Source of the DNA: Azospirillum fermentarium
GTDB lineage: Bacteria > Pseudomonadota > Alphaproteobacteria > Azospirillales > Azospirillaceae
Length of the DNA: 64,000 nt
Assembly (NCBI RefSeq): GCF_025961205.1
Contig: NZ_JAOQNH010000001.1
Span: forward strand, 1,326,001 to 1,390,000
Direction: 5' to 3'
Shown here: piece after piece, positions 1-64,000 of the stretch
Layout: every line of letters begins with the position of its first letter
Numbering within the stretch: the first letter of the stretch is position 1
Program-made: the position numbers and the translations under genes
The notes under the pieces: generated by a model
Seen by the model: the letters and a program-made list of their open reading frames with translations, nothing else
Database searches by the model: none
Told to the model about the DNA's origin: nothing

Positions 1-2
1 TG

Positions 3-557
3 TTCGTGTCGGAACTGATCAACGTGGGCATGCTGGCCCCGCGCATGCTGGCGGTGCTCCAGCACGCCCGCACCCATCTGGTGAAGCCGGGGGGGGCCAT
101 CATCCCGCGCGCCTCCACCGTGTTCGGCATGCTGGTGGAAACGCCGGAGCTGGCCCGGGTCAATCCGGTTCAGGAGGTGGACGGCTTCGACCTGTCGGCC
201 TTCGACGTGTTCCGTTCGCCGGGCTATCTGCAGATCGATCTTGCCGCCGACGAACACACGCCGCTGTCGGACGCGTTCGACGCGCTGCAATTCGATTTTA
301 CCCACAACATGCCGGAAGAGGCGGAACGGACCCTGACGGTCACCGCCACGGCGGCGGGGACGTGCCACGGCATCGCCTTCTGGTTCGACCTGCAGATGGA
401 TGACGCGGTTGTCTACCATTCCGGCAGCCGCAGCCGTTCCAACCATTGGAAGCAGGCGATGACCGTCTTCGACCATCCCATCGCGGTAAAGCCGGGCGAC
501 ACGGTCACGGTGACCGCCCGCTACGACACCAACCAGATCGCGTTCAGCGTGGCCTGA
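3..557 (+). CDS. Protein arginine methyltransferase-like protein, C-terminal part (5' cut by window edge)
   Basis: The reading frame is open from the window edge to TGA at 555-557, so only the C-terminal ~184 residues are present. The fragment opens with F-V-S-E-L, like the double-E loop of PRMT-type SAM-dependent methyltransferases. It continues with a segment resembling the PRMT post-loop helix and strand (LVKPGGAIIPRAST). It ends with a beta-barrel-like part containing SNHWKQAMTVF and V-K-P-G-D, as in the C-terminal barrel of PRMTs. By family it would transfer methyl groups from S-adenosylmethionine to protein arginine. The SAM-binding core lies outside the window, so substrate and activity cannot be judged. 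GTG at position 6 is internal and not the true start. Confidence 0.7.
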   Translation, partial: FVSELINVGMLAPRMLAVLQHARTHLVKPGGAIIPRASTVFGMLVETPELARVNPVQEVDGFDLSAFDVFRSPGYLQIDLAADEHTPLSDAFDALQFDFTHNMPEEAERTLTVTATAAGTCHGIAFWFDLQMDDAVVYHSGSRSRSNHWKQAMTVFDHPIAVKPGDTVTVTARYDTNQIAFSVA

Positions 558-584
558 CCGCCGGGGCCGGCGGTTCCCGGCAAA

Positions 585-621
585 AAGGAAGGCCGCCCCA
601 AGGGGATGACGCGGCCTCCCA
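585..621 (-). terminator. Rho-independent terminator for the small minus-strand gene
   Basis: Read on the minus strand, a GAGGCCGC arm and a GCGGCCTT arm flank a short GC-rich loop and are followed by CCTTTTT. It lies just past the stop of the gene at 648-854 and faces the end of the methyltransferase gene, so it may act on both. Confidence 0.65.
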
Positions 622-647
622 GTGTCTCCGTCCGATCCCGTGTGCGA

Positions 648-854
648 TCAGGCCGAGATGTTCAGCACCTGCCCACGGCCGGAATCGGCCGGGGGCGGTG
701 GCGGGGGTGCGGCTTCCTTGGCCCGCTGGGCGGACGATTCGGTTGCCTCATCCCCAATGCTGGTGTCCCCCGACGGCTGGGCTGCACCCGACGAGCGCAG
801 GGCCGTGACAAGGGACGCCGTGCCGGCAGACGCGCCGACAGACCCGAGCATCAT
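648..854 (-). CDS. Small Pro/Ala/Ser-rich protein of unknown function
   Basis: This is a 68-residue protein beginning M-M-L-G-S and ending G-R-G-Q-V-L-N-I-S-A. The start at 854 is chosen because TAAGGAG lies 7-8 bases upstream; a longer open frame to 989 has no such site. The protein has a small helical N-terminal half, a run of six prolines near residue 50 and no membrane segment. I do not recognise a family. The good ribosome-binding site, the terminator directly downstream (585-621) and the isolated position between convergent larger genes argue that it is a real gene and not a shadow. Its short conserved-looking C-terminus suggests a small structural or motility-type protein, but this is a guess. 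Confidence 0.5.
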   Translation of the reverse strand: MMLGSVGASAGTASLVTALRSSGAAQPSGDTSIGDEATESSAQRAKEAAPPPPPPADSGRGQVLNISA

Positions 855-1013
855 GGATTGTCTCCTTATGAAATCTCCGCCGGCAGGGGCGGAGACCCTC
901 CCCTTACGCCGGCCAGCCTGAACGCGGCCTGAACGCCGGGGGAGAGCGGGGCGGCTGCCCCGGCCCCGCTTGGAGGCGGGCGCCTCCAAACCTCCCCTCT
1001 CTTTTTCGGGGGA

Positions 1014-2540
1014 TCAGATCAGGGCGGCGATGGCGACGGCCAGGGCGGCGACCGCGATCCACAGAGGGACGACGGAGGCGCGCAGGCGCTGGTTCCGCCC
1101 CTCCACGATGGCGCGCACGGTGTCGGGGTGCAGGCGCACGCCGCCCTCGGTGATGCGGGCCATGCCGTCGATGGCCTGGGGCAGGCGCTGGACGCTGCGC
1201 AGCGCCCCTTCCAGCCCGTCCATGATCTGGGCCTCGGGGCCGCGGTTTTCCCGCATCCACTCTTCCACCAGCGGGCGGGCCAGTTCCCACATGTTGACGT
1301 TGGGGTTCAGGAAGCGCCCGACCCCTTCCGCCGTCAGCATGCTCTTTTGCAGGAGCAGAAGCTGGGGCTGGGTTTCCATGTCGAACTGCTCGGTCACCGC
1401 GAAAAGCTGGGCCAGCAGCCGGCCCACCGAGATCTCGTTCAGCGGCTTGTTCAGCAGCGGTTCGCCGATGGCGCGGCAGGCTTGCGTGAACAGTTCGATG
1501 GACTGGTGGCGGGGGACGTAGCCGGCCTCGAAATGCACCACGGCGACGCGGCGGTAGTCGCCGGTCAGGAAGCCGATCAGCATGTCGGCCAGATAGGTGC
1601 GGGTGGCGCGGTCCAGCCGGCCCATGATGCCGAAATCGACCACGGCGATGTTGCCGCCCTCGATCACGAACAGGTTGCCGGGATGCAGGTCGGCGTGGAA
1701 GAAGCCGTCGCGGAACACCTGATTGAAGAATCCGGCGGACGCCTTGGCCAGCACCTCGCTGGAATCATAGCCGGCGGCGATGATGGCCTGGGGATCGTCC
1801 ACCTTGATGCCGTGGATGCGCTCCAGCGTCAGCACGCGCTTGGCGGTGCGGTCCCAATCCACCTGGGGCACGATGAAGGTGGGATCGTCGGCGAAATTGT
1901 CCCGCAGTTCCGACGCCGCCGACGCTTCCATGCGCAGATCCATCTCCAGCCGCGAGGTGCGGGCGAAGATGTCCACCACCTGGCGCGGGTGCAGCCGGCG
2001 CAGCTTGGGCAGCAGGGTTTCCGCCCAGCGGGCCAGCCAGTGGAACAGGTCGATGTCGCGGGTGAAGGCGCGCTCGATGTCCGGGCGCAGCACCTTCACC
2101 GCCACCTCGCGCCCGTCGCTGGTGACGGCGAAATGCACCTGCGCGATGGAGGCGGCGGCCACCGGCTTGTCGTCGAAGCTCTGGAACAGCGCGTCGATGG
2201 GCTGTTCCAGTTCCGCTTCGATGATGGCGCGGGCCTGGGCGCCGGGGAAGGGGGGCAGCTTGTCCTGCAGCTCCGCCAGATCGGCGGCCACCCGTTCGCC
2301 CACAAGGTCGGAGCGGGTGGACAGCGCCTGTCCCAGCTTGATGAAGGTGGGGCCGAGTTCGGCGAGTGCTGCGGCCAGCCGCTGCCCCTCGCGCCCCGGC
2401 GTGGCGCGGTTGGCGACGCGCCGCCAGACGAAGGCAAGGCCGGGGCTGACGTCGGCCAGCGTCTCGGGCAGGGCGTTGTGGCGCGCCAGCGTGCGCCCGA
2501 TGACCGCCAGCCGGATGAGGTTGCGGATGGTGCCGATCAC
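1014..2540 (-). CDS. ubiB: UbiB-type ABC1/ADCK atypical kinase, ubiquinone biosynthesis
   Basis: 508 residues, a usual length for UbiB. The ABC1/ADCK signature TFIKLGQALSTR (KxGQ motif) is visible, followed by the kinase-like VAVKVLRPD lysine segment, HADLHPGN (catalytic-loop equivalent) and VVDFGIMG (DFG equivalent). The C-terminus is hydrophobic (VAALAVAIAALI), consistent with a membrane anchor. UbiB family members support coenzyme Q biosynthesis as atypical ATPases or kinases at the membrane. The GTG start at 2540 (V-I-G-T-I-R-N-L-I-R-L) is preferred over the longer frame to 2666: it matches the usual UbiB N-terminus and has AGGAA upstream, while the longer form would overlap ubiE. It lies 58 bases downstream of ubiE in the same direction, so the two probably form a ubiquinone operon. 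Confidence 0.95.
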   Translation of the reverse strand: MIGTIRNLIRLAVIGRTLARHNALPETLADVSPGLAFVWRRVANRATPGREGQRLAAALAELGPTFIKLGQALSTRSDLVGERVAADLAELQDKLPPFPGAQARAIIEAELEQPIDALFQSFDDKPVAAASIAQVHFAVTSDGREVAVKVLRPDIERAFTRDIDLFHWLARWAETLLPKLRRLHPRQVVDIFARTSRLEMDLRMEASAASELRDNFADDPTFIVPQVDWDRTAKRVLTLERIHGIKVDDPQAIIAAGYDSSEVLAKASAGFFNQVFRDGFFHADLHPGNLFVIEGGNIAVVDFGIMGRLDRATRTYLADMLIGFLTGDYRRVAVVHFEAGYVPRHQSIELFTQACRAIGEPLLNKPLNEISVGRLLAQLFAVTEQFDMETQPQLLLLQKSMLTAEGVGRFLNPNVNMWELARPLVEEWMRENRGPEAQIMDGLEGALRSVQRLPQAIDGMARITEGGVRLHPDTVRAIVEGRNQRLRASVVPLWIAVAALAVAIAALI

Positions 2541-2598
2541 GGGGCCGATTCCTGAAACGCGGGTTCCTGATGACGGTGAAGCGGGGCGCCCACGGGGG

Positions 2599-3375
2599 TC
2601 AGACGCGCCAGCCGGAATGAATGGCGGCGATGCCGCCCGACAGGTTGCGCACGCGCACGCCCGCAAAGCCCGCGGCCTCGATCCGTTTGACCAGCGCCTG
2701 CTGTTCGGGGAAGCGGCGGATGCTTTCGGCCAGATAGCGGTAGGACTCCTCGTCCCCCGCCACCAGCCGGCCCAGCCGCGGCAGCACCTGGAAGGAATAG
2801 AGGTCGTAGACCTCGCGCATCACCGGCAGCACCACCCGGCTGAACTCCAGGCAGAAGAAGCGCCCGCCGGGCCTCAGCACCCGGTGCGCCTCGGCCAGCG
2901 CCTGGTCGATGTGGGTGACGTTCCTGAGGCCGAAGGCGATGGTGTAGACGTCCATGGACCGGGACGCGACCGGCAGCTTCATGGCGTCGCCGGTGACCCA
3001 GGTCAGCCCGTCCAGCAGCCCGCGGTCGATGGCGCGGCCCCGGCCCACCCGCAGCATCGCTTCGGTCAGGTCACAGACCACCACCGGCCCGCCCCCCGCC
3101 TCGCGGAAGCGGAAGGCGATGTCGCCGGTGCCGCCCGCCACGTCCAACAGCCGTTCGCCCGCCTTGGGCGCGATCATGCCCATCAGCGTGTCTTTCCACA
3201 GCCGATGGATGCCGCCCGACATCAGGTCGTTCATCAGGTCGTAATTGGTCGCCACGCTGTCGAAGACGGCGCGGACCATCCCGGCCTTGGCATCGGGGTC
3301 CACGGGGCGGAATCCGAACCACTGGGCTTCCTGGCCCGCGGGCACGGCGTTGGGGGCGGGGGTCTGATCGTTCAT
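2599..3375 (-). CDS. ubiE: Ubiquinone/menaquinone C-methyltransferase UbiE
   Basis: 258 residues of class I SAM-dependent methyltransferase. The family signatures are FDSVATNYDLMNDLMS near residue 40, the SAM-binding LLDVAGGTGDIA near residue 77, and the later motif AFGLRNVTHID. UbiE catalyses the C-methylation step in ubiquinone (and menaquinone) synthesis, converting the demethoxy-quinol to its 5-methylated form. It is followed by ubiB on the same strand, so the promoter probably lies in the 63 bases between ubiE and the higA stop. Nothing is missing from the sequence, and the call is firm. Confidence 0.97.
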   Translation of the reverse strand: MNDQTPAPNAVPAGQEAQWFGFRPVDPDAKAGMVRAVFDSVATNYDLMNDLMSGGIHRLWKDTLMGMIAPKAGERLLDVAGGTGDIAFRFREAGGGPVVVCDLTEAMLRVGRGRAIDRGLLDGLTWVTGDAMKLPVASRSMDVYTIAFGLRNVTHIDQALAEAHRVLRPGGRFFCLEFSRVVLPVMREVYDLYSFQVLPRLGRLVAGDEESYRYLAESIRRFPEQQALVKRIEAAGFAGVRVRNLSGGIAAIHSGWRV

Positions 3376-3438
3376 GGCCGCGAAGATAGCGCGCCCGTGG
3401 GGCGGATGCCAGACGGGCTTTGCCGCGGGCGGCGTTTC

Positions 3439-3822
3439 TTAAGGGGTTTCCGGCGCCCGCAGCTTATAGGGCCGGATCAGGCTTTCCGCCGGGATGGCCC
3501 ACGCTTCGTGGAGTTTCCACGCCATCTCGACCGTCAGGCGCCGCTGGCGGTTCAGCACCTCGCTTGCCCGTGGCCGGGAACCGAGCAGGCGGCTCAGGTC
3601 GGCCTGGGTATAGCCGGCGGCATCCATGCGGGCCTTGATCGCCTCCACCGGATCGGGGGCGTCGATGGGCCAGCGGGTGGCCTCGTAGGCATCCGCCAGG
3701 GTGCCCAGGATCTCCAGCCGGTCGTGCTCGGGGGTGCCGGGTTCGGCGTCCCACAGGCGTTCGATCTCCCGGACCGCGGCATCATGGTCGGCGTCCGTGC
3801 GGATGGGCTTCAGCTCAGGCAT
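3439..3822 (-). CDS. higA: HigA-type antitoxin, XRE helix-turn-helix
   Basis: 127 residues. The C-terminal half carries a helix-turn-helix of the HigA class ([20 protein letters not shown]), followed by [13 protein letters not shown], the usual HigA continuation. The N-terminal half is acidic and helical and probably wraps the toxin. ATG at 3822 is chosen because GAGGAAA lies 6-8 bases upstream. A TTG at 3837 overlaps the higB stop but has no site of its own. The gene lies directly after higB, the toxin-first order typical of higBA. HigA normally neutralises HigB and represses its own operon. Confidence 0.85.
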
Positions 3823-3833
3823 GGCCGGTTTCC

Positions 3834-4136
3834 TCAATAACGGTCAACGGTCAGGGCATCCACCCGGTCATATTCGGCGTGCGTGCCCACGAACTTCACG
3901 AAAGCGATGCCGGCGGAGAACTTGAACGCGACGATCAGGCGGTAATTCCCGCCACAGATCTCGAAACGCACCCGCTGGCCGTTCAGCACCTTTGCCTTGG
4001 GATAGGATTTCATCACATCGTCCATGCACGTCCATCCCGCCGATCGGGCCGTGCGGAACCATTCCTTGAGCGGCTGTTCCGTTTCCGGGTGCCGCGCCCA
4101 ATGGTCCGACAGGGTGGAGCGCTTGATGATGTTCAT
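3834..4136 (-). CDS. higB: HigB-type toxin, RelE-fold mRNA interferase
   Basis: 100 residues. The features match the HigB toxin family: an N-terminal [17 protein letters not shown], central [10 protein letters not shown], then [14 protein letters not shown], and [16 protein letters not shown] near the end. The N-Y-R-L-I-V strand and terminal T-H-x-E-Y-D are the recognisable core. Members cleave mRNA on translating ribosomes. It is co-transcribed with higA downstream, separated by 11 bases. An inverted repeat lies 17-31 bases upstream of the start (4154-4168). The base composition is like its neighbours, so there is no sign of recent transfer. Confidence 0.88.
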
Positions 4137-4153
4137 GGCGGCAGTTTACGATA

Positions 4154-4168
4154 TTCCCGTTTTGGGAA
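4154..4168. promoter_or_regulatory. Inverted repeat upstream of higBA, candidate HigA operator
   Basis: TTCCC-GTTTT-GGGAA, a perfect 5-bp inverted repeat with a 5-base spacer, lies 18 bases before the higB start, in the short divergent gap with mutM. The position fits an autoregulatory operator for HigA. The assignment is by position only. Confidence 0.45.
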
Positions 4169-4241
4169 CAATCGCCGTTTCGCAGCCCCGCCCGCCATCC
4201 CCCCTTGTCAGCGGGCCGGGGACGGGGCATTTCCTCATGTC

Positions 4242-5093
4242 ATGCCCGAACTGCCCGAAGTCGAAACCGTCCGCCGCGGCCTTGCCCCCCATCTGGAGGG
4301 GCGGGTGCTGGCGCGCGTGGAATTGCGCCGGCCCAACCTGCGCATCCCCTTTCCCGCCGGATTCTGTGACCGGCTGACCGGGCGCCGGGTGACGGCGCTG
4401 CGGCGGCGGGCGAAATACCTGCTGGCCCATCTGGACGACGGCGCGGTGCTGCTGGTCCATCTGGGCATGTCGGGGCGGATGCTGATCGACGCCGGGCCGG
4501 CGGACGCGGTTGCTCCGCCCGGCAAGCACGATCATGTGCTGTTCGAGACGGATGCCGGCGCGCGGGTGGTGTTCAACGACGCCCGCCGTTTCGGGCTGAT
4601 GGACCTGACCGACGAGGCGGGGCTGGACGCCCACCCCATGCTGCGGGTGCTGGGGCCGGAACCGCTGGGCAACGGCTTTTCCGGCCCGGTTCTGGCCGAA
4701 CGGCTGGCCGGGCGCGGGTCGCCCATCAAGACGGTGCTGCTGGACCAGGCGGTGGTGGCGGGCTTGGGCAACATCTATGTGTGCGAGTCGCTGTTCGGCG
4801 CCGGCATCGACCCCCTGCGCCCGGCCTCCTCGGTCACGGCGGCGGAGTCGGACCGGCTGGCCGCCACCATCCGTGCGGTTCTGGAGCGCGCCATCGCCGC
4901 CGGGGGATCGTCGCTGAAGGATTACCGGCAGGCGTCGGGGGAGCTTGGCTATTTCCAGCACCAGTTCGCCGTCTATGGCCGCGAGGGCGAGGCGTGCCCC
5001 GCCTGTGCCGCCGCCGGGCGGGCGGGCGTGACGGTCCGCCGGGTGGTTCAGGCCGGGCGGTCCACTTTCTTTTGTCCCCGGTGTCAGCCCTGA
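4242..5093 (+). CDS. mutM: Formamidopyrimidine-DNA glycosylase MutM/Fpg
   Basis: 283 residues. The start M-PELPEVET carries the catalytic proline (P2) and glutamate (E3) of the Fpg/Nei family. [11 protein letters not shown] follows in the N-terminal domain, and the helix-two-turn-helix segment [15 protein letters not shown] is near residue 170. The C-terminus is a complete zinc finger, CPAC ... FFCPRC. The enzyme excises 8-oxoguanine and formamidopyrimidines and nicks the strand by beta,delta-elimination. The long upstream extension of the open frame is not coding, since the catalytic proline must be exposed after Met removal. It is transcribed divergently from higBA. Confidence 0.97.
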
Positions 5094-5108
5094 TGTATAC
5101 GTGAGCGC

Positions 5109-5501
5109 ATGTTGGCTTTTTCCGCCCCCTTCCGCGCGGCGTTCGCCGCCCTGGCCCTTCTCGCCGCCGCTCCCGCGGGCGGGCAGGCCGCCACCGTTCC
5201 CGCCGCCGCCGGATTCGTCGCCGGTCTGGGCGACGTTCCGGCCATGCCCGGCCTGGAGCCGGTGGACGGCGAACCGATGGTGTTCGACAAGCCCGGCGGC
5301 CGGATCGTGGAAACCATGATGCGCGGCCCGGTGGACCGGCGGGCGGTTCTGGCCTTCTATGGCCAGACCCTGCCGCAACTGGGGTGGAAAGCCGCCAGCC
5401 AGACCCGTTTCACCCGGGAGGGGGAGGAGTTGCGGCTGGAGTTTGCCACGGGCGGGCCGGCGGGCCACACCACCGTCCGATTCGTGCTGACTCCCCGCTG
5501 A
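5109..5501 (+). CDS. Small secreted protein of unknown function
   Basis: 130 residues with a clear signal peptide (residues 1-28, ending near GGQA-A). The mature part contains [12 protein letters not shown] and ends in beta-rich sequence ([18 protein letters not shown]). It has no cysteines, which suggests a small periplasmic alpha/beta domain. The start is 15 bases after the mutM stop, so it is probably co-transcribed with mutM. I recognise no named family with certainty. The phrase G-R-I-V-E-T followed by V-L-A-F-Y-x-x-T-L-P-x-L-G-W resembles small periplasmic domains in which a helix precedes an L-G-W motif. Confidence 0.7.
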
Positions 5502-5601
5502 CCGTCCGAAAGGATGGGGGAACGGGCAACGTTCAACCAACCACCGCGCACCCGGCGGCTGCCGCCGGGAAGCCCGAGACAAAGCGAAAGGTTCGCGACC
5601 C

Positions 5602-6378
5602 ATGCCGTACGAGACCATCATTGCCGAAACGCGCGGCCCCGTCGGGCTGATCACGCTGAACCGGCCCAAGGCGCTGAACGCGCTGTCGGATCAGCTGGTG
5701 ACCGAACTGGCCCAGGCGCTCGATGCGTTCGAAGCGGATGATTCCATCGGCGCCATCGTCCTGACCGGCTCGGAAAAGGCGTTCGCCGCCGGGGCCGACA
5801 TCAAGGAGATGTCGGGCTTCACCTATATGGACGTGTACCGCCAGAACTTCATCACCGCCAAGTGGGAGCGGGTGGCCCACGCCCGCAAGCCGGTGATCGC
5901 CGCGGTCGCCGGCTATGCGCTGGGCGGCGGCTGCGAGCTGGCCATGATGTGCGATTTCATCATCGCCGCCGACAACGCCAAGTTCGGCCAGCCCGAAATC
6001 ACCATCGGCACCATCCCCGGCGCCGGCGGCACCCAGCGCCTGACCCGCTTCGTCGGCAAGTCCAAGGCGATGGACATGGTGCTCACCGGCCGCCAGATGG
6101 ACGCGGCGGAAGCCGAGCGGTCGGGGCTGGTCAGCCGCGTGGTTCCCGTCGCCGATCTGGTGGACGAGGCGCTGAAGGTCGCCGAGCGCATTGCCAAGCT
6201 GTCGCTGCCCATCGTCATGATGGCCAAGGAATCGGTCAACGCGGCGTATGAGACCACCCTGGCCGAAGGCATCCGGCTGGAACGCCGTATTTTCCACTCC
6301 ACCTTCGCCACCGAAGACCAGAAGGAAGGCATGGCCGCGTTCGCCGAGAAGCGCCAGCCCGACTGGAAGAACCGCTGA
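5602..6378 (+). CDS. Enoyl-CoA hydratase (crotonase family)
   Basis: 258 residues, the normal length for a short-chain enoyl-CoA hydratase. Oxyanion-hole segments are visible: [11 protein letters not shown] near residue 63, and [15 protein letters not shown] near residue 108 with its catalytic glutamate. The second catalytic glutamate lies in [19 protein letters not shown], and the C-terminal helix is complete. It hydrates trans-2-enoyl-CoA to 3-hydroxyacyl-CoA in beta-oxidation; PaaF/FadB-like assignments cannot be separated from sequence alone. ATG at 5602 is preceded by AAAGG. It is followed by a hairpin and then the rpsT promoter. Confidence 0.93.
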
Positions 6379-6395
6379 TATCACTTTTCCACCCC

Positions 6396-6436
6396 CAAGC
6401 CGCCGGTTCCGGTCAAAAGCCGGGTCCGGTGGCTTG
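6396..6436. other. GC-rich hairpin between enoyl-CoA hydratase gene and rpsT
   Basis: Eleven-bp arms (6396-6406 and 6426-6436, one G-T pair) can fold, with an inner CCGG/CCGG stem. There is no T-tract, so this may be a weak terminator for the upstream gene. The right arm overlaps the -35 hexamer of the rpsT promoter. Confidence 0.4.
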
Positions 6437-6462
6437 ACTCACCCCCAACTCACGTATATAAG
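6434..6462 (+). promoter_or_regulatory. Sigma-70 type promoter of rpsT
   Basis: TTGACT (6434-6439), a 17-base spacer and TATAAG (6457-6462) form a near-consensus housekeeping promoter. It would start transcription about 40 bases before rpsT, as expected for a strongly expressed ribosomal protein gene. Confidence 0.75.
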
Positions 6463-6507
6463 GCCCCCTCGCGTTCGGTCCTAAGGCGTGTCGATACAAG
6501 GTTTGTT

Positions 6508-6768
6508 ATGGCCAACCATAAGTCAGCAGAAAAGCGCATCCGCCAGACGGAGCGCCGCACCGAAGTCAACGGCGCTCGCAAGAGCCGCATCCGCACCTTC
6601 GTGAAGAAGGTGGAAATCGCCATCGGCTCCGGCGACAAGGCCGCCGCCGCCGAGGCCTTCAAGCTGGCGCAGCCGGAGATGATGCGCGGCGTGTCCAAGG
6701 GCGTGCTTCACCAGAACACGGTGTCGCGCAAGCTGTCGCGTCTGTCGGCCCGTATCAAGGCCCTCTGA
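6508..6768 (+). CDS. rpsT: 30S ribosomal protein S20
   Basis: 86 residues, very basic, with the S20 N-terminus [17 protein letters not shown], the helical [11 protein letters not shown] region, and the late segment [15 protein letters not shown]20 binds 16S rRNA early in 30S assembly. It stands alone as a unit with its own near-consensus promoter and a strong terminator at 6781-6823. The rpsT-dnaA neighbourhood is a familiar arrangement in this group of alphaproteobacteria. Confidence 0.98.
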
Positions 6769-6780
6769 CAGTTATCGGAC

Positions 6781-6823
6781 ACACAAAAAGCCGCGCCCTG
6801 AAAGGGAGCGCGGCTTTTTGTGT
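6781..6823. terminator. Strong bidirectional terminator after rpsT
   Basis: Sixteen-bp perfect arms (ACACAAAAAGCCGCGC and its complement) enclose an 11-base loop. A-tracts and T-tracts on either side make it competent on both strands. Confidence 0.9.
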
Positions 6824-7371
6824 TGATGATTTCATGTGTTTGGTAATTCCCGAGAGTTTTGGCAGTATACGAAACAATTGTGGCGGCTGTACCGCACGGA
6901 TGATTGTTTCTATGCGTTCCCATTATGTCCCCATTGCAGCAGCAATCCGCCGGGGGTAAAGTTATCCCCAGTTGGCGCGGCCCTTTCGGGTGATGCCGAT
7001 GTTCGGCCTTCTCAATCGAGGCGTGTCTTCTCGGATGGGAAAGCAGAGGCTTTGCGGCTGTTGAAAGGATATGGCTCAATTTACTTGGGCGAAGTTTCTC
7101 TCTCAGCCGATTTATTAAAAAGTTGATTTGTTGAGCAGGGGATTCTCATCCGCTGGGTGATGGCTATTGCTGCATGGCTGGGTGCTTGCCGGCCACGGCA
7201 ATTTTCATTGCTTTTGGTTCTCCGGTTTTGTTAAGGCCACCGCCCCGCCGCTGGGGTGGGGCCGGGAACGGACCGGCGGACGGCGGAAAAGCGTTCGGGA
7301 TTAAGGGAGCCGGCGGCTCCGTCCCGTGTCTGGTCGAACCATTGCGGCGTGTGGAGCGGGAGTTGACGGTG
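6824..7371. other. Long leader/intergenic region upstream of dnaA
   Basis: About 550 bases without a supportable gene, noticeably richer in A/T between 6824 and 7140 than the flanking genes. It must contain the dnaA promoter. One near-match to a DnaA box, TTATCCCCA, lies at 6962-6970 with one mismatch to TTATCCACA. No cluster of boxes was found, so it is not called as an origin. Open frames extending dnaA upstream to 7174 have non-DnaA sequence. Confidence 0.5.
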
Positions 7372-8805
7372 ATGTCGGTCGGCGGGTCTTTGGATCAGCA
7401 GTGGATGCGGATTCGCGGCCGTCTCAAGGACGAGGTGGGGGAGATCGCCTACCGCAGCTGGCTCCAGCCGCTCACCGTGGGCGGTCTGGCCGGGGGCGAG
7501 GTGCGCATCCTGGTTCCCACCCGCTTCATGCGCGATTGGGTGCTGACCCATTACGCCGACCGTATCCGTGCCCTGTGGACCGTCGAGAACCCCGCCGTCC
7601 AGTCCATCGACGTGGTGGTGGCGGCCGCCGCCCCGGCACCGGCGCCGGAGTCGTCCACCCCCGTGGCGGCGGCGCCGTGCGCGCCGCTGGTTCCCGCCGC
7701 CCCCGTGGCGGTGGACGGGCCGTTCGGCGGCGCCCCCGACGATTCGCTGGCCGGTCCGGCGCTGGAGGAGCGCGACGATCCCATGGTGGGCTCGCTCGAC
7801 CCGCGCTTCACCTTCGACAATTTCGTGGTCGGCAAGCCCAACGAGCTGGCCTATGCCGCCGCCCGCCGGGTGGCGGAGGCCAGCAGCGTCACCTTCAACC
7901 CGCTGTTTCTCTATGGCGGGGTGGGGCTGGGCAAGACCCACCTGATGCACGCCATCGCCTGGGCCATCCGCAAGAAGGATCCCAACCGCAAGGTGATCTA
8001 CCTGTCGGCGGAAAAGTTCATGTACCAGTTCATCCGCGCGCTGCGCTTCAAGGACACCATGGCCTTCAAGCAGCAGTTCCGCTCGGTGGACGTGCTGATG
8101 ATCGACGACGTGCAGTTCATCAGCGGCAAGGATTCCACGCAGGAAGAGTTCTTCCACACCTTCAACGCCCTGGTGGACCAGAACCGCCAAGTGATCGTGT
8201 CGGCGGACAAGTCGCCCTCGGATCTGGAGGGCATGGAGGAGCGGCTGCGCTCGCGCCTGGGCTGGGGGCTGGTGGCCGACATCCACCCCACCACGTACGA
8301 GCTGCGCCTGTCGATCCTGCAGTCCAAGGCGGACGCCATGGGCACGGCCATCCCGCTGAAGGTGCTGGAATTCCTGGCCCACAAGATCACGTCCAACGTG
8401 CGTGAACTGGAAGGCGCCTTGAACCGCATCGTCGCCCATTGCGATCTGGTGGGCCGGGCCATCACGCTGGAATCGACGCAGGAGGTGCTCTACGACCTGC
8501 TGCGCGCCAATGACCGGCGGGTCACCATCGACGAGATCCAGAAGCGGGTGGCGGAGCATTACAACATCCGCGTGGCCGACATGCATTCGGCCCGCCGCGC
8601 CCGCGCCGTGGCCCGCCCGCGCCAGGTGGCGATGTATCTGGCCAAGCAGTTGACCGCCCGTTCGCTGCCCGAGATCGGGCGCAAGTTCGGCGGCCGCGAC
8701 CACACCACCGTCATGCACGCCGTGCGCAAGGTGGAGGAACTGTGCGCCACCGACCCGTCGTTCTCGGAGGATGTGGAGCTGCTGCGCCGGATGCTGGAAA
8801 GCTGA
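7372..8805 (+). CDS. dnaA: Chromosomal replication initiator DnaA
   Basis: 477 residues from ATG 7372, preceded by GGGAG at 9 bases. Domain I (about residues 7-75) has the typical W-x-x-I-R-G-R-L ... Y-R-S-W-L-Q-P-L. A Pro/Ala-rich linker (about 80-135) follows. Domain III is AAA+ with Walker [10 protein letters not shown] near residue 181 and Walker [10 protein letters not shown]. Domain IV has the DnaA signature [15 protein letters not shown] near residue 441. DnaA-ATP binds DnaA boxes and opens the origin. An upstream extension of the frame to 7174 is rejected because it does not look like DnaA. A terminator follows directly. Confidence 0.97.
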
Positions 8806-8831
8806 GCCGTACCCGCTCCGCCCCATGAAGA

Positions 8832-8870
8832 AGCCCCGCGGAAGAATCCTCTTCCGCGGGGCTTTCCGTT
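8832..8870. terminator. Terminator between dnaA and the convergent gene
   Basis: Thirteen-bp arms (8832-8844 and 8851-8863) surround a 6-base loop. The T-tract is interrupted (TTCCGTTT). It serves dnaA and, in the other direction, the end of the gene at 8883-9248. Confidence 0.75.
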
Positions 8871-8882
8871 TGGGCTGGGGGG

Positions 8883-9248
8883 TCAGTTGTCGTCGGGGAC
8901 ACAGCCGGTGCGGCCCGGCGGGCAATCGCTGCGGACGGTGCCGGACGGGGTCTGGCTGGGGCTGTTGTCCAGCGAGGAGCCGGACGATCCGCTGCCCAGC
9001 GTCCCGCTGCCCGACGAGGTGCCGCTGCCGGTGGTCCCGCTGCCCATGGTGCCGCTGGATCCGCTCGATCCGCTGGTCCCGGTGCCATAGGTGGGCTGCT
9101 GGGTGGTGCCGCTGCCGCGGTCCATCGTGCTGCCGCTGGAACTGCCGCTGGATGGGGTTTGGGTGCCGGCCGTTCCGCTGCCTGCGGCATAGGCGGACCC
9201 GGCCATCAGGGCGGCGGCCGCAGCCGCCGCGATCATCAGGGTACGCAT
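8883..9248 (-). CDS. Secreted Gly/Ser/Thr-rich low-complexity protein
   Basis: 121 residues: a signal peptide (MRTLMIAAAAAAALMAGSAYA) followed by about 75 residues of almost pure Gly-Ser-Thr repeats (units such as GSGT and GSSG), then a short C-terminal tail with two cysteines (D-C-P-P-G-R-T-G-C-V-P-D-D-N). ATG 9248 is chosen because GGAG lies 9 bases upstream; a second ATG at 9263 has no site. The protein has no recognisable enzymatic domain. It could be a flexible periplasmic or cell-surface linker-type protein, with the C-x6-C tail as the only ordered element. Function unknown. Confidence 0.65.
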   Translation of the reverse strand: MRTLMIAAAAAAALMAGSAYAAGSGTAGTQTPSSGSSSGSTMDRGSGTTQQPTYGTGTSGSSGSSGTMGSGTTGSGTSSGSGTLGSGSSGSSLDNSPSQTPSGTVRSDCPPGRTGCVPDDN

Positions 9249-9378
9249 TCCTCGACGCTCCATTCCGGTTTCGTTGGGGAAGGGGGGCGGGGTGTCTTCC
9301 GTCTTGCCTTCGCCGTCCTCAACAGGATGAGCGTGGTTCTGTTGCGGGCCTTTTCCCCTCCCCGCCAAGCGATGGGGG

Positions 9379-10104
9379 CTACAGCAGATGCAGCGCCCAC
9401 ACCGCGGCGGCGGCCACCGCCAGCACCGGCACCGCCAGCCAGGCCGGTGCCAGGCGCACCGTATCGGCGGCCCCGGCGGGGAGCAGGGTGGCGGGCTTGC
9501 GCCCGGTGATCATGGGGCGCACCAGATTCTTGCCGCGCACGCCGTAATAGACCGCGGCCCCCAGATGGGCGGCCACCAGCAGCAGCAGCAGCTTGAACAT
9601 CACCACGTGGACGACGGTCAGGGCGCCCGACAGCGATTCGCTGACCAGATGGGCCAGCGGCCCCTCGCTGAACAGGTCGTCGCGGGCGAACAGGCCGGTG
9701 CCCGCCTGCACCAGCAGGAACAGCAGCAGCGCCACGATCATCAGCCCGCCCGCCGGGTTGTGCCCGACGGTCAGGGGCAGTTGGCCGCGCGCCACCTGCT
9801 TCACATAGGCCGCCGCCGCCGCGGGGCCGCGGACGAAGGAGGCGAACCGGGCGGTGGACGACCCCACCAGCCCCCAGCCCAGCCGGAACAGCACCAGCAC
9901 CAGCACCGCCCGCCCGGCCAGCATGTGCAGCGCCATGTTGTCCAGGAACAGCCGCTCGCCCCCCGGCAGAGGCATGTTGACCGTGATCCCGCCAACCTCT
10001 CCGGTCAGCCACAGAAAACCGATGAGAAGCACCAGCAGCCAATGAAACAGGCGCGTGGGCAGATCCCAGACGGACAGGGCGGAGGAGGGGGCATTACCGG
10101 GCAT
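9379..10104 (-). CDS. Cytochrome b561-type membrane cytochrome
   Basis: 241 residues with about five membrane helices. The N-terminal helix carries WDLPTRLFHWLLVLLIG, whose F-H-W is typical of the haem-ligating first helix of di-haem b561/Ni,Fe-hydrogenase-type cytochromes. Other likely haem histidines are H in MALHMLAG, H in TVVHVVMF and H in VAAHLGAAVYYGVRG. The protein would pass electrons between the membrane quinone pool and a periplasmic partner. The cytochrome c' gene lies upstream on the same strand with a terminator-like hairpin between, so the partner is likely that protein, expressed in excess. A longer open frame to 10332 is not coding. Confidence 0.9.
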   Translation of the reverse strand: MPGNAPSSALSVWDLPTRLFHWLLVLLIGFLWLTGEVGGITVNMPLPGGERLFLDNMALHMLAGRAVLVLVLFRLGWGLVGSSTARFASFVRGPAAAAAYVKQVARGQLPLTVGHNPAGGLMIVALLLFLLVQAGTGLFARDDLFSEGPLAHLVSESLSGALTVVHVVMFKLLLLLVAAHLGAAVYYGVRGKNLVRPMITGRKPATLLPAGAADTVRLAPAWLAVPVLAVAAAAVWALHLL

Positions 10105-10130
10105 GGGCGGCTCGCTTTCATGCAGGGGAC

Positions 10131-10166
10131 GGAAAAGCCCCTCGCCCCCGGCCGGGGACGAGGGGC
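10131..10166 (-). terminator. Intercistronic terminator between cytochrome c' and b561 genes
   Basis: On the minus strand, long complementary arms (GCCCCTCG... with CGAGGGGC) are followed directly by TTTTCC. It is 10 bases past the cytochrome c' stop. Partial read-through would give more cytochrome c' than b561. Confidence 0.7.
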
Positions 10167-10175
10167 GGCGGCGGC

Positions 10176-10616
10176 TTACTTCTTTTCCTTGTAGGTGTCG
10201 TGGCAGTTCTTGCAGATCTTGCCGACCACACCCACCTGGGCGCCGAAGGCGGCCTTGTCGGCGGGGTTCAGGGCGGCCAGCTTGGCGGTTTCGACGGACA
10301 TGGCGTCGAGCCCGGCGGCGAAACGGTCCCATTCGGCCCAGATTTCCGGCTTGGCGGCGGTTTCACCGGCCAGAACCTTTTCCTGGAACAGCGCCTTGGA
10401 CTTGGCGGCGGCTTCGGCCAGGCTCTTGGTGTGGGTGGGCAGGGACGCGGTGTCCGACGATTCGCCCTTGAGAACGGCGGCAATGGCCTTCATATCGCCG
10501 CCGATGCCCTTCATATTCTGCTTGCGGGCTTCGACCGTGGCTTCACCGGCGGCAAAGGCGGTGCCGGTCAGGGCGACCAGGGCCGCGGCGGCAATCATGG
10601 ACTTGGACAGACGCAT
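10176..10616 (-). CDS. Cytochrome c' (class II c-type cytochrome)
   Basis: 146 residues with a signal peptide (residues 1-22, TAFA-A) and the class II hallmark of a single C-terminal haem site, CKNCHDTY near residue 136. The rest is a four-helix bundle with the usual R-K-x-N-M-K-G-I-G at the first helix. Cytochrome c' is periplasmic, five-coordinate and binds NO and CO; it is linked to NO protection. It is followed by a b561 gene, a common pairing that may supply its electrons. The 279-base divergent gap upstream (10617-10895) holds the promoters of this gene and of the flavoprotein. I saw no FNR box there. Confidence 0.95.
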   Translation of the reverse strand: MRLSKSMIAAAALVALTGTAFAAGEATVEARKQNMKGIGGDMKAIAAVLKGESSDTASLPTHTKSLAEAAAKSKALFQEKVLAGETAAKPEIWAEWDRFAAGLDAMSVETAKLAALNPADKAAFGAQVGVVGKICKNCHDTYKEKK

Positions 10617-10895
10617 CCGTTGGGTTCCTCACGCTATAGTCAAATCGGTCAGATGGGCGCCCCGGCTGCGGTGCTGCCGCGGCGGGAACCGGCGGGCCAT
10701 GGATGATGGGTATGCGACCGGCCCCATACTCCATGTCCTTAACATCAGGGAAATCTGTTGTGCAAAGGGTGTCGTGCACCGCAACAGACAGCCCAGCCAT
10801 CGCCGGAACGGGCCTTGTAAGGTGACACCGTACTTCCTAAAGGGCTATTACCCGTTTTCGTTCTTCTCTTCCCCTTTCAGACAGGATCGTCTCCC

Positions 10896-12131
10896 ATGAA
10901 CTGCGGTGTTGCCATCATCGGTGCCGGCCCGGCGGGGCTGATGGCCGCGGAGCGGCTGGCGCAGGCCGGGCACGCCGTGGCGGTGTTCGAGCGCATGCCG
11001 ACCCCGGCGCGCAAGCTGCTGCTGGCCGGGCGGGGCGGGCTTAATCTGACCCATTCGGAACCGCTGGACCGCTTCCTGCTCCGCTATGGGGCGGCGCAGG
11101 CGATGGTCGGGCCGCTGGTGGCCGGCTTCACCCCCGATGATCTGCGCGGCTGGGCCGCCGGGCTGGGGGTGGAAACCTTCGTCGGCACCTCGGGCCGGGT
11201 GTTTCCGGTGGCGATGAAGGCGTCGGGGCTGGTCCGCGCGTGGCTGCGGCGGCTGGACGGGCTGGGGGTGCGGCTGTTCACCCGCCACCGCTGGACCGGG
11301 TGGGACGCCGGCGGCGACCTGACCTTTGCCACCGGGGCCGGGGGAGCTCCGGTGACCGTGCGGGCGGACGCCGTGCTGCTGGCGCTGGGCGGGGCGAGCT
11401 GGCCGCGCACCGGGTCCGACGGCGGCTGGGCGCCGTTGCTGGAAGGGTGCGGTGTGGCGGTCAGCCCCTTGCGCCCCGCCAACATGGGGTTCGAGATGCC
11501 GTGGTCCGATCACCTGCGCGAACGGTGGGAGGGGCAGCCGGTGAAGAGCGTGGCCCTGTCCTTCGCCGGGCGGCGGGTGCGCGGCGAATTCGTCGTTACC
11601 GCCACGGGCATCGAGGGCGGGGCGGTCTATGCCCTGGGTGCCCCCTTGCGCGATGCCGTGCTGGAGCAGGGGTGGGCGGAGTTGCGCATCGACCTGCTGC
11701 CGGCCATGACCGAGGCGGAGATCCTGGCCCGCCTGCGCCGCCGCGGGGCGGAATCCCTGGCCACCCATCTGAAGAAGGCGCTGACCCTGACCGGCGTGCG
11801 GGCTGCCCTGCTGCGGGAATTCGCCCCGCGCGACACGCTGGCCGATCCCGTGGCCCTGGCCGCCGCGATCAAGGATCTGCCGATGATCGTCACCGGCATC
11901 GCCCCGGTGGACCGCGCCATCTCCACCGCCGGCGGCATCGGCTGGGATGCGGTGGATGACGGGCTGATGCTGCGCGCCCTGCCGGGGGTGTTCGTGGCCG
12001 GGGAAATGCTGGATTGGGAGGCGCCGACCGGCGGCTACCTGCTCCAGGGCTGTTTCGCCACCGGCATTGCCGCGGCGGCGGGTCTCGGCGCGTGGCTGGA
12101 ACGGCGGGGCCAGTCCGGTGCGCATGGCTGA
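10896..12131 (+). CDS. NAD(P)/FAD-dependent flavoprotein, TIGR03862/HI0933-like
   Basis: 411 residues. The N-terminus has the dinucleotide-binding GAGPAGLMAAE, then the family-specific RKLLLAGRGGLNLTHSE. A middle segment LALGGASWPRTGSDGGW and the C-terminal G-V-F-V-A-G-E-M-L-D-W-E-A-P-T-G-G-Y-L-L-Q-G-C-F-A-T-G are also typical. The family (HI0933/YhiN-like, subfamily formerly named after PP_4765) binds FAD; its substrate is unknown, and some relatives are proposed to act on tRNA or membrane-associated substrates. It is monocistronic, with no helpful neighbours. Confidence 0.88.
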   Translation: MNCGVAIIGAGPAGLMAAERLAQAGHAVAVFERMPTPARKLLLAGRGGLNLTHSEPLDRFLLRYGAAQAMVGPLVAGFTPDDLRGWAAGLGVETFVGTSGRVFPVAMKASGLVRAWLRRLDGLGVRLFTRHRWTGWDAGGDLTFATGAGGAPVTVRADAVLLALGGASWPRTGSDGGWAPLLEGCGVAVSPLRPANMGFEMPWSDHLRERWEGQPVKSVALSFAGRRVRGEFVVTATGIEGGAVYALGAPLRDAVLEQGWAELRIDLLPAMTEAEILARLRRRGAESLATHLKKALTLTGVRAALLREFAPRDTLADPVALAAAIKDLPMIVTGIAPVDRAISTAGGIGWDAVDDGLMLRALPGVFVAGEMLDWEAPTGGYLLQGCFATGIAAAAGLGAWLERRGQSGAHG

Positions 12132-12439
12132 TCCGGTGCATGGCAGACCGGCTTTGCAAGTATAAGACAAAAATAGGAAAAGGTTTTGTGGGCCAACATT
12201 TGGCCTGAATAAGCAAAGCCGATGTTATTCCCCATCCGGGTACAGCAAAAGAGCACGCCCGCTATGTGCTTGTGGCGGTGGTCGATCGTGGCGGAATGCG
12301 GTAATAATCTTTCCGTTAACCAAGGAGCTTGGGCGCCGCCATGGCATCCCTCCTTTGGCCCGGCGCCGGGGGCTTTCCCCCGCCTTCCCCCCATGCGGAA
12401 GCTGCCGGAACACGGAATTCAATGAGAAGGACCAGCACC
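12132..12439. other. Intergenic region upstream of the DUF1127 gene
   Basis: 308 bases, A/T-richer than the surroundings between about 12150 and 12320. It presumably holds the promoter and leader of the small DUF1127 gene. No convincing promoter, repeat or RNA was found. Confidence 0.4.
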
Positions 12440-12658
12440 ATGTCGCACGTTGTTCATCAAACCCCCGCCCACCACGGCCACCGCCCCGCGTCGCTGATGG
12501 AAGGCATCGACCGCGTTATCGACACCATTTCCCAATGGCGGATGCGGATGGTGACCCGCCGCGACCTTGCCCGTCTGGACGACCGTATGCTGGCCGATAT
12601 CGGCATTTCTCCCGCCGATGTGGATCAGGAAGTGTCCAAACACTTCTGGCAGGCGTGA
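12440..12658 (+). CDS. DUF1127 small protein (YjiS-like)
   Basis: 72 residues. The C-terminal half is the DUF1127 signature, R-R-D-L-A-R-L-D-D-R-M-L-A-D-I-G-I-S, followed by W. The N-terminal part is His-rich (VVHQTPAHHGHRP). ATG 12440 is favoured by AAGGA 8-9 bases upstream; another in-frame ATG lies at 12422. In other alphaproteobacteria, small DUF1127 proteins bind RNA and affect phosphate, carbon and RNA turnover responses, so a small regulatory RNA-binding role is plausible. That is an inference from family. Confidence 0.88.
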   Translation: MSHVVHQTPAHHGHRPASLMEGIDRVIDTISQWRMRMVTRRDLARLDDRMLADIGISPADVDQEVSKHFWQA

Positions 12659-12714
12659 TTTTTCTTGCCGGCACCGTTCGGCTTCTTTCGGTTTCTTGAT
12701 GCCCGGCTTTTGCG

Positions 12715-13437
12715 TTACGGTTTCGTGCCGTAGCGCAGGAGCCGTGCGCCGTTGGCCTTGAGCCACGCGCGCGGCGCCTCGACCTCTGCGGTCAGGCGGG
12801 CGCACACCGCCCAGAAACGGGCGGAGTGGTTCATCTCCTTCAGATGCGCCACCTCGTGCGCCACCACGTAATCCAGCACCGAGTCCGGCGTCAGGATCAG
12901 GCGCCACGAAAACGACAGCCGCCCGGTGGCCGAACAGCTTCCCCACCGGCTGCGGGTGTCGCGCACGGTTACCGCCGCCACCCGCGCGCCCAAAAGCGCG
13001 GCCTTGGCCCGTGCCCGCACGCCCAGCTCCCGGCGCGCCTCCCCCGTCAGGTAATCCAGAACCCGCCGCGGCACATGCTCGGCCCGGCCCCCCACCAGGA
13101 TCGCGCCGCCGTCCCGCCGCGTGCCGCCCACCAGATCGGGGGTGTGGCGGATGTCGTGGTCCACGCCCAGAACCGGCACCACGGCGCCGGGGGCGAAAGG
13201 CAGGGCGGGGGGCAGGGCGGCCATGCGCCCCAGAACCCAGTCGCCATGGCGGGCGACGAAGCGCCGGGCTTCCGCCTCGCTCACGCCCACGGGGATCACC
13301 ACCTGCACCAGTCCGCGCCCGGCATCGACCCGCAGCGTCATGCGCTGCGCCCGTGCGCTTTCCCGCAATTCCAGCGGCAGGGGCAGGCCGGCGACGGTCA
13401 GGGGGCTGGGGGGCTTTGGCGGGCGGCGGATGGGCAT
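12715..13437 (-). CDS. YgjP-like zinc metallopeptidase (DUF45/M48-like)
   Basis: 240 residues. The zinc site HEVAHLKEMNH (HExxH with downstream H) is near residue 195. The family signature D-T-R-S-R-W-G-S-C-S lies before it, and the final F-W-A-V-C-A-R-L is usual for YgjP/SprT-like DUF45 proteins. The N-terminal half is a beta-rich domain (LPLELRESARAQRMTLRVD). These are soluble, predicted zinc peptidases of unknown substrate. The gene is convergent with DUF1127 and divergent from the histidine kinase. ATG 13437 has no clear ribosome-binding site, so the exact start is uncertain. Confidence 0.88.
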   Translation of the reverse strand: MPIRRPPKPPSPLTVAGLPLPLELRESARAQRMTLRVDAGRGLVQVVIPVGVSEAEARRFVARHGDWVLGRMAALPPALPFAPGAVVPVLGVDHDIRHTPDLVGGTRRDGGAILVGGRAEHVPRRVLDYLTGEARRELGVRARAKAALLGARVAAVTVRDTRSRWGSCSATGRLSFSWRLILTPDSVLDYVVAHEVAHLKEMNHSARFWAVCARLTAEVEAPRAWLKANGARLLRYGTKP

Positions 13438-13610
13438 GGGACGGTTATAGCCCGCCGCCGTCCCGTCCCGCCACCCCCCGTGGGGCCAAAGGAAACCTTG
13501 CCGTATGCAGGAAAGCGGGCCACAATAAAAGATGTGTTTCGTTGCCGGGGCGATGGAAGAAAGCTTGTTCCATCACCTGTCCATAAGTTACAAGACCAAA
13601 GGTATATGAC

Positions 13611-14603
13611 ATGAGCCGTGACGCTCTGCTGGAATCCATGCTGACACTCAGCGGCGATCCATTGGCGTTGCTTGACGGCAATGGGGTCTTCGTGGTGGCG
13701 ACCCCCGCTTTTGCTGGTGCTTACGGCGGTATGGCGCCTGATTTCCAGGGGCGCGCGCTGTCCGCTGCGCCGTTGCCATCACCGGTAGCGGCGGCGGTGG
13801 CGGCGGCCCTGCCGGCGGTTCTGGGCGGCGGCGGGCCGGCCACCGCGGGGGGGCTGCTGCTGCGCCCGGTGCCCGATGGCGCGGGCGGGGTGGGCGGCGT
13901 GGCGCTGTCCCCGGTGCCGCCGGGGGCCGGGGGGCCGGACGGGCGGGTGTGGGCGGAACGCTTCGTCGCCGTCGCCAACCACGACCTGCGGCAGCCGTTC
14001 CAGGCCATTCAGCTTTTCCATCACCTGCTCGCTTCCCGCATCACCGAACCCATGACGCAGGATCTGTGCAGCAAGCTGGGGGAGGCCATCGAGGGCGCCG
14101 AAACCCTGATCCGCGCCATGATGGAGGTGACGTCCCTGCGCTATGGGCTGGTGACGGCGGAGCCAAGGTCCGTGCCCATCGACGACATCCTGTCCCGCCT
14201 GCTCACGGCCTATGAACCCAAGGCGATGGCCAAATCCCTGCTGCTGCGGGTACGCCCCGCCGAAGCGGCGGTGCTGACCGACGCCGCCTTGCTGGAGCGG
14301 CTGCTGAGCCATCTGGTGAGCAACGCGGTGCGCTTCACCGACCGTGGCGGCGTGTTGCTGGCGGCCCGCCGCCGGGGCGGCGCCCTGCGGGTGGAGGTGT
14401 GGGACACCGGCCCCGGCATGCCCGAGGGCGACCGGCCGACCCTGCGCGACGGCGATGCCCCGGTGGGGGGCGTGCGCGGGCGGGGATTCGGGCTGACCAT
14501 CGTGCGGCATCTGGCCGGCGTTCTGGACCACCCGCTGTCGGTGTGCGTGCGCCCCGGCCATGGCACGATGGTGGCGGTGACGGTGCCGCTGGCCGCGTCC
14601 TGA
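13611..14603 (+). CDS. Orphan sensor histidine kinase, soluble
   Basis: 330 residues with no membrane segment. An N-terminal PAS-like part (residues 10-55, G-D-P-L-A-L-L-D-G-N-G-V-F-V-V-A) and a variable Pro/Gly-rich stretch are followed by the phosphoacceptor box VANHDLRQPFQAIQLF with His124. The ATPase has the N box in HLVSNAVRFTD, G1 in WDTGPGMPEG and G2 in GRGFGLTIVRHLAG. The H box with D-L-R-Q-P-F/L is typical of kinases that often feed hybrid relays. No response regulator is adjacent, so its partner is elsewhere. A 15-bp stem terminator follows. Confidence 0.9.
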   Translation: MSRDALLESMLTLSGDPLALLDGNGVFVVATPAFAGAYGGMAPDFQGRALSAAPLPSPVAAAVAAALPAVLGGGGPATAGGLLLRPVPDGAGGVGGVALSPVPPGAGGPDGRVWAERFVAVANHDLRQPFQAIQLFHHLLASRITEPMTQDLCSKLGEAIEGAETLIRAMMEVTSLRYGLVTAEPRSVPIDDILSRLLTAYEPKAMAKSLLLRVRPAEAAVLTDAALLERLLSHLVSNAVRFTDRGGVLLAARRRGGALRVEVWDTGPGMPEGDRPTLRDGDAPVGGVRGRGFGLTIVRHLAGVLDHPLSVCVRPGHGTMVAVTVPLAAS

Positions 14604-14621
14604 AAACACCGGTGTGAAAGC

Positions 14622-14658
14622 CGAAGCGGCGGGGGCTGTCCGCGCCCCCGCCGCTTCG
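14622..14658. terminator. Bidirectional hairpin between convergent genes
   Basis: Fifteen-bp perfect arms (14622-14636 and 14644-14658) enclose a 7-base loop, exactly between the histidine kinase and DUF2087 genes. The T-tracts are weak on both strands. Confidence 0.65.
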
Positions 14659-14663
14659 CCTGT

Positions 14664-15266
14664 TCAGGTCCGCCGGGCGTTTTGCAGGCTCCGGGTCTTC
14701 AGATGGCGGATCAGGGCCAGCGCGCCGGCGGGCGGCGGCTGTTCCACCCGCCGGTACTCCCGCCCGTCCGGGGTACGCACCAGCAGCCCCATGTCGCACA
14801 TGTCCCGCCGCAGCAGGGCGTGGTCACCGAAGCTGTGGTTGTCCTGCAGCAGGGCGTTGACGGCGCGTTCGTGCAGCACGGCCCCCGGCGGCACCCGCGA
14901 CCACATCACCCACAGGCAGGGCTGCCGCTCGCTGAGCTTGGGCGGCCAGCGCACCAGAACCCCGGCGTCATTGAAGCAGCGGGCGATGCGCAGGATCTTG
15001 GCCATATCCACCGCGGCGGGAACCGCCGCCGGTTCCGGGGGCGTTTCCGGGGGGGATGCCGCCGGGGGCGGGGCTTCGGCGGGCAGGGGAGCGGGAACGG
15101 CCAGGGACCGGAAATGCTGGAAATTGCGGTGCCCGGCGGCTTTCGCCAGCATGTTGAGCAGCTCGACATGGCTGGGCGTCTCGCTCCGTCCGGCAAGCTG
15201 GATGCGCAGCGAGCGGGCAAGCGCCGAGATGTCGTCGGTGCGGTAAGGCAGCGGCGTTCTGGTCAT
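14664..15266 (-). CDS. DUF2087-domain protein with an N-terminal helical domain
   Basis: 200 residues. The C-terminal part (about residues 105-190) is a DUF2087 domain: R-W-P-P-K, then a run ending F-G-D-H-A-L-L-R-R-D-M-C-D-M-G-L-L-V-R-T-P-D-G-R-E-Y-R-R. DUF2087 occurs in small transcription-regulator-like proteins, and the final segment resembles a winged helix. The N-terminal segment S-H-V-E-L-L-N-M-L-A-K-A-A-G-H-R-N-F-Q-H is a small helical module seen at N-termini of several toxin-antitoxin and glyoxalase-related proteins. A Pro-rich linker separates them. Function unproven. GAGGA precedes the ATG at 15266. Confidence 0.75.
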   Translation of the reverse strand: MTRTPLPYRTDDISALARSLRIQLAGRSETPSHVELLNMLAKAAGHRNFQHFRSLAVPAPLPAEAPPPAASPPETPPEPAAVPAAVDMAKILRIARCFNDAGVLVRWPPKLSERQPCLWVMWSRVPPGAVLHERAVNALLQDNHSFGDHALLRRDMCDMGLLVRTPDGREYRRVEQPPPAGALALIRHLKTRSLQNARRT

Positions 15267-15539
15267 GATGCATCCTCACAACGTGCCATCCGTTGAGGGC
15301 TGCCGGTGGCCGCCGGCTTCCGGCACGGCACGCGATGAGGTGTTCCGTGCAAGAAAGGGGTAGGGCAGGTTTAGCTCCCCCGGACCGGGGGCGGCGACGC
15401 CTGGGTGAACTGCCGACCGGGGCCGACTGTATCCCGTCCCGCCGCCGCTGGCAAGACGGGCGCTTTGCCCCGTGTTCTTCGTTTGCCGAGTACGATTGCA
15501 GTTTTATTGTTCGGCATAACGGACAACAGGGGGTTGCGT

Positions 15540-16691
15540 ATGTATTCGTTTTCTGCCTTCCGAGGCCTGCTTCCCGGTGCGCTGGCCGCGGCTGTTTCCA
15601 CGGCGGCGCTGGCCGCACCCGTGTACGACGGGGCGACGGCAACCCAGTGCATTCCCTTCGCCAACCCGCAGGCCGTGTCGTTCACCAACGCGCCGCGGCT
15701 GAACGTCAGCGTCGGCCCGGTGCGTGGCTATACCTCGGTACAGATGGACACCGGATCGGTGGGCGTGGCGCTCTCCGCCGGCAAGATCCCCGACTTCCAG
15801 GCGCTGAAGGCCCGGCCCGACTCCAAGCCCGGCACCCAGTATCTGTCCAGCAGCAAGATCCTGTGGGTGGGCACGTGGGTCCACACCACGGTGACGCTGC
15901 ACGACGGCAAGGGCGCGCCGGTGGCGGTGGCCTATGTGCCGGTTCTGGGGGTGGAGCAGGCCGGTTCCTGCCCCAGCTACCAGCAGGACGGCAAGATCTG
16001 CTCCGGTCTGGCCCCGGCGGTGAACGGCAGCGTCTTCTACATGGGCGTCGGCTTCGGGCAGGAGGCGGATTTCCAGCCCGAAGGCACGCCGGACAAGAAC
16101 GTCCTGCTGAACCTGGTGCGCCTGAACGGCCAGCCCATCGCCGCCGGTTCGCTGAACCCCGGCTACATCATCGGGCGCCAGGGCATCCAGGTGGGCCTGA
16201 CCGCGGCCAACACCGCCGGCTTCTCCTTCGCCAAGCTGGAGCCGTACGCCCAGTACCCCGGCGACTGGCTGCCGCCCAAGGGCTGCCTGGTGGTCAACCC
16301 GTCCGAGAACGGGGATAAGTGCGTGACCGCCAATGTGCTGGTGGATACGGGCATCCCCCAGAGCTATATGACGGTTCCCGCCGGCACCAAGCTGACCACG
16401 GTCCAGGCCCCCGACGCCAGCGAGCCGAAGAAGACGATCGGCGTTCTGGCCAAGGGCAACAGCGTGTCGGTCAGCTTCCCCGCCACGGCACCGTTCATCG
16501 CCACCGATTCCTTCACCGTCGGCGGCGGCACCCCGGTGGAGCCGGTGCAGGTGATCCCCAACGTCACCGACAAGCACCCGCCCTTCATCAACACCGGGCG
16601 CCATTTCCTGCGCCAGTACCAGTTCCTCTATGACGCCAAGCAGGGCTATCTGGGCATCAAGGCCCAGCCCAACGCCTGCGGCGAGAAGTAA
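15540..16691 (+). CDS. Secreted pepsin-like (A1-type) aspartic protease homologue
   Basis: 383 residues with a signal peptide (residues 1-26, LAA-A). Two active-site-like motifs are visible: VQMDTGSVGVAL with Asp70, and VLVDTGIPQSYM with Asp269. They are 199 residues apart, close to the spacing of the two catalytic aspartates in pepsin-like bilobal enzymes. Residues ~349-378 (NTGRHFLRQYQFLYD, then YLGIKA) resemble the pepsin C-terminal block (ILGDVFxRxYYxxFD ... IGxA). Six cysteines could form three disulfides. By these signs it is a bilobal aspartic protease fold exported to the periplasm or beyond. An inactive relative or a DUF3443-like protein is the alternative. AGGGGG lies 7 bases upstream of the ATG. 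It is monocistronic, with its own terminator. Confidence 0.72.
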   Translation: MYSFSAFRGLLPGALAAAVSTAALAAPVYDGATATQCIPFANPQAVSFTNAPRLNVSVGPVRGYTSVQMDTGSVGVALSAGKIPDFQALKARPDSKPGTQYLSSSKILWVGTWVHTTVTLHDGKGAPVAVAYVPVLGVEQAGSCPSYQQDGKICSGLAPAVNGSVFYMGVGFGQEADFQPEGTPDKNVLLNLVRLNGQPIAAGSLNPGYIIGRQGIQVGLTAANTAGFSFAKLEPYAQYPGDWLPPKGCLVVNPSENGDKCVTANVLVDTGIPQSYMTVPAGTKLTTVQAPDASEPKKTIGVLAKGNSVSVSFPATAPFIATDSFTVGGGTPVEPVQVIPNVTDKHPPFINTGRHFLRQYQFLYDAKQGYLGIKAQPNACGEK

Positions 16692-16706
16692 CCGAACCGC
16701 GGACGG

Positions 16707-16736
16707 CGCCCCGGCGGCAGGGCCGGGGCGTTTTCT
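16707..16736 (+). terminator. Rho-independent terminator of the aspartic-protease-like gene
   Basis: Nine-bp arms CGCCCCGGC/GCCGGGGCG (16707-16715, 16722-16730) are followed by TTTTCT. It also marks the boundary to the AT-rich patch. Confidence 0.85.
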
Positions 16737-16806
16737 ATGGGCAAGTAAGGTGCTTCATTCGTCCTTTGAGCATTATCCCCACATCTGCCCGCAAGAAAAA
16801 TGCCGG

Positions 16807-17451
16807 TCAGTTAAGAAGATAGAAATATGTAAGAACAACATTTACCAATACGGTTCCGGCTCCAATGACTATAATGGTCGTCCAATGGCCATCCGATATT
16901 CTCTTTGTGAGCATCTTTGCGACGACGATTGCTGCATAGAAAAATGCAAATACAGTGCATATGTATCTGATAATATTGCTTCCGCTAATGTATTCATTCT
17001 TAATAAAAATAGGAATAGATGCCGTCAAAAGAAACATCGCTATTCCAATGCAGAAACAAAAAATCATATATCCTCCAGAAAACAATCGTCTTCTGAAGTG
17101 AATTTCATTTTTTTCACCTGTAAATTCTTTGTGATCTGATTTATCTACCGACTGGTGCATGACATTTAAGGCGCGCATCTCTTGTGGAGAAAGGCTGTCT
17201 AGCACCCAGTCAATGCAAAAAGCTGCAACAATTAACAAAAATCCCCCGGCCAAAACAGGGAGAATTGTTATCAGATCGCTCTGAATACCAGATGTTTTTG
17301 GATCATAAATCTCTCGAAGATAATATATCTCAAATGCAAGGCTAACAGATGCCAAGCTAACACTAAGAGGGGCAAGTGATAGTGCAATTCTTCTAAATGG
17401 TTCGATGCTCTTTATATAATTTTCTTCGTTGCGTGGTAATTCAATTTCCAT
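16807..17451 (-). CDS. AT-rich four-helix membrane protein of unknown function
   Basis: 214 residues. Four hydrophobic stretches can be seen: LAPLSVSLASVSLAFEI, ITILPVLAGGFLLIVAAF, MIFCFCIGIAMFLLTASI and a final pair around ICTVFAFFYAAIVV and IIVIGAGTVLVNVVLTYFYLL. The count may therefore be four or five. A charged cytoplasmic-type loop (about residues 95-125) lies between the second and third. ATG 17451 is chosen because GGAGGG lies 5 bases upstream. Base composition and codon use (many AT-ending codons, Lys/Ile/Asn/Tyr rich) differ sharply from every neighbour, which indicates transfer from a lower-GC source. I recognise no family. Confidence 0.7.
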   Translation of the reverse strand: MEIELPRNEENYIKSIEPFRRIALSLAPLSVSLASVSLAFEIYYLREIYDPKTSGIQSDLITILPVLAGGFLLIVAAFCIDWVLDSLSPQEMRALNVMHQSVDKSDHKEFTGEKNEIHFRRRLFSGGYMIFCFCIGIAMFLLTASIPIFIKNEYISGSNIIRYICTVFAFFYAAIVVAKMLTKRISDGHWTTIIVIGAGTVLVNVVLTYFYLLN

Positions 17452-18043
17452 TATTCCCTCCACATAGCGTGTTTGCAGGTGAGATTAATGTAAATATTTT
17501 AATATAAAATTTCTATATAATTCTTTTCGTTTATATTTTATCTAAAAACTATAAATCGATATCCTATTGATCGCTCATCATTAATTCTGTACTGGATAAT
17601 AATTTATCTTAATTGATGTAAAACAAAAACTATGCCTCGGATCGCGTTGAGGGTGGTTGTTATGTTCATAATAAATATGCAGGTCAAGCCGGATGGGGCC
17701 TTATAAGCCCGCCATAGGCTGTGCGATAGCCACAGTCCGAGATGGGATGATGAACGTTGTCACTAAGGGCAATGCGAATGGGGGTCGCCCTGCCTGGGAA
17801 GGCGCTTTGCCTTCAATAAGGGTGAATTTGTGCGGATGGTGATGGGGATAATAAGTTCTTTCCCCTGCTTTCCGGCCTTGGCCCTTGTGGGCTAGTTCTT
17901 GACCGCTGCGATCAAGTTTCCGCAATTCGACCGAAACAAACGCCGCGTGCTAATGTCCATAGATGAACGGGAGCATTTGGCAACACAGTTCCACATCTAT
18001 TCACTATGGAACTGCGCGCACTTTATCAACCTGTTGGGAAGGT
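17452..18043. other. AT-rich intergenic stretch and mixed-composition remnant beside tRNA-Glu
   Basis: 592 bases. From 17452 to about 17640 it is extremely A/T-rich and probably holds the promoter of the membrane-protein gene. From about 17640 to 17930 the composition returns towards moderate. A 74-codon minus-strand open frame (17701-17925) ends cleanly but has no recognisable family or ribosome-binding site. No transposase, integrase or repeat of the tRNA 3' end was found. Confidence 0.5.
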
Positions 18044-18119
18044 TGGCGTCCCCAAGGGGATTCGAACCCCTGTTACCGCCGTGAGAGGGCGATGTCCTAG
18101 GCCTCTAGACGATGGGGAC
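18044..18119 (-). tRNA. tRNA-Glu (anticodon CTC)
   Basis: On the minus strand the sequence begins GTCCCCATCG and ends TTGGGGACG-CCA, with a 7-bp acceptor stem. It has a D-arm TCTAGAGGCCTAGGA-type segment, an anticodon loop C-T-CTC-A-C, and the T-loop GGTTCGAATCC. It is closely similar to E. coli tRNA-Glu, but with CTC instead of TTC. The CCA end is encoded (18044-18046). Its 3' end faces the AT-rich patch, a common insertion geometry for mobile elements. Confidence 0.97.
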
Positions 18120-18271
18120 GTCGTGGGCGTGGGGTGGTCTTATAATGAAGACCGGGCCGATGGTCAAGGGGATTTCTTGCGGCCATGCGCCGGCTGTCCA
18201 GGATGGGGCGGCGCACCATATCATGGCGGGCAACCCGCGCATTCCGCGCGGCCAGAGGAAAGACCGATCCC

Positions 18272-19018
18272 GTGCTGCTTCACGATTGCACCTGGGCCGA
18301 GGTGGCGGCCTATCTGTCCACCGGCAAGGGCATCATCATGCCCATCGGCTCCACCGAACAGCATGGCCCCAACGGGCTGGTCGGCACCGACGCCATCTGT
18401 GCCGAAGCCGTCGCCCACGCCGTCGGCGATGCGGTGGGGGCCATGGTCGGGCCGACGATTCCCGTGGGCATGGCCGTCCATCACATGGAATTCCCCGGCT
18501 CCATGACCCTGCGGCCCTCCACCCTGCTGGCGCTGATCCACGACTATGTGCTGTCGCTGGCCGAGCACGGGTTCGAGCGGTTCTTCTTCGTCAACGGCCA
18601 CGGCGGCAACATCGCCACCGTCCGCGCCGCCTTCTATGAAATTCACGCCGAGAACCGCGCCCGCCACGGCAAGGACGCCCCCGAGCTGCGCTTCGCGCTC
18701 GCCAACTGGTGGGAAGGGGATGCGGTGGGCCGGTTGTCGCGCGAGTTCTACCCCGGTGTCGAAGGCTCCCACGCCACCCCGTCGGAGGTGGCGCTGACCC
18801 AGCACGTCCGCCCCCACGCCATCAAGGCCGTGGCGATGTCCCCCGCCGTCGCCCCCGCCGGGGGCTTTCATGACGCCCGCGATTTCCGCCGCCGCTACCC
18901 CGACGGGCGCATCGGGTCCAACCCGGCGCTCGCCCGGCCCGAGCACGGAAAGCGGCTCCTGGAAGCCTCCGCCGCCGCCATCGCCGAGCAATACCGGTCC
19001 TTCGTTACGGAAAGCTGA
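18272..19018 (+). CDS. Creatininase-family metal-dependent amidohydrolase
   Basis: 248 residues from GTG 18272, chosen because L-L-H-D-C-T-W-A-E-V is the usual family N-terminus; the frame is open to 18185. The metal ligand motifs are clear: GSTEQHGPNG (Glu, His), G-T-D-A-I (Asp), VNGHGGN (His) and VEGSHATPSEVA (Glu). The family includes creatininase, mycofactocin-system MftE and FAPy deformylase-type ArfB, all acting on cyclic or formyl amides. The specific substrate cannot be told here. No mycofactocin or riboflavin-type genes are adjacent. It lies directly beyond tRNA-Glu. Confidence 0.88.
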   Translation: MLLHDCTWAEVAAYLSTGKGIIMPIGSTEQHGPNGLVGTDAICAEAVAHAVGDAVGAMVGPTIPVGMAVHHMEFPGSMTLRPSTLLALIHDYVLSLAEHGFERFFFVNGHGGNIATVRAAFYEIHAENRARHGKDAPELRFALANWWEGDAVGRLSREFYPGVEGSHATPSEVALTQHVRPHAIKAVAMSPAVAPAGGFHDARDFRRRYPDGRIGSNPALARPEHGKRLLEASAAAIAEQYRSFVTES

Positions 19019-19223
19019 CGGATCGCGGCGTCTCTTTCGCACAGGTTGCCGTGCCGCATCCCTTCCATACGCGAGAGGATGTCATGGGTGACCTGTGACG
19101 AAAGAAGGGGAACGGCTCTGGTTTCGCTGGCGCAAGATCGCTAAAATCCACGCCCTTTCCCATAAGGCCGGCGCCCCAATGAACCGGCCCTTCCGTGTCA
19201 GACCTCCGAGGACAGACCACCCC

Positions 19224-21494
19224 ATGGCCGATCATAAGCGCGTCACCGAAGAAGAAGCCCTGCTGCTGCATGCCAGCGGCCGGCCCGGCAAGCTGGAAAT
19301 CACCGCGACCAAGCCGCTGGCGACCCAGCGGGATCTGGCGCTGGCCTATTCGCCGGGCGTTGCCGTTCCCTGCCTGCGCATCGCCGAAGACCCCGCCACC
19401 GCCTACGACTACACGGCCAAGGGCAATGTGGTGGCGGTCATCTCCAACGGCACCGCCGTGCTGGGGCTGGGGGATCTGGGGGCGCTGGCCTCCAAGCCGG
19501 TGATGGAGGGTAAGGCCGTCCTCTTCAAGCGCTTCGCCGACGTGGACGGCATCGACCTGGAAGTCTCCACCAAGGACGTGGAAGAGTTCATCAACTGCGT
19601 CCGCTACCTCGGCCCGTCGTTCGGCGGCATCAACCTGGAAGACATCAAGGCGCCCGACTGCTTCATCATCGAAGAGCGGCTGCGCGAGCTGATGGACATC
19701 CCCGTCTTCCATGACGACCAGCACGGCACCGCCATCATCGCCGCCGCCGGCCTGATCAATGCCTGCGACATCACCGGGCGGTCGCTGGCCGACGTGAAGA
19801 TGGTGGTCAACGGCGCCGGGGCCGCCGGCATCGCGTGTGCCGAGCTGTTCGTGTCGGTGGGCGTGCAGCGCTCCAACATCACGCTGTGCGACACCAAGGG
19901 CGTGGTCTACCGCGGCCGCACCGAGGGCATGAACCAGTGGAAGTCGGCGTTCGCGGTGGAAACCGACGCGCGTTCGCTGGCCGACGCGGTGTCCGGGTCC
20001 GACGTGTTCGTCGGCCTGTCGGCCAAGGGCGCCCTGACCCCGGCCATGGTCAAGACCATGGCGCCCAAGCCGATCATCTTCGCGCTCGCCAACCCCGACC
20101 CGGAAATCACCCCGGAAGAGGCGCGCTCGGTCCGTTCCGACGCCATCGTCGCCACCGGGCGGTCGGATTACCCCAATCAGGTCAACAACGTCCTGGGCTT
20201 CCCCTACCTGTTCCGCGGGGCGCTGGACGTGCGCGCCACCACCATCAACGAGCACATGAAGCTGGCCGCCGCCCACGCGCTGGCAGCCCTGGCCCGCGAG
20301 GACGTGCCCGACGAGGTGGACGCCGCCTATTCCGGCCGCCGCCTGCGCTATGGCCCGGAATACATCATCCCCGTGCCGTTCGACCCGCGCCTGATCGTCA
20401 CCGTTCCCCCCGCCGTGGCCCAGGCGGCCATGGAAAGCGGCGTGGCGCGCAAGCCCATCGTCGATATGACGGGGTACAAGAACACGCTGCGCACCCGTCT
20501 GGACCCGACGGCGGATTCGCTGGAACTGATCCTCGACAAGGTGCGCGCCAACCCGCGCCGCATCGTGTTCGCCGAGGGTGAGGAGGACCGCACCATCCGC
20601 GCGGCCATCGCCTTCAAGGCGGCGGGCTACGGCACGCCCGTGCTGGTGGGCCGGGAAGAGGTGATCCGCGAGCAGATGGCCGCCATGGGTCACAGCTCCA
20701 CCGCCGGCATGGAGATCCACAACGCCCGCCTGTCGGACGCCAACCGCCGCTACACCGATTTCCTCTACCGCCGCCTGCAGCGCAAGGGCGTGCTGCACCG
20801 CGACTGCCAGCGCATGGTCAACCAGGACCGCAACGTCTTCGCGGCGCTGATGGTGGCCCAGGGCGATGCCCACGGCATGGTGACCGGCCTGACCCGCTCG
20901 TTCCCCGTGTGCTATGAAGAGGTCAGCCGGGTGTTCGACGCCCGCCCCGACGAACGGGTGTTCGGCCTGACCGTCATGGTCAACCGCACGCGCACCGTGT
21001 TCATCGCCGACACCACCGTCAACGAGGTGCCGGATTCCGAGACCCTGGCCGATCTGGCGATCCAGGCGGCGGCCAAGGCCCGGCAGATGGGCCACGAGCC
21101 GCGGGTGGCGATGCTCTCCTACTCCAACTTCGGCCAGCACCCGAACCGCGAGAACGTGGACCGGGTGCGCCAGGCGGTGGATCTGCTGGACCAGCGCCGG
21201 GTCGATTTCGAATACGACGGCGAAATGTCCGCCGACGTGGCGCTGGACCACGAGCTGATGAAGCGGCTCTACCCGTTCTGCCGCCTGTCCGGCCCGGCCA
21301 ACGTGCTGATCATGCCCGGCCTGCACGCCGCCAACATCTCGGCCAAGCTGCTGCAGAAGACCAGCGGCGGCACCGTCATCGGTCCGCTGCTGATCGGCCT
21401 GGACCGGCCGGTGCAGATCGTGCAGATGGGTGCGACCGTCAGCGACATCGTGACTCTGGCCGCCCTGGCCGGCCATGATTCGCTGCCGTGGTAA
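19224..21494 (+). CDS. maeB: NADP-dependent malic enzyme with phosphotransacetylase-like C-terminal domain
   Basis: 756 residues, the normal length of MaeB-type enzymes. The malic N domain includes [11 protein letters not shown] and the metal/substrate segment [13 protein letters not shown]. The NAD(P)-binding domain has [11 protein letters not shown] near residue 195. The C-terminal ~320 residues (from about residue 430) resemble phosphate acetyltransferase ([22 protein letters not shown]) and are usually regulatory here. It decarboxylates malate to pyruvate and makes NADPH. ATG 19224 ([11 protein letters not shown]) is chosen over the longer frame to 19095. A strong terminator follows. Confidence 0.95.
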
Positions 21495-21533
21495 GACACG
21501 CCACACGGGAACACCAGCATTGAAGCAAGGATC

Positions 21534-21564
21534 AACCGCCGGCCCGTCCGGCGGTTAATCTTTT
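21534..21564 (+). terminator. Terminator of the malic enzyme gene
   Basis: Nine-bp arms AACCGCCGG/CCGGCGGTT (21534-21542, 21548-21556) enclose a 5-base loop and are followed by AATCTTTT. Confidence 0.9.
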
Positions 21565-21578
21565 GTGACGCGCGTCAC
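21565..21578. promoter_or_regulatory. Perfect 14-bp palindrome upstream of phoR
   Basis: GTGACGCGCGTCAC is a perfect, gapless palindrome 57 bases before the phoR start and directly after the malic enzyme terminator. The position suggests an operator for phoR. It is not a PHO box. The binding protein is unknown. Confidence 0.5.
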
Positions 21579-21635
21579 GGGCCGTGCGGGATGGTGTATG
21601 AGAGACGATTCCCGTTCTTATGGTGCGTTTCTGCC

Positions 21636-23159
21636 ATGACCATTCCGCCGTACCGTCTGATGCTGGCCCTGTCCTTGCTGGCGCTTCCGCTGGCGGGGGC
21701 GCTGTTGTGTCTGGTCTTCGGCTGGCCGGTACCATCCCTCTGGGCGGTGGCCGGGGCCGGGGCCGCGGCGGCGGGCGCGTGGCTGCTGGTGCAGGTGCGG
21801 CTGGGCGATCTGGACCGGGTGGAGGATTACGCCCGCCGGCTGGCCGACGGCGTGGACGAGGCGGCGCCGGAGCCCAGCGCGCCGTGGTCGTCGGTGCCCA
21901 TGGCCCGCGTGCTGGCCGGCACCATCGCCCGCCTGCACCGCAACCTGACCCGCAAGGCGGCCGACGCCGCCGCCCAGGTGGAGGCGGCGGAAGCGATCCT
22001 GGAGGCGCTGCACGACCCGCTGGTGCTGGTGGGGCGCGAACGCCACGTGATCCGTGCCAACACCGCCGCCCGCGGGCTGTTCGGCGAACGGATGGTCGGG
22101 CGCGATCTGGCCGCATCGCTGCGCAACCCGGCGGTGCTCCAGGCGGTGGACGCGGTTCTGGGCGGGGCGGCATCGCGCATCGTGGAATTCACCCTGCCGG
22201 TGCCGGTGGAGCGCATCTACGAGATCCGGGTGAAGCCGTTCCGCTACCGCCACGCCGTCGAACCCCCCGAGGGGGAGGGGCCGGCGGGGGAACGGGACGA
22301 GCGCATCGCCATCCTGACGCTGTACGACATCACCACCATCAAGCGGTCGGAGCAGATGCGCGCCGACTTCATCGCCAACGCCAGCCATGAATTGCGCACG
22401 CCGCTGTCGTCGCTGTCGGGCTTCATCGAGACGCTGCGCGGTCCCGCCCGCGACGATCCCGAGGCCAGCGAGCGGTTCCTCGGCATCATGCAGGAACAGG
22501 CCAGCCGCATGACCCGGCTGGTCAGCGACCTGTTGTCGCTGTCGCGCATCGAACTGGACGAGCACATGCCCCCCGCCGGGCGGGTGGACATCGAGGTGGC
22601 CATCGCCGGCGTCATCGACGCCCTGCACCTGAAGGCGGAGGCCCGCGGCATCCGCCTGATCTTCACCACCGGCAACGACGAGGTGCCGGAGGTGGTGGGG
22701 GACGAGGACCAGTTGACCCAGGTGGTGCAGAACCTGATCTCCAACGCCATCAAATACACCCGCGCCGACACCGATGTGACCATCACGGTCGGCCTGTCCG
22801 ACGGGGCGGCGGTGGGGGTGCCGCTGGCCGGCGCGCGGGCGCGCGGGCCCGGCCACATGGTGTCGGTGTCGGTGGCCGACCAGGGGGAGGGCATCCCGCG
22901 CATCCATCTGCCCCGCCTGACCGAACGCTTCTACCGCGTCGATGCGGCTCGGTCGCGGGCCATGGGCGGCACCGGGCTGGGGCTGGCCATCGTCAAGCAC
23001 ATCGTCAACCGCCACCGCGGCCGCATGACCATCGAAAGCGAGGTGGGGGTGGGCAGCACCTTCACCATCTATCTGCCCGCCTTTGCGTCCGCCGCACCGG
23101 TCCCGCCGGCGGCCCCAGCGGCGGCATCGGCGCAAACGCATAGGGGCAATGCGGCGTAA
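21636..23159 (+). CDS. phoR: Phosphate regulon sensor histidine kinase PhoR
   Basis: 507 residues. Two N-terminal membrane helices (about residues 8-29 and 33-53) and a PAS-like segment (about 105-220) precede the H box FIANASHELRTPLSSLSGFIE and the ATPase domain (NLISNAIKYTR, DQGEGIPRIHLPRLTERFYR, GGTGLGLAIVKHIV). F-R-Y-R-V-D and G-T-G-L-G-L-A-I-V-K-H are typical of PhoR. It phosphorylates PhoB when phosphate is low. The C-terminal Pro/Ala tail is non-conserved. It sits upstream of pst-phoU-phoB, which confirms the identity. ATG 21636 is used; an in-frame alternative at 21591 is possible. Confidence 0.93.
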   Translation: MTIPPYRLMLALSLLALPLAGALLCLVFGWPVPSLWAVAGAGAAAAGAWLLVQVRLGDLDRVEDYARRLADGVDEAAPEPSAPWSSVPMARVLAGTIARLHRNLTRKAADAAAQVEAAEAILEALHDPLVLVGRERHVIRANTAARGLFGERMVGRDLAASLRNPAVLQAVDAVLGGAASRIVEFTLPVPVERIYEIRVKPFRYRHAVEPPEGEGPAGERDERIAILTLYDITTIKRSEQMRADFIANASHELRTPLSSLSGFIETLRGPARDDPEASERFLGIMQEQASRMTRLVSDLLSLSRIELDEHMPPAGRVDIEVAIAGVIDALHLKAEARGIRLIFTTGNDEVPEVVGDEDQLTQVVQNLISNAIKYTRADTDVTITVGLSDGAAVGVPLAGARARGPGHMVSVSVADQGEGIPRIHLPRLTERFYRVDAARSRAMGGTGLGLAIVKHIVNRHRGRMTIESEVGVGSTFTIYLPAFASAAPVPPAAPAAASAQTHRGNAA

Positions 23160-23189
23160 AGGCCGGCTTCCGCCGTCACGTTCATTAAA

Positions 23190-23207
23190 CTGTCACAAAA
23201 GCGTAAT
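23190..23207 (+). promoter_or_regulatory. PHO box upstream of pstS (PhoB binding site)
   Basis: CTGTCAC-AAAA-GCGTAAT has the 7-4-7 layout of a PHO box (consensus CTGTCAT-AxAx-CTGTCAT). The first repeat matches well and the second weakly. It lies 126 bases before pstS. A further CGTCACG at 23174-23180 may extend the site. Confidence 0.7.
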
Positions 23208-23333
23208 ACCTTGGTCGCCTTCAGGGGCTAACGTCCGCCCCCAAGAACGGCCGGGGGAGCCCCTGGCTGAAACGCGCGGGAGACGGCCAAGGTTCCCCCG
23301 CGCATCGGCTCATCGGTTCCAAGGAGGGAACAC

Positions 23334-24377
23334 GTGAACACCCGGACCATCGCCCTCGCCGCGACCGCGGCTCTGGCCCTGACCGCCGCCGTCACCGGCA
23401 CCGCCAACGCCCAGTCCCGCGACCAGATCCGCGCCGTCGGCTCCTCCACGGTGTTTCCGTTCACCACCGCCGTTGCCGAAGCCTTCGGCAAGGGCGGGCA
23501 GTTCAAGACCCCGGTGGTGGAATCCACCGGCACCGGCGGCGGGCTGAAGCTGTTCTGCGCCGGCGTCGGCCCGGCCCACCCGGACATCGCCAACGCGTCC
23601 CGCCGCATCAAGAAGTCGGAAGTGGACCAGTGCGCCGCCAACGGCGTGACCCAGATCACCGAACTGGTGATCGGCTTCGACGGCATCGCCTTTGCCTCGT
23701 CCAAGGGCGCCAAGCACGCCGACTTCACCCGCGAGCAGCTGTGGAAGGCGCTGGCCAAGGAAGTGCCGGTCGGCGGCAAGCTGGTGCCGAACCCCTACAA
23801 GAAGTGGTCGGACATCGACCCGTCGCTGCCGAACAAGGAAATCGAGGTGCTGGGCCCGCCCCCGACCTCCGGCACCCGCGACGCCTTCGCCGAGCTGGTC
23901 ATGGAGCCGGGCTGCCATCACGTGAAGGACGTGGCCGCCGTGGTCACCGACGAAAAGGCCCGCGCCAAGGTCTGCATGTCGGTGCGTGAAGACGGCGCCT
24001 ATGTGGAAGCCGGCGAAAACGACAACCTGATCGTGCAGAAGCTGGTGGCCAACCCCGACGCCTTCGGCATCTTCGGCTACAGCTACATCGAGCAGAACAT
24101 GGACAAGCTCCAGGCCGCCAAGGTGGACGGCGTGGCGCCGACCTACGAAGACGTCTCCTCGGGCAAGTACCCGGTGTCGCGTTCGCTGTACGTCTATGTG
24201 AAGAACGCGCATGTGGGCACCATCCCCGGCATCCGCGAATTCATCGCCGAATACACCTCCGAGCGCGCCATGGGCGAAGAGGGCTATCTGGCCGACAAGG
24301 GCCTGATCGCCCTGCCCAAGGACAAGCGCGAGGCGGCCCGCGCCTCGGCGATCAATCTGTCGCCGCTCAGCCTCTGA
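23334..24377 (+). CDS. pstS: Periplasmic phosphate-binding protein PstS
   Basis: 347 residues starting at GTG 23334, with a strong AAGGAGGG site and a signal peptide (residues 1-26, ANA-Q). The mature protein shows the phosphate-binding loops V-G-S-S-T-V-F-P-F-T, V-E-S-T-G-T-G-G-G and the P-P-T-S-G-T-R-D-A-F segment of PstS. It captures phosphate for the PstCAB importer. A strong terminator follows before pstC, so binding protein is probably made in excess over the membrane complex. The upstream gap contains a PHO box. Confidence 0.97.
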   Translation: MNTRTIALAATAALALTAAVTGTANAQSRDQIRAVGSSTVFPFTTAVAEAFGKGGQFKTPVVESTGTGGGLKLFCAGVGPAHPDIANASRRIKKSEVDQCAANGVTQITELVIGFDGIAFASSKGAKHADFTREQLWKALAKEVPVGGKLVPNPYKKWSDIDPSLPNKEIEVLGPPPTSGTRDAFAELVMEPGCHHVKDVAAVVTDEKARAKVCMSVREDGAYVEAGENDNLIVQKLVANPDAFGIFGYSYIEQNMDKLQAAKVDGVAPTYEDVSSGKYPVSRSLYVYVKNAHVGTIPGIREFIAEYTSERAMGEEGYLADKGLIALPKDKREAARASAINLSPLSL

Positions 24378-24392
24378 TCGGTCTCCGCCGCG

Positions 24393-24430
24393 ACGGCGGC
24401 CCCCGGAACCACCTGGGGGCCGCCGTTTTG
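24393..24430 (+). terminator. Terminator between pstS and pstC
   Basis: Eleven- to twelve-bp GC-rich arms (ACGGCGGCCCCC and its complement) are followed by TTTTG. They probably reduce transcription into pstC. Confidence 0.85.
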
Positions 24431-24495
24431 CTTGCGGATGGCGTGTCATCCCGGCTAGTCCCTCCTTCGGTTCACATCCTCATCGGCGGGTTCGT

Positions 24496-25878
24496 ATGCA
24501 GCTTTCGGTTCTCCTCGTGGTGCTGGCCTTGCTGTCGGTGACGGGCTACTACCTGGGACGCTCCACGGCGGTGCGCGCCGTGGATGGCCGGGTGGTCCGT
24601 CTTCATTCGGTGCCCAGCTACCACGGCATGTATGTGGCGCTGTGGGCTGGTCTGCCGGCGTTGCTTCTGTTCGTCCTGTGGGGCGCGTCGGAAAACTGGC
24701 TGGTCATGCAGATGGCCCTGGCCGGGCTGCCGCCCGAACTCACCAACGTCAACGAACAGGCCCTCAATCTTCTGAAGGCCGACATCCTCAATCTGGCCCA
24801 TGGGGTCACCACGGGCCGCGATTCCCACGCCGCGGTTCATGCGGCCGCCGCCCGCTATGTGGAACTGCACAGCCTGTCGCGCTGGATGCTGCTGGCCATC
24901 GGGGCCGCGCTGGCGGTGGCGGGGCTGCTGCTGGCCCGCGGGCGGATCAACGCCGATCACCGGGCGCGCAACAAGGTGGAACGGGCGCTGAACCTGTTCC
25001 TGGTGGGCTGCTCGCTGGTGGCGATCCTGACCACCATCGGCATCGTGCTGTCGCTGCTGTTCGAAGCCATGCGCTTCTTCGCGGTGTATCCGCCGCTGGA
25101 TTTCCTGTTCGGTCTGCACTGGAGCCCGCAGACGGCCATGCGCGCCGATCAGGTGGGCTCGTCCGGGTCGTTCGGCGCCATCCCGCTGTTTGCCGGCACG
25201 CTGCTGATCACCATGATTTCCATGGCGGTGGCGGTTCCGGTGGGGCTGATGTCGGCCATCTTCATGTCGGAATACGCCAGCCCCAAGGTGCGCACGGCGC
25301 TGAAGCCGATCCTGGAGGTGCTGGCCGGCATCCCCACCGTGGTCTACGGCTTCTTCGCCGCCCTGACCATGGCCCCCTTCATCCGCGGGCTCGGGCAGTC
25401 GATCGGGCTGGACGTGGCGTCGGAATCGGCGCTGGGGGCGGGCGTGGTCATGGGCGTGATGATCATCCCCTTCGTCAGTTCGCTGTCGGACGACGTGATC
25501 AACGCGGTGCCGCAGTCGCTGCGCGACGGCTCCTACGGCCTGGGCGCCACCAAGTCGGAAACCATCCGTCAGGTGGTTCTGCCGGCGGCACTGCCCGGCA
25601 TCGTCGCCGCCATCATGCTGGCGGTCAGCCGCGCCATCGGCGAGACCATGATCGTGGTGATGGCCGCCGGCCTGTCGGCCAACCTGACGGCCAACCCGCT
25701 GGAAGCGGTGACCACGGTCACCACCCAGATCGCCACGCTGCTGGTCGGCGACCAGGAATTCGACAGCCCGAAAACGCTGTCGGCCTTCGGTCTCGGCCTC
25801 GTCCTCTTCCTCGTCACCCTGTCCCTCAACATGATCGCCCTGAAGGTGGTCCAGAAGTACCGGGAGAAGTATGACTGA
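24496..25878 (+). CDS. pstC: Phosphate ABC transporter permease PstC (long form)
   Basis: 460 residues, about 140 longer than E. coli PstC. The extra N-terminal part has three hydrophobic helices and a soluble loop (about residues 75-125), as is usual for alphaproteobacteria. The conserved permease core has about six helices, with the EAA-like loop GATKSETIRQVVLPAALPGI near residue 350. It forms the membrane channel with PstA. The gene overlaps pstA by 8 bases, indicating coupled translation. No independent promoter was seen, so expression probably comes from the PHO-controlled pstS promoter by read-through. Confidence 0.95.
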   Translation: MQLSVLLVVLALLSVTGYYLGRSTAVRAVDGRVVRLHSVPSYHGMYVALWAGLPALLLFVLWGASENWLVMQMALAGLPPELTNVNEQALNLLKADILNLAHGVTTGRDSHAAVHAAAARYVELHSLSRWMLLAIGAALAVAGLLLARGRINADHRARNKVERALNLFLVGCSLVAILTTIGIVLSLLFEAMRFFAVYPPLDFLFGLHWSPQTAMRADQVGSSGSFGAIPLFAGTLLITMISMAVAVPVGLMSAIFMSEYASPKVRTALKPILEVLAGIPTVVYGFFAALTMAPFIRGLGQSIGLDVASESALGAGVVMGVMIIPFVSSLSDDVINAVPQSLRDGSYGLGATKSETIRQVVLPAALPGIVAAIMLAVSRAIGETMIVVMAAGLSANLTANPLEAVTTVTTQIATLLVGDQEFDSPKTLSAFGLGLVLFLVTLSLNMIALKVVQKYREKYD

Positions 25879-27202
25879 CCTCGCACAGCAGGGTTCGCGG
25901 GACATGACCATGGCCCACCCCAAGTCGCGTTACCAGAGCGCCGAGTTTTCCGCCCGGTTGCGCGCCCGTTATGCCGCCGAACAGCGGTTCCGCGTCTACG
26001 GCATCGCCGCCGTGTCCATCGCCGCCATCATGCTGGTGGTTCTGCTGGCCTCCATCGTGTCCAAGGGCTACACCGCCTTCTGGCAGAACGAGATCCGGCT
26101 GACCGTGACGCTGGACGCCGCCGAGCTGGACCCCCAGGGCACCCGCGACCCCAAGGTGCTGGCCCAGGGCAACTACATGAAGCTGATCCGCGATGCGCTG
26201 GCGGCCCGCTTCCCCGAGGTGACCAGCCGTACCGACAAGCGGCAGCTTGGCGAGATCCTGTCCAACGGGGCGCCGTTCGTCCTGCAAAAGATGGTGATGG
26301 CCGATCCCGCGCTGATCGGCAAGTCGGTGCCGGTGTGGTTCCTGGCCTCCGACGACGTGGACCAGCTTGAAAAGGGCTACATCGACCGCAAGCTGCCCGA
26401 GGCCCAGCGCCGGGTGAACGATCTCCAGATCAAGGCGCTGGACGGGCTGCGCCAGGATGGTTCGCTGCGCGCCGGGTTCAACACCACCCTGTTCACCGCC
26501 GGCGACAGCCGCGAACCCGAACAGGCGGGCATCTGGGGCGCCATCGTCGGCTCGTTCCTGACGCTGGTGGTCACCATGGGGCTGTCGGTTCCCATCGGCA
26601 TCGCCGCCGCGGTCTATATGGAAGAGTTCGCGCCCAAGAATCGCTGGACCGACCTGATCGAGGTGAACATCAACAACCTGGCCGCGGTGCCGTCGATCAT
26701 CTACGGCCTGCTGGGTCTGGCGGTGTTCCTCAACTTCTTCGGCATGCCGCGCTCGGCCCCGGTGGTGGGCGGTGTGGTGCTGGCGCTGATGACGCTGCCG
26801 GTGATCATCATCGCGTCCCGCGTGGCGCTGAAGGCGGTGCCGCCGTCGATCCGCGAAGCGGCACTGGGTGTGGGCGCCTCGCCGTTGCAGGCGGTGATGC
26901 ACCATGTGCTGCCGCTGGCGATGCCGGGCATCCTGACCGGCACCATCATCGGCATGGCCCGTGCGCTGGGCGAAACGGCGCCGCTGCTGATGATCGGCAT
27001 GATCGCCTTCATCGTCGATATCCCCAACAGCTTCACCTCGTCCGCCACGGTTCTGCCGGTGCAGATCTTCATGTGGTCGGACAGCCCGGAACGCGCGTTC
27101 ACCGAACGCACCTCGGCGGCCATCATGGTGCTGCTGGGCTTCCTCATCGTGATGAACGGCCTGGCCGTTTACCTGCGCAAGAAATTCGAGAGGCGGTGGT
27201 AA
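25871..27202 (+). CDS. pstA: Phosphate ABC transporter permease PstA (with DUF3333-type N-terminus)
   Basis: 443 residues. A DUF3333-like N-terminal extension (about residues 20-200) with one helix precedes the permease domain. The EAA loop lies in [16 protein letters not shown] and is followed by V-L-P-L-A-M-P-G-I. It starts inside the pstC end (8-base overlap) and ends 4 bases before pstB, a tight operon. It pairs with PstC to form the phosphate channel. Confidence 0.95.
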
Positions 27203-27206
27203 TCCC

Positions 27207-28058
27207 ATGAGCGTCCCGACCGAAACCCTCACCTCCGACCCCCGTACGGCAGCCATGACCCAAGCAGCCCTGTCCCAGACCGCCGCCCGTGCCGACGCCG
27301 CCGCCATCAAGATGCTGGCCCGTGACGTGAAGGTGTATTACGGCGCCAAGCAGGCGCTGAAGGGCATCAACCTCGACATCCTGGAAAACCGGGTGCTGGC
27401 GCTGATCGGCCCGTCGGGCTGCGGCAAGTCCACCTTCCTGCGCTGCCTGAACCGGATGAACGACACCATCGAGAACTGCCGGGTCGAGGGCACCCTGCAG
27501 CTCGACGGCGACGACATCTATGGCCGCAGCATCGACACGGTGCAGCTCCGCGCCCGTGTCGGCATGGTGTTCCAGAAGCCGAACCCGTTTCCGAAGTCGA
27601 TCTACGACAACATCGCCTATGGCCCGCGCATCCACGGCATGGCCACCCACCGCGATGAAATGGACGAGGTGGTCCAGCGGTCGCTGGAGCGCGCCGGCCT
27701 GTGGAACGAGGTCAAGGACCGTCTGAAGGAGCCGGGCACCGGCTTGTCGGGCGGCCAGCAGCAGCGCCTGTGCATCGCGCGCGCCATCGCCGTCAGCCCC
27801 GAAGTGATCCTGATGGACGAGCCCTGCTCGGCGCTCGACCCCATCGCCACGGCGCACATCGAGGAACTGATCGACGAGTTGCGCGAGAACTTCACCATCG
27901 TCATCGTCACCCACAACATGCAGCAGGCGGCCCGCGTGTCCCAGAAGACCGCGTTCTTCCACCTGGGCGACATGGTGGAGTGCGACGACACCGAAGAGAT
28001 CTTCACCAACCCGCGCGACGAACGCACGCAGGGTTACATCACCGGCCGCTACGGCTGA
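27207..28058 (+). CDS. pstB: Phosphate ABC transporter ATPase PstB
   Basis: 283 residues. Walker [10 protein letters not shown] near residue 69, the PstB-specific C-L-N-R-M-N-D, Q-loop F-Q-K-P-N-P-F-P, signature [14 protein letters not shown] and Walker [14 protein letters not shown] are all present. A longer N-terminus (about 35 residues) precedes the usual M[10 protein letters not shown] start; an internal start is possible but not needed. It powers the PstCA importer and takes part in the PstB-PhoU-PhoR signal complex. Confidence 0.97.
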
Positions 28059-28146
28059 TCCCGATCCCTTCCGATGATGCCCGCGGCGGGACGTCAGAAG
28101 CCCGCGCGGGTCCGGGAAGACAGGGCCGGGGAGGGGAGTACCGCTC

Positions 28147-28893
28147 ATGAGTTCCGAGCACATCGTCCGCTCGTTCGCTCAGGAGCTTCAGCGTCTCGTC
28201 AATCTCATCACGCAGATGGGCGGGGTGGCGGAAGCCCAGGTGGCAGCGGCGGTGAAGGCCGTCATGCGCCGCGACGTATCGCTGGCGGCGCAGGTGATGC
28301 AGTCCGATCCGCGGCTGGACGAGTACGAACGAGAAATCGACGTGGAAGCCGTGCGGCTTCTGGCCCGGCGCCAGCCCATGGCCCAGGATCTGCGCGAGAT
28401 CGTGTCGGCGCTCAGGGTCGCGGCGGATCTGGAGCGGATCGGCGATTACGCCGCCAACATCGCCAAGCGTTCGCTGGTGCTGGCGCAGTTGCCGGCGGTG
28501 CGTCCGGCCTCGGCCATCCCGCGGGTGGGGCGGCTGGTGGAGGAGATCCTGAAGGACGTGCTCGACGCCTATATCGAGCGCGACGTGGACAAGGCCATTT
28601 CGGTGTGGAAGCGGGACGAGGAACTGGACGACCTGCACACCAGCCTGTTCCGTGAGGTGCTGACGTACATGATGGAAGACCCGCGGACCATCACGCCGTG
28701 CACGCACCTGCTGTTCATGGCGAAGAATCTGGAACGCATCGGCGATCACGCCACCAACATCGCGGAAACCATTCACTATGTCGTGGTCGGACAGCCGCTG
28801 AAGATCGACCGGCCCAAGAGCGACTCCGCCAGCTTCGCGGTGGTGTCGCCGGCGGCCGGGTTCGATTTGATCACCGACCGGGACGAGCCGTAG
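28147..28893 (+). CDS. phoU: Phosphate signalling protein PhoU
   Basis: 248 residues with the two three-helix PhoU repeats. The metal-binding E-x-x-x-D motifs appear as RLDEYEREID near residue 56 and as RDEELDD near residue 156. The conserved A-x-D-L-E-R-I-G-D-Y-A and N-L-E-R-I-G-D-H-A-T-N-I-A-E are at the helix ends. PhoU links the Pst importer to PhoR and prevents PhoB activation when phosphate is ample. GGAG precedes the ATG. The gene lies between pstB and phoB in one operon. Confidence 0.96.
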   Translation: MSSEHIVRSFAQELQRLVNLITQMGGVAEAQVAAAVKAVMRRDVSLAAQVMQSDPRLDEYEREIDVEAVRLLARRQPMAQDLREIVSALRVAADLERIGDYAANIAKRSLVLAQLPAVRPASAIPRVGRLVEEILKDVLDAYIERDVDKAISVWKRDEELDDLHTSLFREVLTYMMEDPRTITPCTHLLFMAKNLERIGDHATNIAETIHYVVVGQPLKIDRPKSDSASFAVVSPAAGFDLITDRDEP

Positions 28894-28911
28894 CCCGCTT
28901 GTGAGGACTGC

Positions 28912-29616
28912 ATGAATTCAGCGCTGAAGCCGCTGATCCTCGTCGTCGAGGATGAAGCCGACATCGTAACCCTGCTCAAGTACAATCTGGAGAAGGAGGG
29001 GTTCCGCGTCGCCACTGCCGGCGATGGGGAAGAGGCTCTGCTGGTCGCCAACGAGCAGACGCCGCATCTGATCCTGCTGGATTGGATGATGCCCCTGATG
29101 TCGGGGCTGGAGGTGTGCCGGCAGATGCGCCGCAACACCAAGACGCGCGACATTCCCATCATCATGCTGACCGCGCGGGGGGAAGAGGCGGACCGGGTGC
29201 GCGGCCTGAATTCCGGGGCCGACGATTACATCACCAAGCCGTTCTCGCCCACCGAACTGGTGGCCCGCGTGCGGGCGGTGCTGCGCCGCGCGTCCCCCGG
29301 CCTGGCGGAAGAGACGCTGCGCTTCGGCGACGTGCTGATGGACCTTGCCGCCCACCGGGTGCGCCGCAACGGGCGTGACGTCCACCTCGGCCCGACGGAA
29401 TTCCGCCTGCTGCGTCATTTCATGCAGCATCCTGGCCGGGTGTTCTCCCGCGAACAGCTTCTGGACGTGGTGTGGGGCCACGACGTGTACGTTGAACCAC
29501 GCACCGTGGACGTCCACATCCGCCGCCTGCGCAAGGCGCTGAACGACGATGCCGACGCCGACATCATCCGCACGGTTCGCTCCGCCGGCTACGCCCTGGA
29601 CTATAAGACGGCCTGA
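28912..29616 (+). CDS. phoB: Phosphate regulon response regulator PhoB
   Basis: 234 residues of OmpR/PhoB type. The receiver domain has the acidic pocket E-D-E-A-D and phosphoacceptor Asp in LILLDWMMPLMSG. The conserved Lys is in D-Y-I-T-K-P-F. The C-terminal winged helix ends with V-D-V-H-I-R-R-L-R-K-A-L and R-S-A-G-Y. It activates PHO-box promoters such as that of pstS at 23190-23207. It is the last gene of the pst operon and is followed by tandem hairpins. Confidence 0.97.
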   Translation: MNSALKPLILVVEDEADIVTLLKYNLEKEGFRVATAGDGEEALLVANEQTPHLILLDWMMPLMSGLEVCRQMRRNTKTRDIPIIMLTARGEEADRVRGLNSGADDYITKPFSPTELVARVRAVLRRASPGLAEETLRFGDVLMDLAAHRVRRNGRDVHLGPTEFRLLRHFMQHPGRVFSREQLLDVVWGHDVYVEPRTVDVHIRRLRKALNDDADADIIRTVRSAGYALDYKTA

Positions 29617-29628
29617 TTGACGGGTGGT

Positions 29629-29680
29629 CTGGAGGGCCTTCCGGCCCTCCAGGCGGGCGCGGGCGGCAGCCCGCTTTTCT
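29629..29680 (+). terminator. Tandem terminator after phoB
   Basis: A perfect 10-bp stem (29629-29638/29643-29652) is followed by a second GCGGGC/GCCCGC stem (29653-29658/29669-29674) and TTTTCT. It ends the pst-pho operon and overlaps the stop of the convergent gene. Confidence 0.8.
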
Positions 29681-29927
29681 AGAGGCGTGAGGCGGCGTCG
29701 CGCAGAATCGCCACCTTCACCGCGAACCGCCCGCTGTCGTCGCTGTCCTCGATCCACCCCGCCATCAGCCGCAGCGCATCGCGGACATCCCCGGCGAGAG
29801 TGCCGGCCTGAACCTCCCGCACCAGCGCATCGACGGCGCCTTCGTACGGCGCCCCGTCCATGGCGTCGGCGGCGACGGCTTCGAATCGGTTGGCGATGGA
29901 GAGGGCGGCGGGGGACAGGCGGCTCAT
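29679..29927 (-). CDS. Small helical protein of unknown function, coupled to DsrE-like gene
   Basis: 82 residues, acidic and helical throughout (MSRLSPAALSIANRFEAVAAD; a WIEDSDDSGRF stretch near the end). It has no cysteines and no membrane segment. Its ATG overlaps the stop of the DsrE-like gene (ATGA), so it is translationally coupled to it. I recognise no family. The coupling suggests it acts with the DsrE-like protein. It is convergent with phoB. Confidence 0.7.
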   Translation of the reverse strand: MSRLSPAALSIANRFEAVAADAMDGAPYEGAVDALVREVQAGTLAGDVRDALRLMAGWIEDSDDSGRFAVKVAILRDAASRL

Positions 29928-30361
29928 ATGAAGAACGAGGCTCCGGTGGGACTGGCGTCGGCGAGGAAGGTGACGACGCCGCTGCGGGTGACGGGCACGT
30001 CGCTGCGCAACTCCGCGCCCAGCGGCAGGCCCAGGGCCTTGATGCCCATCTCGCAGGCCATGACGGTGACGCCCAGCGCCACGCAGGCTTCCAGCAGTTC
30101 CTCGAAGGTGGCGATTCCCTGCTTGGCGAACCAGCGGTCGCGTTCGGCGGGGTTGCTGCCGTCGTCGGCGGCGTCCAGGTCGTGCCAGCCCAGCACGCCG
30201 GGTTCGCGTTCGTGGACCAGGGCACGCAGCGCGCGGCCGGTGAAGAACAGCGTGACGCGCCGGTTGGTGGCGGCGGCGGCGCTGGCCATCACCAGGGCGT
30301 AGTGAACCCGGTCGTAGCCGCCGGAAAACACCACGATGGACAGGCTGTCGGGGCCGTGCAT
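29924..30361 (-). CDS. DsrE/DsrF-like family protein
   Basis: 145 residues. The N-terminus L-S-I-V-V-F-S-G-G-Y-D-R-V-H-Y-A-L-V-M-A-S and the later A-L-G-V-T-V-M-A-C-E-M-G-I-K-A-L-G place it in the DsrE/DsrF/DsrH-like fold family (peroxiredoxin-like DsrE subfamily). Cys in MACEMG is the position of the conserved cysteine used for sulfur transfer in relatives. It is coupled to the small gene downstream (4-base overlap) and lies 23 bases after the ThiF/MoeB-like gene, so a sulfur-handling unit is plausible. The start is the ATG at 30361; a longer frame to 30613 overlaps the ThiF gene and is rejected. Confidence 0.83.
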   Translation of the reverse strand: MHGPDSLSIVVFSGGYDRVHYALVMASAAAATNRRVTLFFTGRALRALVHEREPGVLGWHDLDAADDGSNPAERDRWFAKQGIATFEELLEACVALGVTVMACEMGIKALGLPLGAELRSDVPVTRSGVVTFLADASPTGASFFI

Positions 30362-30384
30362 GGGAAGAACCGTTCTCGTGTTGG

Positions 30385-31194
30385 TTAGGCCGCGTGGCCC
30401 GACAGGTCGCGGATCGTCGGGTGGGTGCCGCACAGGGGGCAGGCGGGGTCCGGCTTGACCGTGATGCGGTGGTACGAGGCGTTCAGCGCATCGACCATCA
30501 GCAGGCTGCCCGACAGGCTTTCGCCGATGCCCAGAATCTCCTTCAGCACCTCGGTGGCCTGGAGCGTGCCGACCAGCCCGGCCAGCGCGCCCAGCACCCC
30601 GCCTTCGGAGCACGAGGGCACCAGCCCCCGCGGCGGCGGTTCGCGGAAGATGCAGCGGTAGCAGGGATGGGGGGCGCCCAGAGACGCCTTGCCCAGATAC
30701 GCCTTGAAGGTGGACACCTGCCCGTCAAAGCGCAGCATGGCCGCCGACACCAGCGTCTTGCCCGCGAAGAAGCAGGCGTCGTTCAGCAGGAAGCGGGTGG
30801 CGAAATTGTCGCTGCCGTCGGCCACGATGTCATAGCCGGCGATCAGCGCCGCGGCGTTGGCGGCGGTCAGGCGGGTGTGGTGCACCTGTACCGTGACGTC
30901 GGGGTTCAGGCCCGCGATCCGGGCGGCGGCGCTGTCCACCTTGGGTTGCCCCAGGGATGATTCGCCGTGGATGATCTGGCGCTGCAGGTTGGACAGGTCC
31001 ACCACGTCGTCATCGACGACACCGATGGTGCCGACCCCGGCGGCGGCCAGATAGAGCAGCAGCGGCGACCCCAGCCCACCGGCCCCAACCACCAGCACGC
31101 GGGCGTTCAACAGCCGAGCCTGCCCGGTGCCGCCGACTTCGGGCAGGATGATGTGGCGGGAATAGCGGTGAAGCTGGTCGTCGGTGAAATCCAT
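30385..31194 (-). CDS. ThiF/MoeB/HesA-type adenylyltransferase
   Basis: 269 residues, E1-like. The N-terminus R-Y-S-R-H-I-I-L-P-E-V-G, the ATP-binding VVGAGGLGSP near residue 35, and D-D-D-V-V-D-L-S-N-L-Q-R-Q-I are visible. The zinc cysteines are all present as CYRC and CPLC, and the catalytic-type P-S-C-S-E-G-G-V-L-G segment is intact. There is no C-terminal rhodanese domain. It adenylates the C-terminal Gly-Gly of a ThiS/MoaD-like protein for sulfur transfer in thiamine or molybdopterin synthesis. No thiS or moaD is next to it, so MoeB and ThiF cannot be separated. DsrE-like gene downstream. Confidence 0.92.
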   Translation of the reverse strand: MDFTDDQLHRYSRHIILPEVGGTGQARLLNARVLVVGAGGLGSPLLLYLAAAGVGTIGVVDDDVVDLSNLQRQIIHGESSLGQPKVDSAAARIAGLNPDVTVQVHHTRLTAANAAALIAGYDIVADGSDNFATRFLLNDACFFAGKTLVSAAMLRFDGQVSTFKAYLGKASLGAPHPCYRCIFREPPPRGLVPSCSEGGVLGALAGLVGTLQATEVLKEILGIGESLSGSLLMVDALNASYHRITVKPDPACPLCGTHPTIRDLSGHAA

Positions 31195-31237
31195 GATGCC
31201 GCAGCATAGCGCAAGAGCGCCCGGGCGACACAGGGAA

Positions 31238-32035
31238 TCAGGCGTAGGCCAGCGTCAGCTTGTTGGGGTTCTTGGTGGTGGAGGCGCTTTGCGCCGCCCA
31301 TTGCTTCAGCCGGGCGTCACGTTCGCGCAGGGTTTTGTCGATGGGGCGTTCCTGGGCGGCGGGGGCGGCCAGCCCCTCGACCTTGGGCACGAGCTGGAGC
31401 GAGAAGGGGGTTTCCTGCTCGATCTTGGAATCCTGGACGATGACGACGGAATATTGCCCCGGCTGCAGCTTGGCGCTGGGCTTCTTCAGGATGTCCTCGG
31501 TGGTGGTGGCCTTGCTCATGGTGTCGCCGGAGGCCACGACCTTGTTGTCCTTGTCCATCACCGCCCAGCGGGCGTTGGGCATGGACAGGTTGAAGGTGAA
31601 GGTGCCGCCCTGGACCACGTTCAGCCCGTGCTTCTGCACGCCGGAGTCGTTGCCTTCCAGCTTGCGGGCGGTGCCCTTGATCATGCCGCCGCCGGCGGTG
31701 ATGACCGGGTTTTCGCGCGGCGTGATTTCCAGCGAATAGGCGCGGTCCTTGACGCCCTTGATCTTCTGTTCGACCTGGGCGGTGTAGGTGCCGGGGGCGA
31801 GCTTCGCCGAGGCCGAGGCGGCATCGACGGAGGAGGAGAACTCCGCCACGACCTTGTTGTTCTGGTCGGTGATCTTGACGGCGGTGTTGGTCTCGTTGAC
31901 CTTGAAATTGAATTCGCCGTTCTTGGAGACGGTGAACTGTTGATAGTCCACCGGCATGCCGCGGGAGCTGAGCTGGCTGGTGGTGCCCTTCAGCTTGGTG
32001 TAGTTGACTGTCGAGATGTTGGACAGTGCGACCAT
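31238..32035 (-). CDS. Protein with two tandem beta-sandwich-like repeats, function unknown
   Basis: 265 residues without a signal peptide or membrane segment. Two related units are visible. The first (about residues 32-105) runs Q-Q-F-T-V-S-K-N-G-E-F-N-F to L-A-P-G-T-Y-T-A-Q-V ... Y-S-L-E-I-T-P. The second (about 137-217) runs H-G-L-N-V-V-Q-G-G-T-F-T-F to L-Q-P-G-Q-Y-S-V-V-I-V ... F-S-L-Q-L-V-P. Each has the pattern of a pre-peptidase (PPC)-like beta sandwich. The charged C-terminus (T-L-R-E-R-D-A-R-L-K-Q-W) is helical. GGGGGAG precedes the ATG. Unknown role; perhaps surface or secretion by a non-Sec route. Confidence 0.72.
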   Translation of the reverse strand: MVALSNISTVNYTKLKGTTSQLSSRGMPVDYQQFTVSKNGEFNFKVNETNTAVKITDQNNKVVAEFSSSVDAASASAKLAPGTYTAQVEQKIKGVKDRAYSLEITPRENPVITAGGGMIKGTARKLEGNDSGVQKHGLNVVQGGTFTFNLSMPNARWAVMDKDNKVVASGDTMSKATTTEDILKKPSAKLQPGQYSVVIVQDSKIEQETPFSLQLVPKVEGLAAPAAQERPIDKTLRERDARLKQWAAQSASTTKNPNKLTLAYA

Positions 32036-32192
32036 GGGACGGCTCCCCCGGAAAGGGCGGCGGCGTGGACGGCAGCCACCGTTCCTAAATTACTAAAAGT
32101 TTATGGAACAGTCAACCGGCTTGCTCTCATGGGTTTCAATATACAGCGGAGCGCCGGGCGGAACAACCACCCGGCGTTGCAAAAGCCGCCGG

Positions 32193-33374
32193 TCAGCCGA
32201 GTGCGGCGTCCTTTTCCGCCATGATCCGCTCCATGGCGGCGCGGTCGGCTGCCGACAGGCGCACGCTGTCGCTCTTCAACTGGCCGCAGGCGGCCATGAT
32301 GTCCTCGCCGCGGGGGGTGCGGACGGGGCTGGCGTAGCCGGCGTTGTTGACGATGTCGCCGAACACCTGGATGGCGCGGTCGGTGGAACGCTCATAGGGC
32401 GCACCGGGCCAGGGGTTGAAGGGGATCAGGTTGATCTTGGCCGGGATGCCTTCCAGCATGCGGACCAGGGCGCGGGCATCCGCCGGGCTGTCGTTCAGCC
32501 CCTTCAGCATCACGTATTCGAAGGTGATGCGGCGGGCGTTGTTCAGGCCGGGATAGGTGCGGCACGCCTCCAGCAGCACCGCCAGCGGATACTTGCGGTT
32601 GATGGGCATGATGATGTCGCGCAGCTCGTCGGTGACGGCGTGCAGGCTGATGGCGAGATTGACGTTCAGCTCCTCGCCGCAGCGCTTCATCATCGGCACC
32701 ACGCCCGAGGTGGACAGCGTGATCCGCCGCTTGGAGATGGCGATTCCGTCGCCGTCCATGATGATCTTGATGGCCTTCGCCACCTCTTCGTAATTGAAGA
32801 GGGGTTCGCCCATGCCCATCATGACGATGTTGGAGATCATGCGCCCGTCAGGCGGCGCCGGCCATTCGTCCAGCATGTCGCGGGCCAGCATCACCTGTCC
32901 CAGGATTTCCGCGGCGGTCAGGTCGCGCACCAGCCGCTGGGTGCCGGTGTAGCAGAAACGGCAGGTCAGCGTGCATCCCACCTGGGACGAGACGCACAGC
33001 GTGCCGCGGTCGGTTTCGGGGATGTGGACGCTCTCCACCTCCTGGCCGTCGGGCATGCGCAGCAGCCATTTGCGGGTGCCGTCGCGCGATTGCAGGTCGC
33101 GCACCACGGTGGGGCGGACGACGGCGTAGCGTTCGGCCAGACGCTCGCGCACCGGCTTGGCCAGCGTGGTCATCACCGAGAAATCGGTGGCGCCGCGGTG
33201 GTAGATCCAGTGCCAGAGCTGGCGGGCCCGGAATTTTTCCAGGCCGATGGCCAGCATTTCGGCTTCCAGCTCGGCCCGCGAGAGGCCGACAAGGTTGATG
33301 CGTCCGTCGGCCACGGGGGCGGCCACGGGCGAGTCGGCGACAGACAGGGCCGATGCGGAGGTATGAGCGCTCAT
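32193..33374 (-). CDS. rlmN: 23S rRNA/tRNA m2A methyltransferase RlmN (radical SAM)
   Basis: 393 residues. The radical SAM cluster motif is [13 protein letters not shown] (CxxxCxxC). The upstream [11 protein letters not shown] is family-specific, and the catalytic C-terminal Cys is in M-A-A-C-G-Q-L. It methylates C2 of A2503 in 23S rRNA and A37 of some tRNAs using a [4Fe-4S] cluster and SAM. The first ~25 residues (Ala/Ser/Val-rich) are a variable leader, and no ribosome-binding site is obvious before ATG 33374. It follows ialB on the same strand after a terminator. Confidence 0.96.
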
Positions 33375-33426
33375 GGCGACGTTAGATAGGGCCGCCCGCC
33401 GTCCTTGTCAAAAGCCTTGCCCATGC

Positions 33427-33468
33427 CAAAACAGCGGACGCCCCCGGCGTTTGTGCCGGGGTGTCCGC
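33427..33468 (-). terminator. Terminator of the ialB-like gene
   Basis: On the minus strand, 14-bp arms (with one mismatch) around ACAAAC are followed by TGTTTT. It sits between the ialB-like gene and rlmN. Confidence 0.85.
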
Positions 33469-33487
33469 CGTCCGGCAGAATGGGGGA

Positions 33488-34024
33488 TCAGCGCTTGACG
33501 CCGCACGCCTCGCTGATGGCGCTGTAGGCTTGGCCGAAGCCGTTCAGGCTGTAGGTGTCGGTGGTCTTGGTGCCGCGGCCCGACACGCCCTTGACGATCA
33601 TCGACTTGGTGCCGTCGCGCATGGCGGCGACCAGGTTGCGGTCGGTGTCGGCATCCCGCGCCCAGGCGGTTTCCTTGTCGTTGAACAGCTTGAAGGGCTT
33701 GCCGCTGGCGTCCACCTGGGTGTCCACGTCCTTCTTGGGGCTGTAGCCCATCATGAAGCTGACCACATCGACGGACTTTTCCGCCGGGCGGTGGGTGACC
33801 AGGGCATAGATCTCACCGCGTTTGACGCCGGCGGGTTCCTTCTTCTTGGGTTGGCTGGACATATAGCAGACCTTGTTCCCGCCTTCCTCGAAGGCAAAGG
33901 CGTTCCAGTCCTTGAAGGTGCCCAGAAGCTTGGGTTCCGCCGCCGAAGCCGTGACGGACATCAGGGCGGAGACGGCCAGCGCTGCAGCAACGGCGGCGCC
34001 ACGAATGGTGCGGTAAGGCATCAT
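33488..34024 (-). CDS. IalB-family periplasmic protein (invasion associated locus B)
   Basis: 178 residues with a signal peptide (residues 1-28, ASA-A). The mature part has the IalB pattern: F-K-D-W-N-A-F-A-F near the start, K-V-C-Y-M-S-S-Q, then V-S-F-M-M-G-Y, and a final S-A-I-S-E-A-C-G-V. Two cysteines (in VCYM and EACG) probably form the family's disulfide. IalB proteins are common periplasmic proteins in alphaproteobacteria, named from Bartonella but not specific to pathogens. It is divergent from rpoE-chrR, with a 299-base gap between. Confidence 0.85.
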   Translation of the reverse strand: MMPYRTIRGAAVAAALAVSALMSVTASAAEPKLLGTFKDWNAFAFEEGGNKVCYMSSQPKKKEPAGVKRGEIYALVTHRPAEKSVDVVSFMMGYSPKKDVDTQVDASGKPFKLFNDKETAWARDADTDRNLVAAMRDGTKSMIVKGVSGRGTKTTDTYSLNGFGQAYSAISEACGVKR

Positions 34025-34174
34025 CGTTGTGCGACTGCGAAGTGGTTTCGGATGACGGGGACACTAGCCCAATTCCTCGGCGGATAGAAGCGCTGATACC
34101 CCCTTTTTTCCAACCGGGCCGGAAAAGGCCCCGGCGGCGGGCGGGGGGGCCGGACGAAAAACTTCGGTCCGGGG

Positions 34175-34204
34175 TGATCCGATGCAATTTGCATCGCGTA
34201 TAAG
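34175..34204 (+). promoter_or_regulatory. RpoE/ECF-type promoter of rpoE-chrR
   Basis: TGATCC (34175-34180), 18 bases, TATAAG (34199-34204). TGATCC is the -35 element of promoters read by RpoE (ECF11) with ChrR in alphaproteobacteria, so this is likely autoregulation. The predicted start of transcription is about 34211. Confidence 0.7.
34182..34194. promoter_or_regulatory. Palindrome copy 1 within the rpoE promoter spacer
   Basis: ATGCAA-T-TTGCAT, a perfect inverted repeat between the -35 and -10 elements. It extends to 15 bp (GATGCAATTTGCATC). The second copy is 31 bases downstream, centre to centre. Confidence 0.65.
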
Positions 34205-34212
34205 GGCACATG

Positions 34213-34225
34213 ATGCAAATTGCAT
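34213..34225. promoter_or_regulatory. Palindrome copy 2 at the predicted rpoE transcription start
   Basis: ATGCAA-A-TTGCAT, the same palindrome with a different central base, covers about +3 to +15. Three helical turns separate the two copies, a layout typical of a repressor pair. Confidence 0.65.
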
Positions 34226-34323
34226 GTCCCTTCACCTGTCTGCAACCTCTGCCACCCGCCCGATGGTGGCGGATGGGGAAGGAATGGCTTGTGCGGCGGG
34301 CCGTCTTCGCCTTCAATGGATGC

Positions 34324-34914
34324 ATGGATGAAAGACCGACCCCGGCCGCGGCCCACCCGGCGGCCGATGCATCCGTGTCCATGGAAGACCTGCTGCTCGC
34401 CGTCGGGCGGGCGGGGGACAGGACCGCTTTTGCCCGAATTTTCGCCTATTTCGCCCCGCGGGTGAAGGCGTACCTGCGCCGTCTGGGCGTGGAGGCCGGG
34501 TCCGCCGACGAACTGGTGCAGGAGGTGATGCTGCTGGTCTGGCGGCGCGCCAGCACCTTCGACCCGGCGCAATCCTCGGCCAGCACCTGGATCTTCACCA
34601 TCGCGCGCAACAAGCGCGTCGATGCCCTGCGCCGGGAGGCCCGGCCGGAATTCGATCCCACCGATCCGCTGCTGCTGCCGGAGGCGGAAACCCCCGCCGA
34701 CGACCGCATCCAGGCGCGCGAATCCGCCGAGCGCATGCGGCTGGCGCTGCGCGAGCTGCCGCCGGAACAGGCGGAGCTGCTGCGTCTGGCCTATTTCGAC
34801 GAGGTGCCCCACAGCACCATTTCCGCCGAGCGCGGCATTCCGCTGGGAACCGTCAAGTCCCGGCTGCGTCTGGCCATGGACCGTCTGCGAAAAGCTCTGA
34901 GAGAAAGCGCATGA
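34324..34914 (+). CDS. rpoE: ECF sigma factor, RpoE (ECF11) type
   Basis: 196 residues from ATG 34324; other in-frame starts exist at 34210, 34282 and 34381. Sigma region 2 is visible in A-D-E-L-V-Q-E-V-M-L-L-V-W-R-R-A and S-T-W-I-F-T-I-A-R-N-K-R-V-D. Region 4 is visible in L-P-P-E-Q-A-E-L-L-R-L-A-Y-F and G-T-V-K-S-R-L-R-L-A. The family, with a ChrR-type anti-sigma downstream, answers singlet oxygen and related oxidants. The stop overlaps the chrR start by 4 bases (ATGA). It is read from a TGATCC-type promoter, so it probably drives itself. Confidence 0.93.
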   Translation: MDERPTPAAAHPAADASVSMEDLLLAVGRAGDRTAFARIFAYFAPRVKAYLRRLGVEAGSADELVQEVMLLVWRRASTFDPAQSSASTWIFTIARNKRVDALRREARPEFDPTDPLLLPEAETPADDRIQARESAERMRLALRELPPEQAELLRLAYFDEVPHSTISAERGIPLGTVKSRLRLAMDRLRKALRESA

Positions 34915-35594
34915 GGCTGCCGACACATCACCCCGACGAGGCGCTGCTGTTCGGCTATGCCGGCGGCAGCCTGAACGAGGCGTCGGCGCTGGTGCTCGCC
35001 ACGCACATGACCTATTGCCCCAACTGCCGTCAGGTGGTGACGGATCTGGAGGTGGTGGGCGGCGCGCTGCTGGACGGCCTCGACCCCGATCCGGTGGACG
35101 ATGGGCTGTTCGAGTCGCTGCTGGCCCGTATCGACACAGATCCCATGCCACGTCCCGCGCGTGCGCCGGCCATCCGTGTTCCGCGGACGGCGGCACCCCG
35201 GACCGGCCTGGTGGTGCCGGAACCGTTGCGCCGCTATGTGGGCGACGACCTGTCGGCGCTGGCGTGGGAAGACGCCCTGTCCGGCGTGCGGGTGACCCCG
35301 GTGGCGATGACCGGCGCCGACGACGGGTCGCGGGTGCAGCTCATGCGCATGGAGGGCGGGCGCACCATTCCCCGCCACGGCCACGACGGCATGGAACTGG
35401 TGGTGGTGCTGGAGGGCGGGTTCAGCGACGAGCACGGCTCCTACCGCACCGGCGACGTGGCGATTCTCCGCACCGGCAGCGAACACGCCCCCCGCGCCCA
35501 CGCCGAGGGCTGCCTGTGTCTGGCGGTCAATATGGAGCGCCGCGCCATGGAAGCCCCCATGGATTGCTATCTCGGCCTGATGATGGCGCGCTGA
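34911..35594 (+). CDS. chrR: ChrR-type zinc anti-sigma factor with cupin domain
   Basis: 227 residues. The N-terminal anti-sigma domain carries His6, His32, Cys36 and Cys39, matching the zinc ligands of Rhodobacter ChrR. The C-terminal cupin (about residues 125-215) has R-H-G-H-D-G-M-E and S-E-H-A-P, with the expected His/Glu metal set. In the family the anti-sigma domain binds the sigma factor, and the cupin domain is needed for response to singlet oxygen and organic hydroperoxides. The gene is translationally coupled to rpoE. No photolyase, fatty-acid cyclase or carotenoid gene, common ECF11 targets, is next to it. Confidence 0.94.
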   Translation: MRLPTHHPDEALLFGYAGGSLNEASALVLATHMTYCPNCRQVVTDLEVVGGALLDGLDPDPVDDGLFESLLARIDTDPMPRPARAPAIRVPRTAAPRTGLVVPEPLRRYVGDDLSALAWEDALSGVRVTPVAMTGADDGSRVQLMRMEGGRTIPRHGHDGMELVVVLEGGFSDEHGSYRTGDVAILRTGSEHAPRAHAEGCLCLAVNMERRAMEAPMDCYLGLMMAR

Positions 35595-35682
35595 AGAACG
35601 TGCCCTTTCCGGTTTGACCCTTTCCGGCGTGGCGGGGCGGCGCTTATGGTAGCCGCTCCCGCCGCCGTTGCCGGATGCCCCC

Positions 35683-37338
35683 ATGGCCACCATCGCCGAA
35701 GCCCTGTCCCACGCCGCCGGACTGCACCAGTCGGGGCAGCTGGACGAGGCGGAAATCATCTACCGCCGGATTCTCGACGTTGACGGCGGCGTGGCCGCCG
35801 CGTGGCACCTGCTGGGGGTGGTGCATGCCCAGACCGGGCGGTTCGGCGACGCCGCGGACCTGATCGGGCGGGCGGTGGCGCTGGACGGTGCCGTTCCCGA
35901 TTACCACCTGCACCGGGCCATGGCGCTGGAGTCCGTGGGCCGGCTGGCCGAGGCGGTGGACGGCTACCGCACCGCCCACGCCCTGGCCCCGGCCCTGGCG
36001 GATGCGGCGTTCAACGCCGGGGTGCTGCTGGACCGGCTGGGCCGGGCGGACGAGGCCGACGCCGCCTATGCCGCCGCCTTGGAATCCAACCCCGGCCATG
36101 CCCGCGCCGCCAACAACCGCGCCCTCAACCGCCGTGCCGCCGGTGATCCGGCCCACGCGCTGGCCCTGCTGGCCCAGGCCACGGCGGCGGCCCCGGATTT
36201 TAACGAGGCGTGGCTGAACCGCGGCATGATGCTGGCCGCGCAGGGGAACGCACCGGCCGCCGCCGCCGCTTATGCCCGCGCCGTGGCGCTGGACCCGGCC
36301 AATGCGGCGGCCCTGGAAGGGGTGGGGCGGACGCTGCGGGCGGCGGCCCCGCTGCGCCGGGCGGTGCGGCTGGCATCCCGTGAAACCGATGGGCTGGAGG
36401 AACTGGCCGCCGCCTTTGCCGCCGCCGATCCTGCCGGGGTGATGCCGGCGGCGTTCCGGGCCTTCCCCTTCCTGTTCCGTGACGGGGAAGCCGCCGGGTT
36501 GGCCGCCGCCGCCGGCCACAACGCCGCCATCGGGCCGCTGCCCGTGGCGGCGGGGGCGGGGCTGGACACCATTCTGACCTTCTGGGGCGGCCAGCCGCCG
36601 CGCCCGGCGGTGCGGCTGGCGCTGCGCTCCATGGTGGCGCAAGGGCACCCGGTGCGGCTCTATTCCTATGATCCGGTGGACGGGCTGCCGGCGGGGGTGG
36701 CGTGGGCCGACGCCCGCACCGTGGTGGATGAAGAGGTCTATCGGCGCTGCGTGCGGGGCGCCGACATCCGCTTCTTCAGCGACCTGTTCCGCTACCGGGC
36801 GCTTCACCGGCTGGGCGGGTGGTGGCTGGACACCGACATGGTGCTGCTGCGGCCCCTGCGCTTCGCCACGCCGCATGTGTTCTGCACCCAGTGGGGCGGG
36901 GCGGCGCAGGGGCACATGGTGGTCAACGACGCCATCCGTGCACCCCAGGGGTCGCCCTTCCTGGAGCATCTGTTCACCGAGAGCATGCGGGCGCTGGACC
37001 GCGGCGGGCCGGTGCCGTTCGGGGCGGCGGGGCCGCTGCTGCTGACGCGCGAACTGCTGGCGGGGGCGGGGCGGGATCTGCTGGCCGGGGTGATGCCGCC
37101 CATGGTGTTCAACCCGGTGGACTGGACCCGGCACGCCGGCCTGGACACACCCGGCGCGGAGCACCGGGACCGCATCGCCCACCCGCGGGTGGCGGGCGTG
37201 CACCTGTGGCACGGCATGTGGGGGCCGGAGGGGCCGCCGGTGGATGCCGCCCGGCCTGGCGGCATCCTGCACGCGCTGGTTCAGCGCTTCTCCGGTTCGG
37301 ACCCCGTTTCCGCCGTGGACCCGTCGAACAGCCGGTAG
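35683..37338 (+). CDS. TPR-repeat protein with GT32-like glycosyltransferase domain
   Basis: 551 residues. Residues ~5-215 are five to six tetratricopeptide repeats (units such as A-E-I-I-Y-R-R-I-L and A-A-A-A-Y-A-R-A-V-A-L-D-P). Residues ~290-545 form a glycosyltransferase of the DXD-containing sugar-binding (GT32/Gly_transf_sug) type, with L-G-G-W-W-L-D-T-D-M-V-L-L as the DxD metal motif. Such fusions decorate surface polysaccharide or protein. ATG 35683 is chosen. The last 58 bases overlap the convergent dehydrogenase gene. No other polysaccharide genes are nearby. Confidence 0.85.
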   Translation: MATIAEALSHAAGLHQSGQLDEAEIIYRRILDVDGGVAAAWHLLGVVHAQTGRFGDAADLIGRAVALDGAVPDYHLHRAMALESVGRLAEAVDGYRTAHALAPALADAAFNAGVLLDRLGRADEADAAYAAALESNPGHARAANNRALNRRAAGDPAHALALLAQATAAAPDFNEAWLNRGMMLAAQGNAPAAAAAYARAVALDPANAAALEGVGRTLRAAAPLRRAVRLASRETDGLEELAAAFAAADPAGVMPAAFRAFPFLFRDGEAAGLAAAAGHNAAIGPLPVAAGAGLDTILTFWGGQPPRPAVRLALRSMVAQGHPVRLYSYDPVDGLPAGVAWADARTVVDEEVYRRCVRGADIRFFSDLFRYRALHRLGGWWLDTDMVLLRPLRFATPHVFCTQWGGAAQGHMVVNDAIRAPQGSPFLEHLFTESMRALDRGGPVPFGAAGPLLLTRELLAGAGRDLLAGVMPPMVFNPVDWTRHAGLDTPGAEHRDRIAHPRVAGVHLWHGMWGPEGPPVDAARPGGILHALVQRFSGSDPVSAVDPSNSR

Positions 37339-38201
37339 AGGGCGGCGTGGTCCAGACCGCCGTCGCCCCGGTCCACCAACCGCTCATAAAGCCGGCGGCA
37401 GAGTTCGACCGCCGGCACCTCCTGCCCCGCCTGTCCGGCCAGGGCCAGCGCCTGGCGCAGATCCTTCAACTGCACCGTGGCCCGTGCGCCCGGGGTGAAA
37501 TCCCCCGACACCATGCGCCCGCCGTGCAGGTCGAGGATGCGCGATTCGGCGAAGCCGCCGCGGATGGCGTCGCGCACGCGGGCCGGATCGACCCCCGCCG
37601 CGCGGGCCAGGGCCAGCGCCTCGGCCACCGCACCAATGGTCAGGCCGACGATGACCTGATTGGCGGTCTTGGCCACCTGTCCCGCGCCGCTGTCACCCAC
37701 ATGGGTGATGCGCTGGCCCAAAACCTGGAACAGCGGCAGGGCGCGGGCGAAGGCGGATTCACTCCCCCCGGCCATGATGGTCAGGGTGCCGGCCCGTGCC
37801 GCCACCGTGCCGCCCGACACCGGGGCGTCCAGCCAGTCCACCCCCGTCCCCGCCGCCTGCGCGGCCAGACGGCGGGTGGCGTCCACGGCGGTGGTGCTCA
37901 TGTCGATGACCAGGGCACCCGCGGGCAGGGCGGGCAGCAGCACCCCGGCCACCGTCTCCACCGCCGGGGTGTCGGTCAGCATCAGGATCGCCACCGGGTC
38001 CGCCGGGTCCAGCCGGGCGGCCAGATCCGCGGGGGTGGCGGCGGTGGCCATCCCCTCCGCCGCCATCTCGGCCATGGGGCCGGGGCTGCGGTTGTGGCCC
38101 ACCACCCGTGCGCCGGCGGCGGCCAGGACGCGGGCCATCGGGCGGCCCATCAGCCCCAGCCCGATCAGCCCCACCGTGCGCCCGGCGAGCGGGGATGGCA
38201 T
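37281..38201 (-). CDS. NAD(P)-dependent beta-hydroxyacid dehydrogenase (3-hydroxyisobutyrate dehydrogenase-like)
   Basis: 306 residues. The N-terminal Rossmann motif VGLIGLGLMGRPMA, then the substrate segment L-D-A-P-V-S-G-G-T-V-A-A-R-A-G, the catalytic-lysine motif G-A-G-Q-V-A-K-T-A-N-Q and the late K-D-L-R-Q-A-L are typical. It could act as 2-hydroxy-3-oxopropionate reductase or a 3-hydroxyisobutyrate-type dehydrogenase. It begins 11 bases after the TerB-like gene and its 3' end overlaps the glycosyltransferase gene by 58 bases. ATG 38201 is preferred to the longer frame to 38264. Confidence 0.9.
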   Translation of the reverse strand: MPSPLAGRTVGLIGLGLMGRPMARVLAAAGARVVGHNRSPGPMAEMAAEGMATAATPADLAARLDPADPVAILMLTDTPAVETVAGVLLPALPAGALVIDMSTTAVDATRRLAAQAAGTGVDWLDAPVSGGTVAARAGTLTIMAGGSESAFARALPLFQVLGQRITHVGDSGAGQVAKTANQVIVGLTIGAVAEALALARAAGVDPARVRDAIRGGFAESRILDLHGGRMVSGDFTPGARATVQLKDLRQALALAGQAGQEVPAVELCRRLYERLVDRGDGGLDHAALYRLFDGSTAETGSEPEKR

Positions 38202-38212
38202 GGGGCCGGCGG

Positions 38213-38617
38213 TCACAGGCGCATGTGGCGCGCCCGCGCGCCCCGTTCGATGGCGGCGGCGCACAGCCGGTCCACGCCCAGCTTGTGGCGCAGCAGCTCC
38301 AGCATGCGCAGCTCTTCCTGGGTGGCCTTGGCGTCGGCGGCGGCGATGTCGCAGGCCACGGCGTAAGCCGTTTCGCAGAGCTTGTCCGGCACGCTGTCGC
38401 GGATCAGGTCCAGCGCCTTGTCCAGCCCGTTGGAATCCGTCAGCAGCCGGGTGCAGTCGCGGGTGATGTCGGGCAGGCGTTCGATGGAGAAGTCCTGGAA
38501 AACCGGCAGATAGCGCACGTTCTCGCCGATGGTTTCCAATTCGGCGTCCGTCATGTCGGCATCCGCCGCCGAGACGAGAACCATGACGTAGATAAGGGCG
38601 CTGTGATGGTCGATCAT
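38213..38617 (-). CDS. TerB-family protein (tellurite-resistance B-like)
   Basis: 134 residues from ATG 38617 with GAGGT upstream. Helical, with the acidic metal-binding pattern of TerB: V-S-A-A-D-A-D-M-T-D-A-E-L near residue 15 and D-I-A-A-A-D-A-K-A-T-Q-E-E-L near residue 94. TerB-like proteins bind metals and are found in stress and phage-defence loci, but many are solitary housekeeping proteins, as here. It is the first gene of a two-gene operon with the dehydrogenase. Confidence 0.85.
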   Translation of the reverse strand: MIDHHSALIYVMVLVSAADADMTDAELETIGENVRYLPVFQDFSIERLPDITRDCTRLLTDSNGLDKALDLIRDSVPDKLCETAYAVACDIAAADAKATQEELRMLELLRHKLGVDRLCAAAIERGARARHMRL

Positions 38618-38830
38618 TGCTACCTCAGAGGGAGGAGTCGGCCCCCGGACGGGAGCGCCAGCGTATGTTGCCCCATACAGGTCGCAGGTCAAGCCCGCCG
38701 CATGGCTGACCGCCGCCGCTCATGGGCGGGGCCGGCTCGACAGCCGGCGGGGGAGGTGCGTAGTGTTCACGGTCCCAATGGTATCACCTCTATCCCGCCG
38801 GCATCCCCCTCTCCCAGCCGAAGGCCCCGC

Positions 38831-39772
38831 ATGTCCCCGGTCGTCAACGTCGTGCTGCCCGTGTTCGCCATCATCCTGTCCGGCTATCTGGCAGGGCGGG
38901 CGAAGCTTTTGGGCGAATCCTCGTCGGAGGCGTTGAACAAGTTCGTCTATTGGATGGCGCTGCCGGCGCTGCTGTTCGCCGGCACGGCGCGCAAGCCGCT
39001 GGCCGAGCTGTTCAACGGCCCGTTCATCGGCGCCTTTCTCGGGGCCATGCTGGTGGTCTATGCCCTGGGGGCCGTGCTGGGGCGGGTGCTGCACCGGGAA
39101 GGTTCGCCGATCCAGTGCATGCAGGGGCTGACCGCCTGCTTCTCGAACACCGGCTACATGGGCATTCCGCTGTTCCTGGCGGCGTTCGGGGCCGACCGGC
39201 TGGCCCCGGCCATCATCGCCACCGTCATCATGAGCGCGGTGATGGTCGGCATCGCCGTCATCTGGCTGGAACTGGTGCGCAGCCACGGCCACGGGTGGGG
39301 CCGGGCGGTGCGCGACGTGGCGCGTGCGGTGTCGCGCAACCCGCTGATCGTCAGTTCGGTGGCCGGCGCGGCGTGGGCGCTGCTGCTGCCGGGGGTGGAT
39401 CTGCCGCGCCCGGTGGTGACCTTCTGCGAGCTGGTGGGGTCGGCGGCGGGGCCGTGCGCGCTGGTGGCGATCGGGCTGTTCCTGTCCACCCGCCGGGTCA
39501 GCGCCGATCCCCGCGAAATCGCCTGGATCGTCGGGCTGAAGCTGCTGGTGCAGCCGGCCCTGACGTGGCTTCTCATCAAGACCCTGTTTCCGCTGGATCC
39601 GTACTGGGCCAACGCCGCCATCCTGCTGGCGGCCCTGCCCACCGGGGCGCTGACCTTTGTCGTGGCGCAGCAGTACCGGATCTATATTGAGCGCACCTCC
39701 ACCGCCATTCTGGTGTCCACGGTGGTCAGCGTGGTGACGCTCAGCGTATTGTTGTCTGGCATGGTTCCCTGA
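38831..39772 (+). CDS. AEC-family transporter (auxin efflux carrier type)
   Basis: 313 residues with about ten membrane helices in two halves of five. The N-terminal V-V-N-V-V-L-P-V-F-A-I-I-L-S-G-Y-L-A-G and the T-A-C-F-S-N-T-G-Y-M-G-I-P segment (the crossover region) mark the AEC family. Family members export or import small organic acids; substrate unknown. It stands alone. Confidence 0.9.
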   Translation: MSPVVNVVLPVFAIILSGYLAGRAKLLGESSSEALNKFVYWMALPALLFAGTARKPLAELFNGPFIGAFLGAMLVVYALGAVLGRVLHREGSPIQCMQGLTACFSNTGYMGIPLFLAAFGADRLAPAIIATVIMSAVMVGIAVIWLELVRSHGHGWGRAVRDVARAVSRNPLIVSSVAGAAWALLLPGVDLPRPVVTFCELVGSAAGPCALVAIGLFLSTRRVSADPREIAWIVGLKLLVQPALTWLLIKTLFPLDPYWANAAILLAALPTGALTFVVAQQYRIYIERTSTAILVSTVVSVVTLSVLLSGMVP

Positions 39773-39914
39773 ACGGTTATTCCACTACCTAAGAAAAAAA
39801 CCCTCTTTGACAGGGCTTCGTTATCCCTCCTAGCGTCATGGAGAGATCGCAGCGGCCGGGGGAAATAAGGCCGCGCCGGTTTCCTTGAAACATCATGACA
39901 AAGGAGCGTTCTCC

Positions 39915-40286
39915 ATGTTGCGCACTCTGGCTCTCGGTGCGGTGCTGGCCGCTGGTCTCGTGGTTCCCGCCTTTGCCCAGGACGCGGCCAAGGTGGTCGG
40001 AACTTATACCTACAAGGGGACCGACACCGACGGTTCCGCCTACAGCGAATCCGGCAAGGTGGTGGTGAAGTCCGTGCCGTCGGGCGCGGTCGAAATCACC
40101 TGGGACGACGGCGCCTATCTGGGCGTGGGCCAGGTGACCGGCAACGTGCTGGCCATCGCTTCGGTCGCCGACGGCAAGAACAGCATCATGCTGCTGACCA
40201 TCAACCCCGACGGCTCGCTGAGCGGCCCGTGGTGGCGCCGCGCCGACAAGGGCGGCAAGGGCACCGAAGTCTGGACCAAGAAGTAA
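39915..40286 (+). CDS. Small secreted beta-rich protein, function unknown
   Basis: 123 residues with a signal peptide (residues 1-21, AFA-Q). The mature part begins [17 protein letters not shown] and ends [20 protein letters not shown], a beta-strand-rich, lipocalin- or avidin-like pattern with Trp near the end. It has no cysteines. GGAG is seen upstream, and a perfect terminator follows. It could be an uncharacterised periplasmic binding or scavenging protein. Confidence 0.75.
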
Positions 40287-40294
40287 GGTCCGGG

Positions 40295-40343
40295 CGTTCC
40301 CGGCGGCGGTACGGACCGCCGCCGGGAACGGTCTTTCTCTCTT
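40295..40343. terminator. Strong terminator between convergent genes
   Basis: Sixteen-bp perfect arms (40295-40310, 40315-40330) enclose a 4-base loop and are followed by a T-rich tail to 40343. It ends just at the stop of the gene on the other strand. Confidence 0.9.
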
Positions 40344-40995
40344 ACGGCGTCTGGCTGCGGAACCCGCCGAAGCGGAACGTGCCGGCCCCGATGGCGATGA
40401 TGCCGGCGGCCCCGGCCCCGGTGCCCTGCTGCGACAGGGCCGCCACTTCCCGCCCGTTGACCGACAGGGCGATGGCTCCTTCCTTTTCGGTGATGCCCAG
40501 CGTGACCGTATCGCCGGCCACCATGTCGCCGCCCAGCGCCATCAGCCGTTCCATCCCGCCCGGCGACCGGCGGAACAGCGCCGCCTGACGCTCGCCCGTC
40601 AGCACGAAGGCGTAATAGTTCGGCCCCGGCGCCAGCCCGTACAGCAGCCCGGCGGCACTGTCGCCCGGCGCGCCCGCGGCCTGCACCTTCACCGCCACCG
40701 ACAGGGCGCGCGGCCCCGGCGCGGGAGTGCCGCTGTGGACGTATTTCGCGGCACCGGGCTTGGCGTTTTCCAGAACATAGGCGTTGCCGTCCACCCGCGC
40801 GGTCCATCCGTCGGGGGAGGTGCCGGTGGGCAGGAACGGCACCAGCGGCCCCATGGCCGCCGGGTCCGTCCCCAGGGGCGCTGCCGTCTGGGCCGTCTGG
40901 GCGGCGGCCATCGCCGCTATGGAGAGGGGCAGGAAAGCCAGAAGGGCGGCCAGCGCCGCGCGGCGGGCCGGGCGCTGGAACAGGGAACGGGTCAT
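40342..40995 (-). CDS. Secreted protein with laminin-G/concanavalin-like beta sandwich, function unknown
   Basis: 217 residues from ATG 40995, with GAGGT upstream and a signal peptide (residues 1-33, AAA-Q). The mature part has L-S-V-A-V-K-V-Q-A, then [17 protein letters not shown], and later [11 protein letters not shown]. This pattern is common in LamG/DUF1080-type sugar- or polymer-binding beta sandwiches. No catalytic residue is evident. Convergent with the small secreted protein gene, divergent from lepA. Confidence 0.7.
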
Positions 40996-41217
40996 GCCGG
41001 AACCTCGGACGGATGGCGGGTGGACAGGGCAGGGACGGCCCGCCTTAATGTGGGGGTTTTTCCGCCGGGATGCCCGTGGTTTTTGCCACGGCGGATCCCA
41101 GGTCTTTCTAGAGTCCCTTTCCAGCGGCGCCCGCGCGATGACGATTGCGCCCATGGGGACGAACACCTATGGTGCCCGCGTGTATCCGCACCCTGGCTCT
41201 CCTACCTCCGTGCCCCG

Positions 41218-43020
41218 ATGACCGACCTGTCGCTGATCCGCAATTTCTCCATCATCGCCCACATCGACCATGGGAAATCCACCCTGGCCGACCGGCTGAT
41301 CCAGTTGTGCGGCGGGCTGGACGCCCGCGAGATGCGCGAACAGGTGCTCGATTCCATGGATATCGAGCGCGAGCGCGGCATCACCATCAAGGCGCAGACC
41401 GTCCGGCTGCTCTACAAGGCCAAGGACGGCAAACAGTACACCTTGAACCTGATGGACACCCCCGGCCACGTGGACTTCGCCTACGAGGTCTCCCGCTCGC
41501 TGGCCGCGTGCGAGGGCTCGATCCTGGTGGTGGACGCCAGCCAGGGGGTGGAGGCGCAGACGCTGGCCAACGTCTATCAGGCCATCGACAACAACCACGA
41601 GATCATTCCCGTCCTCAACAAGATCGACCTGCCCGCCGCCGAACCGGACCGCGTGAAGCAGCAGATCGAGGACGTGATCGGCCTGGACGCCAGCGATGCC
41701 ATCGGCATCTCGGCCAAGACCGGCCTGAACGTCGATGCGGTGCTGGAGGGGATCGTCACCCGCCTGCCGCCGCCCAAGGGCGATGCGGACGCGGCGCTGA
41801 AAGCGCTGCTGGTCGATTCCTGGTACGACCCGTACCTGGGCGTGGTCATTCTGGTGCGCGTGGTCGATGGCCGGCTGAAGGTGGGGCAGAAGGTCCGCTT
41901 CATGTCCACCGGCACCGCCCACGACCTGGACCGCGTGGGCGTGTTCACGCCCAAGGCGCTGCTGACCGGCGAACTGGGGCCCGGCGAGATGGGCTTCGTC
42001 ACCGCCGCCATCAAGGACATCACCCAGACCAAGGTCGGTGACACCATCACCGAGGAGCGCCGCCCCGCCGCCGAACCGCTGGCGGGCTTCAAGCCCTCCG
42101 TGCCCGTGGTGTGGTGCGGCCTGTTCCCGGTGGACTCCAGCGATTTCGAACGGCTGCGCGACAGCCTGGGCAAGCTCAAGCTCAACGACGCCAGCTTCCA
42201 TTACGAGGCGGAGACCTCCGCCGCGCTGGGCTTCGGCTTCCGCTGCGGCTTCCTCGGGCTGCTGCACCTGGAAATCATCCAGGAGCGGCTGGAGCGGGAA
42301 TTCGATCTCGACCTCATCACCACCGCGCCGTCGGTCGTGTACAAGCTGACCATGAACGACGGCACGGTGCTGGACCTGCACAACCCCGCCGACATGCCCG
42401 ATGTGGTGAAGATCGACCGCATCGAGGAGCCGTGGATCAAGGCGACGATCATGCTGCCCGACGAATATCTGGGCGGTATCCTCCAGCTCTGCACCGAACG
42501 CCGCGGACAGCAGATCGAACTGACCTACGCCGGTGCCCGCGCCATGCTGGTCTACCGCCTGCCGCTGAACGAGGTGGTGTTCGACTTCTACGACCGGCTG
42601 AAGTCCATCAGCCGCGGCTACGCCAGCTTCGATTACCAGATGGACGGGTACGAGGAAGGCGATCTGGTGAAGATGTCGATCCTGGTGAACGCCGAGCCGG
42701 TGGACGCCCTGTCGATGATCGTCCACCGCTCCCAGTCCGAACGCCGGGGCCGCCAGCTCTGCGAACGGCTGAAGGAGCTGATCCCGCGCCAGCTCTTCAA
42801 GATCGCGGTGCAGGCGTCCATCGGCGCCCGCGTCATCGCCCGCGAAACCATCAGCGCGCTGCGCAAGGACGTGCTGGCCAAGTGCTATGGCGGCGACATC
42901 AGCCGCAAGCGCAAGCTCTTGGACAAGCAGAAGGAAGGCAAGAAGCGCATGCGCCAGTTCGGCCAAGTGGAAATCCCCCAGAGCGCCTTCATCGCCGCAC
43001 TCAAGATGGGTGATAACTGA
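41218..43020 (+). CDS. lepA: Elongation factor 4 (LepA)
   Basis: 600 residues, exactly the family length. The GTPase motifs are AHIDHGKST (G1), RGITIKAQ (G2), DTPGHVDF (G3), NKIDLP (G4) and S-A-K-T-G-L-N (G5). The LepA-specific C-terminal domain is present ([21 protein letters not shown]). It back-translocates or remodels stalled ribosomes and helps 30S maturation. ATG 41218 ([15 protein letters not shown]) is the standard start; the frame extends upstream only as a GC-rich shadow. Confidence 0.98.
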
Positions 43021-43030
43021 CGGAAATGAC

Positions 43031-43060
43031 GAAGGGGGCCGCCGGCCCCCTTCGTGCTTC
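43031..43060 (+). terminator. Hairpin terminator after lepA
   Basis: Ten-bp arms GAAGGGGGCC/GGCCCCCTTC (43031-43040, 43044-43053) enclose a 3-base loop. The T-tract is weak (GTGCTTC). Confidence 0.65.
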
Positions 43061-43106
43061 CCCCGGTCAGGGCCGGGGCCCTGGACCCGATGACTGGAGG
43101 GCTGCC

Positions 43107-43532
43107 GTGCGAAACGCCACCTTCCACACTTCCCCCGGCACGCTTCCCCCCGTCCCCGGCGCCTATGCGCTGGTGGTCGATCTTGCCGATGGGGTCACGG
43201 TCACCCTGCCGGGGCGGGCAGCGGTGGTGCTGGGCGCCGGGCGGTACGTCTATTGCGGCAGCGCGCGGGGGCCGGGGGGGATCCGGGCGCGGGTGGGGCG
43301 GCACATGAAACGGGGAAAATCCCTGCGCTGGCACATCGACCGGCTGACCGAGGCAGGGACGGTGCCGGGGGTCTGGGTGTTTCCCGATGGTGACGAATGC
43401 ACCCTGGTGGCGGCTCTCACCGGGTGGCCGGTGCCGCTGCCGGGGTTCGGCAGCAGCGATTGCACCGCCTGCCCCAGCCATCTGCTGTCCTGGCCCCACG
43501 GCGCCGGAGCACCGTGGGGGATGAACGGATAA
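43107..43532 (+). CDS. DUF123 / GIY-YIG-like small nuclease-family protein
   Basis: 141 residues from GTG 43107, with GGAGG 6-7 bases upstream. The DUF123 pattern is visible: P-G-A-Y-A-L-V-V-D-L, then G-R-Y-V-Y-C-G-S-A-R-G-P-G-G-I-R-A-R-V-G-R-H, W-H-I-D-R-L-T, and the late C-T-A-C-P-S-H-L. This is a GIY-YIG-related fold sometimes fused to endonuclease III in archaea. Catalytic Tyr and Arg candidates (Y-V-Y-C-G-S, R-A-R-V-G-R) are present. Likely a small DNA-processing protein. Confidence 0.85.
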   Translation: MRNATFHTSPGTLPPVPGAYALVVDLADGVTVTLPGRAAVVLGAGRYVYCGSARGPGGIRARVGRHMKRGKSLRWHIDRLTEAGTVPGVWVFPDGDECTLVAALTGWPVPLPGFGSSDCTACPSHLLSWPHGAGAPWGMNG

Positions 43533-43539
43533 CGCCCGG

Positions 43540-44628
43540 TCACTGCCCGCCGAACACGGCGGCGGCGGCCTTGTCCAGCAGGTCGGTGTCGGTCAACTGG
43601 TTGCCGTTGGTCAGGAAGACCATCACCGTCTGCCGCTCGGGGTAGTAGCGCACCTCCGACTCGAAACCGTCGTAGGAGCCGGTGTGGCCATAGGCCGTGC
43701 CCCAGCGGTCGTCCCAGATCTCCAGCCCCATGGCATAGGCGGTTTCCAGGTCGGTGGTGGTCTGCATGGTCTTCAGCATGGCCGGCGACAGCAGCCGCCC
43801 GTCGCGGAACAGGGCGAAGGCGAACCGCTCCAGATCCTCCGCCGTGGTCACCAGCGGCCCGTCGCCGGTGATCGACGTCCAGGAATAGGTGCTGACGTCC
43901 CCGTCCTCTTCCGTGTAGCCGTGGGCCAGGGTGGGATCGCGGAAATTGCCGGCCCCCACCGTGGTGGCGGTCATGCCGGCGGGGGCGAAGATGCGCCGCT
44001 TCAGCGACTCGGCGAACGAGGTGCCGTCCGCCGTCTCCACCACCTGTCCCAGCAGCACGTAATTGCTGTTGGAATAGTCGTAGACCTGCCCCGGACGCCC
44101 CGGCGGCTTTTCCCCGCGGGCGAAGGCCATGGATTCGGCGGCGGTCCAGATGTGGTCGGGCCGTTCGCTGCTGGCGTCGGAAAACCGCTCGTTCAGGTAA
44201 TCGGGGATGCCCGAGGTGTGGGTCAGCACCTGTTCCAGCGTGGCCGACTTGATGTTGGCGATGCGGTCGGTGGGCATGGTGCCCAGCAGCCCGGCGATGG
44301 GCGACGACAGCGCCAGCCGCCCCTCCTGCACCAGTTGCAGCGTCGCCACCGCGGTCGCCATCTTGCCGACCGAGGCCACGTAGAACCGCGACTGCGGGGT
44401 CATGGTCACCGCCTTTTCGCTGTCGGCCATGCCGGCGGCCACCACGCTGCGCCCCATGGGCCCCGACACCAGAAGCACGCCGCCGGACAGCGATTCCGCC
44501 TTGATGAAGCGGTTCAGCATGCCCTGAAAATTCTGCGCCCGCACCGGCCCGGCCAGCACCAGCACCACCACCATCAGCACGAACGGCAACCATCCGGCGG
44601 CCCGGCCGCGCAACCCCATAGCAGTCAT
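43540..44628 (-). CDS. Serine hydrolase of the beta-lactamase/PBP-like (class C) family
   Basis: 362 residues with a signal peptide (to about residue 31, VRA-Q). The active-site motifs are S-V-G-K (SxxK) near residue 85, Y-S-N (YxN) in YDYSNSNYVLLG, and H-T-G-S-Y-D-G near residue 305. This is the family of esterase EstB, D-aminopeptidase and AmpC-like proteins; the sequence gives no reason to expect beta-lactam hydrolysis. ATG 44628 is the start. It is divergent from the caspase-like gene with a 135-base gap. Confidence 0.9.
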   Translation of the reverse strand: MTAMGLRGRAAGWLPFVLMVVVLVLAGPVRAQNFQGMLNRFIKAESLSGGVLLVSGPMGRSVVAAGMADSEKAVTMTPQSRFYVASVGKMATAVATLQLVQEGRLALSSPIAGLLGTMPTDRIANIKSATLEQVLTHTSGIPDYLNERFSDASSERPDHIWTAAESMAFARGEKPPGRPGQVYDYSNSNYVLLGQVVETADGTSFAESLKRRIFAPAGMTATTVGAGNFRDPTLAHGYTEEDGDVSTYSWTSITGDGPLVTTAEDLERFAFALFRDGRLLSPAMLKTMQTTTDLETAYAMGLEIWDDRWGTAYGHTGSYDGFESEVRYYPERQTVMVFLTNGNQLTDTDLLDKAAAAVFGGQ

Positions 44629-44763
44629 CGCCCAATCCCTCTCGACACCATCGGTGTAGCTGGGGGAGGATGCACCGGATACGCCAAAAGACGCCATCCT
44701 TCCGGCGTATTTTTGCGCGATATCTGCCTTGCCGACACACTCTTGCTCACCGCATTGCGAATC

Positions 44764-46353
44764 ATGACCCGTTCCGTGCTTTTGCTGGTTGCCTGCCTCG
44801 GCCTGGCCCTGGGCCTTGTTGGGGTTTCGTGGAGCACCCCCGCGGCGGCGGGGGCGCCGGTGGCCCTGGTGGTGGGCAACGGCGCCTATGTGGAAGCCGC
44901 CCCGTTGGCGAATCCGCCCAACGACGCCCGCGCCGTCGCCGCATCCCTCACCCGCCTCGGCTTCGAGGTGATCGAGGGCTACGACCTGGACAAGCGCGGG
45001 CTGGAGGCGGCGCTGCGCCGCTTCGGCGAGCGGGTGCCCAACGCCGACATCGCCTTCGCCTTCTTCGCCGGCCACGGGCTGCAGGTGGCGGGCAAGAACT
45101 ATCTGGTGCCGGTGGACGCCAAGCTGGTCCGCGAACAGGATCTGCGGTACGAGGCCGTGCCCATGGACACCCTGCTGGAAGAGATGCAGGGTGCCCGCAA
45201 GGTCCGCATCATGGTGCTGGACGCCTGCCGCAACAACCCGTTCGGCGACCGCATGGCGCGGTCCATGGGGGCGGGGCGCTCGGCGGCGGTGGGCCGCGGT
45301 CTGGCGCGGGTGGAGGGCTTGAGCGTCGATACGCTGGTGGCCTATGCCACCGCCGCCGACGACATCGCGCTCGACGGCAACGACAGCAACAGCCCCTTCA
45401 CCACGGCCCTGCTCCAGCACATGGAAACGCCGGGCCTGGACGTGCGGCTGCTGTTCGGGCGGGTGCGCGATTCGGTGATCTCTCAGACCAACGGCAAGCA
45501 GCAGCCGTTCATCTACGGCTCGCTCGGCGGGTCGGAGGTGATGCTGAAGCCCGGCCCCACCCAGGCCGCGGCAGCGGCGGCATCCGCCGGCGCGCCGGCC
45601 CGTCAGGCGGGGGCCCCGGCGGCGGACACCACGCTGGAGGTGGTGTTCTGGAACAGCATCAAGGACAGCGCCAACCCCGCCGATTTCACCGCCTATCTGG
45701 AACAATACCCCAACGGCGCCTTCGCTCCCCTGGCCCGCAACCGTCTGCGCGCCACCGGCGCGCAAGGGGGAACTGCCGGGACGGCGCCGGGCGGGGCGGC
45801 ACAGCCGCCGGCCCCGGCCGGCACGCGGGTGGCCCAGACGGTGACGCCCGTCCAGCTTTCCCCCGCCGGCCTGCCGCCCAGCATGGCCCCGGCACCCGCC
45901 GCCCCGGCGCCCGTGACGCAGACGGCGCCCGTGACGCAGACGGCGGCGCTGTCGCCCGCCGCGGTGCCGCCCACCGTCACCGGGGTCAACGGTGGCGGGG
46001 GCGAATGCCGCGCGGGGGAACGGCTCTTCGCCTTTTCCGACGATGCCTGGTATCCGGCCACCGTACGCGGACCGGCGGGGCGCCCCGGTTTCTGTGTGGT
46101 GCGCTTCGACGGCTATTCGGAGGACGAGGACGAGGTGGTTTCCCCCGACCGCATCCGTCCGTTCGCCGGCGGCGGCCCCGGCCTGCCGGTCGGGGCGTGC
46201 AGCGCCGGGGTGGCGGTGGTCGCCGAAAGCGATGCCGTCTGGTATCCCGCCACCATCGTCAAGGGCACGGCCCAGGGCTGCACCGTGCGCTACGACGATC
46301 CCGGCATCAACGGCGAGAGCCTGCCGCTGGCGCGGCTGCGGACCCGCCCGTAA
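44764..46353 (+). CDS. Caspase-like (peptidase C14) protein with two C-terminal Tudor-like repeats
   Basis: 529 residues with a signal peptide (to about residue 29, AAA-G). The caspase p20-like domain (residues ~30-245) has the catalytic dyad His104 (FAFFAGHGLQ) and Cys155 (VLDACRNNP). A linker segment W-N-S-I-K-D-S-A-N-P-A-D-F (about 295-335) is common in bacterial caspase-like proteins. A Pro/Ala/Thr linker (about 340-410) leads to two ~50-residue repeats (about 415-465 and 478-525), each with D-A/D-x-W-Y-P-A-T followed by V-R-F/Y-D, as in Tudor/agenet-type small barrels. By family it would be an Arg/Lys-specific cysteine protease, here exported. The 3' end overlaps the AI-2E gene. Confidence 0.85.
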   Translation: MTRSVLLLVACLGLALGLVGVSWSTPAAAGAPVALVVGNGAYVEAAPLANPPNDARAVAASLTRLGFEVIEGYDLDKRGLEAALRRFGERVPNADIAFAFFAGHGLQVAGKNYLVPVDAKLVREQDLRYEAVPMDTLLEEMQGARKVRIMVLDACRNNPFGDRMARSMGAGRSAAVGRGLARVEGLSVDTLVAYATAADDIALDGNDSNSPFTTALLQHMETPGLDVRLLFGRVRDSVISQTNGKQQPFIYGSLGGSEVMLKPGPTQAAAAAASAGAPARQAGAPAADTTLEVVFWNSIKDSANPADFTAYLEQYPNGAFAPLARNRLRATGAQGGTAGTAPGGAAQPPAPAGTRVAQTVTPVQLSPAGLPPSMAPAPAAPAPVTQTAPVTQTAALSPAAVPPTVTGVNGGGGECRAGERLFAFSDDAWYPATVRGPAGRPGFCVVRFDGYSEDEDEVVSPDRIRPFAGGGPGLPVGACSAGVAVVAESDAVWYPATIVKGTAQGCTVRYDDPGINGESLPLARLRTRP

Positions 46354-47467
46354 GCGGAACGGGCGGCGCCTGGCCCAGAACGGCGCCCACGGCCTTCAGC
46401 GGTCCGTGCGCGTCGCAGACGATCTTGAACACCGCCAGGATCGGCACCGCCAGCAGCGCCCCCGGCACCCCCCACATCCAGCCCCAGAACAGGATCGACA
46501 CGAACACCGCGATGGGGTTCAGCGCCAGCCGCCGCCCGACGATCAGCGGGGTGAGCACGTTGCCTTCCAGCGTGGTCAGGGCGACGAAAACCACCGGCGG
46601 CACCAGCATCTGGGCCGGGGTGTCGAAGGTCAGCGCGCCGGCCAGGGCCAGGATCACGGTCACCACGCCCGGCCCGATGAAGGGGATGTAGTTCAGCACC
46701 CCCGCCAGCGTGCCCCACAGGGCGGGGTTGGGCAGCCCCACCGCCCACATGGCCCCGGCGGTGGCCAGCCCCAGGCAGATGTTGATGATGGTGATGGTCG
46801 CCAGATAGGCGGCGATGTTCTGCTGCACCGTGGCGGCCAGCAGGGCGTAATGCACCCGGTCGTCCACCGACCGCATGGTGCCGATGACGGTTTCCAGGCT
46901 GATCCGCCCGCGCGCCAGGAAAAAGTACAGCAGCACCAGCATGATCACCACGTTGGCGATCACCGCTTCGGTGTGGCTCAGCACCTGGCGGGCCAGCGAC
47001 GGGCCGCGGATCACCACCTCCTGCGGGTTGGAGGGGCCGGCGATGGATTCGATCTGTTCCGACGCCTTGCGGGCGCGGTCCAGGCTTTCCCGGATGTCCG
47101 ACAGCTTGACCTGCAGGTCGTTGACCAGCCGCGGCATCCGCTCCACCCACGCGGCGGCGGGGATGCTGAGCGTGGTGAAGGCGACGCCCCCGGCGGTGCA
47201 CACGCCCACCACCACCACCGCCGCCCCCAGCCAGTCGGGCAGCCCGCAGCGGTACAGCCCCCGCACCACCGGGCGCAGCAGCAGGCTGAGCAGCAGCGCC
47301 AGACAGATGGGCAGCAGCACGTCGCGCCCGAAATAGACGGTGTAGAGCAGGGCCAGGATGAACAGCCCCACCACCCCCACCGTCAGCGCCGGGGGGCTGG
47401 GCCGGACGGGGGGCGGAACCCCGGCGGCGTCGGGGGCGGGAGCGGGGGAGGGCGCGGGATCGGTCAT
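46307..47467 (-). CDS. AI-2E family transporter (permease of the PerM/TqsA type)
   Basis: 386 residues with about eight membrane helices. The family features are the N-terminal two-helix pairs, a soluble helical region (about 100-165), and the conserved late block I-P-F-I-G-P, then T-L-E-G-N-V-L-T-P-L-I-V-G-R-R and L-A-L-N-P-I-A-V-F-V. Members export small molecules such as autoinducer-2 or act as sodium/proton antiporters; substrate unknown here. Its last 47 bases overlap the caspase-like gene on the other strand. Pro/Ala-rich tails on both ends are variable. Confidence 0.92.
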   Translation of the reverse strand: MTDPAPSPAPAPDAAGVPPPVRPSPPALTVGVVGLFILALLYTVYFGRDVLLPICLALLLSLLLRPVVRGLYRCGLPDWLGAAVVVVGVCTAGGVAFTTLSIPAAAWVERMPRLVNDLQVKLSDIRESLDRARKASEQIESIAGPSNPQEVVIRGPSLARQVLSHTEAVIANVVIMLVLLYFFLARGRISLETVIGTMRSVDDRVHYALLAATVQQNIAAYLATITIINICLGLATAGAMWAVGLPNPALWGTLAGVLNYIPFIGPGVVTVILALAGALTFDTPAQMLVPPVVFVALTTLEGNVLTPLIVGRRLALNPIAVFVSILFWGWMWGVPGALLAVPILAVFKIVCDAHGPLKAVGAVLGQAPPVPLTGGSAAAPAAGSRR

Positions 47468-47579
47468 GAAACCGGTAACGCGCCGGACGGCATTTGGTTC
47501 TCAGCCCGTTTGCCGCTTGACGGGGCATCCCCATATGGGTTGCCTGTGGTGCCATCGGACCAGAAGGGGAAGACAGACG

Positions 47580-48080
47580 ATGATGCGCGTGAGCCTGACC
47601 GGCCTTGCCGCCGGCCTGATGACGGCGGGGCTGCTGGCCGGGGCGGCGTCGGCGGAAACCGTGGGGTGCGTCGATACCGCCTTCAAGCTGCTGGGCGCCA
47701 ACCACAAGATCTGCATCGAGGCGTTCGACGATCCCGAAATTCCCGGCGTGGCCTGCCATCTGTCCCAGGCGCGGACGGGGGGGATTTCCGGTTCCCTGGG
47801 GCTGGCGGAAGACCCGTCGCGCTTCTCGCTGGCCTGCCGTCAGGTGGGGCCGATCACGCTTCCGGCCAAGCTGCCGGCCAAGAAGGAGGTGTTCGACGCC
47901 AGCACCGGCATCTTCTTCAAGGAAACCCGCGTGGTGCGGCTGTACGACAAGAAGCGCAACACGCTGGTGTACCTGTCCTATTCCACCAAGCTGGTGGACG
48001 GCAGCCCGATGAACGCCATCTCCAGCGTGCCGGTGATGCCGTGGACCGGCAACGCCCCCACCGCCGAGGTCCGCAACTAG
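47580..48080 (+). CDS. creA: CreA-family periplasmic protein
   Basis: 166 residues with a signal peptide (to about residue 25, ASA-E). The CreA pattern is evident: I-E-A-F-D-D-P-E-I-P-G-V-A-C-H-L-S-Q-A, then E-D-P-S-R-F-S-L-A-C-R-Q-V-G-P-I, and L-V-Y-L-S-Y-S-T-K-L-V-D-G-S-P. The conserved cysteines are in V-A-C-H and L-A-C-R. Function unknown in the family. Two start ATGs (47580, 47583) follow an AGGGGAAG site. Convergent with the aspartoacylase-like gene, 5 bases apart. Confidence 0.93.
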   Translation: MMRVSLTGLAAGLMTAGLLAGAASAETVGCVDTAFKLLGANHKICIEAFDDPEIPGVACHLSQARTGGISGSLGLAEDPSRFSLACRQVGPITLPAKLPAKKEVFDASTGIFFKETRVVRLYDKKRNTLVYLSYSTKLVDGSPMNAISSVPVMPWTGNAPTAEVRN

Positions 48081-48085
48081 GGGGG

Positions 48086-49054
48086 CTAACCCTCCAGATA
48101 ACCCAGCCGCACCGCCGTCTGCCCGACATGCACCCGGCGGGCCGGCATGATCATCACGCAGGCGTCGTAGGGGGTGGCCACCGGCTCCGCCCCGTCATAG
48201 GCGATGACGGTCCCGCGGACGGGGACCACCTCCATCCCCGCCAGCGGCTGGGTGAAGGCGAAACGCCCGGTGGCGGCGGTGACGGTGTGGGTGACGGTGA
48301 CGAACCGCTGGGGTGGGGCGGGGGATGCCGCCAGCCCGGCGGCCAGCGGTTCGGGCAGGCGGTCCCTGTCCAGCATGTCCAGCGCCAGCAGGAAACGCAG
48401 GCACGCGGTCTCGGCCATCGCCGCGGTTTCCGGCCGCCAGTGCTGGCCGCATTCCACCAGGACGGCGGCGGCCGTGCCGCCGGGATCGGCGAAGGGGCCG
48501 TGTTCGATCAGCCGCCGGCCCGCGGCGTGCCCCGCATCGGCCACCACCCAGCCGGGCGCGCCCATGCGCCGGGCGAGTTCCCGCCCGCGGGGCTGCATGC
48601 CGCACAGGATCATCGGCGGCGATTCGCCACCCATGGAATGAAGGTCCAGCAGGGCGTCGGCGGATTCATAGAAGGGGCGCAACTGCCGCGCCCGGCGCAG
48701 CTCCTGGCTGGTGCGCGGCCCGTCCAGCACGCTGCCGGTCCACAGGCGGTTCATGTCCTCGTCCAGGAAACGGCTGGCATAGGGATGAGCGGGATCGAAA
48801 CGGTGATAGGCGGCGGTGTTCGCCAGAACCAGCGTCAGGCGCCCCCGCGCAGGCCGCAGCCCCAGCCGCAGCAGCCGTCCGATGGCCGCCGCCCCGGCGA
48901 TCTCGTTGCCGTGCAGGATGGCGTTGATCAGCGCATGGGGCCCCGGACGTCCGCTGTCCAGGGCCGTGACGTAATCGATGCCGCTGTTGCCGCGCCGGTA
49001 GGGCGCGATGTCGGTGGGCGTGACCGGAATGACGGGGCTGACGATCGGGAACAA
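48086..49054 (-). CDS. Succinylglutamate desuccinylase/aspartoacylase-family zinc hydrolase
   Basis: 322 residues if started at TTG 49054. Zinc-site motifs are present: L-H-G-N-E-I-A-G near residue 57 (H, E), and D-L-H-S-M-G-G (H) near residue 143. The C-terminal glutamate is in V-L-V-E-C-G-Q-H. Members deacylate N-acyl amino acids (AstE/ASPA fold). No ATG or GTG lies in frame between the upstream small gene and the conserved region, so TTG 49054 is a provisional start with no clear ribosome-binding site. It is downstream of two small-protein genes on the same strand. Confidence 0.8.
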   Translation of the reverse strand: MFPIVSPVIPVTPTDIAPYRRGNSGIDYVTALDSGRPGPHALINAILHGNEIAGAAAIGRLLRLGLRPARGRLTLVLANTAAYHRFDPAHPYASRFLDEDMNRLWTGSVLDGPRTSQELRRARQLRPFYESADALLDLHSMGGESPPMILCGMQPRGRELARRMGAPGWVVADAGHAAGRRLIEHGPFADPGGTAAAVLVECGQHWRPETAAMAETACLRFLLALDMLDRDRLPEPLAAGLAASPAPPQRFVTVTHTVTAATGRFAFTQPLAGMEVVPVRGTVIAYDGAEPVATPYDACVMIMPARRVHVGQTAVRLGYLEG

Positions 49055-49158
49055 GGGGGGGAGCGTCCGGCGCTGGGCTGGGGCCTTGTGGTCAAGGCCG
49101 GTGTCGGGGGCTTGGCGCCCCGAGTATGTCCAACGCCCGTCCGTGATGCCAGCCCCCG

Positions 49159-49368
49159 TCAGAACAGTTCCACCTCGTCGTCGTCGGTTCCGGCGCGCGT
49201 CCCGAAGGACGCGGCGATCTGCCCGTCCTCGCCCAGGATGGTGATCGGCATGTCCTGCGCGTCGGCGGCGATCTGCAGCGCCAGTTCCATCAGGGCCGCA
49301 TGGCTGCTGGCCACGTGAATGTGGGACTGGCGGCGCAGGGCGGGGATCAGGGTGACGCTGACGCACAT
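49159..49368 (-). CDS. Small protein of unknown function (69 aa)
   Basis: 69 residues starting M-C-V-S-V-T-L-I-P-A-L-R-R-Q and ending D-D-D-E-V-E-L-F. It has an excellent AAAGGAG site 8 bases before the ATG. The middle (M-E-L-A-L-Q-I-A-A-D-A-Q-D) is helical, the end acidic. No signal peptide or membrane segment. It lies 55 bases after another tiny gene and before the aspartoacylase-like gene. I recognise no family. Confidence 0.65.
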   Translation of the reverse strand: MCVSVTLIPALRRQSHIHVASSHAALMELALQIAADAQDMPITILGEDGQIAASFGTRAGTDDDEVELF

Positions 49369-49423
49369 GGTGGCGGCTCCTTTGGCGAAGAGGACGGGGT
49401 GGACAGGGGGACGTGCGTCCCCC

Positions 49424-49609
49424 TCAGTTCCCGGCCCAGGTCGGGCGGATCAGGGGCGGCAGTGGGGGCAGGGGTTTGCCGGCCACGCCGTATTCCAGCT
49501 TTGCCGCGGCGGTGAACAGATACAGGCGGTTCTGATCCGACTCGCTCATGGCCAGATGGCGCAGGCGTTCGGCGATTTGCAGCATTTCATTGCAGTTGTT
49601 CAGTTCCAT
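49424..49609 (-). CDS. Small protein of unknown function (61 aa)
   Basis: 61 residues: a helical N-terminal half (E-M-L-Q-I-A-E-R-L-R-H-L-A-M-S-E-S-D) and a Pro-rich tail (P-L-P-P-L-P-P-L-I-R-P-T-W-A-G-N). GGAGGACGATC precedes the ATG, an ideal spacing. It is the first gene of a likely three-gene minus-strand unit, and the 480-base region upstream (49610-50089) probably holds its promoter. Unknown family. Confidence 0.65.
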   Translation of the reverse strand: MELNNCNEMLQIAERLRHLAMSESDQNRLYLFTAAAKLEYGVAGKPLPPLPPLIRPTWAGN

Positions 49610-50089
49610 GATCGTCCTCCGGCCGGGTGCCAGCTTTTTGATGCCAATGACGGGAAGAAGCGTGCTCCAGGGTTGTTGCGGGCCGTTCGTGGTTTATTGG
49701 GGCTCCGTGGTCCGCAATTCCTGGTGTTTGCTTCGATTTTTTCCGGTGTTTGCTTTTCTCATCGTTCCTTGATTTGGTAAAAGCAAAGCCCGTGCCGGTT
49801 TTGAACACTAATAAAATCGGCGTAGTTTCCGTATGGTCTTTGGGGCTAACTGTTTGCTCACATTGGTTTTTGGCGGCAAAAAACGGTGAAGCGCCGTTAA
49901 CCATTGCGGTGCGCAGGCTGCGGCAGGCGCTGTGCGGTTTCCGTCTTGCTGTGCATTTTGCGATTCCGGCGCCGGCGCCGGTGCGGATTGTGACGGTTTT
50001 CCATCGACGCACGGCGGCAAAGGGGCTATAGCCAAAGCTTATCCCGGTGACACATGGGTATGCGCCCCAACCGCGGGGCCGGGGGAACG
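49610..50089. other. Long divergent intergenic region with an A/T-rich centre
   Basis: 480 bases between the 61-residue gene and N-formylglutamate amidohydrolase. Lower GC than its neighbours between about 49620 and 49900. It contains a 9-bp inverted repeat, TTTGCTTTT (49749-49757) and AAAAGCAAA (49779-49787), with a 21-base loop. Promoters for both directions are expected here. No gene was found. Confidence 0.5.
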
Positions 50090-50956
50090 ATGAGCTTTGT
50101 GATCGAGGATGTCCTCGTTCGCCATGATCCGGCGGGCCGGCGCGTGCCGGTTCTGTTCGATTCGCCCCACAGCGGCACCGTCTACCCCGCCGGCTTCACC
50201 TTCGCCTGCCCGCTGGTCCTGCTGCGCCAGACCGAAGACGCCTATGTGGACGAGCTGTTCGCCGCAGCACCCGAAGCCGGGGTGACGCTGCTGGCGGCCT
50301 TGTTCGCGCGTGCGTGCGTGGACGTCAACCGGGCGGTGGACGACATCGACCCGGCGATTCTGGACGGGGCGTGGCCGGACCCGCTGCGCCCGTCACCGCG
50401 CAGCGCCCATGGGCTGGGGCTGATCCGCACCCTGTGCCGTCCGGGCGTGCCGCTGTACGACGGCCGCCTGCCGGTGGCGGAGGTGGCGGAGCGCATCGCC
50501 CGCTATTACCACCCCTATCATTTCCAGGTGTCGAGCGTGCTGGACGGGCTGGCCGTCCGTTTTGGCGGGGTGTGGCATGTGAACTGCCATTCCATGCCGT
50601 CGCGTCTGGGCTGGGACAGCCCGCGGCCCGTGGGGGTGGATTTCGTCGTCGGCGACCGCGACGGGGCCAGCAGCGAGCCGGAATTCGTCGCCTTCATCGC
50701 CGCCGAATTGCGCGGCATGGGCTATACGGTGGCCGTCAACACCCCGTTCAAGGGGGTGGAACTGGTCAGCCGCTACGCCAACCCGGCGCGCAACCGCCAT
50801 TCCGTGCAGCTTGAGATCAACCGCAGCCTTTATATGGATGAGGAGACGCTCCAGCGCCACGCCGGCTTCGAGCCGCTGCGCCGGTCGCTGTCCACCCTGG
50901 CCGCGCGCATCGCCGATTACGCCGAGGCCAACGTGGCCCGCCGAGCGGCGGAATAG
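50090..50956 (+). CDS. N-formylglutamate amidohydrolase family protein
   Basis: 288 residues. The N-terminal metal-site motif F-D-S-P-H-S-G-T, then V-D-V-N-R-A, N-C-H-S-M-P-S in the middle, and the late E-I-N-R-S-L-Y-M are the family pattern (HutG/NFGase fold). It hydrolyses N-formylglutamate in the histidine-utilisation route, or a related acyl amino acid. No hut genes are in the window, so the substrate is uncertain. ATG 50090 is preferred to 50054, giving the standard N-terminus. A terminator follows. Confidence 0.88.
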   Translation: MSFVIEDVLVRHDPAGRRVPVLFDSPHSGTVYPAGFTFACPLVLLRQTEDAYVDELFAAAPEAGVTLLAALFARACVDVNRAVDDIDPAILDGAWPDPLRPSPRSAHGLGLIRTLCRPGVPLYDGRLPVAEVAERIARYYHPYHFQVSSVLDGLAVRFGGVWHVNCHSMPSRLGWDSPRPVGVDFVVGDRDGASSEPEFVAFIAAELRGMGYTVAVNTPFKGVELVSRYANPARNRHSVQLEINRSLYMDEETLQRHAGFEPLRRSLSTLAARIADYAEANVARRAAE

Positions 50957-50962
50957 CACACC

Positions 50963-50993
50963 AAAAAGGCCCCGCCGGTGGACGGGGCCTTTA
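50963..50993. terminator. Bidirectional terminator
   Basis: Arms AAAGGCCCCG/CGGGGCCTTT with an 8-base loop between convergent genes. There is an A-tract on the left and a short T-tract on the right. Confidence 0.85.
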
Positions 50994-51008
50994 TCCTGTG
51001 GCAGGCGT

Positions 51009-51215
51009 TCAGTGCCCGCGGTTCCGGGCGATGGCGGCGTCGCGCTTGTTGTAGTGGGACACCACCTGCCCGAAAATATAGCCCAGCGAACCGAAGAAGA
51101 TGATCCAGCCGACCACGTAGAAGGCCGAGTCCACCGCCCGCGACGCCGCGAACAGGCCGAAGAAGCCGAGCAGGCCGATGAGCCCGCCGCTGATCCACTT
51201 GCCAGTACCCGCCAC
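51009..51215 (-). CDS. Small two-helix membrane protein
   Basis: 68 residues from GTG 51215, with AGGAGA 6 bases upstream; TTG 51221 is too close to the site. Two hydrophobic segments (I-S-G-G-L-I-G-L-L-G-F-F-G-L-F and F-Y-V-V-G-W-I-I-F-F-G-S-L-G-Y-I-F-G) are followed by a charged C-terminus (N-K-R-D-A-A-I-A-R-N-R-G-H). Function unknown. Convergent with N-formylglutamate amidohydrolase; the terminator between them serves both. Confidence 0.75.
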   Translation of the reverse strand: MAGTGKWISGGLIGLLGFFGLFAASRAVDSAFYVVGWIIFFGSLGYIFGQVVSHYNKRDAAIARNRGH

Positions 51216-51513
51216 GCCCAATCTCCTGTCTGTCTCGTAAGGAATGCCGATACCCGCCGCCGCGGGCCTGTCGGGTGCGGAGTGTGCGATATGGTCGCAG
51301 GCAAATCAATCCGCATTCCCACCACCGGCGCTCAAGTTTGCCACGAATTCCCCTCGCCACCGCCGTCATGTTCGGAATGTTCGTTGCGCGGTTAAGATAT
51401 TTGCATACGGAACCGTCTTTTTGGCATCATTCCTTCCGATGGACCTTTCGGGGCATGATGCCCGGATCGGCGACAGGCAAAGCGCGGCATCAAGCGCTGG
51501 AGGATATGGGAAA

Positions 51514-52884
51514 ATGACCGTTATCGGGAACTCGGCGGCCAGCCGGGACAAGGCGTTCTGTTTCCACCCCTACACCAACCTGAAAGCCCACGAGACCACC
51601 GGCCCGACCATCATCGAGCGCGGCCAGGGTGTCCGCGTCTTCGACGATTCCGGCAAGGAATACATCGAGGGGCTGGCCAGCCTGTGGTGCGTGTCGCTGG
51701 GCTTCGACGAGGAACGCCTGATCGACGCGGCGGTGCGCCAGATGCGCAAGCTGCCGACCTACCACGTCTTCAGCCACAAATCCCACGAAGCCGCCATCGA
51801 CCTGTCGGAAGCGCTGATCAAGATGGCGCCGGTCCCGATGTCGAAGGTCTTCTTCGCCAATTCCGGGTCGGAAGCCAACGACACCGCCATCAAGCTGATC
51901 TGGTACTACAACAACGCGCTCGGACGCCCTGAGAAGAAGAAGATCATCTCGCGGCAGAAGGCGTATCACGGGGTGACCGTGGCGGCGGCCAGCCTGACCG
52001 GCCTGCCCAACAACCACCGCGATTTCGACCTGCCCATCGCGCGCATCCTGCACGCCGACTGCCCCCACCACTACCGCTTCGCCGAAGAGGGGGAGAGCGA
52101 GGAGGACTTCGCCACCCGTCTGGCCGACAACCTGGAAAAGCTGATCCTGGCCGAAGGGCCGGAGACCATTGCCGCCATGTTCGCCGAGCCGATCATGGGG
52201 GCCGGCGGCGTGATCGTCCCGCCCGCCACGTATTTCGACAAGATCCAGGCGGTGTTGAAGAAGTACGACATCCTGCTGGTGGCGGACGAGGTGATCTGCG
52301 GCTTCCACCGCACCGGCAACGCCTGGGGCAGCCAGACCTTCGGCCTGAAGCCCGACATCCTGACCTGCGCCAAGGCGCTGTCGTCGGGCTATCTGCCGAT
52401 TTCGGCGGTGATGGTGTCGGAGGCGGTCTATCAGGCGTGTGTGACGGAGAGCGAGAAGATCGGCATCTTCGGCCACGGCTACACCTATTCCGCCCATCCG
52501 GTGTCGGCGGCGGTGGCGCTGGAAACCCTGAAGATCTATGAGGAGCGCGACACGCTGGGCCATGTGCGCGCCGTGGCCCCGCGGCTTCAGGCGGGCTTGC
52601 GCGGCCTGCTCAGCCACCCGCTGGTGGGCGAGGCCCGCGGGGTGGGGCTGATCGGTGCGGTGGAACTGGTGGCGGACAAGGACACCCGCGCCGCCTTCGA
52701 TCCCAAGGCCGGGGTGGGGGCCAAGGTGTCGGCGCTGTGCCAGGAACACGGCCTGATCATCCGCGCCATGGGCGACACCATCGCCGTGTGCCCGCCGCTG
52801 ATCATCGCCGAGGACGAGATCGACACGCTGTTCACCCGCCTGCGCACCGCGCTGGACGCGGCGCTGCCGCTGGTGAAGGGCTGA
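51514..52884 (+). CDS. Class III (omega) aminotransferase, PLP-dependent
   Basis: 456 residues. PLP motifs: N-S-G-S-E-A-N-D-T-A near residue 117, L-L-V-A-D-E-V-I-C-G-F-H-R-T-G-N (Asp) near residue 253, and the Schiff-base Lys in C-A-K-A-L-S-S-G-Y-L-P. The subfamily resembles pyruvate-dependent omega-amino acid or amine transaminases (beta-alanine/putrescine/taurine type); I cannot fix the substrate. GGAGG lies about 10 bases upstream of ATG 51514. A terminator follows; the next genes are an unrelated efflux unit. Confidence 0.92.
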   Translation: MTVIGNSAASRDKAFCFHPYTNLKAHETTGPTIIERGQGVRVFDDSGKEYIEGLASLWCVSLGFDEERLIDAAVRQMRKLPTYHVFSHKSHEAAIDLSEALIKMAPVPMSKVFFANSGSEANDTAIKLIWYYNNALGRPEKKKIISRQKAYHGVTVAAASLTGLPNNHRDFDLPIARILHADCPHHYRFAEEGESEEDFATRLADNLEKLILAEGPETIAAMFAEPIMGAGGVIVPPATYFDKIQAVLKKYDILLVADEVICGFHRTGNAWGSQTFGLKPDILTCAKALSSGYLPISAVMVSEAVYQACVTESEKIGIFGHGYTYSAHPVSAAVALETLKIYEERDTLGHVRAVAPRLQAGLRGLLSHPLVGEARGVGLIGAVELVADKDTRAAFDPKAGVGAKVSALCQEHGLIIRAMGDTIAVCPPLIIAEDEIDTLFTRLRTALDAALPLVKG

Positions 52885-52896
52885 TTTCACCCTGTT

Positions 52897-52928
52897 TCCC
52901 CTCTCCCCACCGGGGAGAGGGGGATTTT
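52897..52928 (+). terminator. Terminator of the aminotransferase gene
   Basis: Twelve-bp arms TCCCCTCTCCCC/GGGGAGAGGGGA (52897-52908, 52912-52923), 3-base loop, then TTTTCC. Confidence 0.85.
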
Positions 52929-52947
52929 CCATCCGCGCCGCGTCTTG

Positions 52948-52975
52948 AAAAGATACCGCTCGGTCGGTATCTTTT
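52948..52975 (+). promoter_or_regulatory. Palindromic TetR operator overlapping the promoter of the SMR-tetR unit
   Basis: Perfect 11-bp arms AAAAGATACCG and CGGTATCTTTT with a 6-base centre. TTGAAA (52945-52950) and TATCTT (52968-52973), 17 bases apart, make a promoter inside the palindrome. A bound repressor would block it. The TetR gene at 53378 is the natural candidate. Confidence 0.8.
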
Positions 52976-53007
52976 GCCGTCACCGTGCAACGGGAGGGGC
53001 AGCGGGC

Positions 53008-53352
53008 ATGAACGCATCGGTCACGGCCTATGGCTTCCTGGCGGCGGCCATCAGTTGCGAGGTGGTGGGCACCGCGCTGCTGCAGCGGTCCGACCAGTTC
53101 TCGCGGCTGCTGCCGGGGGTGGGGACGGTGCTGTTTTACGCCCTGTCGTTCTATTGCCTGTCCCACGCGTTGAAGGTCTTGCCGCTGGGCATCGCCTATG
53201 CGATCTGGAGCGGGGTGGGGATCGTCGTCACCGCGTTGATCGGCGTGGCGCTGTTCCGCCAGAGCCTGGACCTTCCGGCGCTGGCGGGCATCGGGCTGAT
53301 CATCGCCGGGGTGGTGGTGATCAACGCCTTTTCCCGGAGCAGCGCCCACTGA
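53008..53352 (+). CDS. SMR-family small multidrug/guanidinium-type exporter
   Basis: 114 residues, four membrane helices. The essential glutamate is in A-A-I-S-C-E-V-V-G-T (Glu18), and the family motif L-G-I-A-Y-A-I-W-S-G-V-G is intact. The W-S-G-V-G segment leans towards the EmrE-type drug exporters, but Gdx-type cannot be excluded. It is read with the downstream tetR gene from a promoter buried in a palindromic operator, so it is probably inducible by its substrate. Confidence 0.92.
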   Translation: MNASVTAYGFLAAAISCEVVGTALLQRSDQFSRLLPGVGTVLFYALSFYCLSHALKVLPLGIAYAIWSGVGIVVTALIGVALFRQSLDLPALAGIGLIIAGVVVINAFSRSSAH

Positions 53353-53377
53353 CCGACGGACCGATCCAGGGAGCCTC

Positions 53378-53941
53378 ATGACCGCCGGCTACACCCGCAA
53401 GAAACAGCCCGCGGCGATCCGGCGGGCGCTGCTGGACCACGCCGCCCGCATCGTGACGGAACAGGGGCTGGCGAACCTGACGGTTCAGGCGGTGGCGGCG
53501 GCCGCGGGTGTCACCAAGGGCGGGCTGTTCCACCATTTTCCCACCAAGCAGGCGCTGGTGGACGCGGTGCTGCGCGATCTGCTCGACCGGCTGGACGCCG
53601 AGATCGACGCCCTGATGGCCGCCGACCCCGACCCCCATGGGCGTTTCACACGCGCTTATGTGGCGGCGGCCTTCGCCGATCACGCCTCCGCACCGGGCGG
53701 GGCGTGGGCGGCGGTATCGCTGTCGATGATGGCCGACACCGCCGTGTCGCGGTTCTGGACCGGCTGGCTGTCGGCCCGGCTGGACCGTCACCGCGCCACC
53801 GACGGCGGCCCGGAGATGGAGGTGGTGCGGCTGGCCGCCGACGGCGCGTGGCTGGCGCTGCTGCTGAAGGCCGGCGGCACCCTGGTGGCGGGCGTGCCGG
53901 ACGTGCGCGCCCGCCTGATGGCCATGACCCGGCGGGGCTGA
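53378..53941 (+). CDS. TetR-family transcriptional repressor
   Basis: 187 residues. The N-terminal helix-turn-helix is typical: A-A-R-I-V-T-E-Q-G-L-A-N-L-T-V, then A-A-A-A-G-V-T-K-G-G-L-F-H-H-F-P-T-K. The C-terminal half (TetR_C-like, with G-G-A-W-A-A-V-S-L-S) is the ligand domain. It begins 25 bases after the SMR gene, in one operon, and presumably binds the palindrome at 52948-52975 to control both genes. Confidence 0.93.
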   Translation: MTAGYTRKKQPAAIRRALLDHAARIVTEQGLANLTVQAVAAAAGVTKGGLFHHFPTKQALVDAVLRDLLDRLDAEIDALMAADPDPHGRFTRAYVAAAFADHASAPGGAWAAVSLSMMADTAVSRFWTGWLSARLDRHRATDGGPEMEVVRLAADGAWLALLLKAGGTLVAGVPDVRARLMAMTRRG

Positions 53942-53948
53942 CCCCGCC

Positions 53949-55013
53949 CTATTGGCCGGCGGGGAGGGAGACCGGGTAAGTGGACGGCTTGCCCCCGGCC
54001 ACCCCGTCGAACAGCACCAGAACCCGCGTGGTGGGGAACGGGGCCAGCGGCAGCAGGGCTTCCGCCTTGGCCTTCTTCTCCGGCGGGGTCAGTTCGGTGA
54101 CCAGCCGCGCGCGGTCGGCGTCGGTGTTGTCCAGGTTGACCACGTACACGGCATAGGTCTTCGCCTCTTCCTGCGCCGGGCCGGCCAGCACCAGCAGCCG
54201 CCCGTCGGGCAGCGCTGCCAGATCGCGGATGCCCCGGCCGCCCAGGAACAGGGGGATGGTTTCGGAGGCCGGTTCCGGCCCATCGGCGGCGAACAGCGGC
54301 GCCACGGCGGTCTTGACCAGAAAGGCGGCCCCGTCCACCACCGGTGCGCGCAGCCCGGCATAGAGCGTGCCGTTCACCACCGCCAGTCCTTCGACGTTCA
54401 TGCCGTTGTCGGCGGGTTTCTCTTGCAGGCGGGTGCCGTAGAAGGGGCCGACGGTGGCGGCCTTGCGCAGCACCGCCGCCAGCCGGTGGGTCAGGCCGAT
54501 GGCGGGGGACTCGTCCGTGATCCCGCCGCCCGGCGCGATGCGGGCCAGCACGAAGGTCGAGGGGTTGAACCGGTCGCCGTGGCGGCTGCAGCCGTGCGAT
54601 CCCGTGATATAGAACCATGGGCCGTCATAGGCCACGGCCTCGCCGTCCAACTCCTTCCAGGGGCCGTTCCGGTCGGCGCAGGCGGTGTCCGGGATGGCGC
54701 CGGGGACCGCGGCGGGGCGTTTGTCGGGCAGGACCGGAAAGGAACGGCCCAGCGCCAGCCCGGCGGGCGTCAGCTCCGCCCATTGGGCGGAAAGCCCCTC
54801 GTCGGTGACGATCAGGCACCGCTGCCGCTCCGCCGCCGCCGGGGCGCAGGCGATGCCGCTGACGTCCTTCGACGGCTTGCCGCCGGGGGAATCGACGATG
54901 GGCCCGTTGGTCAGGGGAAAATCGGTGCCGGTGGCTGGCGCCGCGTGGGCCGGCTCCCCCAGGCACAGGGCAAACCCCATCGCCACCGTCAGCGTGACCA
55001 TGGAAGCGCGCAT
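53949..55013 (-). CDS. DUF3616 secreted beta-propeller-like protein
   Basis: 354 residues with a signal peptide (to about residue 24, AHA-A). DUF3616 features: D-V-S-G-I-A-C near residue 50, L-D-G-E-A-V-A-Y-D-G, N-V-E-G-L-A-V, and I-R-D-L-A-A-L-P-D-G-R-L-L-V-L-A-G-P. The repeated E-x-L/A-V-A / D-G-R-L patterns suggest a six-bladed propeller. Cysteines occur in pairs in the N-terminal half. Function unknown. It begins 21 bases after the Rieske oxygenase gene on the same strand; GGGGGAGA precedes the ATG. Confidence 0.8.
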   Translation of the reverse strand: MRASMVTLTVAMGFALCLGEPAHAAPATGTDFPLTNGPIVDSPGGKPSKDVSGIACAPAAAERQRCLIVTDEGLSAQWAELTPAGLALGRSFPVLPDKRPAAVPGAIPDTACADRNGPWKELDGEAVAYDGPWFYITGSHGCSRHGDRFNPSTFVLARIAPGGGITDESPAIGLTHRLAAVLRKAATVGPFYGTRLQEKPADNGMNVEGLAVVNGTLYAGLRAPVVDGAAFLVKTAVAPLFAADGPEPASETIPLFLGGRGIRDLAALPDGRLLVLAGPAQEEAKTYAVYVVNLDNTDADRARLVTELTPPEKKAKAEALLPLAPFPTTRVLVLFDGVAGGKPSTYPVSLPAGQ

Positions 55014-55034
55014 GATGATCTCCCCCTTATGTGG

Positions 55035-56132
55035 TCAACAGGCGTCCTGGGCCGGCATCCGCCCGAACCATTCCCCGTGGAACGCGGCGATGCGGTCCTC
55101 CACGCTGCCCAGCACCGCCGGGCGGTCCATCTGGCGCGCACCCTTGTGGGCGGCTTCCGACACGAAACGGTCTTCGGCCAGGACGCGGGTGTTGAAATCG
55201 CGCAAGCTGCCGGCCACCGCGTTGCGCGCCGCCCCCCGCTTGCCATCGCCCAGGAACAGCCGGTAGCGCAGCGCGCACCGGTCCGGCGTCAGCGGGTCGT
55301 AGGTCTGCAGGCTGAAGAACGCCCCGTGGGTGATGGCGAAGGACAGGTTGGGGAACACGAAATAATGGTCGTAGACCCCGGCCCCGCCGGGGTCGTGGGC
55401 CAGCCCCAGCCGCGTGACGATGCCGTCCCACCAGTGGGCGCTGGTGTCCGACAGCCGGGTGGCGCAGCGGGAATGGGCGCCGCAGAACCCCGTCTGCCAT
55501 TCCTTGACCGTGAAGGGCTTGAAGGTGTCCGGGTGGGTGGCGTCCACGTGATAGACCTCCAGCACGCTTTCGACGCCGATCTTCCAGTTGGCGGTCCAGG
55601 TCTGGGTGGCGTCGTCGATCCCGTCGGTGAACAGGTGCCCGGCCCCGTCCAGCACCGTGCCGTAATCGCCCAGCCAGGTGTCGAGGTCCGGCCCGCCGCC
55701 CTCCAGCCGGACGAAGACGAAGCGCCCGCGGGCATCCACCTCGTACCGCTCCAGCGCCAGCGCCGCCCGTTCGGCACGCCCGAAGCCGAAGAAGGCGTCG
55801 TTGCCGGGAATGCCCACCGGCACCCCGTCGCGGTTGAACAGCCAGGCGTGATAGGGGCACTGGAGCCGCCGGTTGCCGCAGGGTTCGGTTTGAATCAGGG
55901 CGAAACGGTGGGTGCAGACGTTGCGGAACGCCCGCAGTTCGCCGCCGAAATTCTGCACCACCACCGATGTGCCGGCGATGTCCCGGACGACGAAATCATT
56001 GTCGCCGGCCAATTCCTCCGCCAGCCCGGCGAAGATCCAGGTGCGGCGGAAGATGCGGGACGCCTCCTCCCCGGCCACGGCGGGATCGCTGTAGGCATGG
56101 GGGGAAATCACGGGGCCGGTGTAGGCGGGCAT
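55035..56132 (-). CDS. Rieske-type aromatic ring-hydroxylating oxygenase, alpha subunit-like
   Basis: 365 residues. The Rieske motif is C-T-H-R near residue 73 and C-P-Y-H-A-W near residue 92. The mononuclear iron site is visible in N-W-K-I-G-V-E-S-V-L-E-V-Y-H-V-D-A-T-H-P, with two His and the preceding conserved Asn/Glu. Length and sequence lean towards the glycine betaine/carnitine/stachydrine demethylase-type oxygenases rather than benzene-type. No reductase or ferredoxin gene is adjacent. ATG 56132 is chosen. Divergent from hemA, with an FNR box in the gap; operon with DUF3616. Confidence 0.9.
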   Translation of the reverse strand: MPAYTGPVISPHAYSDPAVAGEEASRIFRRTWIFAGLAEELAGDNDFVVRDIAGTSVVVQNFGGELRAFRNVCTHRFALIQTEPCGNRRLQCPYHAWLFNRDGVPVGIPGNDAFFGFGRAERAALALERYEVDARGRFVFVRLEGGGPDLDTWLGDYGTVLDGAGHLFTDGIDDATQTWTANWKIGVESVLEVYHVDATHPDTFKPFTVKEWQTGFCGAHSRCATRLSDTSAHWWDGIVTRLGLAHDPGGAGVYDHYFVFPNLSFAITHGAFFSLQTYDPLTPDRCALRYRLFLGDGKRGAARNAVAGSLRDFNTRVLAEDRFVSEAAHKGARQMDRPAVLGSVEDRIAAFHGEWFGRMPAQDAC

Positions 56133-56233
56133 GAGGCGGGTCCGTCGCTGGTGTGCGCGCCCTAAGCGTTCTCCGCCGCCGCCGGCGGCGTCAAGGGGGC
56201 CGGGCATGAAAAAGGCGGGACACTGTGACGCTT

Positions 56234-56247
56234 TTGATTTCGATCAA
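56234..56247. promoter_or_regulatory. FNR/FnrL box upstream of hemA
   Basis: TTGAT-TTCG-ATCAA matches the FNR consensus (TTGAT-N4-ATCAA) perfectly. It lies 141 bases before hemA and 102 bases before the divergent oxygenase gene, so it could control either under low oxygen. Confidence 0.75.
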
Positions 56248-56387
56248 TGCCGGGTGACGTTCGGGTAATAATGATGCCATCCTCCCATTGCGCTCTTACC
56301 GGCGGCGGAGTCATAGTTCCTTCGCCCGGTATGCCGGTGGAATGAGCCGGTGGCGAGCATCACAGGACCGCGAACGGAATCCGCCCG

Positions 56388-57602
56388 ATGAATTACGAGA
56401 GCTTCTTCCGCAGCCAGATCGATTTGCTGAAGCAGGAAGGCCGCTACCGCGTTTTCGCCAATCTGGAACGGCACGCCGGTAATTTCCCCGTCGCCACCTT
56501 CCGCGACGCCGGGGGGCGCGAACACGACGTGACGGTGTGGTGCTCCAACGATTATCTGGGCATGGGGCAGAACCCGGTGGTGCTGGGCGCCATGCACGCG
56601 GCGCTGGACGACTGCGGGGCGGGGGCCGGTGGCACCCGCAACATCTCCGGCACCAACCATTATCATGTGCTGCTGGAGCGGGAGCTGGCCGACCTGCACG
56701 GGAAGGAAGCCGCCCTTCTGTTCACCTCGGGCTACGTGTCCAACGACGCCACGCTGGGGACCATCGGCAAGCTGCTGCCCAATTGCGTGATCTTCTCCGA
56801 CGCGCTGAACCACAATTCCATGATCACCGGCATCCGCAACAGCGGGGCCGAGCGCCATATCTTCCGCCACAACGATCCCGCCGACCTGGAACGGCTGCTG
56901 GCCCAGGCCGATCCCGCCCGGCCCAAGCTGGTGGCGTTCGAATCCGTCTATTCCATGGACGGTGACATCGCGCCCATCCATGACCTGTGCGACGTGGCCG
57001 ACAAATACGGCGCCATGACCTATCTGGACGAGGTGCACGCGGTCGGCATGTACGGTCCCCGCGGCGGCGGCGTGGCCGAGCGCGACGATGCCATGCACCG
57101 GCTGACCATCATCGAGGGCACGCTGGGCAAGGCGTTCGGGGTTCAGGGCGGCTACATCACCGGGTCGGCGGCGCTGGTGGATTGCGTGCGCAGCTTCGCG
57201 CCGGGCTTCATCTTCTCCACCTCGCCGGCCCCGGTGCTGGCGGCGGGGGCGCTGGCCTCCATCCGTTACCTCAAGACCCATCAGGGCGAACGCGACCGCC
57301 ACCAGGAACGGGCGGCGACGCTGAAGGCGCTGCTGGCCGACGCCGGCCTGCCGGTGATGCCGTCGGTCAGCCACATCGTGCCCGTGATGGTGGGCGACGC
57401 CAAGCGCTGCAAGCGGGCGTCGGACCTGCTGATGGAGCGTCACAACATCTATGTGCAGCCCATCAACTACCCGACCGTGCCGCGCGGGGCCGAGCGGCTG
57501 CGCTTCACGCCCACCCCGCTGCACACCGACGCCATGATGGCGGCGCTGGTGGAAGCGCTGCGCGACGTGTGGGGCGCGCTGGACCTGCGTCTGGCCGCCT
57601 AA
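56388..57602 (+). CDS. hemA: 5-aminolevulinate synthase
   Basis: 404 residues, the standard ALAS length. The features are C-S-N-D-Y-L-G-M-G near residue 50, the glycine-rich [22 protein letters not shown], and the PLP Lys in [12 protein letters not shown]. It condenses glycine with succinyl-CoA (C4 route), the first step of haem synthesis in alphaproteobacteria. An FNR box 141 bases upstream suggests induction at low oxygen. The stop overlaps the end of the convergent small gene by four bases. Confidence 0.97.
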
Positions 57603-57949
57603 CGTGGAAGTTCGGTGGGGCGCAGGCCGCGGCTGTCGTCCCAATCCCCGCCGACACGCCGGGTGGGCCGGTCGCCGCCCGGCGGCATGGGGTTGAACGC
57701 ATCGCCTGGCGGCATGTCGTCGGGCCGCATCAGCCCCGATCCCCGCAGCGGCGGGGTATCGTCGGACGATCCGCTGGGCATGGTCCCATACCCGCCCGAC
57801 GATCCATAGGTGCCGTCGAGCAGCGGCACGGGTTCATCCTGTGCCTGCTGAGCGGGGAGGATGATCCGGGCCTGTTCGTTGCGGATTTCCACGGTGCCGA
57901 TGGTCAGCGCCCCCAGCACCGCCGCGGTCAGAATACCCTGCACGCTCAT
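57599..57949 (-). CDS. Membrane-anchored or exported Pro/Gly-rich protein, function unknown
   Basis: 116 residues. One hydrophobic segment ([16 protein letters not shown], residues 5-20) may be a signal or anchor. The remainder is Pro/Gly/Asp-rich and likely disordered ([15 protein letters not shown]). ATG 57949 is preferred to the longer frame to 58048. It is convergent with hemA. No family recognised. Confidence 0.6.
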
Positions 57950-58048
57950 GGCCCGCCCCCTTGTCCCGTCATCCTGACTCCAGAAACGTGGCAGGGTGTG
58001 GGGTGGTTCCTTGGGAAAACACGAGCCGCAACAGGCAGTGCCGGTCAT

Positions 58049-58480
58049 CTATACGGTGATGTCCGAATGCTCCTTCAACTCCACCGGGGCGTTGTTCCCG
58101 AGCGGGTCAAGAATGATGCGCACGCCCTCGCGGCGTGCAAATTTGAAGGCCGGCACGAAGTCGCGGTCTGAGGTCACGACGACGATGGCGCGGACCATTT
58201 CCCGCAAGGCCAATCGGGCGATGTCCATGCCGATCCGCATGTCCACGCCCTTCTGTTCGACATTCAAGTCGAAGTCCGTGTCTTCCAGGGCGCGTCCGTC
58301 ACGGATGACGGCTTTGCGGGAGTCCTCCCGAAGCGACCATCGGTTGTTGCCGAGAAAGGTCTCTCCAAGCCGGAGAGCGACGTTCGGCTTGAGTTTCAGC
58401 TTATCGTAAAGGCTTTGGGCGTGCTTGTAACGGTCGGAACCGCTGAGGTTCCAGTTTCCCCCGCTGACGGGCCGCTTCAC
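58049..58480 (-). CDS. NYN-domain protein, C-terminal part (split gene, second ORF)
   Basis: 143 residues starting GTG 58480. The NYN core is here: Q-K-G-V-D-M-R-I-G-M-D-I-A-R-L-A and V-V-V-T-S-D-R-D-F-V-P-A-F-K-F-A-R-R-E-G-V. These hold the later acidic metal ligands of the PIN-like nuclease fold. The N-terminal strand and first Asp of the domain lie in the preceding ORF, in a different frame. GTG overlaps the upstream TGA (GTGA). The family is normally a single protein of about 210 residues, so this is either a frameshifted gene or coupled translation of two pieces. NYN proteins process RNA. Confidence 0.75.
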   Translation of the reverse strand: MKRPVSGGNWNLSGSDRYKHAQSLYDKLKLKPNVALRLGETFLGNNRWSLREDSRKAVIRDGRALEDTDFDLNVEQKGVDMRIGMDIARLALREMVRAIVVVTSDRDFVPAFKFARREGVRIILDPLGNNAPVELKEHSDITV

Positions 58481-58689
58481 GCTGCCCGAGAGAGTGGGGG
58501 TGCGTCATAATAATAAATCCTGAGAAGTTCGTAATCCTGAACCCAGGGGCTGGCCTGTATTCTTTGGCATTCGGCTTCGATGTCGTCGGCGGTGGTAAAC
58601 GTCAGATCACCACTGGCGCGCTTGCGCCTGTTCAACACTTTCGTAGCGAAGCCGCCATCGATCATGATGGCGTAACGGGCCTTTAACAT
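58477..58689 (-). CDS. NYN-domain protein, N-terminal part (split gene, first ORF)
   Basis: 70 residues: M-L-K-A-R-Y-A-I-M-I-D-G-G-F-A-T-K-V-L, the NYN first strand with the first catalytic Asp, and L-L-R-I-Y-Y-Y-D-A-P-P-L at the end. The family usually continues directly with P-x-S-G-x-x, which is found in the next ORF (K-R-P-V-S-G-G). A single-base shift near 58478-58485 would join them. No strong ribosome-binding site was seen before ATG 58689. Confidence 0.72.
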   Translation of the reverse strand: MLKARYAIMIDGGFATKVLNRRKRASGDLTFTTADDIEAECQRIQASPWVQDYELLRIYYYDAPPLSRAA

Positions 58690-58879
58690 GGGAAAGCCAG
58701 CGTCACTGAGAGGAGGGTGGAGCCAACGCTCCCCTCCATGGCATGCGCCACTTCATCAGGAAGACGTTGGCTCTCTCGTCTATGGCGGTGGAACACAAAG
58801 AAAGACGTATGGTTCCGATAGGGTGGACTTTACAGCAGACAAAGACAGAATCCAACGCAAACCGATCCACCGGAAGACG

Positions 58880-59482
58880 TCACTCTGCGGCTCCCGTCGC
58901 CGTCTCCACCGCCAGCGCCAGATCGGCGCGGAAGGTGGGCAGTTCGCTCAATTGCCCGCGCAGCAGATAGCTGGGGTGGAAGGTGGGCACCACCACCGCC
59001 CCCGGCACCATGCGGCAGGGCAGCACCTGCCCGCGCAGGCTCATGATGCCGTTCTGCCCCGTGAGCGCCCACAGGGGCGTGCGCCCCAGCGCCACGATCA
59101 CCGCGGGGGCATAGGCGGTCAGGGCATCGCGCAGCGCCTCCAGATCCGTGGCGAACTCCGCCAGCACCCGGTCGGAGGTGCCGAAGGCCCCCCATTCCTC
59201 GGCCAGCGCCAGCCCCTCCTTGCGGGCACGGGTGCGGGAGGCGAAGAAGTGCCCGACCTTGTTGCCCGGCGGCTGGCGGCGGAAGGCGTTGGCCACCAGC
59301 ACCGCCGCGCGGTCGATGCCCACCGCCTCCAGGCTGTCGTTCAGCAGCCGCCCGCTGCGCCCGACGAAGGGGGTGCCCTGGCGCGCTTCTTCCGCGCCCG
59401 GCGCCTCGCCCACGATGGCCAGACGCGCGGGGCCGGGGTCGCGGGTGGGCTGCTGATAGGGAACGAAGGGCAGGCCGGTCAT
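58880..59482 (-). CDS. Uracil-DNA glycosylase superfamily protein without Fe-S cysteines
   Basis: 200 residues from ATG 59482. Motif 1 is V-G-E-A-P-G-A-E-E-A-R-Q-G-T-P-F-V-G-R-S-G, as in family 4-like UDGs. The later motif is T-F-H-P-S-Y-L-L. Only one cysteine is present in the whole protein, so the four-Cys Fe-S cluster of family 4 and 5 enzymes cannot form. It probably removes uracil or a related base from DNA, but the subfamily is uncertain. It is divergent from the pterin dehydratase gene. The 190-base stretch 58690-58879 before the NYN gene shows nothing. Confidence 0.82.
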   Translation of the reverse strand: MTGLPFVPYQQPTRDPGPARLAIVGEAPGAEEARQGTPFVGRSGRLLNDSLEAVGIDRAAVLVANAFRRQPPGNKVGHFFASRTRARKEGLALAEEWGAFGTSDRVLAEFATDLEALRDALTAYAPAVIVALGRTPLWALTGQNGIMSLRGQVLPCRMVPGAVVVPTFHPSYLLRGQLSELPTFRADLALAVETATGAAE

Positions 59483-59613
59483 GATGGGGCGTCCGATCGG
59501 AGTGAGGAGGGGCGTCCCCGCTATAGCGCGGGGCCGGACGGAAGGCCAGCTTGCCGCCGCCCCGTCCGGCTCCCACCTTCCGGGGGAATGACCATCATGT
59601 GGGGAGGACAACC

Positions 59614-59955
59614 ATGACCGACACCACCCTGGCCGCCGGCACCTGCGAGCCGTGCCGCGGCGGCATCCCGCCCATGGGGCGGGCGGAGGCCGAAGCGCTG
59701 CTGCCCCAGGTGCCGGGATGGACGCTGACTTTCGATCCCGATCATCTGGTGCGCACGGTGCGCTTCCCCGATTTCATCCAGGCCCAGGATTTCGCGGTCA
59801 AGGTCGGCGGGGTGTGCGAGGAGCAGGGGCACCACGCCGACATCGCCTATGGCTGGGGCTATTGCACCGTGACGTTCTGGACGCACAAGATCGACGGGCT
59901 GCACCGCAACGATTTCACCATGGCGGCGAAGGTCAACGCCCTGCTTCCCCCCTGA
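59614..59955 (+). CDS. phhB: Pterin-4a-carbinolamine dehydratase
   Basis: 113 residues. The family motif is G-H-H-A-D-I-A-Y-G-W-G-Y-C-T-V, and the following T-H-K-I-D-G-L-H-R-N-D-F is typical. The enzyme dehydrates 4a-hydroxytetrahydrobiopterin, recycling the cofactor of phenylalanine hydroxylase; in many bacteria without that enzyme the role is less clear, possibly linked to molybdopterin. No phhA in the window. GGGGAGGACAACC precedes the ATG. The 3' end overlaps the cupin gene by 23 bases. Confidence 0.95.
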   Translation: MTDTTLAAGTCEPCRGGIPPMGRAEAEALLPQVPGWTLTFDPDHLVRTVRFPDFIQAQDFAVKVGGVCEEQGHHADIAYGWGYCTVTFWTHKIDGLHRNDFTMAAKVNALLPP

Positions 59956-60355
59956 CGGCTTCCGCCCCGACCGGGGCGCCATGGACCGCCAGCCACACGG
60001 TGGGGCGGTCGGCGGGGGTCCACAGCACGCGGTGGCGGGTGTGGGCCGGCAGGTGCACCCAGTCGCCCGGCTGGAGCAGGCGGGGGCTGTCGTGGCCGGC
60101 GATGTCCAGCACCGCGGCCCCCGACACCAGCAGGACGAATTCGTCCCAGTCCTGATCGTACCAGAAGCCCGGCGGCGAGCGCTGGCCGGTGGACACGATG
60201 CGCTCGACCCGCGCGCCGGCCATGGCGGCCAGGGTGTCGAACATCTCGTCGCCGCCGCCGAGGCTGGGGCCGGCCCAGCCGGGGGTGCCGGCGTCGCTCA
60301 GACCGGGCGACAGCGGGTCCGGCTGCGGTATGCCGGCAAACAGGTTTCCCATCAT
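59933..60355 (-). CDS. Cupin-domain protein
   Basis: 140 residues from ATG 60355, with GGAGG 7 bases upstream. A single cupin barrel (about residues 60-125): F-W-Y-D-Q-D-W-D-E-F-V-L-L-V-S-G, then G-D-W-V-H-L-P-A-H-T-R-H-R-V. The first-motif metal His-x-His appears degenerate (D-Q-D-W-D-E), while the second retains His. It overlaps the epimerase gene by 4 bases (ATGA), so the two work from one transcript. Substrate unknown. Confidence 0.85.
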   Translation of the reverse strand: MMGNLFAGIPQPDPLSPGLSDAGTPGWAGPSLGGGDEMFDTLAAMAGARVERIVSTGQRSPPGFWYDQDWDEFVLLVSGAAVLDIAGHDSPRLLQPGDWVHLPAHTRHRVLWTPADRPTVWLAVHGAPVGAEAVRGEAGR

Positions 60356-61344
60356 CCCCACACCTCCGGTTCCGGCGGATGGACCAGGGCGCCGTCGTAA
60401 CGCAGCCCCGGTTCCCGATCCTGGGCCAGCAGCAGCGGCCCGTCCAGATCGGTGAAGCGGGCATTCTGTCCCACCAGCACCGCCGGGGCCATGGCCAGCG
60501 AGGTGCCCACCATGCACCCCACCATGATGCCGAAGCCCAGCGCCTCCGCCGCCGCCTTCAGCGCCAGCGCTTCGGTCAGGCCGCCGGTCTTGTCCAGCTT
60601 GATGTTCACCACCTGATAGAGCCCCGCGAGCCGCTCCAGACCGCCGCACCCGTGGACCGATTCGTCGGCGCCCAGCGGCACGGGGCAATTGATGCCGCGC
60701 AACGCCTCGTCCTCCCCCGCCGGCAGGGGCTGTTCGATCAGCTCCACCCCCAGGGCCGCCATCTCGGGCGCGAAGCGGTACAGATGGTCCAGGCTCCACG
60801 CCTCGTTGGCGTCCACCACCAGCCGGGCGGCGGGGGCGGCGGCGCGGACGGCGCGCACCCGCTCCACGTCGCCGTCGCCGGTCAGCTTGGTCTTCAGCAG
60901 CGGGTGACGGGGGGCGGCCGCCGCGGCGGCGGCGGCCATGGCGCCGGGCTCATCGACGCTGAGGGTGAAACAGGTCAGCAGCGGGCACGGTTCCTCGGCC
61001 AGCCCGGCCAGCCGCCACGCCGGCACACCCGTCCGCTTGGCCTCCAGATCCCACAGGGCGCAGTCCAGCGCGTTGCGCGCCGCACCGGGGGGCATCAGGG
61101 TCTGAAGCCCGGCCCGGTCCAGCCCGGCGGCCACCGCACCGGCCATGCCCGCCAGCGCCGCCGCCACCCCCTCCACCGTTTCGCCGTAGCGGCGGTAGGG
61201 CACGCACTCGCCCCGGCCCGTGTGGGGGCCGTCGGTGACGGTGGCCACCACCACCTCGGCGGTGGTGCGGGCGCCACGGGCGATGCGGAAGACGCCGCGG
61301 ATGGGGAAATCCTCGCGGCGGACGGTCAGGCGGGGGGGGCTCAT
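60352..61344 (-). CDS. Enolase-superfamily L-Ala-D/L-Glu (dipeptide) epimerase
   Basis: 330 residues of the muconate-lactonizing-enzyme subgroup. The catalytic Lys is in L-L-K-T-K-L-T. The metal ligands are in V-V-D-A-N-E-A-W, E-Q-P-L-P and G-A-D-E-S. The second Lys is in N-I-K-L-D-K-T-G-G. Dipeptide epimerases act on L-Ala-D/L-Glu and similar dipeptides in peptidoglycan recycling. No ampG/mpaA-like partner is adjacent; the only coupled gene is the cupin downstream. Confidence 0.9.
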   Translation of the reverse strand: MSPPRLTVRREDFPIRGVFRIARGARTTAEVVVATVTDGPHTGRGECVPYRRYGETVEGVAAALAGMAGAVAAGLDRAGLQTLMPPGAARNALDCALWDLEAKRTGVPAWRLAGLAEEPCPLLTCFTLSVDEPGAMAAAAAAAAPRHPLLKTKLTGDGDVERVRAVRAAAPAARLVVDANEAWSLDHLYRFAPEMAALGVELIEQPLPAGEDEALRGINCPVPLGADESVHGCGGLERLAGLYQVVNIKLDKTGGLTEALALKAAAEALGFGIMVGCMVGTSLAMAPAVLVGQNARFTDLDGPLLLAQDREPGLRYDGALVHPPEPEVWG

Positions 61345-61484
61345 GAACGGCTCGGGATCGGGGGGGGGACGGCTGGCAGTGTAGCGGCAAGCCGCCGCCT
61401 ATATCATCGGTACAGGTGGGCAAGGCCGCAAAAATCGGGCAGTATCCGATCTCAGGTGTCAACTTTGGGAAAGGAGGTGATCCG

Positions 61485-61652
61485 ATGTCTCATGGCGTGA
61501 AAGTGGCAGCCGCGGCGCTGCTGGCCCTGGGTGCGCTGATGACGGCGGGGATTGCCAACGCCGACTGCAGCCCGTCCCATTCCGCGCAGGTGACGCCGGC
61601 TCCCGGCGGCCCCGCGGCCCCGGCCAAGCCGGCCCCCGACGCGCGGGGCTGA
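61485..61652 (+). CDS. Tiny secreted Pro/Ala-rich protein
   Basis: 55 residues with a signal peptide (residues 1-26, ANA-D), a single cysteine at residue 28 (A-D-C-S), and a short Pro/Ala-rich mature part (29 residues). The ribosome-binding site AAGGAGGTGATCC (61471-61483) is complementary to the whole anti-Shine-Dalgarno end of 16S rRNA, and the ATG follows at ideal spacing. That and the terminator directly downstream suggest very strong expression. Function unknown. Confidence 0.75.
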   Translation: MSHGVKVAAAALLALGALMTAGIANADCSPSHSAQVTPAPGGPAAPAKPAPDARG

Positions 61653-61685
61653 CCCGGCGCCGCCGATGCTCCCATGCCTTGACGG

Positions 61686-61720
61686 GAAAGGCCGTCCCCA
61701 TCCGGGGGCGGCCTTTTCTT
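61686..61720 (+). terminator. Terminator of the tiny secreted-protein gene
   Basis: AAAGGCCG/CGGCCTTTT arms with an inner CCCC/GGGG stem and the T-tract TTTTCTT. Confidence 0.9.
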
Positions 61721-61828
61721 ATCGGCACGGTGCCGGTCTTGTGACAAAGATGGGTGGACGATCCCCGTTCGGCGGGTGCGGGCCCATGTTGGGGAAAGCG
61801 CCCGTGCGACCATGGGGGGAAGAGGCCC

Positions 61829-63394
<1,566 letters not shown>

Positions 63395-63411
63395 TGACAA
63401 GGGGAACAGGG

Positions 63412-64000
63412 ATGACTCATGCCGCCTTTTCCCGCCGCACGCTGATGCGGGGCGGTCTGGCCGCCGGGCTGCTGACCGTGCCGGGGGTGCGCCACGTGGC
63501 CTATGCCGCCGGTGGTGCCGGGGGGCAGGACCGGACGCTGGTGGTGGTGTTCCTGCGCGGCGGGGCCGACACGCTCAACCTGGTGGCGCCCGCCGACGAC
63601 CCCGATTACGTGGCGGCACGGGCGCCCGACATGCGGGTGAGCACCGGCGGCGCCGGGGCCGGGCTGCCCATCGCCCAGCGTCTGGCCCCCGCGGTGGATT
63701 TCCGCCTCCACCCGGAGGCGGCGCCGCTGGCCGACCTCTACACCGCCCGCCACCTGACCATCATCCCCGCCACCGGCATTCCCGACGGCACCCGCAGCCA
63801 TTTCGTGGCCCAGGATCTGATGGAACGCGGCGTGGCGGCGGAGGCCGATCTGTCCCGCACCCCCACCGGCTGGGCCGCCCGCTGGACCGCCGCCCCCGGT
63901 CCCGGCGGCGCCGGGCCGCTGGCGGTGGCGGCGGCGTCCTCCACCCCGGCGGCGCTGGCGGGCGACGGGGCGGCGCTGGCGGTCAACGGGCTGCAATACG
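63412..64000 (+). CDS. DUF1501-family protein, N-terminal part (cut by window end)
   Basis: About 196 codons are present. The N-terminus S-R-R-T-L-M-R-G-G-L-A-A-G-L-L-T-V-P-G-V (near residue 7) is a Tat-type twin-arginine signal. The DUF1501 motif L-V-V-V-F-L-R-G-G-A-D-T-L-N-L-V near residue 45 and I-P-D-G-T-R-S-H-F-V-A-Q-D near residue 125 follow. The gene starts 17 bases after the DUF1800 stop, so they share an operon. The family fold is alkaline-phosphatase/sulfatase-like. The end lies outside the window. Confidence 0.9.
   Translation, partial: MTHAAFSRRTLMRGGLAAGLLTVPGVRHVAYAAGGAGGQDRTLVVVFLRGGADTLNLVAPADDPDYVAARAPDMRVSTGGAGAGLPIAQRLAPAVDFRLHPEAAPLADLYTARHLTIIPATGIPDGTRSHFVAQDLMERGVAAEADLSRTPTGWAARWTAAPGPGGAGPLAVAAASSTPAALAGDGAALAVNGLQY

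Follow-up and report, generated by a model that had tools for sequence, protein, structure and literature searches.

Introduction

Eukaryotes commonly have bilobal aspartic peptidases, which have been described in few bacteria; enzymes of the retropepsin type carry one lobe per chain. According to the excerpted text of PMC6819658, bacterial aspartic proteases are generally cytoplasmic. The same text describes PecA, the orthologue of PE_PGRS35 in Mycobacterium marinum, as a proven surface protease that has been modelled on the structure 4EHC, that cleaves both itself and other PE_PGRS proteins, and whose cleavage is abolished by a D293G mutation. No activity was seen for PE_PGRS16 in the work excerpted there, and it is this protein that is the best PDB match of the family described below (PMC6819658). 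Pepstatin inhibits the bacterial A1 enzyme shewasin D, which shows activity at acid pH and is mainly cytoplasmic; shewasin A is given in the excerpt of the same paper as having no signal peptide (PMC4814920). Signal peptides are likewise missing from the bacterial pepsin homologues listed in the excerpt of Rawlings and Bateman (2009), where the homologues of Sinorhizobium medicae and Marinomonas, a second bacterial group without the hydrophobic-hydrophobic-Gly (hhG) motif, are judged much more likely to be inactive; in the Sinorhizobium protein, pepsin position 303 is an Arg, the two Asp are spaced by 190 and the flap residue is at +44 (PMC2761423).

Here, a gene from the root-associated bacterium Azospirillum fermentarium is compared with these systems. 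It lies in a stretch of 64,000 nucleotides (contig NZ_JAOQNH010000001.1, positions 1,326,001 to 1,390,000; hereafter the window), and the original prediction, made from the letters of this stretch, had described its product as a secreted protein with the full pepsin layout. Comparison with its relatives suggests that this product, P0001, is an exported, disulfide-bonded aspartic peptidase of clan AA that would be active in the periplasm, a reading to which we assign a probability of about 0.65.

The Gene and Its Predicted Catalytic Motifs

The features of the gene are collected in Table 1. Its GC content is 0.63, 0.49 and 0.91 at the first, second and third codon positions, respectively. Two motifs, VQM-D70-TGS (within QMDTGSVG) and VLV-D269-TGI (within LVDTGIPQ), are spaced 199 residues apart, and the pair of DTG aspartates in a hydrophobic context that had been read from the sequence is real, both Asp-x-Gly sites being present in all 29 rows of the broadest family alignment. 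At least two DTG triplets occur by chance in 0.56% of 200,000 shuffles of P0001, and at least two hydrophobic-D[TS]G motifs with at least one DTG among them occur in 0.13% of 200,000. The conservation of both Asp-x-Gly sites across the family is far stronger evidence than these shuffle statistics.

Table 1. Features of the P0001 gene in the window, and frames of autotransporter relatives. A3 is the 25-row family alignment.
Feature	Coordinates	Strand	Basis
Whole gene; predicted exported pepsin-like protein P0001, 383 aa	15540..16691	+	ORF with ATG at 15540 and stop ending at 16691, AGGGGG upstream; orthologues under purifying selection
Putative signal peptide, about residues 1-26	15540..15617	+	Hydropathy scan and inspection; orthologues read ..PALAQ
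Predicted lobe 1 catalytic motif, residues 67-74, V-Q-M-D70-T-G-S-V	15738..15761	+	Aligned to DTGS of 4ehc and pepsins
Predicted flap region (residues 97-111, PGTQYLSSSKILWVG), with Leu102 at the position of the flap Tyr	15828..15872	+	Family alignment
Cys144-Cys154, probable disulfide, residues 144-154	15969..16001	+	Both Cys in 15/25 rows, neither in 9, one alone in 1
Predicted lobe 1 psi-loop, residues 167-173, Y-M-G-V-G-F-G, equivalent to pepsin I-L-G	16038..16058	+	Aligned on GILGIGF of candidapepsin-5
Cys249-Cys261, probable disulfide, just before second DTG	16284..16322	+	Both Cys in 8/25 rows (3 of the rows with one Cys displaced by at most 4 columns and still counted), neither in 17
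Predicted lobe 2 catalytic motif, residues 266-273, V-L-V-D269-T-G-I-P	16335..16358	+	Conservation of D269 and G271; PF13650 match of relative L009
Predicted lobe 2 psi-loop variant N351-T-G-R, then pepsin-like C-terminal strands, residues 350-372	16587..16655	+	Ungapped on 1am5
Autotransporter frames with a P0001-type domain	L053:1331-4768:-, L054:1570-4899:+, L054:5176-8493:+, L055:1335-4619:+		PF03797 barrel

Family Distribution and Conservation

Relatives of P0001 were sought in prokaryote, plasmid and viral collections. The P0001 sequence found matches in 14 of 61 genomes (its own included), all 14 belonging to one genus and some holding broken or partial copies. All eight loci with named records are from Azospirillum, with best-segment identities of 49-69%, which fits the alphaproteobacterial host of the original prediction. 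With a 15-row family profile, matches were obtained in 10 of the 385 genomes searched in the class and in 7 of the 398 searched in the phylum, the own genome being counted in each; A3 again matched 10 of the 385. Four plasmid records match P0001, and two of these four also match its relative L026; the annotated plasmid relatives all read hypothetical protein, the others being without annotation. Two scans of viral contigs returned no relatives of P0001. The family is patchy, proteobacterial and without an existing name.

Conservation was read from A8, a 29-row alignment that combines the 25 rows of A3 with L066, L069, L070 and L073. Left out of it were further Azospirillum orthologues, some being second copies of a single gene (L002-L007, L019-L022), broken or fragmentary copies (L008, L010, L015, L023, L074), the same genes fetched twice (L001, L031, L057-L065, L067, L068, L071, L072), and L041, whose printed frame is without a DTG motif. 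Eight residues are invariant in all 29 rows, namely D70, G72, G111, G169, G219, D269, G271 and N351, while S73 and G353 are each kept in 28. Nei-Gojobori dN/dS values fall between 0.11 and 0.42 among the 12 orthologue pairs listed of 28, and the orthologues of P0001 are under purifying selection. Broken or partial orthologues are also seen in other Azospirillum genomes: L008 and L015 are split over two frames, L010 is a remnant of 39 residues, and L023 is internally shortened. Since other genomes hold such copies, the gene seems dispensable in part of Azospirillum.

Fold Evidence From Profile Comparisons

Single sequences of the family gave little. P0001 alone had no match in Pfam or NCBIfam (E-value limit 10, with filters that drop most matches above 0.1), no aspartic protease chain was matched by P0001, L014 or L066 when each was searched alone against the PDB, and the sole PDB match of the 15-row profile was an unrelated, non-protease entry at E 1.8. 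With A3, the PDB search returned 4ehc (4.1e-5), the C-terminal domain of PE_PGRS16, and a pair of candidapepsins near 0.1; both DTG motifs are in register in the candidapepsin alignments, and in candidapepsin-5 the lobe 1 GVGF falls on GILGIGF. With A8, the matches were 4ehc at 7e-6, pepsin 1am5 at 6.5e-4 and three candidapepsins at 0.0055-0.015, followed beyond E 0.05 by renins, saccharopepsin, a plasmepsin and retroviral proteases. The A8 matches to 4ehc and 1am5 each comprise two stretches that together span both lobes. In the case of 1am5, the lobe 1 DTG is aligned first, and the lobe 2 DTG is then followed through to the last strands, with pepsin IFG on NTG. The C-terminal block, for which a likeness to pepsin had been drawn by eye, thus stands in a computed alignment: the consensus NtGrhlLrgydylyDaqnGyvGf lies ungapped on the IFGDVFLRNYYTIYDRTNNKVGF block of 1am5, G on G.

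Aspartic proteases account for 26 of the 29 PDB matches of A8, of which 5 have E-values below 0.05 and most lie above it; 21 of the 26 are so named, 5 are labelled only Protease and were taken as tethered retroviral enzymes from their length and matched stretch, and many are copies of renin or retroviral protease. E-values of this kind call for caution, as the DUF3443 profile matched an antibody chain at 0.0037 and L070 matched designed repeat proteins at 9.5e-8 and 5.4e-7, although none of the individual stretches passed. Because single E-values can mislead, the PDB case is made by the share of matches in one superfamily, 26 of 29, together with both motifs in register among the alignments listed.

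Pfam models point the same way in some relatives. PE-PGRS_C (PF20729, cut-off 33 bits) scores L066 at 36.1 and L070 at 39.8 bits, with L026 below the cut-off at 30.0, and does not match P0001 itself. L066 is a full-length family member by A3 (1.0e-60); L070 is a remote one, matched by A3 at 1.4e-7 over lobe 1 only and placed on a long branch, yet it strengthens A8. In the open-licence PMC literature, no report was found that links a PE-PGRS/PF20729 aspartyl peptidase to Proteobacteria. Asp_protease_2 (PF13650, cut-off 24.3 bits) scores L009 at 26.8 bits over lobe 2 and, at E-values up to 1, matches 14 of the 25 A3 rows, though not P0001.

Two template-free AlphaFold models of P0001, built from 8-row alignments that include 7 Azospirillum orthologues, have mean pLDDT values of 42.9 and 41.4, too low to fix where Asp70 and Asp269 lie relative to each other. 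In Foldseek, aspartic proteases fill ranks 1-34 of the best 50 matches with one model and ranks 1-27 with the other, none with E below 0.001; since the models are of low confidence and no E-value is below that mark, little weight is placed on these lists. On the strength of the profile alignments, P0001 very probably adopts the bilobal fold of clan AA, the pepsin/retropepsin superfamily.

Relationship to Family A1 and DUF3443

The pepsin layout originally proposed holds in part. A two-lobed clan-AA arrangement is supported, with a D[TS]G-type motif in each lobe and with aspartates, flap region and C-terminal strands following one another as they do in pepsin; the full A1 layout is not. In lobe 1 the hhG motif of family A1 is represented by Y167-M168-G169, aligned to ILG of candidapepsin-5, and in lobe 2 its place is taken by N351-T352-G353, aligned to IFG of 1am5. 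The position of the flap tyrosine (Tyr75) is occupied by Leu102, and Ile272 stands where pepsin has Thr218. Neither PF00026 nor TAXi matches P0001 at E-values up to 10, or any of the 25 A3 rows at E-values up to 1. Because NTG replaces hhG, Leu102 replaces the flap tyrosine and PF00026 is unmatched, P0001 is read at the level of the superfamily, and membership of A1 is not supported. PF00026 was found in 5 of 299 genomes of the phylum, 4 of them above the cut-off. Within the class, none of 240 genomes (the own genome among them) gave a match, but neither did any of 14 controls, so absence of PF00026 from the class cannot be claimed.

It has to be considered whether P0001 might nevertheless be a true member of peptidase family A1 that was acquired from a eukaryote by horizontal transfer. 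That pepsin 1am5 is the second PDB match of the family, and is aligned over both lobes, would fit such an origin. The missing PF00026 and TAXi matches and the loss of hhG in lobe 2 do not, and the strongest matches in Pfam and in the PDB are to mycobacterial proteins, eukaryotic kin being covered through Pfam and the PDB. This origin is accordingly given very little credence. Four bacterial PF00026 proteins, compared with the family profile to profile, align weakly and over the first DTG only (P 0.014 and 0.013), in an alignment that is very diverse and includes one incomplete sequence.

Equally little credence is given to the second possibility, that P0001 is a DUF3443 protein or has some other non-protease fold in which the DTG motifs are fortuitous. 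The original prediction had named a DUF3443-like fold as the nearest alternative and was right that such proteins carry DTGS motifs, as both DTGS and DSG are seen in them. In the profile comparison, DUF3443 aligns with the family at the first DTGS with P 0.007 and 0.0022, thereby outscoring the bacterial PF00026 proteins, and 1 of the 25 relatives obtains a weak DUF3443 score (E 0.069). These alignments cover only 22 and 35 columns, however, and stop at the first DTG. The DUF3443 model (PF11925, cut-off 25 bits) matches neither P0001 nor any protein of its genome, although it does match in other genomes, and a DUF3443 profile of only 4 sequences drew no protease among its 4 PDB matches, compared with 26 of 29 for A8. 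DUF3443 may itself be another clan-AA family: the motifs of the DUF3443 proteins L042-L045 follow one another much as in pepsin, with DTGS, a block of the form G[IV]LG, DSG and a block resembling FF[FY]GR.

A more serious competitor accepts the fold and doubts the chemistry. Family A1 includes non-enzymes such as the xylanase inhibitors and the pregnancy-associated glycoproteins, and P0001 could by the same token be a dead pepsin-fold protein, whose clade keeps the fold and the DTG motifs for structural reasons and binds a ligand, a peptide or an envelope component. The flap column of A8 reads Tyr in 22 of 29 rows, Leu in 6 and Gln in 1, and the six Leu rows (the window, three other Azospirillum, L009 and L025) form one clade with support of 100/98, the flap tyrosine being replaced by Leu in this single well supported group. 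The absence of hhG from lobe 2 can be added to this, as bacterial homologues without hhG are thought likely to be inactive in the excerpted discussion of PMC2761423. The dead A1 homologues described in that excerpt, however, are without a conserved active-site Asp (PMC2761423), whereas both Asp-x-Gly sites are present here in 29 of 29 rows, and the flap-Leu clade keeps them too, under purifying selection. Nor is the Asn of NTG a sign of decay in that clade, since the flap-Tyr rows have the same Asn and it thus belongs to the whole family. A dead protein is therefore considered rather unlikely, with something over a fifth of our credence, and an active peptidase is preferred.

Predicted Export, Cysteines, and Autotransporter Relatives

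The signal peptide claimed for P0001 is probable, a hydropathy scan and inspection agreeing on an export-type N terminus. By inspection, 21 of the 29 A8 rows have such an N terminus and 8 do not, with L033 doubtful. In one of the 21, a relative from another class of the phylum (L040:1357-2484:+), the N terminus is of lipoprotein type, with LISC followed by a Gly run, and this suggests a membrane-anchored version of the family.

The six cysteines that had been counted as an even set are at positions 37, 144, 154, 249, 261 and 380. Beyond the two pairs of Table 1, Cys37 and Cys380 occur together in 4 of the 25 A3 rows and are absent together from 21. As read from this alignment, the cysteines mostly come and go as pairs, which had not been part of the claim; because the A3 rows are related, the pair counts are not independent.

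In two genomes of the same class, both belonging to one family (f66), four frames are autotransporters that carry a P0001-type domain as passenger. All four have the PF03797 barrel (4.3e-48 or better), and three have PATR repeats, two of them above the PATR cut-off. In the open-licence PMC literature, no report was found of an autotransporter with a pepsin-like or aspartyl protease passenger.

These relatives bear on what the protein might do. A narrower form of the preferred reading, compatible with it, is that P0001 processes envelope or secreted proteins of its own cell rather than serving nutrition. In favour of this role are the action of PecA on PE_PGRS proteins, as excerpted from PMC6819658, the presence of P0001-type domains in autotransporters, and a genome that shows only one family member with an export-type N terminus. 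The genomic context speaks less well for it, as no neighbouring gene points to a substrate and none of 10 other window proteins tested lies beside the gene in other Azospirillum. A processing role is thus a tentative proposal, held at somewhat below even odds.

Genomic Context and Paralogues

In the window, the P0001 gene is flanked by a DUF2087 gene on one side and by a membrane-like ORF in a low-GC stretch on the other. This stretch lies directly downstream (16700-17900), the bin 16001-18000 having a GC content of 0.50 compared with 0.70 and 0.67 in the adjoining bins, and the ORF of 218 aa (16807-17463, minus strand) has only a sub-threshold MFS match. When P0001 and 10 other window proteins were searched in 16 loci (7 of them named Azospirillum, with about 5 kb on each side), P0001 alone was matched. 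The 7 full-length named Azospirillum relatives share 4.8 kb of upstream sequence in all 21 pairs, and downstream sequence is common to five of the named relatives (L017, L018, L021, L022 and L024). A topoisomerase gene is found just upstream in L018 (A. lipoferum), and a lon gene downstream in L022. Gene context gives no lead to the function of P0001.

Besides P0001, the own genome encodes a clear paralogue that lacks an export-type N terminus, as well as one or two that are remote. The locus L076:6896-8338:+, on C1 at about 2.73 Mb, has no obvious signal peptide. The same is true of a pair on C2 at about 0.66 Mb (L075:7649-7972 and 7976-9367), one member of which is a short C-terminal piece; the pair has a NiFe-hydrogenase-like gene on one side and a gene for an ABC transporter permease on the other.

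Proposed Mechanism

The steps proposed here, from the three-dimensional fold to catalysis, periplasmic location, the disulfides and any substrate, are inferred from comparison of sequences. The predicted Sec signal peptide of P0001 would be removed after about residue 26, and two disulfides, perhaps three, would form in the periplasm (144-154, 249-261 and 37-380). Asp70 and Asp269, one from each lobe, would then face each other across a cleft, over which the hairpin of residues 97-111 would close as the flap. One Asp would activate water and the other would protonate the scissile carbonyl, as in pepsin and, presumably, PecA. That the protein is probably active is argued from the Asn of NTG, which is family-wide and occurs in the flap-Tyr rows as well, and from both Asp residues, which are invariant in 29 rows.

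The residue that follows the second DTG, at the position of pepsin Thr218, is Ile in 16 of the 29 rows, Val in 10, and Leu, Glu and Ala in one each. By the argument of Rawlings and Bateman, Ile272 hints at a neutral pH optimum for P0001, and this argument is weakened because shewasin D, one of its subjects, is active at acid pH.

Comparison With Known Systems

Taken together, P0001 and its relatives may constitute a family of exported bilobal aspartic peptidases in Gram-negative bacteria that has so far gone unrecognised. Its members would be periplasmic, anchored as lipoproteins or displayed on the cell surface as passengers of type V autotransporters, would share ancestry with PecA and would have an NTG psi-loop in place of hhG; we would put the chances of this broader picture at about even. 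If true, it would mean, along with PecA, that extracytoplasmic two-lobed aspartic peptidases are an old bacterial class in which export has been solved by different secretion systems. An exported proteobacterial family would then join the mycobacterial PE-PGRS_C proteins and the proteobacterial cases. It would also help to date the origin of the two-lobed fold and provide a natural test of whether catalysis requires the hhG motif and the flap tyrosine.

The secreted enzymes of Pseudomonas aeruginosa are exported bacterial aspartic peptidases, as P0001 is predicted to be; they are retropepsin-like by the name given in the excerpt of PMC12239564, while P0001 is predicted to have two lobes in one chain. 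DUF3443 proteins resemble P0001 in their DTGS/DSG motifs, and where the N terminus is clear their frames resemble exported proteins or lipoproteins, but their C-terminal block is a different one. With pepsin 1am5, P0001 has in common the order of the motifs, both aspartates, an hhG motif in lobe 1 (YMG in P0001) and C-terminal strands that align without gaps. It departs from pepsin and from shewasins A and D in the NTG of lobe 2, in the flap Leu of its own clade and in the lack of a PF00026 match.

As described in the excerpt of PMC2761423, the Sinorhizobium homologue shares with P0001 both the absence of hhG and an Arg at position 303 (R354), and differs from it in that P0001 has an export-type N terminus. 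The Azospirillum paralogues without a signal (L011, L012 and L016) have spacings of 190-193 and a flap residue at +46/47, near the Sinorhizobium values. Because both features are common and the spacings of these paralogues are close, the Sinorhizobium/Marinomonas group may join the P0001 family, a comparison that is made by published description only.

The PE-PGRS_C proteins (PF20729), including PecA and PE_PGRS16 (4EHC), are like the P0001 family in that they belong to clan AA outside PF00026, are extracytoplasmic, and have a DTG in lobe 1 and a DTG or DSG in lobe 2. Unlike them, the P0001 family lacks both PE and PGRS domains and would presumably not depend on type VII secretion. In place of this route, its members have an export-type N terminus, predicted disulfides or an autotransporter barrel. 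Judged by sequence, it is these mycobacterial proteases, and not pepsin, that are the closest characterised relatives of P0001.
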